Below, piece after piece: positions 1 through 64,000 of a stretch of DNA of 64,000 bases. Numbering within the stretch: position 1 is the first letter of the stretch; every line of letters starts with the position of its first letter. Position numbers and translations under genes: made by a program. The notes below the pieces were generated by a model, which searched no databases, was not told the origin of the DNA, and saw only the letters and a program-made list of their open reading frames with translations. The stretch is from Fasciola hepatica (taxonomy: Eukaryota; Platyhelminthes; Trematoda; Plagiorchiida; Fasciolidae). Where the stretch lies: NCBI GenBank assembly GCA_948099385.1, contig CANUEZ040000068.1:640001-704000 (forward strand), written 5' to 3'.

Positions 1-2555
1 ATGGATGCTCGAAGGATTTTGTTGTCCCTTATTCGGTTCGTGATCCGAACCGACAGCCTCCAGTCATATAGGACGCAGACAACAATGCGTTACCTTCTGA
101 AAAGAATGTCAGTACAAATCGCACCGTCCAGAACAACGGTCGAAGTTTTTGCGATACTACAGCGAAGTGAAGGGATATCACCTTAGCATCGCACTAATGC
201 GCAAAATTATTCCACGAAGCATTAGACCATAATGATATGAGTGCAATGCAGAGAGCGTCTACACAGTTATCCAAAAATATGGTCTTCAATTTTCAGAGCG
301 GTTTCATGTCAGTCCGATATTACTGTCAAATATTGATCTGGTGTTCTTATCGTCAGTCCACCCAATACTTTCTCATAAACACTGTGTCACTGACCAGCAT
401 ATGCTTTGATTTTCAATTAAAAGAAAATAATCTTGATCACATTTGATGATATCAAGTTCTATATCAATCCTTTCCAAAGTCACTCAGCTAAAATTGCTTT
501 TTTATTTGGATAACCCCAAGTTACGCAAATCTTCCACGCTGATAGCAGTCAGAAGTATAATCCCAAAGCAAGTCTGACTGATGACAAATTAAAAAAGGCT
601 TCATGAACTGATTGCAGTACCACATGACCTTCGCAGCTGTAGTATGCACGTATATCTTGGCTCTCTAGCATTCGCCTTCTCTTTCCTCTTTTCCTAATAC
701 AATAACTTAGTTTACATCTTCATTTTTGGGTATGCATTGCACTAAGATTCAAGGTTTATATTCCTGATTCTGCAGTTATAAGGCCGTACCTTTCCATTGT
801 ACGAACGTTCTATCTGTGCCTTCGACATATTCGAGCTCCCGATCCTATCCGCGTCACCAGCTGTAATCCTCCATTAGCAATTATCTCAAATATTCTAACC
901 GCGGATAATTTTCTGATTCAGTGACTGAAGTATTCATTCCATGTTAGCTAGTGTTTCATGATTTACTGTCTGTACCGTGACCATGTTGCGCTAAAGTTCT
1001 GTTTGGTTCTTTTCTGAATGGATCGTTTGAAACTCTACCGTCCCAATCTACCAGCGCACTTTCTGTGCCCATGTTCTTGGTTGATCATTAGGCTGTAGGT
1101 CGTTTATTTTTATATTTGTATATGTATTATATGGCTTATAACCACGGATTTTCGCTGAACGGTAAGTTAATTGGAATTTATTCTGCGGAGCGTACCCAAG
1201 TGCTGTCCATATCGTGAGTTCATCCTACTAAGACGAAGTTTCAGCTAGATCGACCGATAGAGAAACCGAGATGATGTCTAATGCTGAAACGAATTATCTA
1301 TGAGTAGTAATCTATAGCAACACTGATAAACCGTCTCGCGTGCAACATCGGACAACCAAATTTGGATTACTGCAGAAGTCATCCATGCGATTTAAAAAGA
1401 ATAGTGACTGCATGGGAAGATTTGGCACTCTATTCCAAGGTAACAAGGTTAATCTTAAAACTTTCTAATAATTAGCGGCGATGGTTTCCCTCCATTCAAG
1501 CTCCTACACAGCAACTTCGGAAGAAATTCCTCCTTTCACGTGTATTTTCGTTCCCGCAGCTGCTTGCAGTACGAAACTTGGTCATCCACAGTGAAGATAC
1601 AGCAGTGGCCATATCCATGGACCACTGCCAGTAAGCCCCCTTGAACATAGGTCACTGTATTATGCGGTATTGTAAAACCTTTATCCCAAATCTCAAATGT
1701 GGAATATTGGATGCATTATCTGTCTCTTACTTTTAGGACCGGATGCCGCTTCTGTCTCACTAAAGCCGAACTCATTTCTTGGAGGCCAAACGGCACCAAG
1801 ATGCAGCTTCTGTGTCATCTCCATAGCTTTCTTGTAGACGGTACTTTCCACAATCAGGGAACTAAACATTTGTTTCCCTCATAGCGGTAAACCAAGCCTA
1901 ATTCAACCCATTTAATGTTCGAAACTTCTCATTCGTTTTGAGGTAGCGCCTATTCTGAGAAGCACCAGTAATCAGGAAATCACTGCTAACCGTTCGATTG
2001 GATATAACATTGTAAAAAATATTTCCTAATATATCAGTTAGCTTGGTCATTGCGTTTTACGACGAACTAGGTTGAACAGTTATGAACGGCAAATTCCTCT
2101 CTCTGACGGACAGTAGCTTGGTCATTGCCATGTCAAATGCCACCGAATCGCACTCCCGATTACAGGGTTCCTTCATCACAAGCAGTATCCACTCAATGAG
2201 CAGCGTCATATGCGTCATTCTAGCTGAGATGCAATTGGCTTGAAGTGACGTTGCATATCTGTTGGTGACCGGCAAAGTCGTGCATAGGTAAACGACTGAG
2301 AAATTAACAGCAGGTGGGACGTATTGCAGAGAGGACATAAAATGTCCAAATCTAAAGTTATTACGAAAACGATTGGTTAGGGTTTGCTGAGAAGTGAGAA
2401 ACTATCGGAAAATGCGACATTCCATGGATGGGGCATAGCAGGAGATTATCTGCAGTTACGTGGGGTCACACGTTCGATTGGAAGTTCTGCATCAGGATGA
2501 ACTACAATATTTTGCGGTAACTGTTGTCCATTTAAAAATGCAAACAGTCATATCT
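1..2555. other. gene-poor DNA, nothing recognised
   Basis: Short AT-rich open frames occur on both strands, the longest about 93 codons on the minus strand at 2057-2338. None shows a domain I recognise, a convincing splice pair or repeat similarity to the rest of the window. A splice-donor-like GTAAGT lies near 1161 without a matching acceptor. I see intronic or intergenic sequence only. Confidence 0.5.
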
Positions 2556-2607
2556 GATAAATATATCACGCAACTATTTGCGAGTAGTGTGGGATTGTTT
2601 AATTTTT

Positions 2608-2760
2608 GTTTGATTGACGGTCCTTTTGGACGGAGGATATGCATCACTGATGAGCTCTAACAAGAGCGAAACTCGAGTCTGGTGCTTCCGAGTGCAGGTT
2701 GGCCGGATGACCTGAGGTTTGCGCGTGAAACGTGGAGTCCAAAAGGACAGTCAATCAAAC
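2608..2760. repeat. 24-bp inverted repeats flanking the hammerhead
   Basis: The left arm 2608-2631 and the right arm 2737-2760 are reverse complements with a single mismatch. They frame about 105 bp that contains the hammerhead motif. In RNA the arms would close a stable stem with the ribozyme in the loop; in DNA they resemble short terminal inverted repeats. The arms are the left-hand segment of family B repeated in inverted orientation, the same inverted topology seen in families A and C. Confidence 0.75.
2635..2689 (+). ncRNA. type I hammerhead ribozyme, core intact (family B)
   Basis: The self-cleaving motif can be read base by base. CTGATGA is at 2647-2653. Stem II is GCTC (2654-2657) with GAGC (2664-2667), closing loop TAACAA. 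GAAA is at 2668-2671. A very short stem III C72-G77 closes loop TCGA. The GTC cleavage triplet is 2677-2679. Stem I pairs GCATCA (2641-2646) with TGGTGC (2680-2685), six pairs including one G-U. Beyond an internal loop, GGA (2635-2637) pairs with TCC (2687-2689). All conserved core positions of the family are present. Very short stem III is typical of retroelement hammerheads, which may act as dimers. Cleavage is predicted after 2679. Confidence 0.85.
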
Positions 2761-2770
2761 GAAAATATCT

Positions 2771-3547
2771 AATAAAGTCATGAATCTACATTGAAAATGA
2801 AATGCTGGGTGAGGCTTCAGTGATCAGACTGCAGAAGGTTATCAGTCTACCAATGGGAATTTAAATAATATTTTAGTAGCTTACTGATTCATAGCTGGGA
2901 TAGAAAAAGCTCCACATTGTACGTTTTTCAAAATTTATGGTATATCTTTGTGTATGCCCTGATGGAACCAACAAAACGCCAGTCAGCAACTGATTATTGT
3001 CATTATTAATCTGGGGAATTTTCATTATTCTTGGCAAGGGTACCAACCAATCCGTCAGCATTTAAAAAAAATTAGACTACTCAGAACAACTGTCACATAG
3101 TCTTCTAACCCTTCCATAAGATACGGAAAAATTCGACTCAAAAAACTACTTGAAGATTGGTGCTTCTCCGTGACCCCACCGGTATATCTGCCTGAAATTA
3201 TTATTTAACATAATATCTGTGATCTTACAGAACAATATGCTATATCGCGAACAAAAGCTGACCTCGTGTGTAAGGTGATTGGTACGTTGACTTACCTGCC
3301 TGATACTCATTGCACATTTTACCAAAATATGTTCTCGTTCATTTTACATACTCTCAGATTTTGAAATTGCGTGACCAACTCTGACCGAAAAATCGATCAT
3401 CTTTGAGTCTTCCGCCAGTGCTGATATAATACTCATGATAAATTCATGAAAACCCTAATAAAATTACCAATTAGACGTTTGGATAGTTTGGGTTCACTTG
3501 AAACGAAAATCGATCTTTACTCTATCTGGTAAATTGTTGAAAGCCGT

Positions 3548-3552
<5 letters not shown>
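2771..3552. other. no recognised feature
   Basis: AT-rich sequence with only short open frames. No domain, RNA gene or repeat similarity was seen. Confidence 0.5.

Positions 3553-3588
<36 letters not shown>
3553..3588. repeat. (AT)n microsatellite
   Basis: About 18 uninterrupted AT dinucleotides. It abuts the tail end of a family C hammerhead repeat. AT tracts also abut the family C copies at 52.7 and 60.2 kb. Confidence 0.95.
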
Positions 3589-3590
<2 letters not shown>

Positions 3591-4012
3591 ATAGTAAGTA
3601 TTACGTAACTGTGCGGATGAAATTTCCCCGAAAGCATACGGCCGGTGTCGCGGTTGCTGCTGCTCATCAGGTATGCGTATCCGTTACTCCTCTGTCAACT
3701 TACCTTCATACTTGTACACACAGTTGTTATATGTTCACTGGGATTTTATTTGAGTCGTCTCGAGTGTGAATGGACTATCTTTATTGGAGAGTCCATAAAT
3801 GAACAATAGTTGTGATTTCTCATAGTCGTTTCTGGATCACTGCTAACCCAACGAACAAAAAGGCTGCATGTGCAAGAGCTAACATGGGCAGTAAGTGGTA
3901 TGTAAACGTGCAGACTCAAACACGAATAATTATCAGAAATCGCAGTTGTGATTCGTCAGGGGACACTTCAGTAAAGAGTATTCATTCCCACTCCAGACTG
4001 TTCCATATGATC
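3589..4012. mobile_element. hammerhead repeat family C, inverted copies
   Basis: On the minus strand this holds a partial unit tail (about 3912 down to 3850) followed by a full unit (about 3855 down to 3589) with a decayed hammerhead. From about 3913 to 4010 the start of the same unit reads on the plus strand, giving a divergent inverted pair. The sequence resembles 52050-52722 over nearly the whole length, for example the word TTATATGTTCACTGGGAT. No protein is encoded. The arrangement (head-to-tail piece plus inverted piece) is the same as in family A at 17.2-18.0 kb. Confidence 0.65.
3634..3676 (-). pseudogene. decayed hammerhead ribozyme (family C)
   Basis: On the minus strand CTGATGA is complementary to 3664-3670. 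Stem I is a perfect 6-bp GCATAC/GTATGC (3671-3676 with 3634-3639). Stem II (3660-3663 with 3650-3653) has one mismatch. The GAAAC element reads GACAC (3645-3649), so a core A has become C, and the expected GTC before the cleavage site reads GCC. Helix geometry is kept but catalysis is unlikely. Confidence 0.65.
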
Positions 4013-4192
4013 CTGGCGGTAGGCTGTACCCCACTGTCTTCCGGGATCATTACCATACCTGGCCCATTGGGACCTTACGGGGTTCTTCGCCTTTCCATGG
4101 TCTGGTTGCCGGTGATCACCAGTAGTGCAGCTGGCCTTCATGGCTTTGTGGTGAAGGTCCCTTCCACCTCACTCATGCGCAAGTGTGTAATC
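4013..4192. other. GC-richer segment of unknown nature
   Basis: Base composition rises well above the flanks between the family C fragment and the next AT tract. It reads like part of a dispersed repeat rather than intron, but I could not match it elsewhere in the window or to a known domain. Confidence 0.3.

Positions 4193-4257
<65 letters not shown>
4193..4257. repeat. (AT)n microsatellite
   Basis: About 32 AT dinucleotides with one G interruption near 4216. Together with the tract at 3553-3588 it brackets the family C element and the GC-richer segment. Confidence 0.95.
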
Positions 4258-5010
4258 CCCTAGCTTGATTTCAGGCTCTGCCAAATACAGCATGGTTTAA
4301 GCGGGGCGGATGGGGTAAATGGAAGTTGTTTCCATGATTTGCTCGCGAGCGCAATGCTGTCAGGTTGCTCAGCCAAAAGCGAGAGTCCACAAACCGTGCA
4401 TTTTCTTATACAAAGCCCAACCCACAGGGAAATGGGATAAAGCGGTGGTCCGTAAGCTGCTGGAGGCCGGTGGTCGATCGATCGCTTCATACATCCTCCA
4501 GATGGGGCCAGACATCCTGAGTGCCCTGATCGCCCTCCCAATACAGATTCAGGTAAGCACGGTGTTGTGTTCTTTGTATGCTGACAGTGGCTGGTTCAGA
4601 ACCAGGGTTCGGCCATCTACAGGGAAAAGAATACCAGTCGACCCGGTTTAGAGCGCCGAGCCTTCTCCTCCGTCCCCACACTTCCATGAAAACACCTCCA
4701 CCCCGGGGAGGCAGCAAGTAGACTTCTGTAGCAGAAGCTGTTTGCAGCGAGCGGTCAGTTTGGAGCATTTCGAGAGGCTTTCACGGCCAGTAGCCATCTC
4801 GAAGCCTGACAAACCCACCGCCGACCATCCTAAGGCACTGTGAGACCAGTCAAAATTAAGGAACACTCTTCTTTTCAGATGGAGAAGTTGACCATAAACT
4901 GTAGGCCGAACTTTCTCGATAACACTGCTTATTCCACGGTGTAGCAACCTGGTCGTACTCATCGTCCACTTACATATCCACCTCAAAATGTCTCCATTTT
5001 TTATTACCAC
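4258..5010. other. GC-richer block with overlapping open frames, unidentified
   Basis: Several overlapping open frames of 93-120 codons occur on both strands, for example minus 4648-5010 and plus 4319-4651. Frames open on both strands at once usually reflect GC content, not coding. No domain is recognisable, and neighbouring frames carry stops. It may be a remnant of a dispersed element; I cannot assign a class. Confidence 0.3.
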
Positions 5011-7620
5011 ATGTGGTGGGGCTTACTTACAAGTAATTACTAGATCAGTATGGAGAGAAAAAACTCATCGATTTTCACGAGTTTTCACACAATTGACCAT
5101 CAGCTTGGCTGTTGACCTTGTGGTTTTTTTCATTTTCTACCATGACAAACACCATGATATTTCCTACATTTACCTCTGTGTTATTAGCCTGCTTGTATCT
5201 GATGATATTTTCTTGTCTTCAGCGTAGTTATGCTGTAAGCGCTTTGGTGAGTATTCAATGCCACTTGATTTTTTCTTTCATTTACATCTACAAAGGTATG
5301 AATAGGTACATGCTCATGTCTGTAAACACTAGTTATTTAGCTATAGACAAATGCCGTGATTTACAATGTGCTTTCATGCGAACAAGTGTTCGCTGCTCAG
5401 TGAACAGTGAATACAGGAAAAACTGAGGTTTGGCAAGTTTTGTGGCAACCACGGTAACAGGCTGTGGCTAACGATCCCTTTACTGATCGCCAGGCTATCA
5501 GGTGCTGCATGGGTAGATGAGGTCGATAGTTCACTTTTACCAAGTAAAACATTGCCACTCAGCGGACTGCGTAGTTGGGTTTCACAAGATCAGGGGCAGA
5601 TAGAAACGGTCAAAATGCTGCCAGCTTTGGTCTTTCTAGTGGGACAAAGTTGCCGTTTGGATGTGCCCAGAGTTGAAAATCTCCCTGCCTATGAAAAAAT
5701 ATCGGTTGAGCTGTGCAATGAAAGTTAAACTTAGAATCTCTTAGTTGTAATCGAAGATGAGTTTTCAGTGGCTCGCAAAATCCTACCACCGGAGACCGAG
5801 ATGAGACTGTTGAAAATATGTGAAGATGGGGACATTTTATATTAATGGGATGAAACAATTGTTGGTGACAAGGAAAATGCGATGGCCAGGACCGGGAAAC
5901 CTGATGCAAGGAATTTCAGTTTGATTGTGATATTAAACGCTTCAAGCGGCTCTCCGATTATAAAGTTATGATTTTTAAGACCCGAACAACTGTGAACTTC
6001 CTCATTGACATCAGAATTTGAGTTCCGCTGTGGTCAGTTTATTTTAATGGGCTCCCACGTTAAGTGCCGTAACAACATCTCGACTGGTTTGAACTTATTT
6101 TCCGCTGTTGCGGATGTCTCTAAGCCCGTCTAGATAATTTTCACTTATAGTAACATCTTGTAGGTCACCGTATTATTTGGATACTCATTTGACAGAATGT
6201 CTAGATTCTGACGTCTTAAGAACCACTTTGCAAAGCTGTATCATGATTGCGCACTTTTATCTGGTCAGTGGAAGTTCTCTATTTAGCGGGCAATCAACCG
6301 CCCATCGTATTATGACACTTTCAGGAAGACATTATTTCCCTACTTGGTAATGTGATGGACATTTATGAACCCACACATTGGTGAATTTATATTAGGCTTA
6401 TGTACGTACTTTATGCGAACCACCAAAATCGACTTCCAAGTGACTCTGGTAAAAGCGGTACTGTGTGCTTGATATCTTTGGAGCAGTCTATATCTAATAT
6501 GTTATGCATTTTTGATAAAGTTATCTCACTGTAGCGTGCGGTCGACAAAAAAGAACAATCATTGGTCACCAGGAAACAAAATGCATTACTCGGTCGCCTT
6601 CTTTACTTGACCATAACAAGAGTGGTTTAGATAAACCATACGCTGATTGACATCATCAGTTGTGTTGGAAAATTATACTTGAAAAAATTCATGAAAATAC
6701 AAAACTTTTGGGGCGCACCATCGATTTTATCTATTTTGACTACGGGCAAGTTTGCGATTGCAAGCACAGATTGAACTGCAATTAAGGTCATTTCAAAAAT
6801 TACATTTTTGTCAGGAGAGGTAGGTAATTTAAAGCGATTCAGCCTAGCTGTCCGGTTTGCCCACTTCATTCCCTAATATTATCTTTTGACCCGGTGGCGG
6901 CTCAACTGCACCATATTAGGCTTTAACTCCTAATTTCTGGCTCGACATGCTCCTTAAATTCCTCCCTTGGAAACCTTGTCCAACCCCGCCTGCTGAACCT
7001 GTCGCAAACGATTTCACTCGAAACCGGGGTATAGTAGAATTCCGGAGGAACCATAGTTAAAACGAGTTAACCAGTTCTCGTCGGAGCTGTTATAGTGTTC
7101 GGAATTGTGATGGTAATGGAAACTTTCTTCCATTGATTGTGCTATTCGTTGCAATCTTTGGTTTAGTATTTACAATTCACAGTGTCGAGCGAAAGAACGG
7201 GGGGGAACAAAGCATTTCTGCATATTCTGTAGGCCGAAATGACACCAAGAATCAAGTCCTAATGAATTTTTTTCACGCGATCAGGTGGATGAGCTTCCAG
7301 CGTCGAAGTTGACGACTAAGTAAAGCGTGGGTTCTTGGATCCGATGCTGTGAAAAAAATATTGTCTGGGAGTACGGTACTACTGCTATGACTCAAAGGAT
7401 GATAAGTAAGAAGATTTACAAATCTCGATTCTCGAGGTTTGACTCCAGGACAGTCGCCAATGCACTCAAGTATAAGGGCGTCCAGGAGGAACGTTTAGCG
7501 CTTGGCTGCGTCAAGTGTTGGAAGGAACGGAAAAACCGAATCGAACGTAGATGCGTCAAGCATGCATTGGCACGAAGTTCCCACGAACGTAGTAAATCAA
7601 ACACAGATTTGAGTATATGT
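5011..7620. other. gene-poor DNA with one micro-exon-like signal
   Basis: Nothing is recognised apart from a 24-bp segment at 5223-5246 bounded by a strong acceptor (pyrimidine tract ending TCTTCAG) and a GTGAGT donor. A basic plus-strand frame at 7327-7656 is open for 109 codons but shows no motif, and its end runs into the family B repeat. The remainder is AT-rich non-coding sequence. Confidence 0.35.
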
Positions 7621-7852
7621 ATCATGCAATTAGTTGCTAGTAGTGTGTGGGACTGATGCATCTTTGGTTACCTGACTGTCCTTTGGAATGGATATGTACC
7701 TCATCTTTGGATAAGACCTGACTTGTTGGGGGGCTTTTGCTAGGATTTAACGGGGCAGGTATTGTGTCTCCATTCGAAGCTTTCGGGCATCTCTGGCTGC
7801 CATAGAGGTCGACATCTGAACAAGCTTAACTTGGTGATTTGGATCATCCCGG

Positions 7853-7932
7853 TCCGGAGCGAAATGGTACAGTGGTAACACACACGCCTTCGAGATGAAA
7901 GGGCCCGGGTCTCACACACCGGGTGTGGTAGA
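7853..7932 (+). promoter_or_regulatory. tRNA-like pol III promoter module, degenerate
   Basis: TGGTACAGTGGTAACAC (about 7864-7880) fits an A-box with its D-loop. GGGTCTCACACACC (from about 7907) sits where a B-box is expected but lacks the GGTTCGA core. Spacing suits a tRNA-derived SINE head. Transcription is doubtful because of the damaged B-box. Confidence 0.45.
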
Positions 7933-7985
7933 GGATCGCACCACTGATGAGCTATAACAAGAGCAAAACTGGAGTCTAGTGCTTC
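7933..7985 (+). pseudogene. inactivated hammerhead ribozyme (family B)
   Basis: CTGATGA is intact at 7944-7950. Stem II keeps three pairs (GCT 7951-7953 with AGC 7962-7964). The GAAA element reads AAAA (7965-7968), so the G that acts as general base is lost. Stem I GCACCA (7938-7943) pairs with TAGTGC (7977-7982) with one mismatch. The GTC triplet is kept at 7974-7976. It is clearly homologous to the intact motif at 2635-2689 and probably dead. Confidence 0.75.
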
Positions 7986-8279
7986 GAAGTGCGGTTTGGT
8001 CAGATGAACTGAGGTTGGTGCGTGACAGGACGGGGATTTCTTCACTTCAAGTCAAGTGAATATTCAACCTTCACGTAACCATAAGCGCCTCTCAAGAAAA
8101 AATTACAAAATTTGTAATAAAATAAAATACTTGGGTAATGTGCAGCAGTCATTTATTTCATCCCAAATGTCCACCAATGCATGTGTTTCAGGGCCACCAT
8201 ATTTAATTATATTAACGCCTAAATTATGAGCATAAGACCAATACGAAATTTGTGTGATAGCATTCCGGATGGCAGACAT

Positions 8280-9995
8280 AGTGGAACCTCAAGTATGCGA
8301 CATATCAGCATATCATCATTTGGATAAGAAGAGTATTTTTACGTACATGAATAGCAAAAATGTGTACAGTAGAGATATATGGAAAATACGGCCATTTTGC
8401 GAGCACCACCGGTGGTAGGAGAAGAGGTTTTTCTGTTATAATGAGTGAACTATTGGCGATCGTGAAGGTGATCTGCCGACAGAGAAACAAGTAGAGGTTC
8501 AATACCAGAAAGGAAAAGAAAAGAAAAGAGCTTGTTCCCATCGAAGCAACTGAATGGATCATTGTAGTCTAGGAAGCATATTCTTAGCCCTTTACTCCTC
8601 TTGTCAGGCTCCGGAAGAATGTGATATGTCAAGATGGCGTGGACATCTAGGTGACAGCGTGATTGTCGCTAAGAAAACTTATCAGGATCTGAAACAATAG
8701 AAATTTCCATTCAGTCTTTGGGGAAATAATCTTTCCGCAACTTTAGGGGAGACTGAGCTACTCACACTGGGAAAGAATTCAGAAGAGACATCTAGAGAAA
8801 TAAGAGTTAAACCTGTAATCCTCAAGCAGTCTGAAATAATTCGGTCGTTCTGAAATTGGTTGAAAAGTCCACAATAAATAAAACTTAGGGTAACTGCTCA
8901 CTCCCTGAGCACTATGGGGTCAAGTCCGTCCATTAGTGGTGACTTTACGGAGCCAAGAAAGAGCACTTCCTTGTAGATGTCTACGGTGGGGATGTAAAAT
9001 GGAGGGTTTTGATGTTATGGTTTGTGCCGACTCGTGGTCGATTGACAGCCAGGTCCAGTTGGCAGTCAGTATACCAGGTTCCGTCCAAAATCTAGATCAG
9101 CCTCAGAGTCGGCGGCGTCACACGCAACAAGGTAGCCATTCGATAAGACTCGAACGGATTCCCATCAAGATGTAGCTGGTTGTGTTACCAGTCAGCCAAT
9201 CAAAAGACAGACTACTTGATGCAATTACGAACCCTTAGTTTGTGTTGCAACGATTGGTGAGAGTGACCATTTCTTCCAACGTAAATAACGTTTTCTGTTC
9301 TATTTAGGAACGAAAAATACTACTGCTGTGCTTGATGACTTTTTGATCCCGCCAACATCAACAGTAGCAGATTTGCATGCAGACGAGCCATCAGTTAGAC
9401 CTTCTATGTGTCACGATAACTTCTGCTGCTTTGGAGATTACCCTTGTAGATGGGATTCGAGCGGTGTAACACAGTACTGAATAGCTTCCCAAGGTTATGC
9501 TATTTAAAGGTGTTTTACTTTTTACGCTGAATCTGCTCAAGTTGAGAGAATGATCATAGAAAATCAATACAAAGTTTCAAGTGGCCAGCTAAGATTAAAA
9601 CAGAAAATCAAATGGCCCATACGATGGCCCTAGGAGACAGGAAGATATGCGTTTGAGGATACAGAGAATTCTGTCCGAGGAATCATTCTTCCGAAGCTTT
9701 AAAATGTCTTCATGAAAAACATGTCTCTCTCTAACTAGTTGATCGCGACCTCGTGTGAAGCGCATGTGCCTGATATGACCCTAGATCTTGTGTGAAGTGC
9801 TGAATATTGCAGTGGTCTGAGGAGACTGGATAACGACTCGGAGTGGGGAAGACGCATACTGTTAACTGAAAGGAAGCCCAAAAATGCTTCCAATTTAGTT
9901 GGAAATATATGTGTTCACCATAATGAAGGGGAAATAAAGATAACACCAAATAGATTAAAATCACCGGCAACTATATGCAATGAAGTTTTATTGGA
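8280..9995 (-). pseudogene. decayed LINE, Rex1/jockey-like (EN and RT)
   Basis: Reading minus, about 9990-9700 encodes an endonuclease fragment with the VAGDFN motif. About 8680-8480 encodes RT sequence with FLDYNDPFS, a damaged FLDYSSAFN RT box. The 1.4-kb spacing between the two fits an apurinic-endonuclease LINE. The RT part resembles the element at 24.8-25.0 kb (HNILLPLIQKSKAERICF there, YHILPEPDKRSKGLRICF here). Frames are broken by stops and shifts. The 3' end near 8280 is a guess. Confidence 0.55.
9308..9480 (+). CDS. possible terminal exon, Cys-rich tail
   Basis: A strong acceptor (TTTTCTGTTCTATTTAG) ends at 9307. From there one frame stays open for 56 codons to TGA at 9478-9480, ending in a cysteine cluster CHDNFCCFGDYPCRW. 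Against it: the segment lies opposite a decayed minus-strand LINE whose endonuclease and RT parts flank it, so the open frame may be accidental. No partner exon was found. Confidence 0.18.
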
Positions 9996-12107
9996 GTTCA
10001 AAGAATACTGTGAAACTGAGTAAACAAATTCGAAGTGGCCTGTAGTTGAAAATTCAGGGAAGATATATACACTCATTTGCAAAAATGAGCGGGATTGCCC
10101 ACGAACATGGGTTCATATTCGTTTAAGAAACAGCTAATGAAAACTATGAAATAGGTAAAAACGGTTCTGACTTGTTTACAACAAAAACTGTTTGTACACA
10201 TAATAACTCCTTCACTTTGCTTGTGGTAATACGCAAAGCAATCCACACAATATCTAGTGAAAACATCATATGCAACATTCTCATTGCCAAAATCGCTATG
10301 AAGCCAGGTTCGTTGCAGAAGGATTGTTCTGAGCTAAGCGTATTCTTTTGTTCCAACAAAATCCAACAGCATCGAACAATTGCTCAGTGAAGATTGAGCG
10401 TCGTTACTGATTACAGTGGTCAGGCATATGGTGTGCTTAGGCATTTTTGTGAGAAGATAATTTCCAGCCTGTGTGATGTTTTTTAGTGAGCTCTAGTGCC
10501 ATCTGTTCTGATCAAGGATTCATGTGTTTGATGTTTTTCCACAGGAAGATTCTACTGAAATATGCCTCGTTTTAGTGACATAACAGTCGTTACGGTAACC
10601 AAGGTGAAAAACAGTAAACCAGAGGATTCGTGTATGGCTATATGATACATATTTCAACCGATATAGAACGGCATGGACAGATCCAACGACCCGATCGGCA
10701 CTCCTCTACTTAAAATCACGATGTCATGAAAATGCGATCTACCTCCTTCCTATTAGCTATTGAATAAAATCGTGCATGAAGTTATTGATTGATTGGTGTT
10801 GGACCAGAAACCCACTCAAGGCAAAAGAGGTAGAGTGCAGTACCCATCCGATCCTTTGTAAATCTTTAGGTTTTAGGTGTAAATACACCTACTTATCAGT
10901 GGTACAATAGTCACTTAAATACTTCGATCTCCGTTAAGTGGTGTTGATTTCGAACACTGCGAAGTGTCCATAATCGTCATTGAATGTTTCATTTGAAATA
11001 GACATTTTCCTTACCAGTTACTAACAGCTTGTCAGTAGTTACAACCCACATGTTGATCTTCTCATTCTCCCTTGTCCTGTTCGGCCTAGAGTTTGTCATT
11101 GCACCATGGACTTCTGCCTAAAATACACTTCTAGCCTGTCTCTATCTTCTCGGTGTGTCTTTTCGTAGGTTGAACGGCTTGTTGGACGTCGGCCCAGTAT
11201 TTGTTTCCCAAGTACTACTCGAATTTGTCTCAGAATCATTTCAGACCTATCGTCACCGCGACCATTCGCCCAGACCGACCTTGTCCACCACAGCTTGACT
11301 ATACGTTTTCTGTATTTTGCTCGGTTCAAAATTTGGCTGTGTTTTTGATATTAATTGACTGCTAACGCAATACCGATTACAGAGCGATGTCTTGGAATTC
11401 TATTCGGGATGTGAAGTAAGCCACACTGAGGGAAAATAACCATGAATGTTTGAAAGCTGATAGGTTGTGTGAATACAAGTGGAATTAAATCGCAACAATC
11501 AGATTTCTCAGTCGAAAGAATTTTGCCTAGATTCACTATGTAAAGGCTTTACAAAAAATAAAGAAGACAAAACATTGCACACATTTGATGCCTAAGCTGC
11601 TTTCCGTTGTGATGGAAATGTCCATCATTGCATGCAATAAAGTGAAAATCGGTCTGAAGGTAACATATGAGTTGCGGTTCGAATGCCGATACAACTAAAA
11701 GATTTCCAAAAAGAGTGCCGCCCTATAAAAGAAATCGGTCTGGGAGAAAGACGGTTCATGAATGGTATAGTATTTCACGCGTTTTAGTGGGTCTGGGGTG
11801 AATTGAAAACCTTAAATCTTCTAGATCAGAACGAAAAGTGTGCAGAATTCAATATCATGGGGATAAAAATTTGTGCTAACTGATAATAATGTCTGAAGCC
11901 CGACTCAAATAAATAAGAACGGAAGGTAGGCGACGAAATAATGATCCTGACCGTGGATTCACTGGCATTTAATCTAAGCGATCTAAGCTTAGCCTTATCT
12001 GCTGGTCCCAAAGCTTCACAAGGAGACAGTCCAACACGATATTTTAATTTCCTGTTATCTCAAACTGCCTAGTATTGAACTCTGTGTGTGCATACAACAT
12101 TGGGTTT
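9996..12107. other. gene-poor DNA, nothing recognised
   Basis: Only short frames occur. The longest is a basic 77-codon minus frame at 11096-11329 without a motif. I see no repeat shared with the rest of the window, no RNA gene and no convincing exon. Confidence 0.45.
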
Positions 12108-12386
12108 TGTAGCGACCTGGATCGGGCTTAGAACATGACTGTTTTCCAGACATTATTTTGGATTTATTTTCTCCACAATCATTTCTAGGACTTGATGAGC
12201 ACGACCCTTTCTGGGTAATTCACGGACCTGATGAGTCTGTGATTTTTGCTTTTTCACCCTCTTTATTTTCACGGTATATATTTTTGCGACATATTATCTC
12301 GCCGTGGTCATGTCTGAGGATAAAATGCATCTCGACACAGACCTCTCGCTGTCAGCCGTTACCTTCAAACCCGTGGCCTCTATCCC
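12108..12386 (+). repeat. 5' LTR of the gypsy element
   Basis: It starts TGTAGCGACCTGGATCG and shares with 16930 onward this opening and a downstream run around ATTTTGGATTTA. It holds a TATA-like stretch near 12276. It ends before the primer site. It appears shorter than the 3' LTR, suggesting internal deletion. Confidence 0.65.
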
Positions 12387-12407
12387 GCAAGACCCCGACA
12401 TTTGATT
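12387..12407 (+). other. primer binding site, tRNA-Trp-like
   Basis: GACCCCGAC followed by a variant of GTGATT matches the complement of the 3' end of eukaryotic tRNA-Trp (GACCCCGACGTGATT). Use of tRNA-Trp as primer is a known feature of CsRn1-group elements. A few mismatches are present. Confidence 0.6.
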
Positions 12408-12419
12408 CGTAGTATTAGA

Positions 12420-13196
12420 GATGGAGTTGGAAGCATGTAGGATTCTCACCCAATGCCAACGTTTTTTTTCTAAGCCTTAGAGGCAGTCCCTGGTGATGTC
12501 ATCGCCTCATTTGGGGACTTAGTCTTCAGTCCTCCACAGGAGCCGCGGTAAGATCGGCCGAAGAAGGCCATTCTCAAATATTTCCTACGTTCCCTTGAGG
12601 AAAGCTTACATCAACTACTGGTACGACAGCCCATCCAGGACAATAAACCCAACCACCACCTTGTTCACCTTCGGTCACTTTTAAGGCCCGTTTGATAGGA
12701 GTTCGTAGGTAAATAAGGAACTGTGGTTGGATTCGCTACTTTTTCATGTCCAGTCCACTGTTACTGCCCTCCTCGAGTATTTATCCTCGGAACGAGCAGC
12801 CTCCGTGGCTGAGACGATCGTCTCCGGTGTCGGCAATGGAGCTAACCCCCTCATCGCCCGACATCGCACAATCAGCTGGGTGTTGACTTGAGTAAAAAGC
12901 CGGAGAGGCCTCGGCACTCTCGATCTATCCATTGTTGTACCTCTTGGAAAAAAGCGTGAAAGCCCCCACCATTCGAAGTAGCTCAAGCAAGCAAAGGCAC
13001 AGACAGCCGCCTTCTACTGCCCACGTCTTTCATGAATCAGCCTCACCCGGCTCTGCCAAACCTCAACATCTTACCAGCGCTTTTTGTTGGGTCCATTGTG
13101 TTTTCAGACCGGCCGCCGTAGGTGCAGACAGCTGTGTTCGTACGCTGAGGGAAAAACCTCAGCGGGCCAGTAAGAGCGGCCGCACTAACCGGCAAA
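12420..13196 (+). pseudogene. gag remnant
   Basis: Gag-like sequence in several frames. Near 13083-13130 the words FCWVH and then RRRCRQLCSY lie in two frames one base apart. They form the C-H-C-C type zinc-binding stretch that replaces the classical CCHC knuckle in this group. The remainder of gag is not readable in one frame. Confidence 0.5.
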
Positions 13197-13427
13197 ATGT
13201 CACAGGCTGACCGTTTGTTTTATGTATATGATTCGCACACCGAAGCTAGGTTCCTTCTAGGTACTGGGGCCCAAGTTTCTATCTTGGTGGTTGGTAAATA
13301 CAAGCCACGAGCTTCCTTGCTTCGGATATCCGCAGAGAATGTTTCCTCCATTCCTATCTACGCCACAAGACAGCTCGCGGTCAATCTGGACCATGATGAC
13401 GCCAGTTCTGGAGGTTCATCCTTTTAG
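13197..13427 (+). pseudogene. retropepsin (protease) remnant with D-to-G active site
   Basis: The frame reads RLFYVYDSHTEARFLLGTGA. The family active site is LVDTGA, so the catalytic aspartate is glycine here. The sequence is otherwise well conserved at the start of the domain and degenerates after about 65 residues. The enzyme would be inactive. Confidence 0.75.
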
Positions 13428-13627
13428 GCGTTCCTACAGGCATATGTGGAATCAACTTTCTGTAGCATTAGGAATTACTTGTTGGTTCACGTACGCTGAA
13501 GAACGGTGAATCTTCGTCGGACACTAAATTTACGGGTTTCGCGGATAAAACCAATGCACACTGAATCACAGGTTTGTCTTCAAATATTCCTCACGATTTT
13601 CAATCTTCGTTTATTGAACTCACCACT

Positions 13628-14410
13628 TTGACTTGACCCAAAAAAGAGATAGATGCAGTGACCGATCGTGTGGCACACCACATTATCACTAACGGACCAT
13701 TAATCACGACATGGCCTCGCCCACTGGCACCTGACAAACTGGCATTCGCCAAACATGAGCTTGACACTCTACTTTCTAAAGGTATTTTTCGTCCTTCTCA
13801 CAGTCTATGGGTTTCACTTCTGTACATGATTCTAAAATAGGATAGCATTTTTTGGTGACCATGAGGTGAATACCGCGCACTAAACTCGGTTACCCGTTGT
13901 GAAAGCTATCCGATACCCCACACACACGACATCACGGCATCACTTCACGGTACGACTATATTTTCTAAGAGTGCTCTGGTATTAGTTTATCACCAAGTCC
14001 CAGTCGCCGTTGAAGATGTCGAAAAAACCGCTGTCACAACCTTTTTAGTTTGTTTGTGTTCCCACGTATGCCTTTTGGTTTTCGAAATACTGATCACACG
14101 TTCCAGAGATTTATCGACAGCTTTAGACGAGTATAGAATTTGTTGACGTCTATATCGATGACTTGTTAATCGTTTAATCACCCGTGGGTGAACATTTCCA
14201 ACATTTCAAGCTACCATCTCAGCTTTTGTCCCAAAACCAAATAGTAGCCAATCCCGATAAATGTAAACCTGAAAAACCGGAACTTCCGTTCCTCGTTCAC
14301 AAGATCACTCAAGAGAGTACTAAGCCTTGCGAGGATAAAGTGCGAGCTATTCTGGATTAAGCCGTACCTTCCTTATTCAAGCAGCTTATGGCGTTTTGGG
14401 GGTAAGCTAG
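13628..14410 (+). pseudogene. reverse transcriptase remnant
   Basis: The start of the domain is readable at 13658-13840: TNGPLITTWPRPLAPDKLAF, then a GIFRPS word as in gypsy RTs. After frameshifts the catalytic box appears as VDVYIDDLLIV at about 14141-14173, with both aspartates kept. Further RT words follow (IVANPDKC, about 14245). Stops and shifts between the boxes show loss of function. Confidence 0.75.
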
Positions 14411-14449
14411 CTTCTGTCGTCGTTTCATACCCATGCTGCGGAACATTTG

Positions 14450-14930
14450 CTTCCATTAACTGACCTACTTCATGCTTACAGATGCCGCACGAGTAACGTT
14501 CTCGGAGACTAAAGCGACATCAGCGCAGACCACGCTCCTAACGCGCCCAGATACGTCCGCCGCGCTAAGCATAGCGGTGGATGCATCCGACTTTGTGATC
14601 AGAGCGGTCCTGCAACAGTCTGTTTCTGGGATTTGTCAACCATGAGAGAATTTCTCTTGCTGTCCCAGTCCCACGGAAACGAAATGTAGTGCTTTCGGTC
14701 GCGAACTACCGGCTGCAGATAATGCCGTCACACCTTTCTACCAAGCAGGCGAATGTTGATATTTTATCCTATGCAGTGACCACAAGCCTCTGACGTATTC
14801 ATTGTATACTGAGTCTCACTTTTACTCCTCACACGAAGTCAAAAGTCTCGACTATATTGCTCAGTTCATGACTAATCTACGACACGCTAAAGGTGAGTCG
14901 AAATAAGTTGCAGATGCGAAGTCGCATGTT
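14450..14930 (+). pseudogene. RNase H remnant
   Basis: Words of the gypsy RNase H domain follow in order: ALSIAVDASDFVIRAVLQQ at about 14563-14620, SAFGREL near 14690, SDHKPLTYS near 14790, and SLDYIAQF before the integrase. The catalytic acidic residues are present in these words, but frames change between them. Confidence 0.7.
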
Positions 14931-14969
14931 CCACTTGATGCTTATAGGTCACCCATTTTAGGCATCCCT

Positions 14970-16010
14970 GTCATGGCTACAGCACAGGCACAGGACAAGC
15001 CATGCCTGGAAGCTATTCAGTCATCGTCTCTACAGTGTCATTGCCTACTTTTGGCCACCGGTTCCAGGACTATCCTCAGTGACATGTCAACTGGCCTCCT
15101 TCGACCAGTTGTACCCTCTATCTGTCGGCTTCGCGTGTTCGATACCCTACATGGATCTTCCTATCCAGGCATCGAAGCCAATCTCCGACTAGCAGCTGCA
15201 CGATACGTCTGTTCTTCCGTGAATTAACATGTTCGTATGTGGACAAAACGATATTTATAATGTCGTTGATATAAAGTGCAAAGCCATGTAGCTCCACCTA
15301 TCGGTACGTTCGCCAAGCGCGATGTTCGCTTTGGTCATATCCACTTAGAAATTATGGGTTCATTGACCCAATCAACTGGTATACATGTTTACTAACGCGC
15401 ACTGATAGATTTACGAAGTGGGTCAAGGCTATTCCTATGTCTATCGTCAAGACGGAGTCAGTGGTTTAACTTCTGATGAAATGATGGATAGCATTAATTT
15501 GTTGTCCTCCTACTGTCACTACCGATCGAGGGCAACAATTCGAGTCCGATCTAGTCTCAACAATAACTCACATGCTTGTTACAGAACGCGTTCACACGAG
15601 CGCGCACCATCCGGCATCAAATGGGCTAGTCGAACATTTTCATCACCAACTCAAATTGGATCTTAAAGCATATGAGAGCCTCAACTAATACGAAACGTTG
15701 CCACTAATTCGCCTTGGTACCAGGACTTGCTTAAAAGCAGACATCCAATGTTCCACCGTAGAACTTGTCTACGGCACGACATTACGACTGCCTGGGGAAG
15801 TCTTTAGGCCACAGAATGCAGATTCACTTTCCGTACAGACTTACCTTCATCGTTTGTCTACGTATATGCAAAACCTCGCTCTCACGCAGACTCGAATGCA
15901 GCGACGACAATTTTTTTGTTCCGACCGAACTCGAAACTTGTTCGCATGTATTCACTCGTGTTGATTCGTTAGCCAAATCAGTATAACAGCTCTAAGAGTG
16001 TTTGTTTTGC
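14970..16010 (+). pseudogene. integrase remnant
   Basis: The zinc-binding N-part reads DTLHGSSYPGIEANLRLAAA (from about 15142). The core starts RFGHIHLEIMG near 15330, where the first catalytic aspartate of the family (HLD) is E. TDRGQQFES (about 15516) holds the second, and NGLVEHFHHQLK (about 15618-15655) holds the third acidic residue. The C-terminal part reads TELETCSHVFTRVDSLAKSV. There are many frame breaks. Confidence 0.7.
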
Positions 16011-16929
16011 GTGATTTCTCGTCACTATAAGACCCTTGAGTTCGATCGACACAAGTTGCGTAGATGCAGTTAGTATCACTCGTCTCACAGCCGCATACGT
16101 TGGTGATAGCGCATTACCTGCTGACAAGTGATCCAATGCTAACTACGCACTACCTGAATACGACATTTCCGTGTCACGTCGGGGCCCGCAGTTAGCGTTG
16201 CCTGCTACGACTTCGAATGAGATTATCGTCTCACCTTCCAGTCAGCACACGATTGGCTCAGCCACGTCCTCGGATGAGCATACTGTCTGAAGTTCAAGTC
16301 AACGGTGCACCCCTCATTAAACTCGTCCGTGAATAAGGCTTCTGGCTCACAATATAGTCGGAAGATCGTTTACCCAACAAGTTTCCGCGACTAGGACAAA
16401 TACAATCCTGATCTCGCACTTCGCAGTAATCATTTTCGTGTTTGTCACTTCAACACGACTTAACATATATCATTAGTTATTACTGTACACTTTTGACGAT
16501 CATTTTCTGTCTCTTTCTGTTCCATGAAATCTTGCCATATGGTACGCTTCGCTGGTCCCACGAAATCCAGAGAATTTACGCAACGAAGTTTGAATTCTGA
16601 TTCGGCCCTATCACTGTCGTCCCTCGTCACTGATGAACCTACTGATTTGAATGACGAATATCATATTGGCCAACGGTTACCCGAAGCTGGACGGTATTGG
16701 TGTGGGATAGCTGGATGAAGACTCACGCAATCAATGTCATTGGCCACGAATTTGTCTTACGCTCGACCACCATTCTACGGTTCCTGCACACCAAGGATTC
16801 TGCCAGTCAACATCAACCAGCATGACTGCATTTACGTATTTGGCAGGCATTCACGAGCACAAATGTCGTTTGTATGCCCATACCTCCATAAATTTATTCG
16901 AAGCTTTCCACGCTTTCTAGTGTTTGGGT
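16011..16929 (+). other. gypsy 3' part of the polyprotein and untranslated region
   Basis: Low-complexity Ser/Thr-rich coding-like sequence in broken frames follows the integrase, as expected for the polyprotein C-terminus, and then non-coding sequence up to the 3' LTR. No extra gene (env-like) is seen. Confidence 0.45.
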
Positions 16930-17199
16930 TGTAGTGACCTGGATCGTGCTAATAAAATATGCATTTTCGGGACACAATTTTGGATTTACTTCCTCTATCA
17001 TCTTTTCTGACACATGTTTTCGAACTGAGTAGGTTTAACTGAGCTGACCTTCCCGTGTTTTCCGTGGCCCTTGTTTTTGAATCACTTTTGATTTTTGGTT
17101 TATCGCCGACCATACACGCTCGCGGTTCCCTTCCTGCTTTGCATTTGCATTCGTTTGCATTCAGTGTACTTCTAATATCGGTACGGCCTCGTTGCCACG

Positions 17200-17211
17200 A
17201 TATATAGAATA
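17200..17211. repeat. target-site duplication, left copy
   Basis: ATATATAGAATA, identical to 18035-18046. It lies exactly at the left end of the family A composite. Confidence 0.75.
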
Positions 17212-17296
17212 TTTGCAATTGAGTAGTAGGAGATTAGATTTGTATATAATATGATTCATCATGTAGCTTGAACGCTCAACTCACCATTGAAAACCA

Positions 17297-17353
17297 TGGA
17301 AGCACCGTACAGCTGTTTCATCCTTGTTGGGAATCATCAGCAGTGCACATCCA
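17297..17353 (-). ncRNA. hammerhead ribozyme, family A, left arm
   Basis: Reverse complement of the motif at 17927-17983 with the same bases: CTGATGA, stem II TTCC/GGAT, GAAAC, GTA cleavage triplet and a 6-bp stem I. The ends of the outer stem are at 17353 and 17297. Like its partner it has a T-T mismatch at the base of stem II, where G-C is usual. Confidence 0.7.
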
Positions 17354-17355
17354 CC

Positions 17356-17434
17356 GAGCCCCCACGGGGACTCGAACCCGGGGTGAACGATTGTGAATCG
17401 AACACCTTAACCGCAAGGCTATCCGGGTTGGCTC
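17356..17434 (-). promoter_or_regulatory. tRNA-like module (A and B boxes), left arm
   Basis: Reverse complement of 17846-17924, with A-box and B-box sequence (GGTTCGAGTCC) intact. It lies two bases upstream of the left-arm hammerhead. It would drive pol III transcription toward lower coordinates. Confidence 0.65.
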
Positions 17435-17845
17435 TTAACGGTTTGTTGAACATCTACACTACATGATATAGCACCCTTCCCAAACTGGCTTTTGAACGGT
17501 AACAACCCGCTTCCCACAGAGCGATCGACTCCTATGATGGATGACTTCTCTGTAGGGGCCTAAGTACAACGAAGGCATTCCGTTATGAACAACCTACAAA
17601 GCTTGGTTACTATTTGCAGTTGAGTAGTAGGAGATTAGATTTGTATATAATATGATTCATCGTGCAGCTTGAACGCTCAACTCACCATTGTTCGTAACGG
17701 AAATCCTTCGTTGTACTTAGGCCCCTACAGAGAAGTCATCCATCATAGGAGTCGATCGCTCTGTGGGAAGCGGGTTGTTACCGTTCAAAAGCCAGTTTGG
17801 GAAGGGTGCTATATCATGTAGTGTAGATGTTCAACAAACCGTTGA

Positions 17846-17924
17846 GAGCCAACCCGGATAGCCTTGCGGTTAAGGTGTTCGATTCACAATCGTTCACCCC
17901 GGGTTCGAGTCCCCGTGGGGGCTC
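17846..17924 (+). promoter_or_regulatory. tRNA-like module (A and B boxes), right arm
   Basis: GAGCC (17846-17850) pairs with GGCTC (17920-17924) as a short acceptor stem. TAGCCTTGCGGTTAAGG is a good A-box with D-loop. GGTTCGAGTCC is a perfect B-box within a T-arm of four pairs out of five. The anticodon loop reads TTCACAA (CAC, nominally Val), but its stem has only three pairs and the acceptor is short. I take it as a tRNA-derived SINE head rather than a functional tRNA gene. A tRNA finder may call it. Confidence 0.7.
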
Positions 17925-17926
17925 GG

Positions 17927-17983
17927 TGGATGTGCACTGCTGATGATTCCCAACAAGGATGAAACAGCTGTACGGTGCTTCCA
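17927..17983 (+). ncRNA. hammerhead ribozyme, family A, right arm
   Basis: CTGATGA is at 17940-17946, stem II TTCC/GGAT (17947-17950, 17957-17960) closes loop CAACAA, and GAAAC is at 17961-17965. A minimal stem III gives a GTA triplet at 17970-17972. Stem I pairs GCACTG (17934-17939) with CGGTGC (17973-17978), six pairs with one G-U. After an internal loop, TGGA (17927-17930) pairs with TCCA (17980-17983). The core is complete. The first pair of stem II is T-T instead of G-C, which should weaken activity. Palindromic ACAGCTGT at stem III could favour dimer action. Confidence 0.78.
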
Positions 17984-18034
17984 TGGTTTTCAATGGTGAG
18001 TTGAGCGTTCAAGCTGCATGATGAATCATATTCT

Positions 18035-18046
18035 ATATATAGAATA
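18035..18046. repeat. target-site duplication, right copy
   Basis: ATATATAGAATA, identical to 17200-17211. The following bases complete an AATAAA signal of the interrupted LTR. Confidence 0.75.
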
Positions 18047-18171
18047 AATGTTCACATCTGTCCACCGTCTCGAGCCTTCTCTATTCAATCGATATAGGGG
18101 ATTTTGTTAGTTATTCGCTGTGAAGCTGGATAGAAGACGAGTTCATAAGCCGCACTCGAATATCTGTTGCA

Positions 18172-18527
18172 TGATGATTTGTGCTTGTCTATTCACTCGA
18201 GTATGTTAACCTCTCGTGGATCTATGGTTAGCACTGCTTTTGCCGTCTGAGTAGGACTTGTCCGATATGTCTAACAAGTACCAGAACTGCTTGGTTACCA
18301 CCTGTGATATAATTGAGGAGGTAACATTGCCAAGAACAGCCATTTTCGGGAACCAAAATATGTCTGCTGTAACGCCAACGGGTCACCAGTATCTAAATCC
18401 TCATCTGCGTTATGTTATTGTTTCGCTAATCACCTATCGGGATGGGATATTGATCGTATGCCAATGACGATACTCTGGCACACTTCACCTGTAACTAAGT
18501 CCCTGAGTCATTAACGGTCCACGTTTA
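18172..18527. other. no recognised feature
   Basis: Sequence downstream of the gypsy element with only a short frame at 18258-18467. Nothing supports a gene. Confidence 0.45.
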
Positions 18528-18905
18528 CTAAGCGGCATAAAATCGTGCCAAGGCATCCACTAAAGTCTCTTCTGAAGTGGGTGTCCATTCCGTGGTTCTG
18601 TTAGTGCAGAAGTGTTTGAGGCTCCACAGGCCCCAATCCGCTGAGCTCGGAGCGTCTGGTGTGTGAGCAAAAACGTTTATAGAAACAACGTCTATATCCT
18701 GTCGTCCAATTCGCTGAAAGTTTAGGTATATTATGCTATGAAGGTTTGACACCAGCATCACCAGTGAAACCATTGCCGTCAGAGTTGTCAAAACCATAAT
18801 CCTTGTTCTGGCCTCGATGATCAAGTGCACTGATTTCAACCTAAGGACGCACAATTCGTGGGGCGACGTGGATGTATTGTCGACACTTCCACCTTTGGAG
18901 GCCAT
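18528..18905 (-). CDS. hypothetical single-pass membrane protein (125 aa)
   Basis: I do not recognise the protein. The start at 18905 (ATGGCC after CCGTTG) was chosen over an upstream in-frame non-ATG codon, and it has G at +4. Residues 1-35 are polar and basic toward the end (EARTR). Residues 36-56 form a likely membrane helix (MVLTTLTAMVSLVMLVSNLH). Residues 62-125 look soluble, with one N-glycosylation sequon (NRT, about 102) and an acidic C-terminus. A type II topology, cytosolic N-terminus first, is inferred from the charges. It may be a small intronless gene or the last exon of a larger one. It is one of the longest open frames outside repeats, and composition looks coding. It could still be chance. 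Confidence 0.4.
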   Translation of the reverse strand: MASKGGSVDNTSTSPHELCVLRLKSVHLIIEARTRIMVLTTLTAMVSLVMLVSNLHSIIYLNFQRIGRQDIDVVSINVFAHTPDAPSSADWGLWSLKHFCTNRTTEWTPTSEETLVDALARFYAA

Positions 18906-19860
18906 CAACGGAAAGAACCAGATCACTCTTTTTCGGTTTATTAGTTTAAAATTCAAAATTCATACGATATAAGTTACTCTGAGGCTATTGGGACAGTGAG
19001 ACTGCGCTTTCTGTGTATATCAAGTCCTGGTCTGCAGGGAAAGGTAACTTGTTTGAATAAAACCCCAGTAATTTAATAAAGATAGCTATCAATTTATCAC
19101 AATGTACAAGTTCATAACAGGGATTCTGTTAACCAAAGATTTGTGTGGTGCGTAGTGGTACCAACCCAGATGAGATTGGTACTGCGCGCAAAGCATTTTT
19201 TGCAGAACTGGGAGGAGCCAATGTCTGCAGTCGCCCAATGTGTTCAGCAGCTTGATTAATAGAAGGTGGTGTTCAAGAGGATTTTGTATTAGTAACAGTG
19301 AGAACTAGGAAGGTGTTTCTTATTATTCTTCTTCTTTTTATCTCTACTTTACTTCTTTCTATAACATGATAATGGCACATAATTTCATGAAAGGGGTTGA
19401 GGACGGTTAGAGACTGCCCACTGGGGAAGGTGACTGAGGCCAAGAGGGATAAGTTGGGTGGAACGGTGGGAAGGCTACCCTGATGACCATTTGGCCACCA
19501 CCGGACTACTAGGCAGGCATTTCACATTCAATAGCACCTGTTTCACCTCGATGACATCAAACAGATCCGATTTGTAACAATGGCAGTCGAAATTATTCAC
19601 TTGGTGGTTAGGACTGAGGGACTGCTCATGGGTTATTCAAACGATTTATTTGAAACATTGCTTCGATTTCAGGTTAACATCGGGTGAGCTACGAAATGCT
19701 TCATCATGATGTGTGAGACCTGAAAGGATCATATCCAGCCGAAGTATTCACGGGAAATTTACTCCAGTAGCTCTAAAATAATTTATTACGCCTGTCAGAT
19801 AGCTTTTTTCTGTGCGCTGTTAAAGTGCACCGGACAGATTCGGACTGAGGAACTCAGTGG
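18906..19860. other. no recognised feature
   Basis: Includes a pyrimidine-rich stretch near 19320-19370. No domain, exon pair or shared repeat was identified. Confidence 0.45.
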
Positions 19861-20056
19861 TCAGGAGATAAATCGGCACGATAACCATGTCCTCGTGCTG
19901 ATTGATTTCCATTCGAAATGGCCTGCGGTATTTTTAGCGTCGACGCCAGCCACATCGCTGTGATCCAGGCTTTAAGTAAGTGTTTCAGCTGCAAAGGTAT
20001 TTCAGATGCGTTTGCCACTGATAATGGTTCCCAATTATGTGCATCCGAACTGTAAA
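19861..20056 (+). pseudogene. gypsy-type integrase core fragment
   Basis: In one frame HDNHVLVLIDFHSKWPAVF (to a stop near 19962), then in the next frame VIQALSKCFSCKGIS and ATDNGSQL. These are the two aspartate regions of a retroviral-type integrase core (LID.HSKWP and TDNG.Q), typical of gypsy elements of another lineage than CsRn1. A single frameshift separates them. No flanking LTR or RT was seen, so this is an isolated fragment. Confidence 0.7.
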
Positions 20057-21849
20057 TTTGGAAGCAAAAATAATGCACACAAATTAGCATATATTATCAA
20101 GTGATTTCTCTAGACGCTGAAAAAGTGACAGTGCATAAAGAAATGACAAAGTCTAGTTAACCAGATCATAACATACATATCGTACATCATGGCAAAATTA
20201 TGCATCTAAATGAATACCCCTGATTTTACAAGTGTGGTTTACTTTCTAGGGATTTCGTGGATCAACAGCAAATATCACATGGCAAACACGAATATAACCC
20301 AAACCACCTGCGTAATAATTACCCATCAACTGGCTAAAACATGTGACGTAATGTCTGTGTTCCATACACTTTATTGAACTCTGGTTAATTCGGAAAACTA
20401 CGATTTCATTCAAATGGCAATAATATCAGGAATATGAATTCAGTTTCAGAAACGAATAGTGATGTTTACCACAATGCCCATACTGTCCCGTTGGCTAGTA
20501 GTGTTTTATCGTGTATTCGATGCATTAATTGACGTTTCTGGTAATTACATTCGACGGTAGAGTCGATTAACCCGTCCAATGGCATCTTCTTATCTCATCC
20601 ACCATAAGTTGAATACCATTTGTGCCTAGGGCCCTACTAGAATTATTTTTCTTGTCTTCCAGCCTCTGATAGTGATAAAAAGGTTCTTCTTTGGTTTGGC
20701 GGTTCTGCTAACAAAACTGTATGTCGTAACAGGACTTTCTGTTGGAGCTTCCAATTTTCTCAGGAGGAATGATGGGAAATGAGTGTGTCGCAGTTTGGTA
20801 TTTAGTTTGCATTTCACTGGAAGCATTGAATAGAATAGTAGCACATCAGTGGAAATGCCGAAATGCCATTCTCCGTGGGCCATCTTTATTTAACTGGTTA
20901 TATTATCACTTCCTCAGTTTGTGATCATGTATCTTTCGAACTGAAATCACGGTAATAACAAACAGAATACCAAATTTCTTAACAATAGAACTGTAGGAGT
21001 ATTGATTTAGACCCACTAAAGGATGAACGTCTGATTAGTTTGCAATCGCATCGTCTGTTCATTGACTCACTGTTTCCTATCATCAAAGGTACTCGAACAG
21101 CGGTCATTCAGGCCACCTGGACAGATACCTATCAGTAATACCCGAATAATTATCCTCCTTGTTCTTGACATTGCCATATTTCCTTTAGCTGATTTTCAAG
21201 AAGGATAAAAATCTGACATATGTCACCAAGTGTGTTTTCCTATTAAGTTTGTGGCCGTTGCACTTATTCAATATTTGACTCCTTTGTTAAACTTACATTT
21301 ACCATTGTAAATGATGTGTAGTTTTCTAAGCATTCATTACTTCGAAAATTCAATAAATTTCAATTGTCTGACGTTGCCTGAAGGCTTAACTGGTTTACTC
21401 TGATCGCCACTCCCTCATTCTTGGAAAAAAATTGCACGTTTATGAAATACTGTGTTTAACATGATCTTCCTTGAACTGAAAACAATAAAGAGGTAGATCT
21501 GTTCTAATCGGTCAGGAAAGACAAGTTCAGAAATTTTGGTTCGTAGTAATTTACGTGTATTTATTTGGAAGTTAATATGTTCTGGCATATATTTTTGGAA
21601 TTGGATAACGGAATAAAGTGAAGCGGACAGTTACTGGGATCCATCGAAAATAATAATTTACCGGATGTGCCCATGTGGCAATAACCGTTTTATGAGAAGG
21701 ATAAAAGAACCACAATAATGGACAAGGCAGAATGCCCACACAACTCGCTTGGACTGTAGCAGTTGAATTATCATGTAACTCACCGGATGATATCACACAA
21801 TAAACTTGAACGAAAAGCATCTTGGAAGTTATACATCTTTTGCCTTCAG
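20057..21849. other. gene-poor DNA, possible upstream exon at 20661
   Basis: A strong acceptor (TTTTTCTTGTCTTCCAG) ends near 20660. Two frames remain open for about 35-38 codons after it, one hydrophobic. No donor gives a phase that fits the exon at 21850. Otherwise AT-rich, intron-like sequence. Confidence 0.3.
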
Positions 21850-22332
21850 TCACTTGTATGCGATCAGATTGCCCGTTTGAAATGAATCTGTACCTGAATG
21901 CAAAGCATGGAAAACGGATGGAGTTTGAAGCAAAGAATTTGCGGAACGCGAAACTATCGGCCCAGCTAATAAGTCACCGATTTCATGTCATTCGAGTGTT
22001 CACCACAGATAGAAAACAGCTTTTACTTGACGGTAAGATTTCATTGAGATGTTTCGATGGCATGATTTGAACAATCGTGATCACATGTATTTGTTGTGAA
22101 AACTACGACAAACAGACACCAAACAATAACTGAACACACAGACCAGCCACTGTAACATTGTTAACAGTGGGGTTGGAAGTGATGTTGCACTGTGTTCCTA
22201 ATCTCTTGCTGAAGCAGGTACGATCCATATAAGCTGTTTTATTTCTTTTGCACCAAAACTATCAGCACAGTCAGTCCGTCTGTCGTAATTTGTCCTTTTA
22301 CAGGTGTTAGGTTATTTTACGTGGAGGATTAG
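21850..22332 (+). CDS. candidate 3' end of a host gene, two exons
   Basis: Exon 21850-22032 follows a strong acceptor (CATCTTTTGCCTTCAG) and ends at a strong donor (GACG/GTAAGA). It is 183 bp and only one of three frames is open. That frame starts CMRSDCPFEMNLYLNAKHGK and ends RVFTTDRKQLLLD. A second strong acceptor (TTTGTCCTTTTACAG) lies at 22303. Joining there keeps the frame and gives GVRLFYVED and TAG at 22330-22332. The intron is 271 bp. ATTAAA near 22425 could be a polyadenylation signal. The protein is basic and not recognised. The phase agreement across the two junctions is the main support. Upstream exons are not identified. Confidence 0.42.
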
Positions 22333-23899
22333 AAAAAAGTGCAGAAGAGAATAACATCACTAATTTATAGTCTCTTTTTTGTCATAAATGATTCAGTGAG
22401 AAAAGAATGGAAGAAGTGAATCATTAAAATTACAACCAATTTTCACACGAATAAGGTTACTGAAGGAATGTTCTATAATAGATGGTGTAGCACACAAACA
22501 CATTCGGCTGCAGGGTCGCTAGATATGTTATTTTTATGATGCAAACTAAGCCCACTTTGGAAGCTCAGGAACGTAACAGTGAACCGACTGAGTGTTAATT
22601 AGAAAGCTCTGAAAGATTTCATTCTAAGCCTCTCCCAGCACTGTCTGTCAAGTTGAGGGTAGACTTTTTAAAATGGGCGCTTCAAATGATCGGGGAGTCT
22701 GAGGTGACTTATAGAGAGGTGGATGGGGCGTAGGGAGTTGTGTGCCGTGTTCATCATCTGTCTCAGACTGTACGTGAACTGAATTACAGATCTCGTCACT
22801 CAAAAAACGATCTAAATAATGGTATGCAGACTGTAAACAAAAAACTGAAGTGCACAAAGGCATAATTGGTGACTTTGTAATCCCCATAATTCTGAAATCT
22901 AAAAGAAGTACCGACGTTTTACTCCACTCATTAGAAGGTGATTCATTTTGCAGTAAAATAGCCCAACTATTCACGGGAAATCAATCAAACACTGGGTATT
23001 TGAATTATCCTTGCGATGCATCGTCAGCGGATCAAGTTCATTACGAAGTGAAGTATAGTGAGTTGCGTACCTTATCACGGGGCTACCAAAGCAGGCTATC
23101 CGTGTATTATGCTGACCATACTTCTCCGCATCTAGCTGAAACATATTAATAATAATAATGTGGAGCAAAATGACAAGCCTAAATAATTTTTTCCCAGCTG
23201 TAAATTTAACAATGTAATATGTACTTTGTATTATTCTCGTAACTCGTAGAGGAAGGCGTTTCAGAATTTCTCTAGACGTGACCTCTCACTTGACTTTGAT
23301 TGTTTCGTGCAAAATATAAGCTCAGCCTCTGTCATCGTAACCTTCTTTTATCAATAAGCCTATGTAAGATTACGGTCCCATTGAGTGCATGATGAAGTGC
23401 ATTGGTTGATGTAATGAAAAAAGTTGTTTTTACCAAATTGGTTATTTTATAGTATTCGCGCTTGCTGCGATGGCCGTAGAAAATGAACCCCATTCGGTTT
23501 AAGTGCACGTTGGTTTTGACCTAATAATTATTGTAGGGATCAGGATATGAGCAACTATGTTGGTGCTCGAATAGTGTGAAACACTTACTGAACTTGGTTC
23601 GTGATTTTCCTGTTCTTTTTTGTTTTCGGTCAAACATAGGCAACCCCAGAATACAATAATATCATTTTTAAATCTGAGAAACACAGTTGGTGAGATATGT
23701 ATGTCTTGTTTTTCCAAAGAGTCATCATTACAGCGAGTTTTATCCTACTGTAGCAAAGATTTTGACTCAAACTGATCGGTCTTTTCGACCAAAACAGTCA
23801 CGTCAAGTCAAGTATTCAATTTATGTACCCCGGTGTATTGGCAGTCAGTAGTACATAGCTATACTCGCAGCAATTACACGAAAAAGAAAGTAGTAGGTA
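22333..23899. other. no recognised feature
   Basis: Overlapping frames occur on both strands around 22648-23168 without motifs. Nothing else was seen. Confidence 0.45.
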
Positions 23900-25190
23900 C
23901 AACATTAAAAGCAAAATGGTAAGGGGTGATTTAGGAGCTGAGACAATAAACGCTGTCGACTTTCAGCGTCCAGATTTCCAGGACTACGTAAGAAGAGAAC
24001 AAGGTAAAGTACAACGGAAGACCGGTAGGCAATCGTGTGTGCATAAATCATTTCATAATTATTTCGGGTGGTAGAGGAGGATGCACCCATCATGAGGTCT
24101 CCTTGAAGCGTGTAAAGTGGGTCATTAAAAGTCCTCTTGGCTAGTCTTTTGCACATTTTTTGTAGTTGGGTTATGGTGGTGTCTGAGAGATCTTTACGAG
24201 GTATAACACTTGCTTAAGAAAATTACTTGAGAGACCTTCTCTTTGTGATAAAACCCTTACCACGTAGCCAGGGAAGAAGATGAAAGAAGAATACAACCGG
24301 TAGAGTAATACGCGTGCAGGGACAAAAAGTCGAATGATGTTAAGTAGTACAGACAATGCTTTTAGTCGCAAGAGGCAGTAAGTTAATCTCCTCACTTTTG
24401 TGAAAAGGCAGGCACTGTGTTCAATCCATCAAAAGAATATAGGTGATCGTAATCCCTTGTATTTGTGCGATAGTTAACGATAAACGGAAGCTGTTCCCTT
24501 CGCGAACATCTGGACGGGATTCCAAAACGTTCTCATACTTGGGGTCTTTGAGAAGAAAAGAAACAACATCTATGCATTACCGTGTCATCTGCGTACTTCA
24601 TAATATATATATATATATGTATATATAATATATAGTCACTGACGGGCACGGAGTACGTGTAGACGGAGAACAGAAAATCGGGGAAGATTGATGCTTGCAA
24701 TAACCCTTGGTTTGAAACAGAGATCGAAGAGGTTCTGTCCAGTATCTTGTATACTGTTGTCAATCCAAAATATATTCGGACAAAGGTCCCTTGAGTGAGC
24801 TCTGTGTTCAGTTATTTGAGGACATGTCGATAGGTTTTCGTCTATGAACATTGTTAAATGCACTACTGTTATCTGGAAAGCAGATACGCTCAGCTTTTGA
24901 TTTCTGAATTAGGGGCAACAAGATATTGTGAGTCAAGGCAACAATAGCATTCAAGTTCAAGCAGGAGCGGCAGTTGGCGAAACTAGTCATGTTATAAGGT
25001 CAAGTCATTGGACAGTTCCTGCAATGCAAGCTTTGAATAAATAATTGTGTCGTGGGTGGCGTGAGTACTGGTGCGCAATACTTAAATACAACTGGGGAAA
25101 GATTATCAGGTCCATGGGATTTGTTGCATTTGAGGTTTGACAGTTATTTGTGAACAGGTTGAGGGGATGTGTTGTAGGCGATGGATCTGG
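23900..25190 (-). pseudogene. decayed LINE, Rex1/jockey-like (RT)
   Basis: Reading minus from about 25190: KSHGPDNLSP (RT start box), then SFANCRSCLNLNAIVALTHN, then FPDNSSAFNNVHRRK (the FLDYSSAFN box), GYCKHQSSP (the GVLQG region, damaged), and MKYADDTVMH with the YADD catalytic box at about 24598-24570. An AT tract has expanded just before YADD. Later parts read on in broken frames toward 23900. Similar RT words at 8.5-8.7 kb show the same family. Confidence 0.7.
24602..24634. repeat. (AT)n microsatellite inside a LINE
   Basis: Imperfect AT tract interrupting the LINE RT between the GVLQG-like and YADD regions. It arose or inserted after the LINE did. Confidence 0.9.
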
Positions 25191-28070
25191 TAAAGCTTAA
25201 AACACAAAACCTAACATACTGGAGTGCTAGGGAATCAACCTTATACTATTCCTTTAATGGCAGTAAGTTTTCTACTTCCATGTCATGATATTTTGTTCGA
25301 GTGTGTTGAAATCACACTGTGAAACTGTCCGTTATGGTCTGAATGTCCGTGATCGGAATGCAGGTTTGCGTATTAAAAGTCCCCATTGAACAAGAAATAT
25401 CAAGAACCCATTCCTGCACTTTTTAATTCAATAAACTTAAATGCTTCTCGGCTTGTAAGCTCCACTTCCCGGTCTCAATTCATGTATAGGCATTTCTTTC
25501 GGTTAATGAAAATGCTATAATGTCCTACTGGCTAGTATCATATCCGACTTTGTGTCCTAATTAACTGATTTTTGTTTAATGTTGTTATAAAATTTTAGCT
25601 TCCGATCGAAAAGGTGAATACCAAAGAAACGACATAGTTTCATCAGTGAATGGGGCTTTCGTATATCAGTGCATTTTCTTATATTACTAACTTAACGATA
25701 AAGTCATTACATTGTAGTGAAACACAATATCAAACAAGCTCGTTTTCGGTAACTTCATCCTGTGGTTGGTGCAGTTGTACGTGGTAGAAGTTCGTGTACT
25801 GGGAATAACGTTTATACCGCCAAAGAAAGACTGGGTGTAGGATACGTAACTCCAATTCCTGAACTGTAGTCTAGTTTATTCGGTGTCTAGGCCGAGTTGG
25901 AGTGTCGCGCTCACCTCAGATACCAAATCAACTGGCTCAAGATAATTAGCGGTACTACAAGCATTGTGCATACCCTAACACGAGGAGTCCTCGAGGAAAT
26001 CACCGTATGCTCACGTTCCGTACGGTTTAGAGAAGATAACACCAGATTCAAAACGGGGTAGTTAATTTCCCGGATGTTGTACGGTTTGCAGTCGGGGGAC
26101 TTTTGTTGTTCGTGCCCGGGACATTCGAGCAAACAGGTTGCATTCGTGATGGGTTAGCAGCTTCACGTCATGATGAAAAAATCACTTTTGAGATCATCTT
26201 GATTTTGTCTACCCTTTTCCGATGACCATCAGGGTGGCTGAAGTTATTTGTCTTATCGTTTCTGGGGACAATCGATGCCGTGATAGCTTACCTGTGACTT
26301 TTTCTACTGGTCCCAAATGGATTTGACAAAAGGTTTTTGACGAATTCTAGTGTGCGTTGTAAGCGATCTGGAAGGATTCGTTATTCACCTGATACCCTCG
26401 ATCAGCAAGGTGCGCTACGTTGTAGCTGGGACAGCCAATCTAGTTCCGGTCAAAGCGCCAGAACAATATTTATTTTATCTTTGTGAGGCTGGTGGGCAGC
26501 CAGCAAAAATATATGTACTTAAACAGCAATGTAATAGATAACGGCGGATTTCTTAGGACCGGTCTTCATAGGTGCTGCGAACCCTTGTGATATTGAATCG
26601 TTCAATCTCAGTTAGATAGACAAAAGAACGGCCGCCAGACAGATTTTGTTGCAATTTTGATGCCACCGCTTTTGGAAACCGAAATTCAGATATATGGCTG
26701 AAAATTCCCGAGGAGAAAGCTGACAGTTAGAATCAGTAGGTTAGGGTGGTATGAAAGTCCTCCGAATTCCACACCGAAGGTGAAATTATGTTTGAGAAGC
26801 ACGGTTTAGTCAATGTTTGAAGACCTTGAATACCCTTAGTCTCACTACCTTTATCTTCCACATTCACAAGTGGAGTTTAGCAACTGCTCTTGAAGTCAAT
26901 ATCAGGTACGATATATGTGTTGACTGGAGATGCGGTATTGGAGCGATGCTCTTGAAGAAGCCGAGATCTATGGAAAAAACTAAGTGGAGGGGCTTACAAT
27001 AGAATCGGACTTCAATACCGGTGTTTTCGCACTGGGTATAATGAACTGCAAATGTGACTGTTTTCTCGTTGAAACAACTATAAGTTAAACAATAAGACTA
27101 GACTATGTAACTGCTATTTTTAAGCCGAATTTCTGCTGCTGTTTCATTCGAATATAATGTTGAAGAGTATTATCAGTCGAAGTGTGTATTAGTCTTACAC
27201 GGCTTTTGGTTTAGTAATTCGAATATAAATTGAAGCAAGAAAATCCAGTTTTTATGTTGTGTATGATTTGCCTCTTTCCTGAAATAGGGTTTCAAAAATG
27301 TTTTTTCATGTGGATTATCATATTTCAAGAAGTACCGTTTGGATATCACCACGAACGGAGTGTTCCTATTTGTTGTTTTGGTGGACAGTGGTTGCGTCTG
27401 AGATATCTTGTATTACCGAAACAGTGTGAGTAGCATTTCATTAGTTGAGCACACACATAAATCAGCGGTTCTGGCCCTGGTCTGTGCTACTGAAGATGAG
27501 TCTTGGTGAGAATGACGGCGATTATGCGAAGATACACATCACGAAGATTTATTTATCCTGTATTATCGGACGTTTTTCAGCTAACGGTCGTGATTTCTTA
27601 GTTAGCAGAAAAGCAGAGCTATCACACAATGTGACTTCGTTTGGCCAACCTGTTAAAATGATTGATCGACTCATGTTTGCCAGCAGACAAGTATTGATAT
27701 CTCAAAGTGATAACCATAGGGTCCAGAGTTTGCACCGCTTTGCCGCCAGTCACATTACTTCTTTAGGATTTTCAATGGGTCCTAAGCTTATTTGACAATC
27801 ATGATGTCATTACCACAGCTTTTTTACTAGATCTAATCACTAAAGTTTCCTTGACCGTTGTTAACCTTTCTCGAGGCAATTTCACCTAACGACGTTCATT
27901 ACGGCCTTGTATTATAGTATACGCATTAAAAGGTCTCGATATTCTGAATGAATACATAAAATAAACATTATGAATTGCATACGTAACCCAAGGCCTTAAA
28001 GTCAAAATGTCCAAGTTTCATCGTATTTGAAAGGCCGCGTCACAGGCACTGCGCGCTTCAGTGCTTTGCT
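25191..28070. other. gene-poor DNA, nothing recognised
   Basis: Short frames only, the longest 116 codons on the plus strand at 27445-27795, without a motif. Possible faint retroelement resemblance near 26930-26990 (GIGAMLL) is too weak to call. Confidence 0.4.
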
Positions 28071-30420
28071 GTTACACATGATGACGTTGAAAATACGCAG
28101 CGGCAGTTATTAACGGATTTTTCTTATAGAATTCAGATGATAGTTCATTGGCTTGATTGAGCTCAAATACAAAAGAAGTGCTGCTGGAATACGCAAAGTA
28201 GAGTAAGACAACAAAGTAGCAGCTGAAAAATTCAAGTGCACCAACTTTTTTCTGTGAAAGTGAACACATATGGTAGAACTGATGTGATGAAATGAAATAT
28301 TGGCTATGCAATGCACAATATACTTCTGAGCAAATGACTAACCTCCTAGACGTTTAGTTTTTGTATTTACTTGCTATGAATGAAGTTTCATTTAGTGCAA
28401 GTTGAAGAAGGGAAGTGTGGTGTCTAAAAGGTATGTGAATTATACTCTTCATCGTTTTTCTATAAGCAGACCATCATTATTGTGATGATGGCATAACACC
28501 TATTTAACTAAGATTATTATTTTCACTTTTCCTCTGTGCTCCCACTTCATTTCAGATGAAGTCTCTTATTCACGGATGTGCAATTGGCTTCCATGGTTGT
28601 CATTGAGTAACAGCATAATTCCATGTTTTTGGAAATGAACGAGGATTTCAACGACTCAAAATCACCTGAATCATATTTGACAAATAGTCTATTTTTGGAA
28701 TGAGGTTATCAATATTACCTAGCCAAAAATGTTCAAGTGGCGTGTTTCTCAGGGTCATTAGTAGTCATTTTGATGAATCAGCTTATTGCATAACTCCATC
28801 AATTTATTGAGACCACATTTTACTTTCCCATCGAAGTCGAAATATTTCGGTTTTTTATTCAGTACTTGATTTGTATGTCTATGTATTGCACTTGTACCAT
28901 CACAAATTAAGTCACTGATGGTTATTGGGTGAAGACCCTTGGATGAAGCACAGCCGTTGCTGTGCATCTTGTCTACGGTCTTACCAGCGATAAAGTCACA
29001 CATCCTGCAAACTTGTCTGTAGACGAAAACCAACAACCTACGTCCAAATAGGAGAGAATCCAATTCACTTTAGACTGACGTCCTGTTTTTATACATCTGA
29101 AAAATTAGTTCGACCCGGTCTGTGGTAAGGTATTATTGCCGCAAATTTGAACAAATGGTGTGCCAGAAAAGGTGTTAACCGTCTCTATTATTTTTCGCAC
29201 AAAACCTAGATCAGAATTCATAGAATATATGATTCTTAACCTGAACTCAACTTGCAAAGTGGCCTGCTTCTGGTTTGACGTCCATCAATTTTAAGTTTTA
29301 CCAATGTTTTTCAGCTAACACTAGAAATGCCTTTATCTCCGTGTGATAGTTTCAAATATTGCAATGTGTTACGTAGAATATGCGAAGTGTGCTGCGCTTT
29401 AAGGTGCAAATCCAGCTACCTTGATAGTTAATACGAGAAGCCCAAATAGCAGCGTAGTATTAGTTGAAATGTTTTTTTTACGTCTTATCAAATCCCGTTG
29501 CAGGCCTTGATTGATCCGATATAAATACCACCCTGGAGCAGAAAAGCCTGGAAAGTATACACAGATTGTATCTGGTCAGTTACATCTCATCAACTGACCG
29601 GATGAAGTGATACAATCATCACAAATACTCTGATTTTCCTATTCCAATTGGAGCTGCCAAGTTGTCCATTGAACTTCTGTCATCAGTGGTCTAGTGTACT
29701 CCGTCCCGGTTTGATTCGGTCTCTTATATGGTCCAATGATGATGTGAAATATACAAAGACTACTTGTTTTTGAGTAGTGATATGTTTGCAGCGTAGGAAG
29801 AATGTGATCGAAAGACCGCATCAGCAATGTTGAGTTTAGAATTAAAGTACTAAGACTCAAAAGTCAGCATCGGAAGTAGGTCGAAAATATAAATAGTTCC
29901 GGGTTGTCGACTTCTGTGTCACACAAGCCGTTACATGAACACCGTTATCTTGGAGATAGAACTGATGCAGACAGTAGCATGGGAGGGGGTCTCAATCTGC
30001 AGTTCGCGACATGGCGATGTTACTGACATAAAACATTCTAATTATCAAACTGGTGGAATTCTGGGATATCATCCAACCATGTATGAAAATACGTTCCTAA
30101 TTAAAAAAGTATTCGTAACCATTATATAGCTACAAGTTTTATTGAAGATTATAGATAAAAATTATGTTTTCATTTTACCTTCGTGTTTAAAATTCCTTCC
30201 ATTAAAAGTCAGTGAATTTGAAAACCCAAGTGAGATTTTAATATTCGCCTCTCCATAACACCATCTTGTCATGCTTTATTGAAAATAATACTTGGGATAA
30301 GAAGGCTCGTGAATTGCCGTTAAGATGCCGCGATAGCAATTTACTTTCCTTGGTTTGTAAATTTTGCAAGATTTTCATAACAAAGGGATGAAGTAGAACC
30401 AATAAAAAATGCCCTGATGT
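28071..30420. other. gene-poor DNA, nothing recognised
   Basis: A 101-codon minus frame at 28758-29063 has six cysteines, but I recognise no family and see no clean splice pair. The remainder is AT-rich without features. Confidence 0.4.
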
Positions 30421-30516
30421 TCTGATCGCTTAGCTTGACATTTAGATCGCTCTGACGACGTCACCTTGACTGGTGATGAACCGTTTGCGATCTAAACGCC
30501 AAGTTCAGTGATCAGA
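30421..30516 (+). ncRNA. PLE-tail hammerhead-like motif with 30-bp stem I (family D)
   Basis: Arms 30421-30450 and 30487-30516 are reverse complements at about 25 of 30 positions and would form stem I. Between them lie CTGACGA (30452-30458; position 7 is free in the consensus), a 6-bp stem II GTCACC/GGTGAT (30460-30465, 30472-30477), and GAACC in place of GAAAC (30478-30482), followed by GTTT before the second arm. The order arm, CUGANGA, stem II, GAAA, UH, arm is that of a hammerhead. The core change A to C probably kills it. The right half equals the PLE tail at 39236-39305. Confidence 0.65.
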
Positions 30517-30540
30517 AGATCATAGCAACCAACAACGTGT
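30517..30540 (+). repeat. PLE tail fragment continuation
   Basis: CATAGCAACCAACAAC after the right arm matches the sequence after the motif at 39.3 kb (CATGGCAACCAACAAC). It shows that both come from the same Penelope-like family. Confidence 0.6.
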
Positions 30541-32603
30541 TTGATACATGCATATTGTCACATATTTGGCCCAAATATTTATTGGATTCTTCTGTAAGTC
30601 AGCCGTTAACAACAGGTGTTTTTATGTGCAAGCGTGTGTTGTTCGGCAACAAAACTTTGTCGGATTTGATGATCATCATTTAACATTTCCACTCAGAGAA
30701 AGTACAGTAGGATGAAACAATTCAAACGATAAAATTCAAGCGAGCAATTTGCTGTCTGAAAACGCGTGAAGCTCACTATTTATTAACGCAAACCGCAACC
30801 TGGGTCTTCTCCTTCCGAATTTGATTCTGCTATACCACATAGCAGAAAATGTAACGTTCACTGGACGTTCGATATCCTTGTAGAAAACGTCAATAATTTC
30901 CTGATGCCTATTACAAAAAGTGTTATAGATCATGAACATGATTTTCGTACTAGAAAACGATGCAGCATATAGCGTGGGGATCGCGAGTTCATCCACTAAT
31001 TTTTATCGCAAACAACAACAAGCTGTATTAGTTTGACATTTTCAAGTTTTGAGCATGCAAATGCATACAGTGCAGTACAACCCAGAGAAAAACCGCGGTA
31101 TGAACTGGTTAGGTTCCCACCTAAGCGCGTCAGCCCCCAACATAAATGTCTGAATAAGTTTGTAGTAAGTAAGTCTGGTCAGCTGTATAAAGAGGGACTT
31201 TCTTGAAACTGGATTCCGAGTCAGGCAATTTTTGATAAAACGTCTGCCCCCAAGTGAGCCATCCAACCGATCATCACTAAAACATGCAACTATATCATCG
31301 ATTTTAAAGTTACGAGCCACATGCTTGCAGACGGAAATATCTGCAACCAACTTGATAGAGTATCTAATGATTATCAACTAAGACCCGGACTTTTCGGCAT
31401 TTGCACAAATTGACTCCAAATACAGTAGATCGCAAATAACCTTGTGTAACGTTGGTTTGCTTTCCGAGAAATTTGACTTACTTCATTCCATCGTTCACCT
31501 TAATAAGAAATGAATGCATCAAGAATTGTATAAATTATGCATCTATTTGCATTGCGCCAAGGGCTTTGAATTATGCAAATGGCGGTTTATCAGAACACCA
31601 AATGAACGAGACAGTTAACCAAAGTAAAGATTATCTGCTTCACTTAGTACAAGATGACTATCCAAAACGTCTACTTCAAAGTACATACTAAACGCTCTGG
31701 TGAAGCTGCGGAACTAACTGTATAAAAACGAATATTTTAAAGGGCTCAATAATATTTATCTCACGCCATCGACAACGAAATCACAGTACATACGTGTATC
31801 TGTATACCACATTTCAAAGGGAATACATTATGAGAGTGGGCTGAAGACAGCAGCAGGTAAAATGTTGCACCTTGCAATTCGCCCTCACACCTCAAGGCCG
31901 CACCTCGATTAACCGATCGAAGGTAGACAAACTGGATCTCTGTAGTAAACTCACTTCTACTTACTTTTTACACTAGAGCACCGTGCGCAAGGGCTGTACA
32001 CCCACAGAAGTGGGCAAATCTTATATGACTTCGTGTAGGTTAGCTACCGCGCGTTTCACCACAATCCATCTGCTGGGCACGGATGATCAACACTCTATAA
32101 TATCATGCAATCTGGAGACCCAAGATTGTTGAGATTCATTGGTACTCTAATTATCTCTGAGTTCTGACCGCGTAGCTGAATGCAAAATGAGTTCTCGATG
32201 CAACTTCTTTTGTCAATTTAACTGATAGAAAACCTCTGTCGTTTGACTCAACACAAATAATATGCAATAGTACGTAAGACATTGGTTTCAGTCTCATAAT
32301 TCGTATCGGAATATCGATTAGAACTCGCATGCTTGGACGATCAACTACTGGTCTAACTGCCGAGGCAAAGTTCTGTGTTTACAGGTTTTCTGCACTCTTT
32401 GTACATTCCACTGGTTAACTGATTTTGATGGACTAGTTATTCACTCTTGCCTGGTCACATGATGAACGGGAGGCAAAAGTGATGTGCAGAATAACAATCT
32501 TTCCCATATGATGTGTTGTGAACATAATTATTGGAAGCAAACAATAGTTACGAACTCTGTTTATTAGCTCGCAGCTACCTAAACAAATAAGTATGGTAGC
32601 GAA
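30541..32603. other. gene-poor DNA, nothing recognised
   Basis: Minus frames of 86 and 111 codons (30736-30996, 31042-31377) show no motif. No exon pair or shared repeat was found. Confidence 0.4.
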
Positions 32604-33770
32604 GAAATCAGAGTTCTGCGCAAGCACACGCGTTATCTACAGGCGAATAAGTCTGGTTAGCATCGCATCCAAACTGCTTACTGGTATTATCTACGCTCGC
32701 AAACAGTGCTCGTGCGAGAATCAGACTGGTTTTAGACCTGGTCGAGGTTGTATTGATTACATCTTCACTCTTTGACTAATTCTAGAACATAGACACACTT
32801 TTAGTAAACCCACTATCTCCGTTTTCCTTGATCTAAGTGCGGCCTTCGACTCAGTTGACAGCACAGTTCTCTGGCGCTGCCTTTCGCTGAAGGGTGTGCC
32901 AGAGAAATTCAGTTCCATGACCAAATTTTCCAATGTCTGGGGCAACTATAAACGTGGTAGACAAGTTCCGTTATCTGGGAATCTGCACCTTACCCAGGAG
33001 GTTGGATATCTGATGGAGTATCCCAGCGTATACAGAATGCTCGTTTGGAGTTTGCCGAACTGAGTCATCAGTGGCGTCGGCATGACAATATTTTACCTAT
33101 CAAAGGCCGAGTTTAAGCTACAGCAGTGAGGCCCTTGCCCTGTACGTTTCAGAAGCATGGTCAGTACGGGTGGGGGACATATGAAGATTGCCCGTATTTC
33201 AACGTCTTTGTAGTATTGTTTGAATATGGTAGGGACACGGTGTGAGCAATGCTGTGTTTCGGCAGACAGCCTTAGGCTCAAGGATGAAATCATTGGATAA
33301 AACATCTAAGCTGATCAAACTAAGATGGTTGGGACATGTGTTACTCATGTCCCCTGAAAGGGTCCCTCGGCATGCTCTGCTTGCCGAGGTGGGTACCGGT
33401 TGGAAATTCAAGTGTGGTCAATCCATGACACGGAAGAAAGGTATGGAAAGCCTGACTAGTGAACTTGGCTAAGTAGGGCGCATGAGACACACCGGGTGGG
33501 GTCCAAGAGACCCTCCCGCTCAACGGTTAGATATGTTGGGGGATATGGCTAGAAGCCGCGATCAGTGACGCTTTTACCTTCACAAACTTTCTTCTTCGAC
33601 TTAATTTTCGTGATACAGTTCTCCTCTTACTCCATTCATATCCTTTTCCCCTTCATTATTCTCCTTTGAGTTTGCCACTAGGAGATGGTAACCAAAGCCA
33701 CCGCACCCGGTGCACGGTTATTGGCTGTCTGAACTGAACGGAACTGAGCTGAATTCCGAGAAAGCAATAT
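32604..33770 (+). pseudogene. LINE remnant, RTE/SR2-like
   Basis: RT words start at about 32635: RRISLVSIASKLLTGII, then QTGFRPGRGCIDYIFTL (a hallmark of fluke LINEs), a stop at 32775, then FLDLSAAFDSVDSTVLW and CLSLKGVPEKF. After about 33000 the palm with its catalytic box is missing, and the sequence continues with the C-terminal domain: KLRWLGHVLLMSPERVPRHA, then GWGPRDPPA in another frame. The 3' untranslated end (GGCTGTCTGAACTGAAC) runs to 33770 and resembles, in reverse, 53700-53790. There are many frame breaks; it is dead. Confidence 0.8.
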
Positions 33771-35985
33771 GATTTCCTACTTCTTGTTCGACTATGTTTT
33801 GTGCGTGATTGTAAGTGGTACCTTATTCGTGTAGTACAGCGCTCACGTTTAATTTTCTTTGCATCACCTTGAACAAATTGATGATAAACATAGCAGCTTA
33901 AGATCGTGTCATTCAGCTCATGCCTTTTTCATATTTGCCGCGAATGATCACACCCGTACGTTGTCTAGAGCCGATCGCATCATATATCACCATATTCTCA
34001 ATAAAAGTCTTCATATTTTCATTATTGAACAGAAGACAAAAACAGAAATGTCCATAGAGCTAGGACACACGGTATGCTGGTATACGTAGGTGTCTGTTCA
34101 AGAAAGTACTACGCATTTGGCATCTTAATGCATGCCCTGTTGCACGATTATCTTTGTTATTCTATAGTGGGTATATTTTTCAAAGCACATTTTGAAAGAC
34201 TGGATGATGTAAAACAGTCAACACCGTGCTATTCAATCTTTTTTCTGAAATTGTGGGCAGCTCAATATGGAGTAAGTTCGAGAGAACAAAATTAAATACC
34301 AGTGGTCACTACTCAGTTGAGCAGTTATTGACTGATCTGATGATATTTAAGTCACCTAGTTGTGGAGGTCCTATGAAATTTAATCAAAAACATCGTAGGC
34401 TTGCATAGTGGATACTACAAGAGACGGTCGAACTTACTAGTGCGTGAGACTATTTCGTGTTCCGCGCGGTCTGATGCTATCAAACTATATTGTCTTTGTT
34501 CTCTGGATCGAACTGTGCTAACGAGTCCGCACGTAATCTCCCTATTCAAAGTTATCCTGATATCTTTTGTGCCTCACTTTTCGGTTAAACGTAGTACGTT
34601 TCATTGATCTGTCCATATGCACCTTGAATTGAATTTTCGGAAATGTGGGAGCAAAACTGGTGCTGCTAATTCCTTTTTGATCATTGACATTCATATTCAC
34701 CTTAAGGCTTGTCAGTTTTATTGCCTGACATTGTTTGAAGTTTGTTCTATAACTATAAAGTAGCCAATTGACGTTTGATCTCTTGGTCATTGTTGCCAAA
34801 AACGAGCTTCGCCGGATGTGTACAATACACACTTTCTCACACGATAACAACAATTACCAAATGACGCACAATGGTGTTACGGATTAAAGACAGTTACACT
34901 TGAGATGACATGAAAACTTTTGGACAGAGAAGTGGGACAGTGCGTAGACATGTATAAGCTTCCCGAATGAGACGTTTATGGGCGTAAGAGTGCTTGTGGA
35001 GAATGTGTTCATGACGAGCGAAGTATGGGTGAAACCGTATTCAAATCTAGAAGGATGTGGGGAGGCGAATACGAATAAAACCTGGATATTATATGGCAAT
35101 TCAGATATTGGGTATTCGAAGGTAAGTGTTTCTAGTTTGGTGTCACGCTGGTATCGGAAAATATCGTAGTCAGTCGACGTTTCAGCTACTACAGCAAACC
35201 CTTCTCTATGCCAATCTACAATCGAATGATATTCGGATGATATACTTGGCCCTTTTTTGTCAAACGTGTTGTGTACTAGTGTGTATAGTTAACCATATTG
35301 AAAACATACACAAAACGATCAAGTGGTCATTAGCGGCCAGTCAAAAAATATTATTATCATAGGTAATAGGCCTGATAATGTGGCATCCAGGATCTCCTTT
35401 TTGAGCTGAATCCACGCATCACAATTTGTGATCAGAGTTACAGCAGCTGTCCAGTGATTCGAATTGATTGTTTATCATTCTCTTGAACTATTTTACCTAC
35501 TTGTTGACCATTGAAGCATCATATCAGTAGTTACAATAAAGTTATAAAGGTCACATCATCGTGATATAAACCAGTATAACATAAGCATAACTTTGACATA
35601 CTGCTTCGCATTCTGCCATTGGTTGTTAGCTGCTGGTACTGGCACATTTTGTGGAGGAGTGCAGTTCATCAGGAAATAAATAATCCGTAAGGATAAAAAA
35701 GTAGTCAAACATCGCTTAGTCGTACAATAAGCTTTGCAATTTTTCTCAGTCACATTCCAAAAAGTCCTGTTCACAACATCATTTTTATCATCAAGTTTAA
35801 TTTTGAATCGGTCAAAGTTTCGTGCTCGAGAAGAATAAACTGTTCATCTTCCTCCTTTTCCCAAATCAGAGGCATATTTTTTTATTCTGAGTAAGTGTTA
35901 TGAAGAAAGTGTTGAAATCATAGATCTACAAAGAATATGACCAGTCAAAGATGGTGCGAAGTCTGAGTTCTTACAGCTCCTCTCT

Positions 35986-35989
<4 letters not shown>
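33771..35989. other. gene-poor DNA; weak exon signal at 34978-35120
   Basis: A frame beginning ATGGGCGTAAGAGTG at 34978 is open for 48 codons up to a strong donor (GAAG/GTAAGTG at 35120). No acceptor or promoter was recognised upstream, so it could be a first coding exon or chance. Nothing else was seen. Confidence 0.25.

Positions 35990-36036
<47 letters not shown>
35990..36036. repeat. (AT)n microsatellite
   Basis: About 23 uninterrupted AT dinucleotides. No hammerhead repeat is recognisable beside it, unlike other AT tracts in the window. Confidence 0.95.
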
Positions 36037-36038
<2 letters not shown>

Positions 36039-37280
36039 TGGTAATTTTCATGTTTTGCACAACACATCAACATTTGTCACCCACTGTTGCCACCAAGGAA
36101 ATTGATGAAAAATGGCTCAGTCAACTGAAGTGGTTGTATAAATGATATCAGATACAGGTCCATTCTCACTACGTAGACACAGCAAGATCTAAGGCTTACT
36201 GACCTTGCTGCAACGGAGACGTTTCTCACAATACTGCCAGGTACGACTTTGAAAATAACGGTTGCTACAGCGTATATGGCATTTTCTACCTTTGACTTGT
36301 TTATTGTTTAACGTGCACATTTACTCGATACACTGCCTGCTTGACCCTCCGTCACCTATATAGCTGGTACTTGTTGAAAGTTATGCTAATTGGTAGTTGC
36401 ATTATTATTTTCAATCTGACATCTGTTGATTTTGCTTTGCGTTGATTGTCATAAATGCACTGAATTTGTTGAGAGGATGTGCTCGGCAATGTTAGGAAAC
36501 CATGTACAGCAAATAAACCATTAACTTGTGAAGTATGATATATAAGGCTCTCAATCCTCCCCAATCTTATCTGGTCTCCTGAAGAATACGAGTTAGATTA
36601 GAAAACAATAATTGATTATGGGCGTAGCAAAAAATGTTTTCTGAATGCGGGGATAACTGGTATCCCTAAGGCCATTCCTCTTATGTTCATAAATCATGAT
36701 TGTTATCAAAAAGGCTTATGACCAAATACACAAGTAGAAACGGAATGAATAAGGCTGGTCTCAACAGGGGTGACAAATTGTCATTGACTTTTAAATACTT
36801 TACACGTATTACTTATCGCAACTGCGTTTTCCAATTTTTTCGTTAACTTCAGCCAAAAAGTACAAGAATCCGTGTACGTTTCTTGTCCTACAAACTGTTT
36901 GCACGATATTTGGTAGATAAAACTCTCTTTGCAAGAATCACCCAATCCTGACTTTTATGAAAATGTTTAGAATGCAATATGCTTCTCGCGTCCGTTTTTT
37001 GTCATTCGGTTGTTTTTGACTTGTATTTATGTTAAAAATGTTAAAATAAAGTCTACTGGATCTTTTTAGCATCACATCGAGGAACATGGCAAATATTCGT
37101 GGAAATAGGGTCAGGAAAATACTTATTATCAGCACTTCCGAGGGGAAGAAGCACTTTCAGTTGTTTTCAGGCGGAAGTTTCCTCAATTATGATTTCCGAA
37201 AGCGGCAGTTTAGGACAATGATTCCAATTTGGAAGCGGTGCTTTGTTGATTACTGAACAACAATGACTTCCATCCTTCAA
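36037..37280. other. no recognised feature
   Basis: AT-rich, only short frames, no motifs. It might include decayed upstream parts of the integrase-bearing element that follows, but I cannot read any. Confidence 0.4.
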
Positions 37281-37600
37281 GGGCCCTACCTTACCATCCC
37301 TTCTTCAAATGGTATGGTTGAGAGACTGAACAGAACGCTCAAAGAGTCCATAAAAGTAGTTGGGCCCAACAGTGAGCAATAGGGCGACACGCATCTGGCG
37401 ACTTTATCTTACTGCTACAAGGAAAATGCCAGCTGATTTATTGGAAGGTGCGTCTATTCTTACTTGTCTGAACGAAGATCGCTTGAAGAATATGCATGAA
37501 AACGTGAAGGATCTGACGCGCATGGAGTTACACTAAAACAGATATTGACTACCAGGCCAGACGTTCAAGGCTGGTAGTATTACCCATTACTCCAAATGAA
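37281..37600 (+). pseudogene. gypsy-type integrase 3' core fragment
   Basis: The frame YLTIPSSNGMVERLNRTLKE carries the third acidic residue of the integrase core in its usual setting (HPSSNGMVERLNRTLK). After a stop, HLATLSYCYKENA continues with the region that is normally LATFLHCYRATPH. The D-bearing parts upstream are absent. It is an isolated fragment. Confidence 0.7.
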
Positions 37601-38735
37601 ATGTTTTGGAACATCTCTATGACTTGAAACTGAGAGAAATAAACTGTTAACACAGTCCGATGCATAAATACAGATACTTGGAGAAGCTGAATGTCTGCAT
37701 TTTTATCAAGCCCATGATTATATCTTTCAGACCACGAATAAATCAGATCACTGAGAACGTGTCTGCATATATAAGATTTTGTTCCACATCTAAAAGCATA
37801 ACGAGGATCGCCTTTTTGTCACCCATCCATAGATAAACGCTTTCGCGGTTCATCGCTATTCACAATAAAAGTTCTAAATAAACGCATTCTTTTAATGGAT
37901 TTGATTATTTTGACCAAAGGAACAGGGCGAACAGAAGGCGTACCGTCGAATCTGCTTTTCAATCGAGTCGAGTGCTGCAAATGTTATATAGAAATGAGAA
38001 TTAGAAGCTACTGTGCTTAATTAGTGTTGTGTGAGTTATCCAGCACTTCCTGCACGTCGTGTCCCTGAAATAATAATGAAGCGCACAATTTCTGCTTCTT
38101 TGGTTAATTAAGGTTTGAGGCTGAACGAGTTAGCCCATGTCTTGTCAAAAGGTGAGTCCCTGTTCCTTGCTTATGGCCCATTAGTTTCGTAAACCAAAAC
38201 AAGTCACACGTGATTTCGAATTCGCGTAATTTACCACTTACCTAGCTATACTATGTTTTCATTATTCAGTCAAAACCCAATGATGTTGCATGTGATTGAA
38301 ATATAATGAAAATGCTCTGATTCTGGTCTTCTACTTATTGCGGGTGACCTGCTACTCTCGGGTTTGATTTCGATGGTTGTAGGCCGGGTTCATCATGGAA
38401 TATCTTTTGGATAGTCTCGCTTGTTTTGATTATATTATTACGATTAAAAGAACGAATTTCCCTTATTCAGTTGAAGAAAAGATGGTTGGAAACATTCAGC
38501 ATGTGGTAAATAGCTGTTTGAGGGCTTTTGTTATTTCAAAATGAGTGTTGGATTTGGATTACTCCAAAGTAGTCATGAATAATAAAGTGAAAACAGCAGC
38601 TGTCTGAAATGGGATAAACTCATGTGTTTATGGAGGACAACACAAGGTGGCGAACAAGCTCGTTTTCACTGATTTGCAATCATGCCATTACATCACATTC
38701 TATATGAACAGTGTGAGGTGAACAAAACAGAAACC
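37601..38735. other. no recognised feature; may hide decayed PLE upstream part
   Basis: A PLE RT would be expected upstream of the PLE tail at 38740, but I could read no RT motif here. Confidence 0.35.
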
Positions 38736-38739
38736 CGTC

Positions 38740-39330
38740 CACGAGGATCAAGAAGGACAACAGTTCAATCTGGACGACGTTAACATTTTGGATCAAGCAA
38801 CCACAAGGCACGCAAGGGAGTTTTAGGAAGCCTGGTACTCTTCAAACAACTCAATCAATAGACATATTGAGTGCGATCACGTGTACAGTCGGATGAAGAG
38901 CAGACAGTTGAACTAATCAAGAATGTCAGGAGCGGAATTAGTAGACCAAAATCACTCAAACCTTATTATTGAATCTGAGTTTTTACACTCACACATCTTC
39001 GGAACTGACTCGCCGAGAATTCAAAAATCAAAAAATGGAAACAACAGGACAAAGCGAAAAGAATTCAAGCTCACTGAGCGGGACGTCAACCGTCAAAGGT
39101 CAGAGGTCAAAGGTTAATTTCTTTGAGGCGAAGCCGTAAAACAAACGTCGAGCCTAAGGCACGTCTACGGAGCTCAAGGTCAGGACTAATGACAAACTAT
39201 AAATATAAAAGATCACTACCAACAGTGCACATGCACTGACGATGTCACCTCGACTGGTGATGAAACGGTTGCGATCTAAACGCCAAGCTCAGCGATCAGA
39301 ACATCATGGCAACCAACAACCTGGGCTACA
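38740..39330 (+). mobile_element. Penelope-like element 3' part
   Basis: Frame 38740-38916 reads FNLDDVNILDQATTRHAREF, one in-frame stop, then EAWYSSNNSINRHIECDHVY. This is the C-terminal tail of the PLE protein after its GIY-YIG endonuclease, where wording of the kind NILDRA...RHAREFLEAWHS...INRHI...D..Y is typical. About 315 bp downstream comes the hammerhead-like tail (39236-39305), followed by CATGGCAACCAACAAC. RT and the nuclease core are not found upstream, so this is a 5'-truncated, dead copy. Confidence 0.7.
39236..39305 (+). ncRNA. PLE-tail hammerhead-like core lacking 5' stem I arm (family D)
   Basis: CTGACGA (39236-39242), stem II GTCACC/GGTGAT (39244-39249, 39256-39261) with loop TCGACT, intact GAAAC (39262-39266), then GGTT and the downstream stem I arm from 39271. 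The upstream arm is absent here, unlike at 30.4 kb. A one-base T is extra before stem II. Hammerheads in PLE terminal repeats are established. This one keeps the core but cannot form stem I alone; a second terminal repeat could have supplied it. Confidence 0.6.
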
Positions 39331-42300
39331 ACCAACAAAAATATTTAAAACTATTGAAAACAGAAATCAAGATAAGGCAATGAGTCAAAATTAAGTGAAG
39401 GAGAGGGGACCAAATATCACATGAGTGACCTCGATCCGTCTCTGGCTTGAAACTCGATGAAAAAATTCAATTATCTTTCTAACTAAATGTGATATATTCG
39501 GATCACTCAGAAGCTTCATTTCTTACTGCTACAATTTTACCTCTAATCAGATACAGATCCCTGCGAAAATTGTAGGTTGAATTCGTGTGGCCGATGGATG
39601 AGTTAGTTTTATTCAGTTTTTCAAACAAATAGAAATTTGCAGTCAGAACGTCACAATTTACTCACATGTAAATAGGAATCTTAGGTGCAATATTATCAAA
39701 CTTTTGTAATGATTAGATAAACGATGCGTATAATTGAGTTTAATGGTATTTTTGATGGATTCTCTTGTGCGGCCTGGTATAATGCCTACTAATCTGAAAT
39801 CAGTACAAAATGATTATCTTATTCCTTTATCAAAGCAACAACGTGGTCATGCGAAGTGTTCCTTTGGCACAAGGAAAAGCAACACCGTGGTTTTGTTTAA
39901 TCGCTAATACCATCCAGTCAGTGTTCTGCAGTATCAGATAACATACGCTAACCATCTCTTGGATTATTGATAGTTCTGTTTCGCTCTTCAATTTACAATG
40001 ATTCAATTAAGCAAGCTGATCATAGCCCCTAATTCGCCAATCACTGAGGCAGCACTACATCCGGTGAAATGAACCGTGATTCACACACAAACTTGATTTC
40101 CTACTTGCGTTCGAGTGCGATAGAATCAGCTTACTCCACAACCCAAGTGTGTTGTCACGCTTTTAGGGACGGCACACACTTTAAATATCGAAGGGCTAAG
40201 ATCCAAACAGAATGGTCGTGGTAAGAGAGCTGCTTGCTTTCTACCTTAATACGTTGTCTGTGATGGAACAAAATAGTTTACTTAAGCAGTGGTCCAAAAC
40301 GTTGGGGATCATCTCAGTTCGGTGGAAATCCGAACGCACGGCGCAGTTTCAGTTTATACTACCGAATTTCAAGCCAAAGATCTACAACAGACACTACTGT
40401 TTAACGACAAAAATCGTGTTGGCTGCTGCCAATGGAAGGATCAGCGACACTATTGCTTAGATTTATTCGACCGAAAAAGGTGATTCCTTTCGTGGACAGA
40501 ATGTACAATCAGCGTGATTGGCATGTTTTTTCATTATCTCTTTTTTCGGAGTCCACAAAGTAAGGAATTTAACGTACTTTTCGGGCTCATTGGAACCCAT
40601 TTTTGTGAACCACAATTACCGTTGCATCGTTTTGTAAAAGGAGATAGAATAACCCTGATGAATTTGGTACGAAGCCCACGAAAATCGAAGGCAGTGAAGT
40701 AACTGTTCAATCTTAACACGAATAATGTGTACATTTGAAGCGCAATGAACAACGTACTTTTGACGATCATGTGCATCTCGACCGGGTAGCATTCGAGGCT
40801 TTCTGTCATACATTGTTCTAAAACTATCAGAGCCATTTTGTTGGGTATGAGGTGACAACCGATGTCTCCGTCGAACGGAGTACAACTAGGACTGAACTCG
40901 CAAAGGCTGATCAGAAACATGTAATAATGTAATAAACTCATAAATTATTTTAAGCTTCGTGGAAAGTAAAGAGTTACTGGTATTGTCTATATAACCTATT
41001 CTGATGATGCAGCCATAGGGGTGTTCATTCTAGAGATATGCGACAATAACCTGTCTTTAGTTTATCAAACTTTGTATCAAAATAACCGGAATAAATAGGT
41101 GAATAACGATAACTGATCTCCTATAAATCCACACGAAGAAATGTTGTGAAGGTTCCACATTTCTGGAAACTCAAAACGTTGTGTGGTTTTACGTTTGAAA
41201 GAAAAATCGGTAGGACTGCTGTTCAGTTGCACTCACCACTTCGTTATTTTCAGCCATGGTAAGTTTCCCATGAATAGAGTCAATGGCTAACGGGTTGGTC
41301 CGATTCAAGTGATATTTTGTGTATGAATGAGTAAGCTTGGGAAATTAAATACAGGTAAACATAATTGGTCCAAAGGAATAGGGCAGATAAGGTTCTTCCT
41401 GGTTGTTACAGGCAATGACACTACGGAACGTCATGTACACATCGGATGTTTATCCTTCTTCTCTGTTATCAAAGGTGAACACATTTGCACAATTGAGAAA
41501 ACGGGTGATATATCTGATTCCTTTTGGTTTGGGTCAAATGAACATATGACATCTCTAAACAAAGAGTGACACCGATCCACTACTGATCTATAATTTTCCA
41601 GTTGTCAGGTGTTACGATGATTATGCGTGCCACTTTCAGGGGATTGGTCTGAGAATGCTAAGAGATTTATCTGTTCATCGTTCTTTAACTTTAGAACCTT
41701 GGTTTATCTGGGTCTGGTATGAATACATTGTTCAGAACAACCGTGACTCCCTGGCTTGATGGCTTTGTCGAAACTACTTCTGTATTTATCGAATAAAGCA
41801 ATATCCCAAAATATCAGTGACACCAAGAACTTTATGGAGAAGGTGGAATAAACAGCTGTGTTGAAACATAGACTTCAACTACGCTTATACAATTGGAAAT
41901 CAGTGGTAACAGAAAAATCTACTTCCTGAATCACGTCCACGTCCTTCAAATTATCGAACACAACATTTTCTAAACAAATAGAAAGTCATCCCTACAAGAA
42001 ACAGACATGAAAGCGTAAAATATCGGGACACATTAGGAATGCTGGTATACAGAGAAAAAACGGAGCTCTTTTAGTTTGAAAAGAGATGTAAGATAATGGT
42101 AAGAAGAACTGTTCATGAGCCTAATGCGCTTCAACCGGGAACCTGATACACCTCAGATGAGGTGGGCTCATTTAATATTATGTCAATCATCTAATTAACG
42201 TCAGACCAGTCAGCAAAAATTACGAGTGTCAACTGGATGGTTGAAGCTTCTAGCAACTTCTGCGGACCGCTCTTTTATGCGACATACAGTGTTCAGTTCT

Positions 42301-43200
42301 GAAGAAGGCGTCGTGTTTAGACATTTGATTTGTCTCGCTCAGGTATTTGGTTGCTGCTGTGCTTTGTACTGCAGAATTGATTGTTGTTTCTACCTTGAAA
42401 AGTGATGCGCATACTCAGCTGTCTTTGGAATGATATATAGTCACCCATATCCACAGGAAAATTACGAAATGATACTTGAGTTGATTGAATAAAACTCTTG
42501 GTCTCCTCAGTGTAAACAAATAGCTGCCTATTTATTAGTTTGATGGTGGAAAATAGTTATTATTCGATTGTTTTGGAAAGTTTATCTTCTTTATAAACAA
42601 GCAAAATAGATGTCGCTTCCCACTTCTGTTGCTGTATCGATGGAGCGTATATTTCTTTTTCAGTGTCTTCGACCAACCGTGTTCAGTAACCGTTGGTTTA
42701 GGAACTCTTCAATCTGTAGTATATTCCGTTATAAGCTAGCTTTGTCTCTCTTGCTGCAATCGATTTGAAATGTGAAACTGACGTATCACCTTAGCCAAAA
42801 TTTGTGGTGGCTAATCCTAGTAAGTGAATCTACCGAAAGTAATCAATTATGTATACCCAATATTACTAGTTGATCAGCGTTCACTCAAATGAAAACCATG
42901 GGGTTCTCATTCATTATGATTACACACATGAGATAACTGCGTAAACCAAAGACGGTCCATTTCATCGTGGACGTGGCATTAAGACACAATTCCAAAGAGC
43001 AAACACCGTGTCCATGAATGATTCACTAGGCACCAGGTAAAACAGATTCACTTGAGCTTCATGAAGCAAGGTTGGACAGCAGCCATCACCAAAGCAATAC
43101 GGAAAGACCAGTCCGTTTTTATCGTAGAATATATCACTGCAAACGCGGACGAAATGTCTATGCACAAATCATTTTGCATGCTCGGTGGGAGTTGGTATAA
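39331..43200. other. gene-poor DNA, nothing recognised
   Basis: Two overlapping frames at 40212-40483 and a 135-codon minus frame at 40534-40941 are the longest. None shows a domain. Intron- or intergenic-like sequence. Confidence 0.4.
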
Positions 43201-46200
43201 TTTGAAATAATGTACACGCTTCTCAAAAAATGGTTAATTTTCCGTCTGACTATTACTTATCAAGTCCTCATCGATAAACGCAAATAATTTTATAGAGGGA
43301 GTTTATTGTTGGAATATCATCTTCATGAGTTCGAACTGAAAAGAAATCTTCATGCGATATCATTTTCTTTGACCAGGGAAGCAAACACTGAATAGTCTGT
43401 AAGAAAGTAAGTTATTTTTCCTCTATTCACAGTGAACTTATTATGGAGGTAAATATCACGTAGTTCATGTCAGCAATCGGGCACGGAACTGAATATCAAA
43501 AGGTTTACCTGCACCAGTTAGGTTTTTATTTGTCCGCTTTTTTCTTTCCGAATATTCCTGCTTTCTTCATTCAAAACCTTATTTTCATACTATGGCAGCC
43601 TCGGGTATTCGTTTCATACGACAAAATAAGGATATTCTTCCAGTATTGTTCCTTCAAAATAAGACAATCCATCAGGGACTGTTGGCCATTTGATGGTGAA
43701 CACTGCTCGAGAACCACTCATTTCATTCAGTGCGCAATACAAGGATACACTCAAAATTAAATCTAGGTAGGTTAGAATCATCAGCTGAAGAGTTTCTCTT
43801 TTATAGTGATACGTAAAGTAGTGATATTTTCACATTTATTTCAATAATCGCTTTTGCATACATGAAATATTATTTCCTGTGAGCTTATAATAAACTGAAT
43901 CATTTTCGATCACAAATCGGCACCTCTGATGACACCAGTTATCACAGAGTTTCTCATGCGACGAGTTTATTTGGTGTCCCAGCGATTCGCGTTATTTATT
44001 AGCGTGCCGGCAAAAGATGAATAAACGGATTCAAATAGTTGATCACATTAATTTTGGGCTGATCTGGGAGGCTTAAATGAGTTTGGCGCATGCTTCATGC
44101 CGTCCCTCAAGTAGCTTGCGTGTATAGTTGAAAAAATCGTAACACAGTGCGATTTTATTGGTGTCTCCTGACACTATTGTGGACGGTAGAGAAGAAGCAT
44201 ATAGTATTTACAAACGTAGTTGTTTTACGGAATTCGGATAATATACTGTTTACATTACTGGACATTTTAAGCACCGATACTCCATCAGATAATAATTCCG
44301 TGAGAGGAACATTCCTTAACAAAAACAAGAAATATGGGTGGATGTGGATAATTACTGTTTTTCGATATGTAGTGCCTGTTTTCTTTATGCCACCTACTCT
44401 TCGAATTCCAATTTCATCAGCTGCTCGAAAAGTGACAGCAATTCCTAAGATTATATGAATCATGTGATTTCCAGCTTCCAAGTATATGTACCTTAGTCGC
44501 ACAATAATGGGCAGGTACTCAACCGGTCTGCATAAAGTAAATTCTAGTCTGTGATGCACAAGAAATCAACCAAGTTATGTCGCGGAAAGCACGTTTGGTA
44601 GTGCTTCGCCTATACGGAAATTACATTCATTTACTAACAACTTACTTAAGTAGACCCTTTAAAATTTGTACCCTGAAATATACGATAAAATTCTTGTTTT
44701 TGCTCGAAAAAACTGCAACTTCCTTTCCGAATCTGTCTAATATACTGCATCAGCTATTGTGAAGTGTGATACGTGTATTGTTCATTTAGGACTAGCAGCA
44801 AGTATCGTTACACTCCCGAAAGGTAAGCTCTGAATGTTGGTGAACAAAGTATCGTCGGAAGTTAGGATGAGCAGTCGAAGTTTCGGTCATCGTGAGTATC
44901 CTTTATCGGGACCGGTTATTACAATCCTAACGTTACCATATGTTGAACACACTAATCGGACATCAAAGAGTGTAGTTGGAATAATTTCGTTTATAAATAT
45001 CCAGACCAAACGATGTAAGAGGTGTATCGAAAACTCGATGCCCCGTGTGCTGTTTTTATTGTCAAAGTTATAATGGTAGTAACAAAGTGTTCTTGGTAGA
45101 TGTAATACGCGAATGTTCCGGTTACCTTGGGTAACCTTTCTCAAGACAGTTTTTTTCGATTGTAAAATTGCCTTGAGTAAAGTTACTCACGATAACTAAA
45201 AGGATGGCATAAATCATCTACCAACAGCATTGTGTTTAAACCCCTATAGCTTCCACAATAATTTCATTTATGAAGCTAACCTGATGCACGAATCTGACTG
45301 CGGGTGACTGATTTTCATAATTGCAAAAGGAATGAAATAAACTCTCAAGAAAATGAATGGTAAAGACTGAATTTTATAAACTGACCGGAGCTCTTGGTCA
45401 CATCGCTGGCTTCATCAATGTTTTCCGGTTCACATTTCCCGGCGAATCGTTGTCACAAAGTGTAATAATCCTATAACATTAGTGTATTGTATGACGGACC
45501 GATAAAGCCCACGGCAAAGCTGACAGCGTCCGTGAATGATAAATCCCATTGGGATAAATTTGAGAGAATAAAGTGACGTCTTCAAAAAAGTGGACAGTGC
45601 TTATCTTCCACTTCTAACTGCTTGCAATCCATTGGGGCATCAATGCAATACAAGGCTTTTATTGAGAAACTTCATAGCAAGCTTGCGTAGATACATAACG
45701 TGGTAATGTACTGAAGAACTGAACAGCTGCCCTGAAAAAAGAATCAAACTACTGAGCTATACCTCCAAACAATTGGGTGATTTTGCTACTTATTATCCCT
45801 AGGTTCTCGTAATTTTAGTGGGCATAGTAATACACTGAAACATCAATACAAGCAGATTTTCTTTTTGTAGGCTTTCCCAATCAGCCTCAACATACACTGC
45901 GTGCCAGCATTGAAGGGCTGATAAAAAAACAAACAGAGAACAATCTTACGCGACATGAAAACGGCGTTTAACAAAAAATCTCCGCAAACGCTTTGAAAAA
46001 ATTCATTTTCGGAACATAACTGGATTCGAATGACTTTCGATGAAAAAGTGACAACAGAAACGCAAATCTTCACTTAAACCCTGGCAGAAATTAAATCTTC
46101 ATTGCTTTTGCTCGAACTCATAAACATCACATAAGCCTTGTGCAGCAGAAATTTATGCCTTCATAGTTTAAAAAGGAAACAGACAACTTTACTGTATTAT

Positions 46201-47049
46201 CCAGTTTATTGGATCTCCCTGCCTTGTGCTCGCTGTGAAACATTTCACTGCAAAAGGCCCGGTTATAAAAGCTTGCAATGTTTTAATTTGAAAAGGATTA
46301 TGCCTCAGCGAACACCGGAGAGCAAACGAAGTGTCAAATTAGGTCAAAGGCAATATATGAAAAAATACTCGTGTTACCGCTTATCGGTAGAACGTTCACA
46401 AATGAATAGCGGATAATATGACCCGACTATGTGTGCAATTTCGTTGCCTGAACACATTGGACTTGTTGGGTGAAAACATGTGATACCCAGCAGGAGGTCA
46501 TACATAAAGTAACGTGGTCATATTGTGATATAATAATTGGATGGAATTGTGGGTACGGAAGGCGTGACATGTCGATGGCCAGCAGTATAGTAAATGAATA
46601 AAAGTCAACACATCAATCGCGGACGAAATAAGTGTGCAGTATCAATGCTAAAGAAGATAATGTGTCGTATACACCTTTGTAATATGACACCTTTCTTCAG
46701 GTTGAACGACATGATTGTTGTGCTGATGTAACATCACAGAATGTGGTTGAATGCTCGCTTTTTTCCAGTTGCATGTTGAGAACCGTTGAGCATCCACCTC
46801 ACGTCAGTCGAATGTTGATGGATAACCCAAACCATGATGTAGTTCATTTTTTGAATTTTCAAACAGCTCGAAAAAATGGTTGTTACAGTGGGTGAAACTA
46901 TATGCCCGGATGGATGCCTCTGATTTCACGTACATAGACGAATATTGACCTGAACATCTAGGTTGAACTACACTGTTGTTTTCTGCGAATTTGCAGCTTT
47001 CAGCCTTGTCCCAAAAGGATGTTCAGACATGATTTCTGTCGGCGTCTTG
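43201..47049. other. gene-poor DNA; overlapping frames at 44.1-45.1 kb
   Basis: Frames of 134 (minus 44155-44559) and 103 codons (plus 44147-44458) overlap; at most one can be real, and I recognise neither. A 33-bp segment 44790-44822 has an acceptor (GTATTGTTCATTTAG) and a donor (GAAAG/GTAAGC) in good form. No gene model can be built. Confidence 0.3.
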
Positions 47050-47345
47050 CTTATGGTTGGTCGGTGTGTCCTTCAATATGTGACTTAAAAACCAGACCAC
47101 ATTCGCCCGAATTTCCACCGGAACCCAAAAGTTACCCGAATAGCTCCATTTATTGTCCTGGATTGTGCATTGCTGGTTGACAGTTTCGTTTTTCAGTGGT
47201 GCACAGAGGAAAGATGAACTCTTGATTTGTGAACTGAGGGCCATTATATTTAACGAATGCCTTTATTTGACCAACGCACCTTAACCAACGAACGATACTT
47301 GCGGTTACTGGCTCTGTCACATATCGACCTAAGTCCATTTACTGT
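47050..47345 (-). pseudogene. gypsy-type integrase core fragment
   Basis: Reading minus: TASIVRWLRCVGQ, then FVKYNGPQFTNQEF, where the family has DNGPQFTS, so the catalytic aspartate has become tyrosine. In another frame NGAIRVTF follows, resembling the NGLIERVN region that bears the third acidic residue. Broken, isolated, and of a different lineage from the CsRn1-like copy. Confidence 0.65.
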
Positions 47346-49679
47346 AAAAATATATGGATAAGAGACACTTATTCTAATGGAAGTCGCCTAAGCCATATTG
47401 GCCAAAGACAGAAACAGTAATTTGGAAGCAGCCCGCGACAGAAATGTCTCATTAGTTCCTGCTGAAGCAAATAGCTTTTGAGCTGTTAGCTCATAGATTT
47501 TATGGTCACGTTAACAAACATAGTTTTATGGGGACTTGTCCCTTTTACATGTACAGAACCAAAAATCTTTGGTTCGTTTACTCGAAATGATCCCGGAATG
47601 GAACTCAAGGGTTTGACGCATGCCCTCAGTGATGATGTTTTGTGAGCTCCTAGGTTTGTCACACTTAGGGCATCTATGCACCAATGACTCTCAATCTAGA
47701 ACAGGCAAAAAGTGTGAGTAAATTTGGTCCTAAAAATCAATTACTTGGATGGAATCCTATGATCCGATTAGGTATTTATTCTTAAGCAGTGGCCTTTTAT
47801 TTTCCGCGGACAATTTTTGGCTGTTCAAAAGTGCACTTCAGCAGTTGCTCCTCACTATCTCATGCTGCGCGTTTCCGTTCACATTTTCGGGTCTAATCAA
47901 CTTTTGTATTTTGTATGGAGTATCCTTCCTTGAAACCAATGATTTTATCAATTTAGAACAGGCATTTGTACGGGTTAATTCAATAGTTCTAGACAGCGTG
48001 ATAGGTTCGAACGACGAAAGACTGACCGATCAGCGATGATGTAAAATAACCGGAAGAAGTGTCCTAATGGGTTATTGTCCCAAACTGGTATTTGTTCATC
48101 GTGATATTTCAGGAGAAAATTGGCATTCCAGCCAATCGATGGCATGAATAAATAAACGAGAGACGAATCCTGCCAGCGGCATTCGAGCCTCAAGGTGTGG
48201 TCGCCCACACCAGTAGGACCAATGCGCTGCCTCAACGTGTGTGTACGTGGACTGACTGCATTTATGTTATTCGTTTTTTTTTCGAATAAAACGAGACAGT
48301 TCGCAGACAGTACTGAGTTCTCATTAGATTTACTGTGACTGAACGAAACAACACCCATCCCGAATAGTTTGCTAGCGTGAACCTATGGACGTTGGATGTC
48401 GATTTGTCTGCAGCCACTAACCGTAATACTTATAGCAGCATGCCAATTTTCACATTCCAAAGGTCTTCCTCAATTTTCCAAAGATCATATTCATGTCTAT
48501 CTTGCTTTTCATTCTACCAGTGGAACAGTGCAATTCACGAGGAATCAGTGAGTTGCTTAAAGTCTTCGATTCCGAATAACTATATAGTTAAGTCACACCG
48601 GAATAATTTGATCAGTTTCACAGTTCATGGGAGAGAGATCTGACAATAAATAAACTTACCAAACAAAAAGCTGACTTCGAGATGGGCATCAAACGAGTTT
48701 CCAAATATTAGACAGGTAAATTGCTCCTATCAAACACTGAAATTAAATCAGTGTGAGTACTTGATTAGATATTTCCATTCCGACAAGGAAACTTATACAG
48801 TCCTGCGTTGTCTAACAAGGTTTTTTGTTGAGTGCTTATGGTGGGTCACGAATCAGAACGAATTAACTTTGGGCTTGTATCTTGGTAAGTTCTCCCACGT
48901 GAGTGATCAGTTAATTTCAAGATAAAGAAACACTGTGGTACGAATTAGGGACTTTGACAAAAAATTTGATGAATTGCATCTCACTACTTTTTCCTGTAGT
49001 GTATTGCTGAGTAGTCACTTTTGACAACTTATTTGAATATAGAACCCAGCTTTGAATATAAACTTACACATATTAATTAGATTACTCCAGTTTTCATTTC
49101 GTTACTTCATAAAGTAATTTTTGAAATCATTTTAACTTTTAGGCTATGAAAATGAACGCATTTTGAGAAGATATTTATGGCAGTTGAAACTGAAATTGCG
49201 CAGTCGCGAGAGAGCGGACGTTCGGAACCGATTTAGTCCGAACAAATAAAATCAAATTCTGAGTTCGTTCCCTCGGTATTTTATTCCACTAACTAAGCAA
49301 TACAAATTAAATTCAAAATGACACTAGCAGTCTCTTCCAGTTGTGAACTGCACACTCGCATGTAGAATCATTACCTGGAAATCATAAATCTTCCTATAAG
49401 CCATCTGCATCTGATACTCGAAGTGGATCAAAAGAAGCTCGTAATTCTTGTTTCCACAAATCGAGTACTATGCATTTTCCAGTAAAATATGGATAATGAA
49501 ATTGATTTATGTATGGAACGTGTATGTTTTGTTCAAAAGATTCCTTATACCTTATATTTATTACACAAGATCGTTGAAGGCAAATGTGCTCAAAACAATG
49601 TCAGTGAAAAAGGTAACGGTGGATGGTCGATAGTTTTAAGGAAATGAAAAGAGCACTTTTCCTACTAGCTACTATTTAC
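47346..49679. other. gene-poor DNA, nothing recognised
   Basis: A hydrophobic plus frame (47749-48039) and a 127-codon minus frame (47975-48358) overlap without motifs. A donor-like GTAAGT on the minus strand near 48659 has no clear acceptor partner. Confidence 0.4.
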
Positions 49680-49960
49680 ACTTGTATTGACTTATGTCAT
49701 ATATATACCGGCTTGAATATAGTTGTCCAATCAGTCCAGACAAAAAATACCGCCAAAGCAAGTTGCAGAGCCAACCAACTAATTTTCATGAAAATATTTC
49801 TGTTTTATTTCCTCTAACATATTGAGTCACTGGTTCGGCTGGTTAATTTTTCATTCTGGATAACTTGTGTTGTAAATGTACCAGCTTGAGCACAGTTGTG
49901 CCATGCTTCTCAGGCTAAAGACACCGCCAAAGTAAGTTACAGAACAAAACCGGATCTCAT
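49680..49960 (+). repeat. diverged tandem duplication, about 175-bp period
   Basis: Segment 49688-49775 and segment 49862-49950 align end to end, sharing words such as GGCTTGAATATAGTTGT against AGCTTGAGCACAGTTGT and ACCGCCAAAGCAAGTTGCAGA against ACCGCCAAAGTAAGTTACAGA. This is an old two-copy tandem, not coding. Confidence 0.7.
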
Positions 49961-52049
49961 TTCAGAGAGCCCGACATCCCTGCTTGTTAGGACATGTCCA
50001 AGAAACTGAAAAACGGAATCCCTGTATAGAGACAATCTGCAAAAAGCAGTTTATACCTAGACCGGGTCGCTGCTTGGGGCTGAAATGCTACTCCTCTATG
50101 AAACCTTACACTGTGGCAGATCAAACAGTCTATCAGTCTACATTCTGTACCGTAACTGAGGCAGGAAAGGTCACCGCTTACTCGCTGTAAATAACTCAGG
50201 TAAAGTGCGTGGTTATATGAGCAACTAAGGCGACGAACCAGGTGTTCAGCTGCAATCGAAGTTTGGTTCACTTGTCAAATAAATACCTCATAGTTACAAG
50301 GTCTACGGAGCTGACGGGCTTGATTGAAAACTGAGTAGCTGAGTGAGTGCAAGTGTGCGTAAACACGTGTGCACAGGTTGGGATCGGTAACGAAATCCAT
50401 CAAGGTTAACTATCAATTTTGAAGGGATGGTTGATTGCAAACGCATCAGTGGGACAAACTAAATCACTGTTTCTCAACGGCACCCAAGCTGAACAGTATT
50501 GGGAGACTTGGGTCGGTCCGTCTACTCAGTAATAATGTCCGGAGTGATTACTAGTCGAAAGTAACTGGATATGTCATATCCGTTTACTCGTGAAAACCCC
50601 TTCAGTTAAAAATTATGGCATTTATACAGTCGAGGTTTGAGACTTCAACGGACGGACGTGAACCGATGATTTTGCACAAGCGTAAGCACGTGGATTGGCT
50701 GATGTCGAGCAGTAAAATGCTATGTTTTCCAGGTTATTCTATATCCCATAGTATTTTTTTGTTGGTAATCAAGACATGGAAAGATTCTGGATTTAGTCAT
50801 CGAGAAGTCGGCGTAAACTCTGTTTGTGGGATCATGGACAGAAAACTATCACTAAATGAGCAGGAAACGGTTTCGTAAGTGGTTTCCAAACCAACGGGTA
50901 CACAAATCTCCGTGGGAAAACGTTTAGTCGTTTCGCGGAACAGCGTCTGAAATGTGGTCGAAAACAAAGCTCTGGTGCGAGCTTGTGTCTGTGTGGGTAA
51001 CAGCCTAAAACTGTCATTTGGGAGTGCAACAAAAATTCGTTAATGGAGCTGATGTCACTTCTCAGTGAATACTGAAGATGAGTTAAGAATACTTACCCTA
51101 ATGTAATGCAAGTGTTTAGTTACATTTATCGGAACAGGTGGACGACTTTAATGGTTGCTTGCATACGAGACGCAAGTGAAGAACAATTACCGTGATTGTA
51201 CGGTAAATGTTCTTGACTAACGCTAAGGCAAGTACACATACGTGGGTTACGCTCAAAATTTAGGGTTCCGATTTCGTGCAATCAACCAAACCGCTCGACC
51301 GTGGTCAATCTATCGTGTCACATTGTGTCTCCTGGGTATCTCGTGGTCGTTTTGCTGTTCAGGCAAGGGATGACTCATTAATTGCACTAACCATTTCGGT
51401 TCACACTCCCTCATCTTCCGACTTTAACATCGATCCGTTCCGTCTGTGTAGGTTTCACCGCAGCTGCGGGTAAACTCATAAATGAGGAAACAAAATGGGT
51501 CATGGGTGGTTGGTGCAGACTCCTACGGCCATCATTTGTTTCAGGCTAGGTTGATGAGTTATCGATCGAAAACCAGAGACACACCCAGCAATCAATTGGC
51601 TTTCAATCTAGAAAACTGAGCATCAACTCAAATGCATTTCATACAAAATGTGAGCAGACTGATAAGAAATTGAGCGCAACATTTTCTGTTGAGAACCAGA
51701 AGATTTGTGGTATGTCCACGAACCAAAAACAAGCACAAAGCTTGTATAAGCCATAATCAAAGTGCAAACGCGAAGTCAACCGAAACTTTGTGTTACTTAA
51801 GTTCAGTAAAAAGGAAGCCAATAAATGAATGTGACAGTGTCTGAATCGTTCATCAGAGAATATTGGAGTGAAAAGAAATTTAGAATGAATTCTGGAATGT
51901 GTTCATTTTGTCGGAACTATCGAGAACACAACGGGTGTTTGAAGAATGTGGAAAGGACTTCTGTGTCGGCCTAATTCGATGATAATAAAACTAATAATTT
52001 CTTGTAACTGTTGCTTTGAGCCTTAGTAACAGGCATCATATAGGCGCGA
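49961..52049. other. gene-poor DNA, nothing recognised
   Basis: Frames up to 94 codons, none with motifs. No repeat or RNA gene was seen. Confidence 0.4.
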
Positions 52050-52120
52050 GATTTCCCACAAATGGGTATATAAATATTGATAGTAAGTAGTATGAAAATG
52101 TGTGGACGGAACTTCCCCGG

Positions 52121-52165
52121 GAGCACATGACCGGTTTCCCGGTTGTTGCCGCTAATCAGGTATGT
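52121..52165 (-). pseudogene. hammerhead ribozyme C2, one core change
   Basis: On the minus strand: CTGATTA (52153-52159; the core G at position 8 is T), stem II GCGG/CCGG with loop CAACAA, GAAAC intact (52134-52138), minimal stem III, and a GTC triplet (52129-52131). Stem I keeps about four pairs. G8 is needed for catalysis, so it is probably inactive. Confidence 0.7.
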
Positions 52166-52478
52166 GTACCCAGTACTCCTCTGTCCACTCGTTCTCATAC
52201 TTGTACACTCCGATGTTATATGTTCACTAGGATCTAATTTGAATCGTCTGGAGTGTGGATGGATACTCTTTAAGGAAGAGCACGCAGCCTCGTTGTTCTT
52301 TGGGTTAGCAGTGACCCAGACGCGAATAACTATAAGAAATCACAGTTGTGATTCATTTGTGGGCTCTTCAATGAGGAGTATCAATTCACACTCCAGACGA
52401 TTCATATTAGATTCTAGTGAACATATAACATCGGAGTGTACAAGTATGAAGACGAGTGGGCAAAGGAGTACCGGGTAC

Positions 52479-52521
52479 GCATACCTGATGAGCGGCAACA
52501 ACCGCCAAACGCGTCCTCTGC
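52479..52521 (+). pseudogene. hammerhead ribozyme C3, G12 lost
   Basis: CTGATGA intact at 52485-52491. Stem II GCGG/CCGC (52492-52495, 52502-52505) is perfect, closing loop CAACAA. GAAAC reads CAAAC (52506-52510), losing the general-base G. A GTC triplet follows at 52513-52515. Stem I (52479-52484 with 52516-52521) has two mismatches. C2 and C3 carry different lesions, so they decayed independently from an intact ancestor. Confidence 0.75.
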
Positions 52522-52722
52522 TTCCGGCCAAATTTCGTCCACACGTTAACATAATAATTACTATCAATATGAACGCTTGCACATGCAGCCTCGTTGTTCG
52601 TTGAGTTAGCAGTGACCCAGACACGAATAACTATGAGAAATCACAGTTCTCATTCATTGTTGGGCTCTTCAATCAAGAGTATCCATTGACAAATCAAGAC
52701 GATTCAAATTAGATCCTAGTGA

Positions 52723-52744
52723 ATATATATATATATATATATAA
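52723..52744. repeat. (AT)n microsatellite
   Basis: Short AT tract at the right edge of the family C array. Confidence 0.9.
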
Positions 52745-53689
52745 ATTATTCTTCGAAAATGATTGCCGTATTTACAATACTGACGACCGCGATTCAACAG
52801 AGGGAGGCAATGCGACTGGCAAACTTGCAATTAATAACATTTTAGTATCCAGCATTACGCTGCGAATTAGATGACTCATAGCTCTAGAATGTCGCTTCTT
52901 CGTTGTTCATAAGCCATTCAAATCATCAATCAACAGCAACAACAGTATTTGGTAAACATTTTTTTGAGAGAACTTAATTTTGGGGCTAGTTCAGTGAATA
53001 GTTCGCAGTACTAAATCTTGTCGATGTTGGATATCTGACCGGTTCATTTCTTGTTAACTTCAGAATATGGTCCAAAATAACAGTACCACTGTTACTGGGA
53101 ATACACGATGAAAATCGTGGTCCGCAACGACCTTGTCAGCATAACTGTTGCTAGTTGTTCTTATGTGACCGTAAAGAACTACATGCCAAAAAATCACCGT
53201 GGAAATGTGTGGGTATAGTTGTGAGTCACATGACTAGCACGACGACAAATCTGAAACAGAAATTTCAAGTTGCACAAATATTTGAGAGTGACCTAAATGT
53301 GCTTTGTCAAAACAACTGTTCCCAATCATCTAGATAAACCGTTGATTCATAGAGCACAGTTCATCACAGTTTTAATTAATTTGTGCAGTTTACGTGCGGA
53401 CAGCCTGAATTTTTACAGAGGCTGACCTCATACTCGCCAGTCAGATAACTTCAATTTATAGAAAATCTTATTTTATGAGAAGATGTGGAGTCCCCATTTT
53501 GAAATTCCATCTCAGTGCAAAGCATTGTTCATGTGAATTATGAAACACATTTTAATTAACTGCTTCACAGAGAAATCTACTCACCAAGCGTGAGGTGCTT
53601 TTCTGCTATCTTAATTACCCAATTGTAAATTATGCACGGTTGACTCAGTTGAGATTTCCTAACAAAGTAGAATCCACCCAACTGGGTTA
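52745..53689. other. no recognised feature
   Basis: AT-rich sequence with a 60-codon frame at 53155-53337 and no motif. Confidence 0.45.
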
Positions 53690-54470
53690 AATAAGAAATA
53701 AAAGTACATTCAGTTCAGCTCATTTCAAACAAGCATTAGCCGTGCATTGACAGTGACGGCTTTGCTTGCTATGTCTCAGCGATCACCTCAACTGGAATTA
53801 ATAAAAATGATGAACTGAGTAAGGAGAGAACAAAACTTACTATCGATTCGACAAAGAACGTTCTTGAATGAAGGAGAGGCACCTGTAGCTATACCGAGCC
53901 GTATCCTCCGACGTACCTAAGTATAGAGTGAGAAGACCTCTTGGAGATCACGCAGGAAGTCTAACACTGGTAAACCATTTCATACCTCTCGTACATGTCT
54001 TGGGACTGGCCATACTTACCCATCTTCGAAACACTACGTGCCTCAGCTAACAGTGCACCCAAAAGAATCCCCCTTGGGACATGCAAAACACGTTTCCCAA
54101 CCTTCTTTGTCTGATGACTTTTAATGATCATCGTTCGATTTGGTTCAAATACTTAATACTCTGGGCCTTACCTCAGCATTGCTGGTACGTTTTTTCCATC
54201 ATAATCAAGCAACGCTACGCAGAAACCGGGGCTCGAATACCGACAATCGTTGTTTATCCTCCACCCACGGGGTCCCGGTTTCGGAACCACAATGATGAAC
54301 TGAACTCACTGATGCAGCATATACCCGACACTTGATAAGGTTGTGGATATCACATCGACGACACAAATCACCATGTTGGGCAAATGCCATACGAGACAAA
54401 GTAAACGCGAAGATACAGCATTCGATATCCAACCTCCGGGTGAAATGCAACTTCTCAGATGGCATAACTT
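53690..54470 (-). pseudogene. LINE 3' remnant, RTE/SR2-like
   Basis: Minus-strand words of the LINE C-terminal domain: AFTLSRMAFAQHGDLCRRCD, then VYAASVSSVHHCGSETG, then WVEDKQRLSVFEPRFLRS (family wording VRSVLLYGCETWPLRVED..RLSVFDHRCLRSIA). Later frames give KMGKYGQSQ and the 3' untranslated end, which resembles 33690-33770 in reverse. Dead and 5'-truncated. Confidence 0.75.
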
Positions 54471-55319
54471 GTCTATGAGGTGTACGCTGGTCCTAGATAC
54501 TGAACATGTACTATAAAACGTTGGCCATGTGCATTATTAACTAACAAATTCACATTTCTGTCAAAATTCGATTTCGCTGCAGTGAGTACCAGACTAACAA
54601 AACCAGTGGAAAACAAGGAAGATGTTCAATGTTCATTCACATGAACCAATCGAGGCTCAAATATTCAGTCAAAGATTCTTTGCAAATTGTTGCTCGGTTC
54701 ACCGTTTCTGACTGTGACTACTAGATTGGATTTGCCCGCGATTGTGTTCCTTGTTCCTCTACTTCTTTATTTCACAACCAGGCAAACTTGTGAACATATT
54801 ACGGATAAATGTTAGACAGCAGCACACCAAAGTTTATCCACTTGAACACAGAGTATGTAATCTAGACTCACCAGTTTGAATGATGTTGGATTAGGTTTAC
54901 TTCCCAACTGTTATGTTTCCTGTAGGCATTACGTTAGCCCCACAGGTGTGATAAGAGATCCGATTACTCCCGAGGACTGACCAAGAAAAACGGCATCCAT
55001 CATTTGGTAATATTCATTGGCTTTCCACGATTCTTCTAATAATGTAATATGTTCAAGCTTGGCGCTGGTCCAGCAGGCATTCCTCGTAACCACATTGCAA
55101 GAGATGATTCAATTCGTTCATACCGAAAATCGAATTTTTTTGATGAATATTTTCGAATAGTTATTCGATTTATTGAGATTCCCCATTGTAAGAAGTAGGT
55201 TTAGGCTACTTGCAATAGATGGCAGTTTCAGCAACTTATCCGTGTTTATGAGGTTCTCATTTTAAAAAATCAAGCAAAGCGCAGTTTGCACCGGAAGTCC
55301 TACCGCAGCTCTAGTATAA
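54471..55319. other. no recognised feature
   Basis: No frame, RNA or shared repeat worth noting. Confidence 0.45.
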
Positions 55320-55745
55320 CATGGGTAGTGGGAAATCAGATTTCACATAGTATGAGATTCATTGTGCAGCGTGAACTTACAAGTCATTGTAAACCATGGA
55401 AGCATTGTACAGCTGTTTCATACTTGTCAGGAATCACTCAAGTGCACTTCCATCGAACCACGACAGGGACCCTCACACATGGGGAACGACTGAGAGTGGA
55501 ATACTCAAGCACCCAGCTAACCCAGCTGGCCCTTAAAGGTTCATTGATATAACACGTTAACGACAATGGCCCCGGATATCAACTGGATATTTCCCGCATA
55601 GCAAGGTGCTCTTTTGATGAATGGCTTCTCTGTAGGAACCTAACTGAAGTAAGACCGTTCTGTTAAGTAACCTACACAGTTATCCTCCCACAGGAGTATC
55701 AGGAGATTGCATTTTACCTAATGTCATTCATCATACATCATCATG
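55320..55745 (-). mobile_element. hammerhead element family A, old copy
   Basis: It aligns over its whole length with the left arm and spacer of the element at 17.2 kb: a partial tail (55745-55680) and then a full unit (55678-55320), both on the minus strand. Shared words include ACCATGGAAGCA, GTACAGCTGTTTCATACTTGT and GGCTTCTCTGTAGG. Divergence is high. The same partial-tail-plus-unit order in an independent copy shows that the head-to-tail dimer is the transposing form. The tRNA-like boxes are degraded. Confidence 0.7.
55397..55452 (-). pseudogene. hammerhead remnant, family A
   Basis: GAAAC and the following CAGCTGTAC are kept on the minus strand, as are the outer-stem bases. The CTGATGA box is damaged (reads TTGAGTGA). 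Inactive. Confidence 0.6.
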
Positions 55746-55941
55746 AACCAACGGTGTGTTCTTTGAAAAACGGGTACAGTCAGAGAGCTTCGAATTTCTA
55801 AATTTGCTACTGGCAACTGTAGCAGTAGTTAGATTTCGACTCTTGTCACATTCTCTCGGGAAATATTTTGCCGCACAGTCCTCAAGAAATCGTTGGACGA
55901 CACCGGAATTTGCAAATTAAAAATCGAACGTGCTTTCTAAC
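55746..55941. other. no recognised feature
   Basis: Non-coding sequence between the old family A copy and the candidate exon. Confidence 0.4.
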
Positions 55942-56181
55942 CTCCAAGTGATAAGAAATAGTTGTCTACGCAAATCGGGGAACCGTTAGTTGTAATTAAA
56001 CGGACATGAACTCGATATTTGCGACTAAACGGGCCGTGTAGGTCAATTTGGTATGGCCTTGCATGGAAAATCCAAGTCGAATCGCAACTCGTGTCGTAAT
56101 ACCCCAGCGGTATATCATCCATTAAAACAGTGGTATCGCCAACCCGTTTGCAATTTAACCTCGCATATTCACTTTGGTCTC
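55942..56181 (-). CDS. candidate internal exon (80 codons), unknown protein
   Basis: Minus strand. The acceptor is a pyrimidine tract ending CTTTCACATTCAG just above 56181. The donor is CTTGGAG/GTTAGA below 55942. Length 240 bp, divisible by three. Only one of three frames is open, and it is open throughout. It reads (start) DQSEYARLNCKRVGDTTVL, (middle) STWIFHARPYQIDLHGPF, (end) SPICVDNYFLSLGG. Composition is protein-like, rich in aromatic and beta-strand residues with three cysteines, as in an extracellular or beta-sandwich domain, but I do not recognise a family. The phase (2 nt in, 1 nt out) matches an open frame of the 45-bp candidate exon at 59012-59056. It lies between two family A remnants in opposite orientation. 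Confidence 0.42.
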
Positions 56182-56317
56182 CTGAATGTGAAAGACTTCA
56201 ATGAATCTAGTTAATTTGTAATAACCACTGCCGGTTACTGGATTGCGGCTGCTCTGGTTGCTGTTTCTCAACAGTTGCCCAGCTTATAAAAAGGATTTGT
56301 CACTTTTACAGTACTTT

Positions 56318-56372
56318 CATGATTTCCCGTATAGCGCTGATTGTTCAAGTTGTATGATGAATCACTTCATGT
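56318..56372 (+). repeat. family A tail fragment, opposite orientation
   Basis: GATTGTTCAAGTTGTATGATGAATCA resembles the unit tail GAGCGTTCAAGCTGCATGATGAATCA of 18003-18030. It lies on the plus strand, so it is inverted relative to the copy at 55.3-55.7 kb. Confidence 0.55.
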
Positions 56373-58703
56373 AAAATAGAATGCTGGGATTACTGAATTC
56401 GAGTTACCAGTCTTGCATTCAACAAGGTGAATGTTATCACTACTACAATTTTCACAGTATAGTAGATGTACATTCATTCACACTCAGTTATTTAGCAGTA
56501 CCTATTACTTCCGAATTGAAATCAACCAACATGACGAGCAGGCACTATTTCTTGTCCATTAGTTTCCATCTGATTTTTGATGCAGATAACAACCCCGTTT
56601 TATTTCAATCGTTGCCCAAACACGTACGAAATTTGTAAATAACAGCTATTTGTCTACAAATCACGCATAAGCTTTCACCGTGTGGTAACCATATTTAGGT
56701 GCTTCAGCTATCCTCATTCTATATCTGGGAATCTGAGATCGTGACAGCGGATGACTTTCACCTCCGGTTCAGAATAGACCCTTGCATGTGTTACTGTTCC
56801 TCGCCTACTAACAAGAAATGCGTCAGGTTCAAGTGATGCGACTGCCAATTTCCGTATTACGTTCTTCACCGATGGCTTATTCGGCCACCGAAGGAATGGG
56901 GGCTTGATTTTAAATAATTTAGATCACTAGTTCATTTTTGTGATTACCAGCTTGGAGTGCAACACGGAATGCCTTTGCGAAATCTTTTGATTATGCTGAG
57001 TGCTTAACACAAAGACCAATTGATTTGGGATAGCGGCTTCAAAATATTACGAAACACCTGTTCGCAACAACCAATTATAAGTAGTGAGAAAAGGCAAAAC
57101 TTACAGGAAGTATCGATTGTGATATACACTGAAAATTCTCCGTAGATAATTTGGATCTTCGTAACTTAATTGAGATATATCAAGCCATCGGGTGGTGATA
57201 CTAATTTATTCAAATTCTCTTCTTTGATGCTATTTGGGCAATTGAATGCGTGTTAGCGTGATTGCCAGCGTGAAAGTATCTGAGAAGAGCGAGTTGACAA
57301 TAAGCAAGGTAAGGGAATATAAGTGAACTGATCTACAGGATCACATAAATTGTCTGTTTAAATGTGATAGGTTGGCTTTCCAAATATCTTGGTATAAGCC
57401 GTTTTCTCGGCCGGTACATTTTTCGTGTTTGCGCCTTTATTATAAGCTTATGACAAATTGTTTCATTATTTGAAAACTCCACGATGTGTGGCTTGAAAAT
57501 GCTTCTCGCCGATGACTATCAAACTTACTAGAAAAGTTAGTTCTAGTTCGCAGCGATATGAGTTTTGGCTCCGAGCTCATTTGAATGCACTTCGTGAATC
57601 GCTTAAGTTGTTATTGTGATAGCGATGAAAAAATCTGCTACAACTAGTTCTTTTTGGTACTTACATGAAATGGACTGAAGAAGAATTGCAGAGGTCAATT
57701 TTTTTTAACCTTTGTTGCCGTATCTTGTCCAGTATTTCACAAAGAATACAGGCATCAGTTATCGGATAAATCAGAGAAAAACCATCCCAGGTACACATTT
57801 CAGATGAGAAACCGGTGCCGGAAATACCTGCTCTTAATCCATGGCAGAATATTCTCAGACTATCTCAGTCCTTGCTGAACATTGTGTAGTGACAATCGGT
57901 AATGCGGTGAGTATGACAGGATTCGAAGGTTGCACTGCATGACAAACAAATGAGGGTAAGCATTGGTTTCATTAGGGAATTCAAATCATGGGGCCTGTCG
58001 CTTTTCCGATGGGTTTGTTTATCATACGAGTGTTTGGCACGTGATGATTCATAGGCTGCTCAGAAAAATGTCTTTCGGTGCGCGAAAATCCCCGAAAGTT
58101 TATCCCACCGAAGGTTCTTATATCACACTGACCACCACCATTATTTTGGAACGGAAATAAGATACCTTTTACTTCGTTGATTGACTTTATTTTGATACGC
58201 CGTAAATGTTAGAGCAATCTTCATCTTTATGAATAAAAAGGCCCCCGAATTCAAGCGAAATAATTTATCTGGGTAGGTTATCGTTTTTTGGATAAATTTT
58301 CATGCTTTGTTTCACAAGAAGTTTGTAAATAAAGTCAAACAGAACCACTTGTCTTTTAATTATTCACTGTGAGACTTGAATTTGTATCCGCAAATTCAAG
58401 GTCCTGTCCACCCACCTAACTTCTAATAGTGCAGATATGTTTATTTGTAAATATTTCTTTGTTCCTAAAAGGATAGTAAAAGAGCTACCTACAAACTGAT
58501 CTCTGGAGACTAAAGTACAACACATCATGGTGCATATATAAACACTTATTTCATCACCAACACGTTGGGCTCCATGCCCATGAGACTGTGAAAGTTGCTT
58601 CAGAATAAAGACAGGCCAAATGTTTACTATGGTTTATGGATATTTTGTTATAAATATGTCTAGGTTAGTTCTACGTGAAAAAATCTTTACCATTTTTCTT
58701 CAG
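56373..58703. other. gene-poor, intron-like DNA
   Basis: Short frames only. A 24-bp minus-strand segment (57105-57128) has acceptor- and donor-like borders but does not keep frame with the exon at 55942-56181 (junction would give TGA). Confidence 0.4.
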
Positions 58704-58964
58704 GGCTCATATTCTCTCATGACTGCGGCCTGTCAGTATTGTCGAAAATATGATCTTGTCAGCTTTCTGAGCATAATTATGCACCACCGGCAAAAATACC
58801 ACAAGGGTGATTGTCGTGGAACCTTGTCACTACTTGATAGCTATGATACATATAAAATTATGTATTCATGCTCTAATACTGTCGTGCACAAGCATCAAAG
58901 GTGCTTATCAGACACACGTATGCATCAACTTCTACACTACCTGTATCCATTTGTAACACGATAG
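58704..58964 (+). CDS. possible terminal exon, Cys/His-containing
   Basis: A strong acceptor (ACCATTTTTCTTCAG) ends at 58703. The frame is then open for 86 codons to TAG at 58962-58964. It contains CQYCRKYD, MHHRQKYHKGDC and HKHQRC, a scatter of Cys and His that could bind zinc, but it fits no family I know. The frame is also open upstream of the acceptor to 58620, so it may be a chance ORF. No partner exon was found. Confidence 0.25.
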   Translation, partial: GSYSLMTAACQYCRKYDLVSFLSIIMHHRQKYHKGDCRGTLSLLDSYDTYKIMYSCSNTVVHKHQRCLSDTRMHQLLHYLYPFVTR

Positions 58965-59011
58965 CAGCCCGGTGAAAGAATCCCTCGATGTACACCGTCA
59001 ACCTCACTTAC

Positions 59012-59056
59012 TTTTTTTAGCCATCGAGACAAACAACTTCCAACTACACCAGGGCA
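59012..59056 (-). CDS. candidate 45-bp exon, minus strand
   Basis: Strong acceptor (TTTACTTTTTACAG) and near-perfect donor (AAAAAAA/GTAAGTG) bound 45 bp. Two of three frames are open. The frame that enters with 2 nt and leaves with 1 nt (PWCSWKLFVSMAKK) joins the exon at 55942-56181 without a stop, creating an Arg codon at the junction. The intron would be 2.8 kb. A short in-frame exon is not unusual in flatworms. It is a splice-signal prediction only. Confidence 0.3.
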
Positions 59057-59300
59057 CTGTAAAAAGTAAATACTCAGCAAAGTTATTCCAATAAATTGCT
59101 TCTCCGAACAAATAACGAGATCTGAATATTGCAGCACTTAACTTGGACCTCCCAAGGAACTGAGCTTTGACTTGGAATATGCCTGGTTGAGACAGCTTAC
59201 GACGCTCTGAACCGGTCGGCGATTGAGGTATCGAGATATGGTGTGCACCCTTCGCTTCTCAAGTGCAACGCAATTTCGCTAGATTTTCGGGAGCCTGCAG
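59057..59300. other. no recognised feature
   Basis: Non-coding sequence before the LINE remnant. Confidence 0.4.
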
Positions 59301-59975
59301 TTGCACTCATTGTTGTGGTGATCACTTTGAATTAGGTGAGAAGGGTACTTACCTCGGGAGCTTGATAACACCCGCAGGTGGTGGTGTGGGGGAGATCAGA
59401 TCAAGAATGGCTAGAGATCGAGCAGCTTTCACATATCCACAACACTTGTGGCGGTGGAGTGACACCCACCCTACTACCCCATTAGTGACAAGCGCAAGTC
59501 GCCGCTGTTCGTAGAGTTTTGCTTTGCAGTTGCGAGACCTAGTCATTTCGTGAGGAAGACGCACTGTATCTTCCAGTTATCGAAAACCGATGTCTCGGAA
59601 ACAACTTAGTTCTGGTGAGAACATCAAGTGAGCCATGATCAAGTGAGCCATCGTGCTTTGGGCACAGATAGCCGCGCTTCCAAAGAAGTGCTCGCTCTGC
59701 ACCGCCTCCGATTGGTAGGTCATATTTCACGAATGCCTGCCAATCTTCTACTATTCCGCACTCTATTCGAATGTGCTGGTCGAAGCTGCAAGAAGTCTTT
59801 TGTTTGTCAGACAACCACTTGGCTCACATGAATAATGAAGCTTGAATGAGATTCGGATCAGGTTAAAGCTTCTCGTTGGGGCCCAAGAACGAGAAATATA
59901 GTTAGCTGGAGACGTTAGGGACATGGCCCAGTTTATAATCAGTGGCGCAAATACTATGCTTTCTCTCTCGTGTCT
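59301..59975 (+). pseudogene. LINE 3' remnant, RTE/SR2-like
   Basis: GTYLGSLITPAGGGVGEIRS at about 59346 (family wording TYLGSLISPGG...EI..RI), MARDRAAFTYPQHLWRWSD, then in later frames DQVSHRALG, LHRLRLVGHISRMPANLL (the RWLGHVLRMP box), and near the end DMAQ...NQWRKY split by frameshifts. It has the same domain order as the copies at 32.6 and 54 kb. Dead and 5'-truncated. Confidence 0.75.
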
Positions 59976-60114
59976 CGAAAATTAAAAATGTTAGCTATAC
60001 ATATCAAATGGAAAAAACCATCAAATATGCTTTAAAAGAGGAAAAAATCCACAGCATTTTCTATTTAGTGACTGCTTATTTTGCTGTGCTCCACTTCCCT
60101 CTCGTATCTGTGTA
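59976..60114. other. no recognised feature
   Basis: Short AT-rich stretch between the LINE and the family C fragment. Confidence 0.4.
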
Positions 60115-60188
60115 ACTTTTGTTGTTGCTGCCAACCCAACGAACAACAAGGCTGCAAGTGCAAGAGCTCATATTGATATTAAGTAGTA
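60115..60188 (-). mobile_element. hammerhead repeat family C, fragment
   Basis: Resembles the post-hammerhead tail of family C on the minus strand, with the shared words ACCCAACGAACAACAAGGCTGCA and GTGCAAGAGCT as at 3846-3880. The hammerhead itself is missing. It ends in an AT tract, like the other copies. Confidence 0.65.
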
Positions 60189-60205
60189 CATATATATATA
60201 TATAT
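60189..60205. repeat. (AT)n microsatellite
   Basis: Short AT tract beside the family C fragment. Confidence 0.9.
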
Positions 60206-61555
60206 TCGCATATTTATATTTCTCATACGGAGAAGGAGATTCAGATCACTTTATTTGTCTTGCATCATTACTTCAGAATCATTCCTAATAGCTTGAGCAT
60301 CGTACGTTCTCGGAATCGTTCACCCAGGGTTTGTGTCAAACCGTAATCCAGTTGCTCCTGATGATCTTCATCCCCGGTTGAAACAGCTCTATACTGCAAC
60401 TAGGGCTTCCAGGGATAAAGTGAGTGTTTATGACAAAAAATGAATTTCACTGTATGTCCCGCCGAATCAGACTTCTGACACGCCGAGTTAAAACGAGCCA
60501 ATGAACATGTGATCAGATCAAGTGAGTAAGTGTTCAACCGTCATCTTTCCAAGTTTAAAACTTATTGCAGTTTTAGTAGCCCACTTGTTTCCGCGTCATT
60601 ATGGATGTGCTTTTGATATTTCTATTATTTTGTTTGTTATGTCCTCAGATCACTTTTTTTAGTTTACAGCCATCTTTGAACCCTGGTGTTATTACTTATT
60701 ATACCTTCCTTAAAACATATTCTAATACTACAGTTAATAATATAATCATCCGGCGAGAATGGTAACATGAGACAAATTGCTATTTTTTCAGGAAATCAAC
60801 GCGAAAAGTTGGATTTGAAGTAAATTGTTTCACTCACTTGATTATTTCTCGTTGAACAACCCGCACAAATTTCTCATTAGCGTTATGTTGCCTCCTTTTT
60901 CAGCACTGAACAATACTCATATGTTACGCTGTCTCAAAAATGCATGCTGTGTCTTTTGGTAATCTAGTCTTTCATAAATAACGATTATCATCAGTTCCAT
61001 ACACTGCTCTCAAGTAGTTGCGGGAAAAATATGAAATGAAAATTGTTTCACACCATAAATTACCACGAGGAAAATCAACGGATTGAAGAAGGTACATTCA
61101 GCTTGTTCCAATCATAAAATGTTACACTATAGCACACTGTAAGCTGTCGATTGGGGAGTGCATACCGAATTCTCAAACACGACAAAAGCCTACTTTGGTT
61201 CATCAAAGGTGACGTGACAAATGTCCCTTTTATATAATATTGGCATAAACCAAACTACCACTGTAACCGGTAAAAATTCGAAGGCATACCAATTATCCTA
61301 CTAGAGATAGATGGACGCATCGGAGGCATCCGTAAAGAGCATTCGCCATGGCTATCCCGGAACCCCGGAATATGAGGAATCAGAATCCGTTGACAAATGA
61401 ATGGATAAAAAGCAAAACATTATTTCCAAGACTTTGGTACCCTCATGCAGTTTGTTGAATCTGTTTTGCCTGTTTGAACCCTGCTCGTTCATCAACACCA
61501 ACCTATGCTACGTTTCGACCGGTTGACATATTCCTAATTCACTAGACGTTGACCA
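60206..61555. other. no recognised feature
   Basis: AT-rich sequence without frames longer than 60 codons and without shared repeats. Confidence 0.45.
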
Positions 61556-62130
61556 CTTGATTGAACCTCTATCAGTCCACATCATTCCCCATCGCTCTCA
61601 AGCGTTGCCCGTCTGTCACACACACACACACTCACACACTCACACATACGCTGAACCACCGCTCGGATGACTGACATGACCTGACTAGACTGTTCGATTA
61701 GGCACCGAATTCTGATCGGCTGCACCCGGCAGACATGTACAATCAAGCCTATGTACTGACGCACGCACACACGCACCTACACAAGACCGTGACCTGTTCG
61801 ACCCGTGACTAATCGTGTATTTGCGTGCCTGAGCGAATCCCTGCCCCACTCACTGGTTGGTCAGAACCGCCGATGGATTTCCGCCTGTTCGCCTTTCCGT
61901 TCGTTTGTGTCCCTTATATGCCCGTTCCTTTCCTTGTCATTGTTTGCGGTGGTCGTTTCGTTAACCAACTTGGTGACTTGTGCCTCGGCCAAGTGGCCAT
62001 AGTACGTGTTATCCTTTCTGAACTGTACGGAACGTTAGTAAACAGTGATTCCCCTAAGGAGCCACGTTTTGAAGTTTGTACATTTACCCCTTTGATTGAC
62101 TATTGTTTGCAGTACCGCTAAGAAACCTCA
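61556..62130. other. GC-richer block with CA repeat, unidentified
   Basis: Composition changes sharply here. After the CA tract, a proline- and valine-rich plus frame is open at 61825-62121 with no motif. It also has a TATA-like word (CTTATATGCCC, about 61913). It could be an LTR or promoter-bearing part of an unknown element, but no partner repeat lies in the window. Confidence 0.3.
61616..61648. repeat. (CA)n microsatellite, imperfect
   Basis: CA dinucleotides with a few CT interruptions. Confidence 0.9.
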
Positions 62131-64000
62131 GTTAGTTTGGTTTGGCTTCTGAGGAGAGCGCGTCACTCCAAATCGGCCTAGACACCGGATAAATTTGACT
62201 ATAGTTCATGAATCGGACCTATGTATCTAACACAGTTATTTTCGGAAACAGAAGAGTTTTGTATAGACGTACTGTGGTATTTTTCATCGTAATGAAACCA
62301 GACATGTTTGTTCATTGCGTTTTTGTGGGTGACGACACGGAAGACCCCATGACAGTGCTGAGAAACGTGGATGAATACTGTTAAGGCCAACCAAGTGAAA
62401 AGGACACCCGGATCACTAATGATAATAATACAGTAGATGTCCCCGTGGAAAGTAGCGTCCAAAACACAGACGCAGAGGGCACTAAGCTTGCTGAAGACGA
62501 ATCAAACAGTTAAATCACTGAGAGATACAAAAGGGTGAGGTCATCCGCAAAACACTCTGTGACAGAAGTAGATGATCTGCAAGAAGTAGAAAAAGATTAG
62601 GAAGTAAGGGTTGAGGACATTCCAAAATGATTCAGTCGGTGGAGAGATCGGATTTTGAGAAACCAGTCCATCGATATCCAGCCGAATAAGATGATTGTTC
62701 AAGGAAGCTGAAGGAGCATATAATAAAGGATAGACAGTATCACAGAGGATGGTAAAATCATCACATGAACCTGGAAGAACCAGAAACCGTCGTCTTCCCA
62801 AAGAAGAGAGGATGCGAGGGTTGTAGCAGATATAATAAAAGAGACCCTGGTTAGGTGGTCGGAGAGCACTGTAAATATGTGGCAACTAATGGAAATGAAG
62901 CCTACCGCAAGGTGGTTTTTAACTGGTAAGTAACAACAGAAGTAAAAGTCATAGAACGCTCGATGGGGTAATATCTGCCTGCATCGAGACTAAATCAGGA
63001 TATGTGCAAGCATCGGCCGTTGATGCAGTCATTTTTGGGTTTTCAAAACTGAATTACTATAATGAGCAACATTTTATTTTAAAATTCTCAGGTTTCCTAC
63101 ACTCAAACTCCTTTGGTAACAGCAAAACAACATTTTAAATATTTCAAACGAAATAAGAATGCACACTAAAATGATATGTATCTTTTCATCCATCAACACG
63201 GGGTGTTTGTTATTGCGGAATTCTCGTGAAGTGACGAATCTGTTCAATTATCTTGATGAAATTGCTTGCATCTTTCCTGCGCTGATCAAGGTTTATCACA
63301 AGCGTACCTGGAAAAGAATGTGGATCAAGATGCTGGTCACCAGAGTGATGGTAAAGCTGTTGAGGCTTTTGCTTCTAATGATGATTACGATAATGCTGAT
63401 GATGCTAACCTGTGAGTGAGAATGATAAAAACAATGCGCACCGAACATTCTCAAAACCAGTATGAAAATGTTCGCTTTGATTGGGTTTATTAAAAGCAGT
63501 ACAAGAGGATCAGTTTGGAGGCGTGCACTGATAGGACAATGAAACATTAAGCAACCCAGTTTTCCAAGACAACGATGAGCGGTGGTATCCGAAAATGTAG
63601 CTGGTTTTATACTTGACCAGCGTTCTTTGATCTAAAACTCAGTCAGCATCTGTAGACCACCCTACAGAGTGGTGAATGCAGCTCATCACTAAATATCTTA
63701 ACAGACCGTTGTTGGGTTCAGCAGAGATTCCCTCTGAAGCGAACTTATTCGTAAAATTATTCACCTGCTCCACTGAGCCGAAGCTGTTACCCAGAAGTTC
63801 ATGTTTGACCACACAAAGGCAAAAGGTAGATTCTCGACTAAGGGCCAAATTAAACCCGTTTGCCCTTCTTCTAGTCTGGACTAATCAATTAAGTAGCACA
63901 AGGGCCCATAACGCAATCAATTTTGACATGTTCTGCAGTGATCTATCAAAAATTTTACACACTAGCGAGTTCAATCTTACAGCATGAGCACGAAACATGT
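62131..64000. other. gene-poor DNA, nothing recognised
   Basis: A 114-codon minus frame (62541-62885) and a 103-codon plus frame (63676-63987) show no motif. Nothing else was seen. Confidence 0.4.

What the first reader, a model, noticed from the sequence alone, without database searches (positions are those of the whole stretch)
17200..18046. 823-bp inverted composite with two tRNA-like/hammerhead modules inserted as one unit
Arms of 343 bp are nearly identical reverse complements, and the spacer holds a direct partial copy. A perfect 12-bp duplication (ATATATAGAATA) brackets the whole element inside the gypsy 3' LTR. So an element made of a partial unit, a full unit and an inverted full unit moved in one event. 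Such direct-plus-inverted terminal arrangement is known from Penelope-like elements; here no protein is encoded.
Basis: partly seen in the sequence, partly recalled or inferred. Interest (0 to 1): 0.88.

Follow-up and report, generated by a model that had tools for sequence, protein, structure and literature searches.

The report
Ribozyme-tRNA satellite inserted Penelope-style
A small non-coding repeat carrying a tRNA-like stretch and a hammerhead ribozyme appears to copy itself around this genome with the machinery of Penelope-type retroelements, and some of its insertions are whole satellite arrays, which suggests how such DNA can arise.

Summary
In detail: an 823-bp insert (17212-18034) with 350-nt inverted arms, a direct 80-nt partial copy and a perfect 12-bp target duplication.

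It is a copy of a 401-bp ORF-less monomer (tRNA-like, then hammerhead) that also forms satellite arrays, about 1.3 Mb on one contig. tRNA plus hammerhead is known from schistosome Sm-alpha repeats and "retrozymes": a new variant of a known kind.

"Composite moved as one unit" is not supported. Nine head-to-head insertions have nine different inner junctions, and in the six informative ones the arms share alleles. Seven of 8 non-TA sites have their own 9-13-nt duplication.

The Penelope reading is supported. Outer ends favour two sites about 30 nt apart in a G-free tract, often one of each per insertion, like the "tail" of Penelope-like elements; 3 of 9 do not fit.

Most striking: a 26.8-kb and a 37-kb array, each inside one duplication; in the first, 50 of 64 full monomers are identical.

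Not shown: the helper (search unanswered), ribozyme activity, RNA circles.

The parts
17200..17211 (.). left target-site duplication ATATATAGAATA; its last 2 nt can also be read as the end of the element (microhomology)
17210..17690 (-). direct arm, sense = minus strand: m322-401 followed without break by m1-401 (m = position in the 401-bp monomer); outer end m401, tail present
17611..17690 (-). 80-nt direct partial copy (m322-401), the 5'-truncated monomer of the direct arm
17688..18034 (+). inverted arm, m19 to about m368, outer end without tail; overlaps the direct arm by 3 nt at the junction 17688-17690
17210..17241 (-). tail (about m370-401) at the outer end of the direct arm; absent from the inverted arm
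17357..17428 (-). tRNA-like sequence of the direct arm, B box GGTTCGAGTCC
   Evidence: Rfam tRNA 25.2 bits (gathering 29); B-box region located
17852..17923 (+). tRNA-like sequence of the inverted arm
17302..17346 (-). minimal type I hammerhead of the direct arm; predicted cut after 17308 (minus strand)
   Evidence: Rfam Hammerhead_1 26.2 bits, below gathering 34; position
17934..17978 (+). minimal type I hammerhead of the inverted arm; predicted cut after 17972
18035..18046 (.). right target-site duplication ATATATAGAATA
55322..55737 (-). old diverged copy of the same monomer (about 68%), m346-401/1-391, with the m401/m1 junction kept
56288..56399 (+). short inverted fragment (m283-394, 68%) belonging to the old copy; about 550 nt without a match to the monomer lies between

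Best explanation
The element is one insertion of a non-autonomous, ORF-less retroelement with a 401-bp monomer, a tRNA-hammerhead 'retrozyme' of the Sm-alpha kind. Proposed cycle: (1) the monomer is transcribed, perhaps by Pol III from the tRNA-like internal promoter or by read-through of arrays (inferred). (2) The hammerhead processes multimeric RNA and a host ligase circularises it, or uncut multimers persist (inferred). (3) A Penelope-like reverse transcriptase/GIY-YIG endonuclease cuts both strands of a target about 9-13 bp apart and starts reverse transcription on BOTH 3' ends, preferably at one of two adjacent sites in the C/A/T-rich 3' tract (about m368-371 and m394-401) (suggested by the genomic ends; enzyme inferred). 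(4) Each cDNA runs a variable distance, through part of one or through many monomers, and the two 5' ends are joined head to head with 0-3 nt of microhomology in most cases (shown as anatomy). (5) Very processive copying, or later growth, turns some insertions into tandem arrays of tens of kb; megabase blocks then grow by DNA-level duplication (partly shown).
For: Tandem 401-bp monomers without an ORF fill arrays, and the m401/m1 junction also exists in the 68% old copy, so the ORF-less monomer is itself the element. Ten insertions with both ends mapped: 9 are head to head; 7 of 8 non-TA sites share a 9-13-nt word across the insert, the two others lie in TA repeats. Nine junctions all differ. 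Outer ends pair tailed with tail-less in W, L011, L014 and C153, and probably in L010 and L015, whose tail-less ends merge into TA repeats. The ends lie in or beside the only long G-free tract of the monomer, m355-394. PMC11167929 passages: a purified anole PLE cleaves and extends both strands and starts reverse transcription at two adjacent internal sites in an AC-rich stem loop; the sequence between them is the 30-40-bp 'tail', a signature called unique to PLEs. In 6 of 7 dispersed head-to-head insertions compared, the arms share non-consensus alleles; the short arm of L015 covers no informative site. Template: a hammerhead-cut linear monomer would give at most 98 nt from m401 or 65 nt from m368, yet 16 of 19 arms run through the predicted cut site m303/304 (my reading of the maps), so the template was uncut multimer or circle. 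C153: 26.8 kb in one duplication, 50 of 64 full monomers identical, in both arms, while neighbours in the C67 and C192 arrays differ by means of 3.9-7.4 of 401 nt. Hammerhead core intact in 150 and B box in 151 of 160 full monomers from L009-L028. Circular fold -141.6 kcal/mol against -111 with SD 6 for 100 base-composition shuffles.
Against: No PLE protein sharing the tail was found, because the helper search did not complete. The hammerhead is below the Rfam cut-off (26.2-28.8 of 34 bits) and has a U.U mismatch at the base of stem II; no cleavage or circle was tested. Three of nine head-to-head insertions do not fit the two-site end rule: L013 (m400/m81), C30 (m399/about m271-280), L012 (m291/m258, no duplication). 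L017 has no inverted arm. L010 has a nearly symmetric palindromic junction (m373/m372), which self-priming would also give. L014 carries two monomer variants (208G then 208T) in the same order in both arms, though site 373 does not follow that order, and the '+' arm of L013 holds two variants, so their templates were multimers, not monomer circles. More homogeneous arrays than C67 exist (mean neighbour differences 1.4 on C275, 2.7 on C127), so a linear transcript of a homogeneous array could also give near-identical monomers. The sole T4 run (m318) could stop a Pol III transcript soon after the hammerhead. The sample leans to young copies and partly to composites: the 847-nt query holds both arms and only 39 of 4258 candidates were scored.
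Confidence: 0.72

Rival explanations
1. One reading: the 823-bp partial+full+inverted composite is itself the mobile element and moved in one event.
For: One clean 12-bp duplication around the composite; other copies also have inverted partners.
Against: Nine head-to-head insertions have nine different junctions and different arm lengths, and alleles shared between arms differ from insertion to insertion. None of the other eight has the m322/m19 junction.
Confidence: 0.03
2. It is the leftover of an ordinary Penelope-like element: the 401-bp unit is the pLTR of an autonomous PLE in this genome and the ORF was lost from these copies.
For: Layout, tail and minimal hammerhead are those described for PLE pLTRs (PMC7761336 passages). 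Solo pLTRs and pLTRs around unrelated sequence are reported (PMC3846280 passages).
Against: The same ORF-less m401/m1 junction occurs in arrays, in young insertions and in a 68% old copy, so ORF loss would be ancient and fixed. The word tRNA does not occur in PMC3846280 (0 occurrences).
Confidence: 0.12
3. The helper is a LINE, and the inversions are L1-like twin priming.
For: 9-13-nt duplications; PMC4918200 section 10-bp duplications at Nematostella hammerhead repeats LINE-like.
Against: In twin priming (recalled, from no call) only one outer end is a 3' terminus; here both outer ends are preferred 3' sites in 4 clear and 2 TA-merged of 9 head-to-head insertions, about 30 nt apart as in the PLE tail. 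No poly-A run is seen at the ends listed; two ends abut TA repeats.
Confidence: 0.1
4. The inverted arms arise by self-priming (hairpin synthesis on an antisense template), as proposed for rotifer Penelope elements.
For: Head-to-head polarity; PMC3846280 discussion passage; the L010 junction m373/m372 is a near-perfect palindrome.
Against: Self-priming should give mirror-image arms joined at the same monomer position. In 8 of 9 junctions the two 5' ends lie 43 to 193 positions apart, counted round the monomer (from the values), and the outer ends often differ by the tail.
Confidence: 0.07
5. For the large arrays only: the insertion was short and grew later by unequal crossing-over or replication slippage, not by reading round an RNA circle.
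For: C153 has variant monomers repeated at 7-unit spacing near one end (I A F A A A A I A F); the C30 array is heterogeneous at its left end (mean 5.57 differences between neighbours, 2.0 at the right end); the two C67 blocks share a similar left edge at m140 (by eye), so megabase blocks were duplicated as DNA.
Against: Identical monomers in both oppositely oriented C153 arms (9 of 13 and 41 of 51) would require rapid growth of both arms or conversion between them. Dispersed insertions already carry about 0.4 to 2.7 monomers per arm (lengths).
Confidence: 0.5

Closest known systems
Sm-alpha / Sj-alpha SINE-like repeats of schistosomes (hammerhead satellite; schistosome 'retrozyme')
   Same: Tandem and dispersed, no ORF, tRNA-derived part plus type I hammerhead (PMC2770079 passages: Sm-alpha-like elements from tRNA-Gln-TTG; PMC4918200 section 10 and Fig. 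7 legend; SMalpha member W36.2_W001, 335 bp, PMC8490949 passages).
   Different: Monomer 401 bp; the tRNA part reads as tRNA-Val (CAC) by ARAGORN rather than tRNA-Gln; the hammerhead is a minimal one with loopless helix III; head-to-head, tailed insertion anatomy was not mentioned in the passages I saw.
Metazoan non-LTR retrozymes (de la Pena and colleagues)
   Same: Short hammerhead monomers in tandem, highly self-paired RNA, no ORF; circle-templated copying proposed, PLEs named a strong candidate helper (PMC7229834 Discussion).
   Different: That group wrote that retrozymes do not seem to harbour promoters and show no motif that identifies the helper (PMC7761336 section 7 of the paper). This family has a tRNA-like internal promoter candidate and PLE-type ends.
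Penelope-like elements (Pen2a of Adineta vaga; PAc of Anolis)
   Same: Two direct copies plus one inverted, optional 31-bp (30-40 bp) tail on one end, short duplication, AT-rich targets, hammerhead in PAc, cleavage and extension of both strands in PAc.
   Different: No RT or GIY-YIG ORF here, and a tRNA-like module is present.
Hammerhead satellite DNA of newts and schistosome W elements
   Same: Hammerhead inside tandem arrays (PMC7229834 Discussion; PMC8490949 passages).
   Different: Here two individual arrays of 27 and 37 kb are flanked by a target duplication and have an inverted arm.

Membership tests
Sm-alpha-like tRNA-hammerhead SINE / metazoan non-LTR retrozyme | Short ORF-less monomer in tandem copies | tested here: met
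   401-bp monomer, arrays on C67, C192, C30, C275, C153, C127; no ORF of 80 aa or more inside the element
Sm-alpha-like tRNA-hammerhead SINE / metazoan non-LTR retrozyme | Type I hammerhead motif | tested here: inconclusive
   Hammerhead_1 at 26.2-28.8 bits, below gathering 34; catalytic core present in 150 of 160 full monomers; minimal form with loopless helix III
Sm-alpha-like tRNA-hammerhead SINE / metazoan non-LTR retrozyme | tRNA-derived part (Sm-alpha) | tested here: met
   Rfam tRNA 33.1 bits, above gathering 29, in one of three array monomers scanned, 26.8 and 25.2 in the others; ARAGORN tRNA-Val in 4 places of L020, which holds 8 full monomers
Sm-alpha-like tRNA-hammerhead SINE / metazoan non-LTR retrozyme | Expressed as linear and circular RNA that self-cleaves | not testable with these tools
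   no RNA data
Penelope-like element (autonomous) | ORF with RT and GIY-YIG endonuclease | tested here: not met
   no ORF of 80 aa or more inside the element; monomers follow each other directly in the arrays
Non-autonomous element moved by PLE machinery | Direct plus inverted terminal copies, head to head | tested here: met
   9 of 10 insertions mapped; L017 lacks the inverted arm
Non-autonomous element moved by PLE machinery | Two alternative 3' ends 30-40 nt apart ('tail') | tested here: met
   m368-371 and m394-401; 4 clear and 2 TA-merged of 9 head-to-head insertions carry one of each, 3 of 9 do not fit
Non-autonomous element moved by PLE machinery | Short target duplications, AT-rich targets | tested here: met
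   7 of 8 non-TA sites share 9-13 nt; two more insertions lie in TA repeats; not all duplicated words are AT-rich (for example CAACTTGGAC, GGAAATCCA)
Non-autonomous element moved by PLE machinery | Shared 3' sequence with an autonomous PLE of the same genome | not tested
   the PF01541 search of the genome was sent 31 times and never answered (calls listed in Tried and rejected)
Gypsy-LTR host element (target) | Paired LTRs around gag-pol | tested here: inconclusive
   one 87-nt repeat at 74.7%; no Pfam match for the four ORF pieces tried between 13149 and 15666

The most novel reading that the evidence does not exclude
Satellite DNA is born directly by retrotransposition. A Penelope-type enzyme cuts both strands of a target and runs round a self-made circular ribozyme RNA from both sides, laying down a ready-made head-to-head array of tens of identical monomers inside one target duplication in a single event (C153: 26.8 kb; C30: 37 kb). 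Such arrays then seed megabase blocks.
Probability: 0.33. Interest if true: 0.88.

Novelty: new variant of a known kind. Interest (0 to 1): 0.64.

Why it matters
Which enzyme moves animal hammerhead repeats has been left open in the papers I saw; PLEs were only proposed. Here the ends of individual insertions carry what PMC11167929 calls a signature unique to PLEs (two reverse-transcription start sites about 30 nt apart), so the proposal becomes testable from genome sequence alone. The same insertions suggest a simple origin for the odd direct-plus-inverted PLE layout: two independently primed first strands joined head to head. Target-duplication-flanked arrays of near-identical monomers offer a concrete way to see how a retroelement becomes satellite DNA.

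Tried and rejected
Empty-site test: the other candidate LTR (12100-12186 / 16924-17008, 74.7% over 87 nt) is too diverged to show the unoccupied site. Other collections: no match in phage records, no exact hit for a tRNA pattern in viral contigs or a hammerhead pattern in prokaryote genome contigs. Pfam on ten ORF pieces of the window: 0 of 10 matched. Hammerhead-cut linear monomer as template: rejected, because it could give only 65-98 nt of cDNA from the preferred 3' ends and 16 of 19 arms run through the cut site. Pure monomer-circle template for every insertion: rejected for L014 and, less surely, L013 (two monomer variants). Megabase blocks as single insertions: rejected for C67, whose two blocks share a similar left edge at m140 and whose four edges seen do not lie at the preferred 3' sites. 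The last fold (rotated monomer) used a wrong cut position (m16 instead of m303) and is not used.

Rows dropped: of the 20 stretches, L016, L018, L019 and L023-L028 served only as array samples; L018's array ends in an assembly gap on one side and no array edge of L016 is in hand, so neither enters the insertion counts. The counts rest on W, L010-L015, L017, C30 (L020, L021) and C153 (L009, L022, L089, L109-L111). L010's extra old copy (3142-3431) was mixed into its '+' row and was disregarded. C30's arms were not included in the allele comparison.

Papers: passages of PMC7229834 (plus its whole Discussion), PMC7761336 (plus one whole section), PMC11167929, PMC3846280, PMC8490949, PMC6155905, PMC2770079 and PMC4918200 (plus one whole section); no paper was read whole. 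Cervera & de la Pena 2014, Lunse 2017, Ferbeyre 1998 and Craig 2021 are not held, so they may describe more than I could see. That I found no description of PLE-type ends on retrozymes rests only on ten search listings and those passages.
Full report
WHAT IS THERE. The window is C68:640001-704000 of a 1.50-Gb, 656-contig genome without a name. At 17212-18034 lies an 823-bp insert flanked by a perfect 12-nt repeat, ATATATAGAATA. Mapped on the 401-bp monomer, sense = minus strand, it reads: inverted arm m368 to m19; 3-nt overlap; then a direct arm m322-401 continuing without break into m1-401. So the 'partial' and 'full' units are 1.2 tandem monomers of one direct arm, and the inverted unit is the second arm. 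The two 5' ends meet in the middle (head to head). Both outer ends are 3' ends of the element: one with the last 31-33 nt ('tail', m401), one without (m368).

THE MONOMER. In sense order: about 182 nt, the tRNA-like stretch (m183-254), 10 nt, the hammerhead (cut after m303), about 60 nt, the tail. In the window copy both motifs are below Rfam's cut-offs (25.2 of 29; 26.2 of 34). Of three array monomers scanned, one exceeds the tRNA cut-off at 33.1, and the three hammerheads score 28.8. ARAGORN calls tRNA-Val (CAC) four times in L020, which holds 8 full monomers. In 160 full monomers from L009-L028 the hammerhead core is intact in 150, the complete 45-nt consensus in 129, the B box GGTTCGANTCC in 151. 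The RNA is strongly self-paired: circular minimum energy -141.6 kcal/mol against -111 with SD 6 for 100 shuffles that keep base composition only.

HOW IT IS DISTRIBUTED. The genome search gave 308 matches, a lower bound since 39 of 4258 candidates were scored, and only part of the 308 was listed. Long arrays with 400- or 401-bp spacing lie on C30, C67, C127, C192, C275 and C153. On C67 one block has edges at about 21,094,559 and 21,959,412 and a second at about 22,051,689 and 22,482,523; the samples taken inside the blocks are array, and the eight taken between them (21.96-22.05 Mb) are not. If continuous between samples this is about 1.3 Mb, some 3,200 monomers. The 160 full monomers are on average 98.6% identical to their consensus.

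INDIVIDUAL INSERTIONS. Ten insertions have both ends mapped: the window copy W, L010, L011, L012, L013, L014, L015, L017, C30 and C153. Nine of ten are head to head; L017 has a single direct arm. Flanking duplications: W ATATATAGAATA; L011 TACTTGGATATC; L013 GGAAATCCA; L014 ACTAGAATATTTG; L017 CAACTTGGAC; C30 CAAAGAATTATTTG (14 nt including overlap with the tail); C153 GTATAGATAAAA (12 nt including overlap with the ends). L010 and L015 sit in TA repeats and are uninformative; L012 has none. In a fixed window around the ends, 7 of 8 non-TA sites share 9-13 nt, while 56 mismatched left/right pairs share at most 7 nt in 55 cases and 11 in one.

THE COMPOSITE IS NOT A MOBILE UNIT. The nine inner junctions are all different: 322/19 (W), 373/372, 342/2, 396/353, 233/160, 198/about 391, 209/132, 18/310, 164/about 387 (the two 'about' values are read by eye from the sequences printed there). 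Where the arms abut they overlap by 0-3 nt; C153 has a 1-nt gap. In six dispersed insertions (W, L010-L014) both arms share non-consensus alleles, for example 128-130 TTG and 305G in W, 192T/268A/282T/340A in L011, 79T/102T/177C/233T/255T in L012, 263A in L014; other alleles, such as 183A and 198C, are common to several insertions. The short arm of L015 covers no informative site. So the two arms were copied from the same or sister RNAs, and the inversion is made at each insertion.

THE ENDS POINT TO PENELOPE-TYPE MACHINERY. Outer ends: W 401/368, L011 401/369, L014 401/369, C153 394/368; L010 and L015 401 with the other end merging into TA repeats near m364-376; L013 400/81, C30 399/about 271-280, L012 291/258; L017 ends at m371. 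The two preferred ends are about 30 nt apart, in or beside the only long G-free tract of the monomer (m355-394). PMC11167929 (passages) reports that a purified Penelope-like protein cleaves and extends both target strands, starts reverse transcription at two adjacent internal sites in an AC-rich stem loop, and that the 30-40-bp 'tail' unique to PLEs is the sequence between those sites. PMC3846280 (passages) describes the same layout for a rotifer element: two direct pLTRs, an inverted pLTR, a 31-bp tail optionally on one of the inverted pLTRs, a 9-bp duplication. The simplest reading is that both sides of a staggered cut primed synthesis and the two cDNAs were joined at their 5' ends. Self-priming would give symmetric junctions; only L010 is symmetric.

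THE TEMPLATE. On a hammerhead-cut linear monomer (5' end m304) synthesis from m401 or m368 could run only 98 or 65 nt. Yet 16 of 19 arms run through the cut site; the exceptions are both arms of L012 and the short arm of C30 (my reading of the maps). The template was therefore uncut multimer RNA or a circle. L014 shows two monomer variants in the same order in both arms at site 208, though not at site 373, and the '+' arm of L013 holds two variants, so these came from multimers. C153 fits circle reading or very young growth better: 6487392-6514230 is one head-to-head insertion with arms of about 6.0 and 20.9 kb, one tailed and one tail-less end and a duplication. Of 64 full monomers 50 are identical letter for letter (9 of 13 in one arm, 41 of 51 in the other), whereas neighbours in the C67 and C192 arrays differ by a mean of 3.9-7.4 nt; C127 (2.7), C275 (1.4) and the right end of C30 (2.0) are more homogeneous. 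The F variant (7 differences, three copies) and variants repeated at 7-unit spacing argue for some DNA-level duplication. C30 is a 37-kb array (ends in L020 and L021, the middle seen only as search matches) within one duplication and with an inverted arm of about 110 nt. C67's megabase blocks share a similar left edge at m140 (by eye), so those grew by DNA-level duplication.

AGE AND ANCESTRY. A second copy in the window (55322-55737 minus, with an inverted fragment at 56288-56399 and about 550 nt between them without a match to the monomer) is about 68% identical and keeps the m401/m1 junction. The ORF-less tandem monomer is therefore old. The arms of W are 98% complementary.

WHAT IS KNOWN. 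tRNA plus hammerhead in an ORF-less satellite-like SINE is known: S. mansoni Sm-alpha-like elements derive from tRNA-Gln-TTG (PMC2770079 passages), and PMC4918200 section 10 notes a full tRNA in schistosome hammerhead repeats (text: tRNA-Gln; Fig. 7 legend: tRNA-Glu). [quoted passage not shown] I found no description of PLE-type tailed, head-to-head ends on such repeats in ten search listings and the passages seen; several key papers are not held.

WHAT IS SHOWN AND WHAT IS INFERRED. Shown: the insert and its duplication; the 401-bp ORF-less monomer and arrays; insertion-specific junctions, shared alleles, duplications, preferred ends; arrays of 27 and 37 kb inside single duplications. Inferred: the PLE enzyme, Pol III transcription, ribozyme cleavage, RNA circles, one-step birth of the arrays. 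Limits: no helper found, because no genome search after one search was answered; the sample leans to young copies; W, L010, L011, L012 and C153 came from matches to the two-armed query, so the fairer figure for inverted arms is the five found through the direct part alone (L013, L014, L015, L017, C30), of which four have one; assemblies can misplace identical monomers.

Noticed in passing
window 52074-52729: A second hammerhead-bearing family (Hammerhead_HH9 24.4 bits, gathering 52) with the same layout: inverted arm 52074-52286 / 52358-52570, direct copies at a 301-bp period, and TATATAAAT on both sides by eye in a TA-rich context. No tRNA hit there.
   Followed up: partly
window 3578-3910: A diverged (78-79%) copy of that second family, next to TA repeats.
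   Followed up: no
window 2641-2685 and 7931-8025: A better-scoring Hammerhead_1 (33.5 bits, gathering 34) between the complementary words GGTCCTTTTGGAC and GTCCAAAAGGAC, and an 83% relative of 2633-2728 at 7931-8025.
   Followed up: no
L112 3460 and L114 190 (C67): Both large array blocks on C67 start at the same monomer position (m140) next to similar flanking sequence (by eye), which points to segmental duplication of megabase satellite. The second block reverses strand between 22.45 and 22.475 Mb, again head to head.
   Followed up: partly
C153:6487392-6514230: Among 64 full monomers, variant F (7 differences) occurs three times, once right at the head-to-head junction, and variants recur at 7-unit spacing near the right end.
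   Followed up: partly
L010 3142-3431: An old copy of the monomer (73-76%) lies about 0.9 kb from a young insertion.
   Followed up: no
S. mansoni W27.2 (literature): A hammerhead-bearing repeat family of S. mansoni has a unit of 403 bp (PMC8490949 passages), close to 401 bp; no sequence comparison was possible.
   Followed up: no
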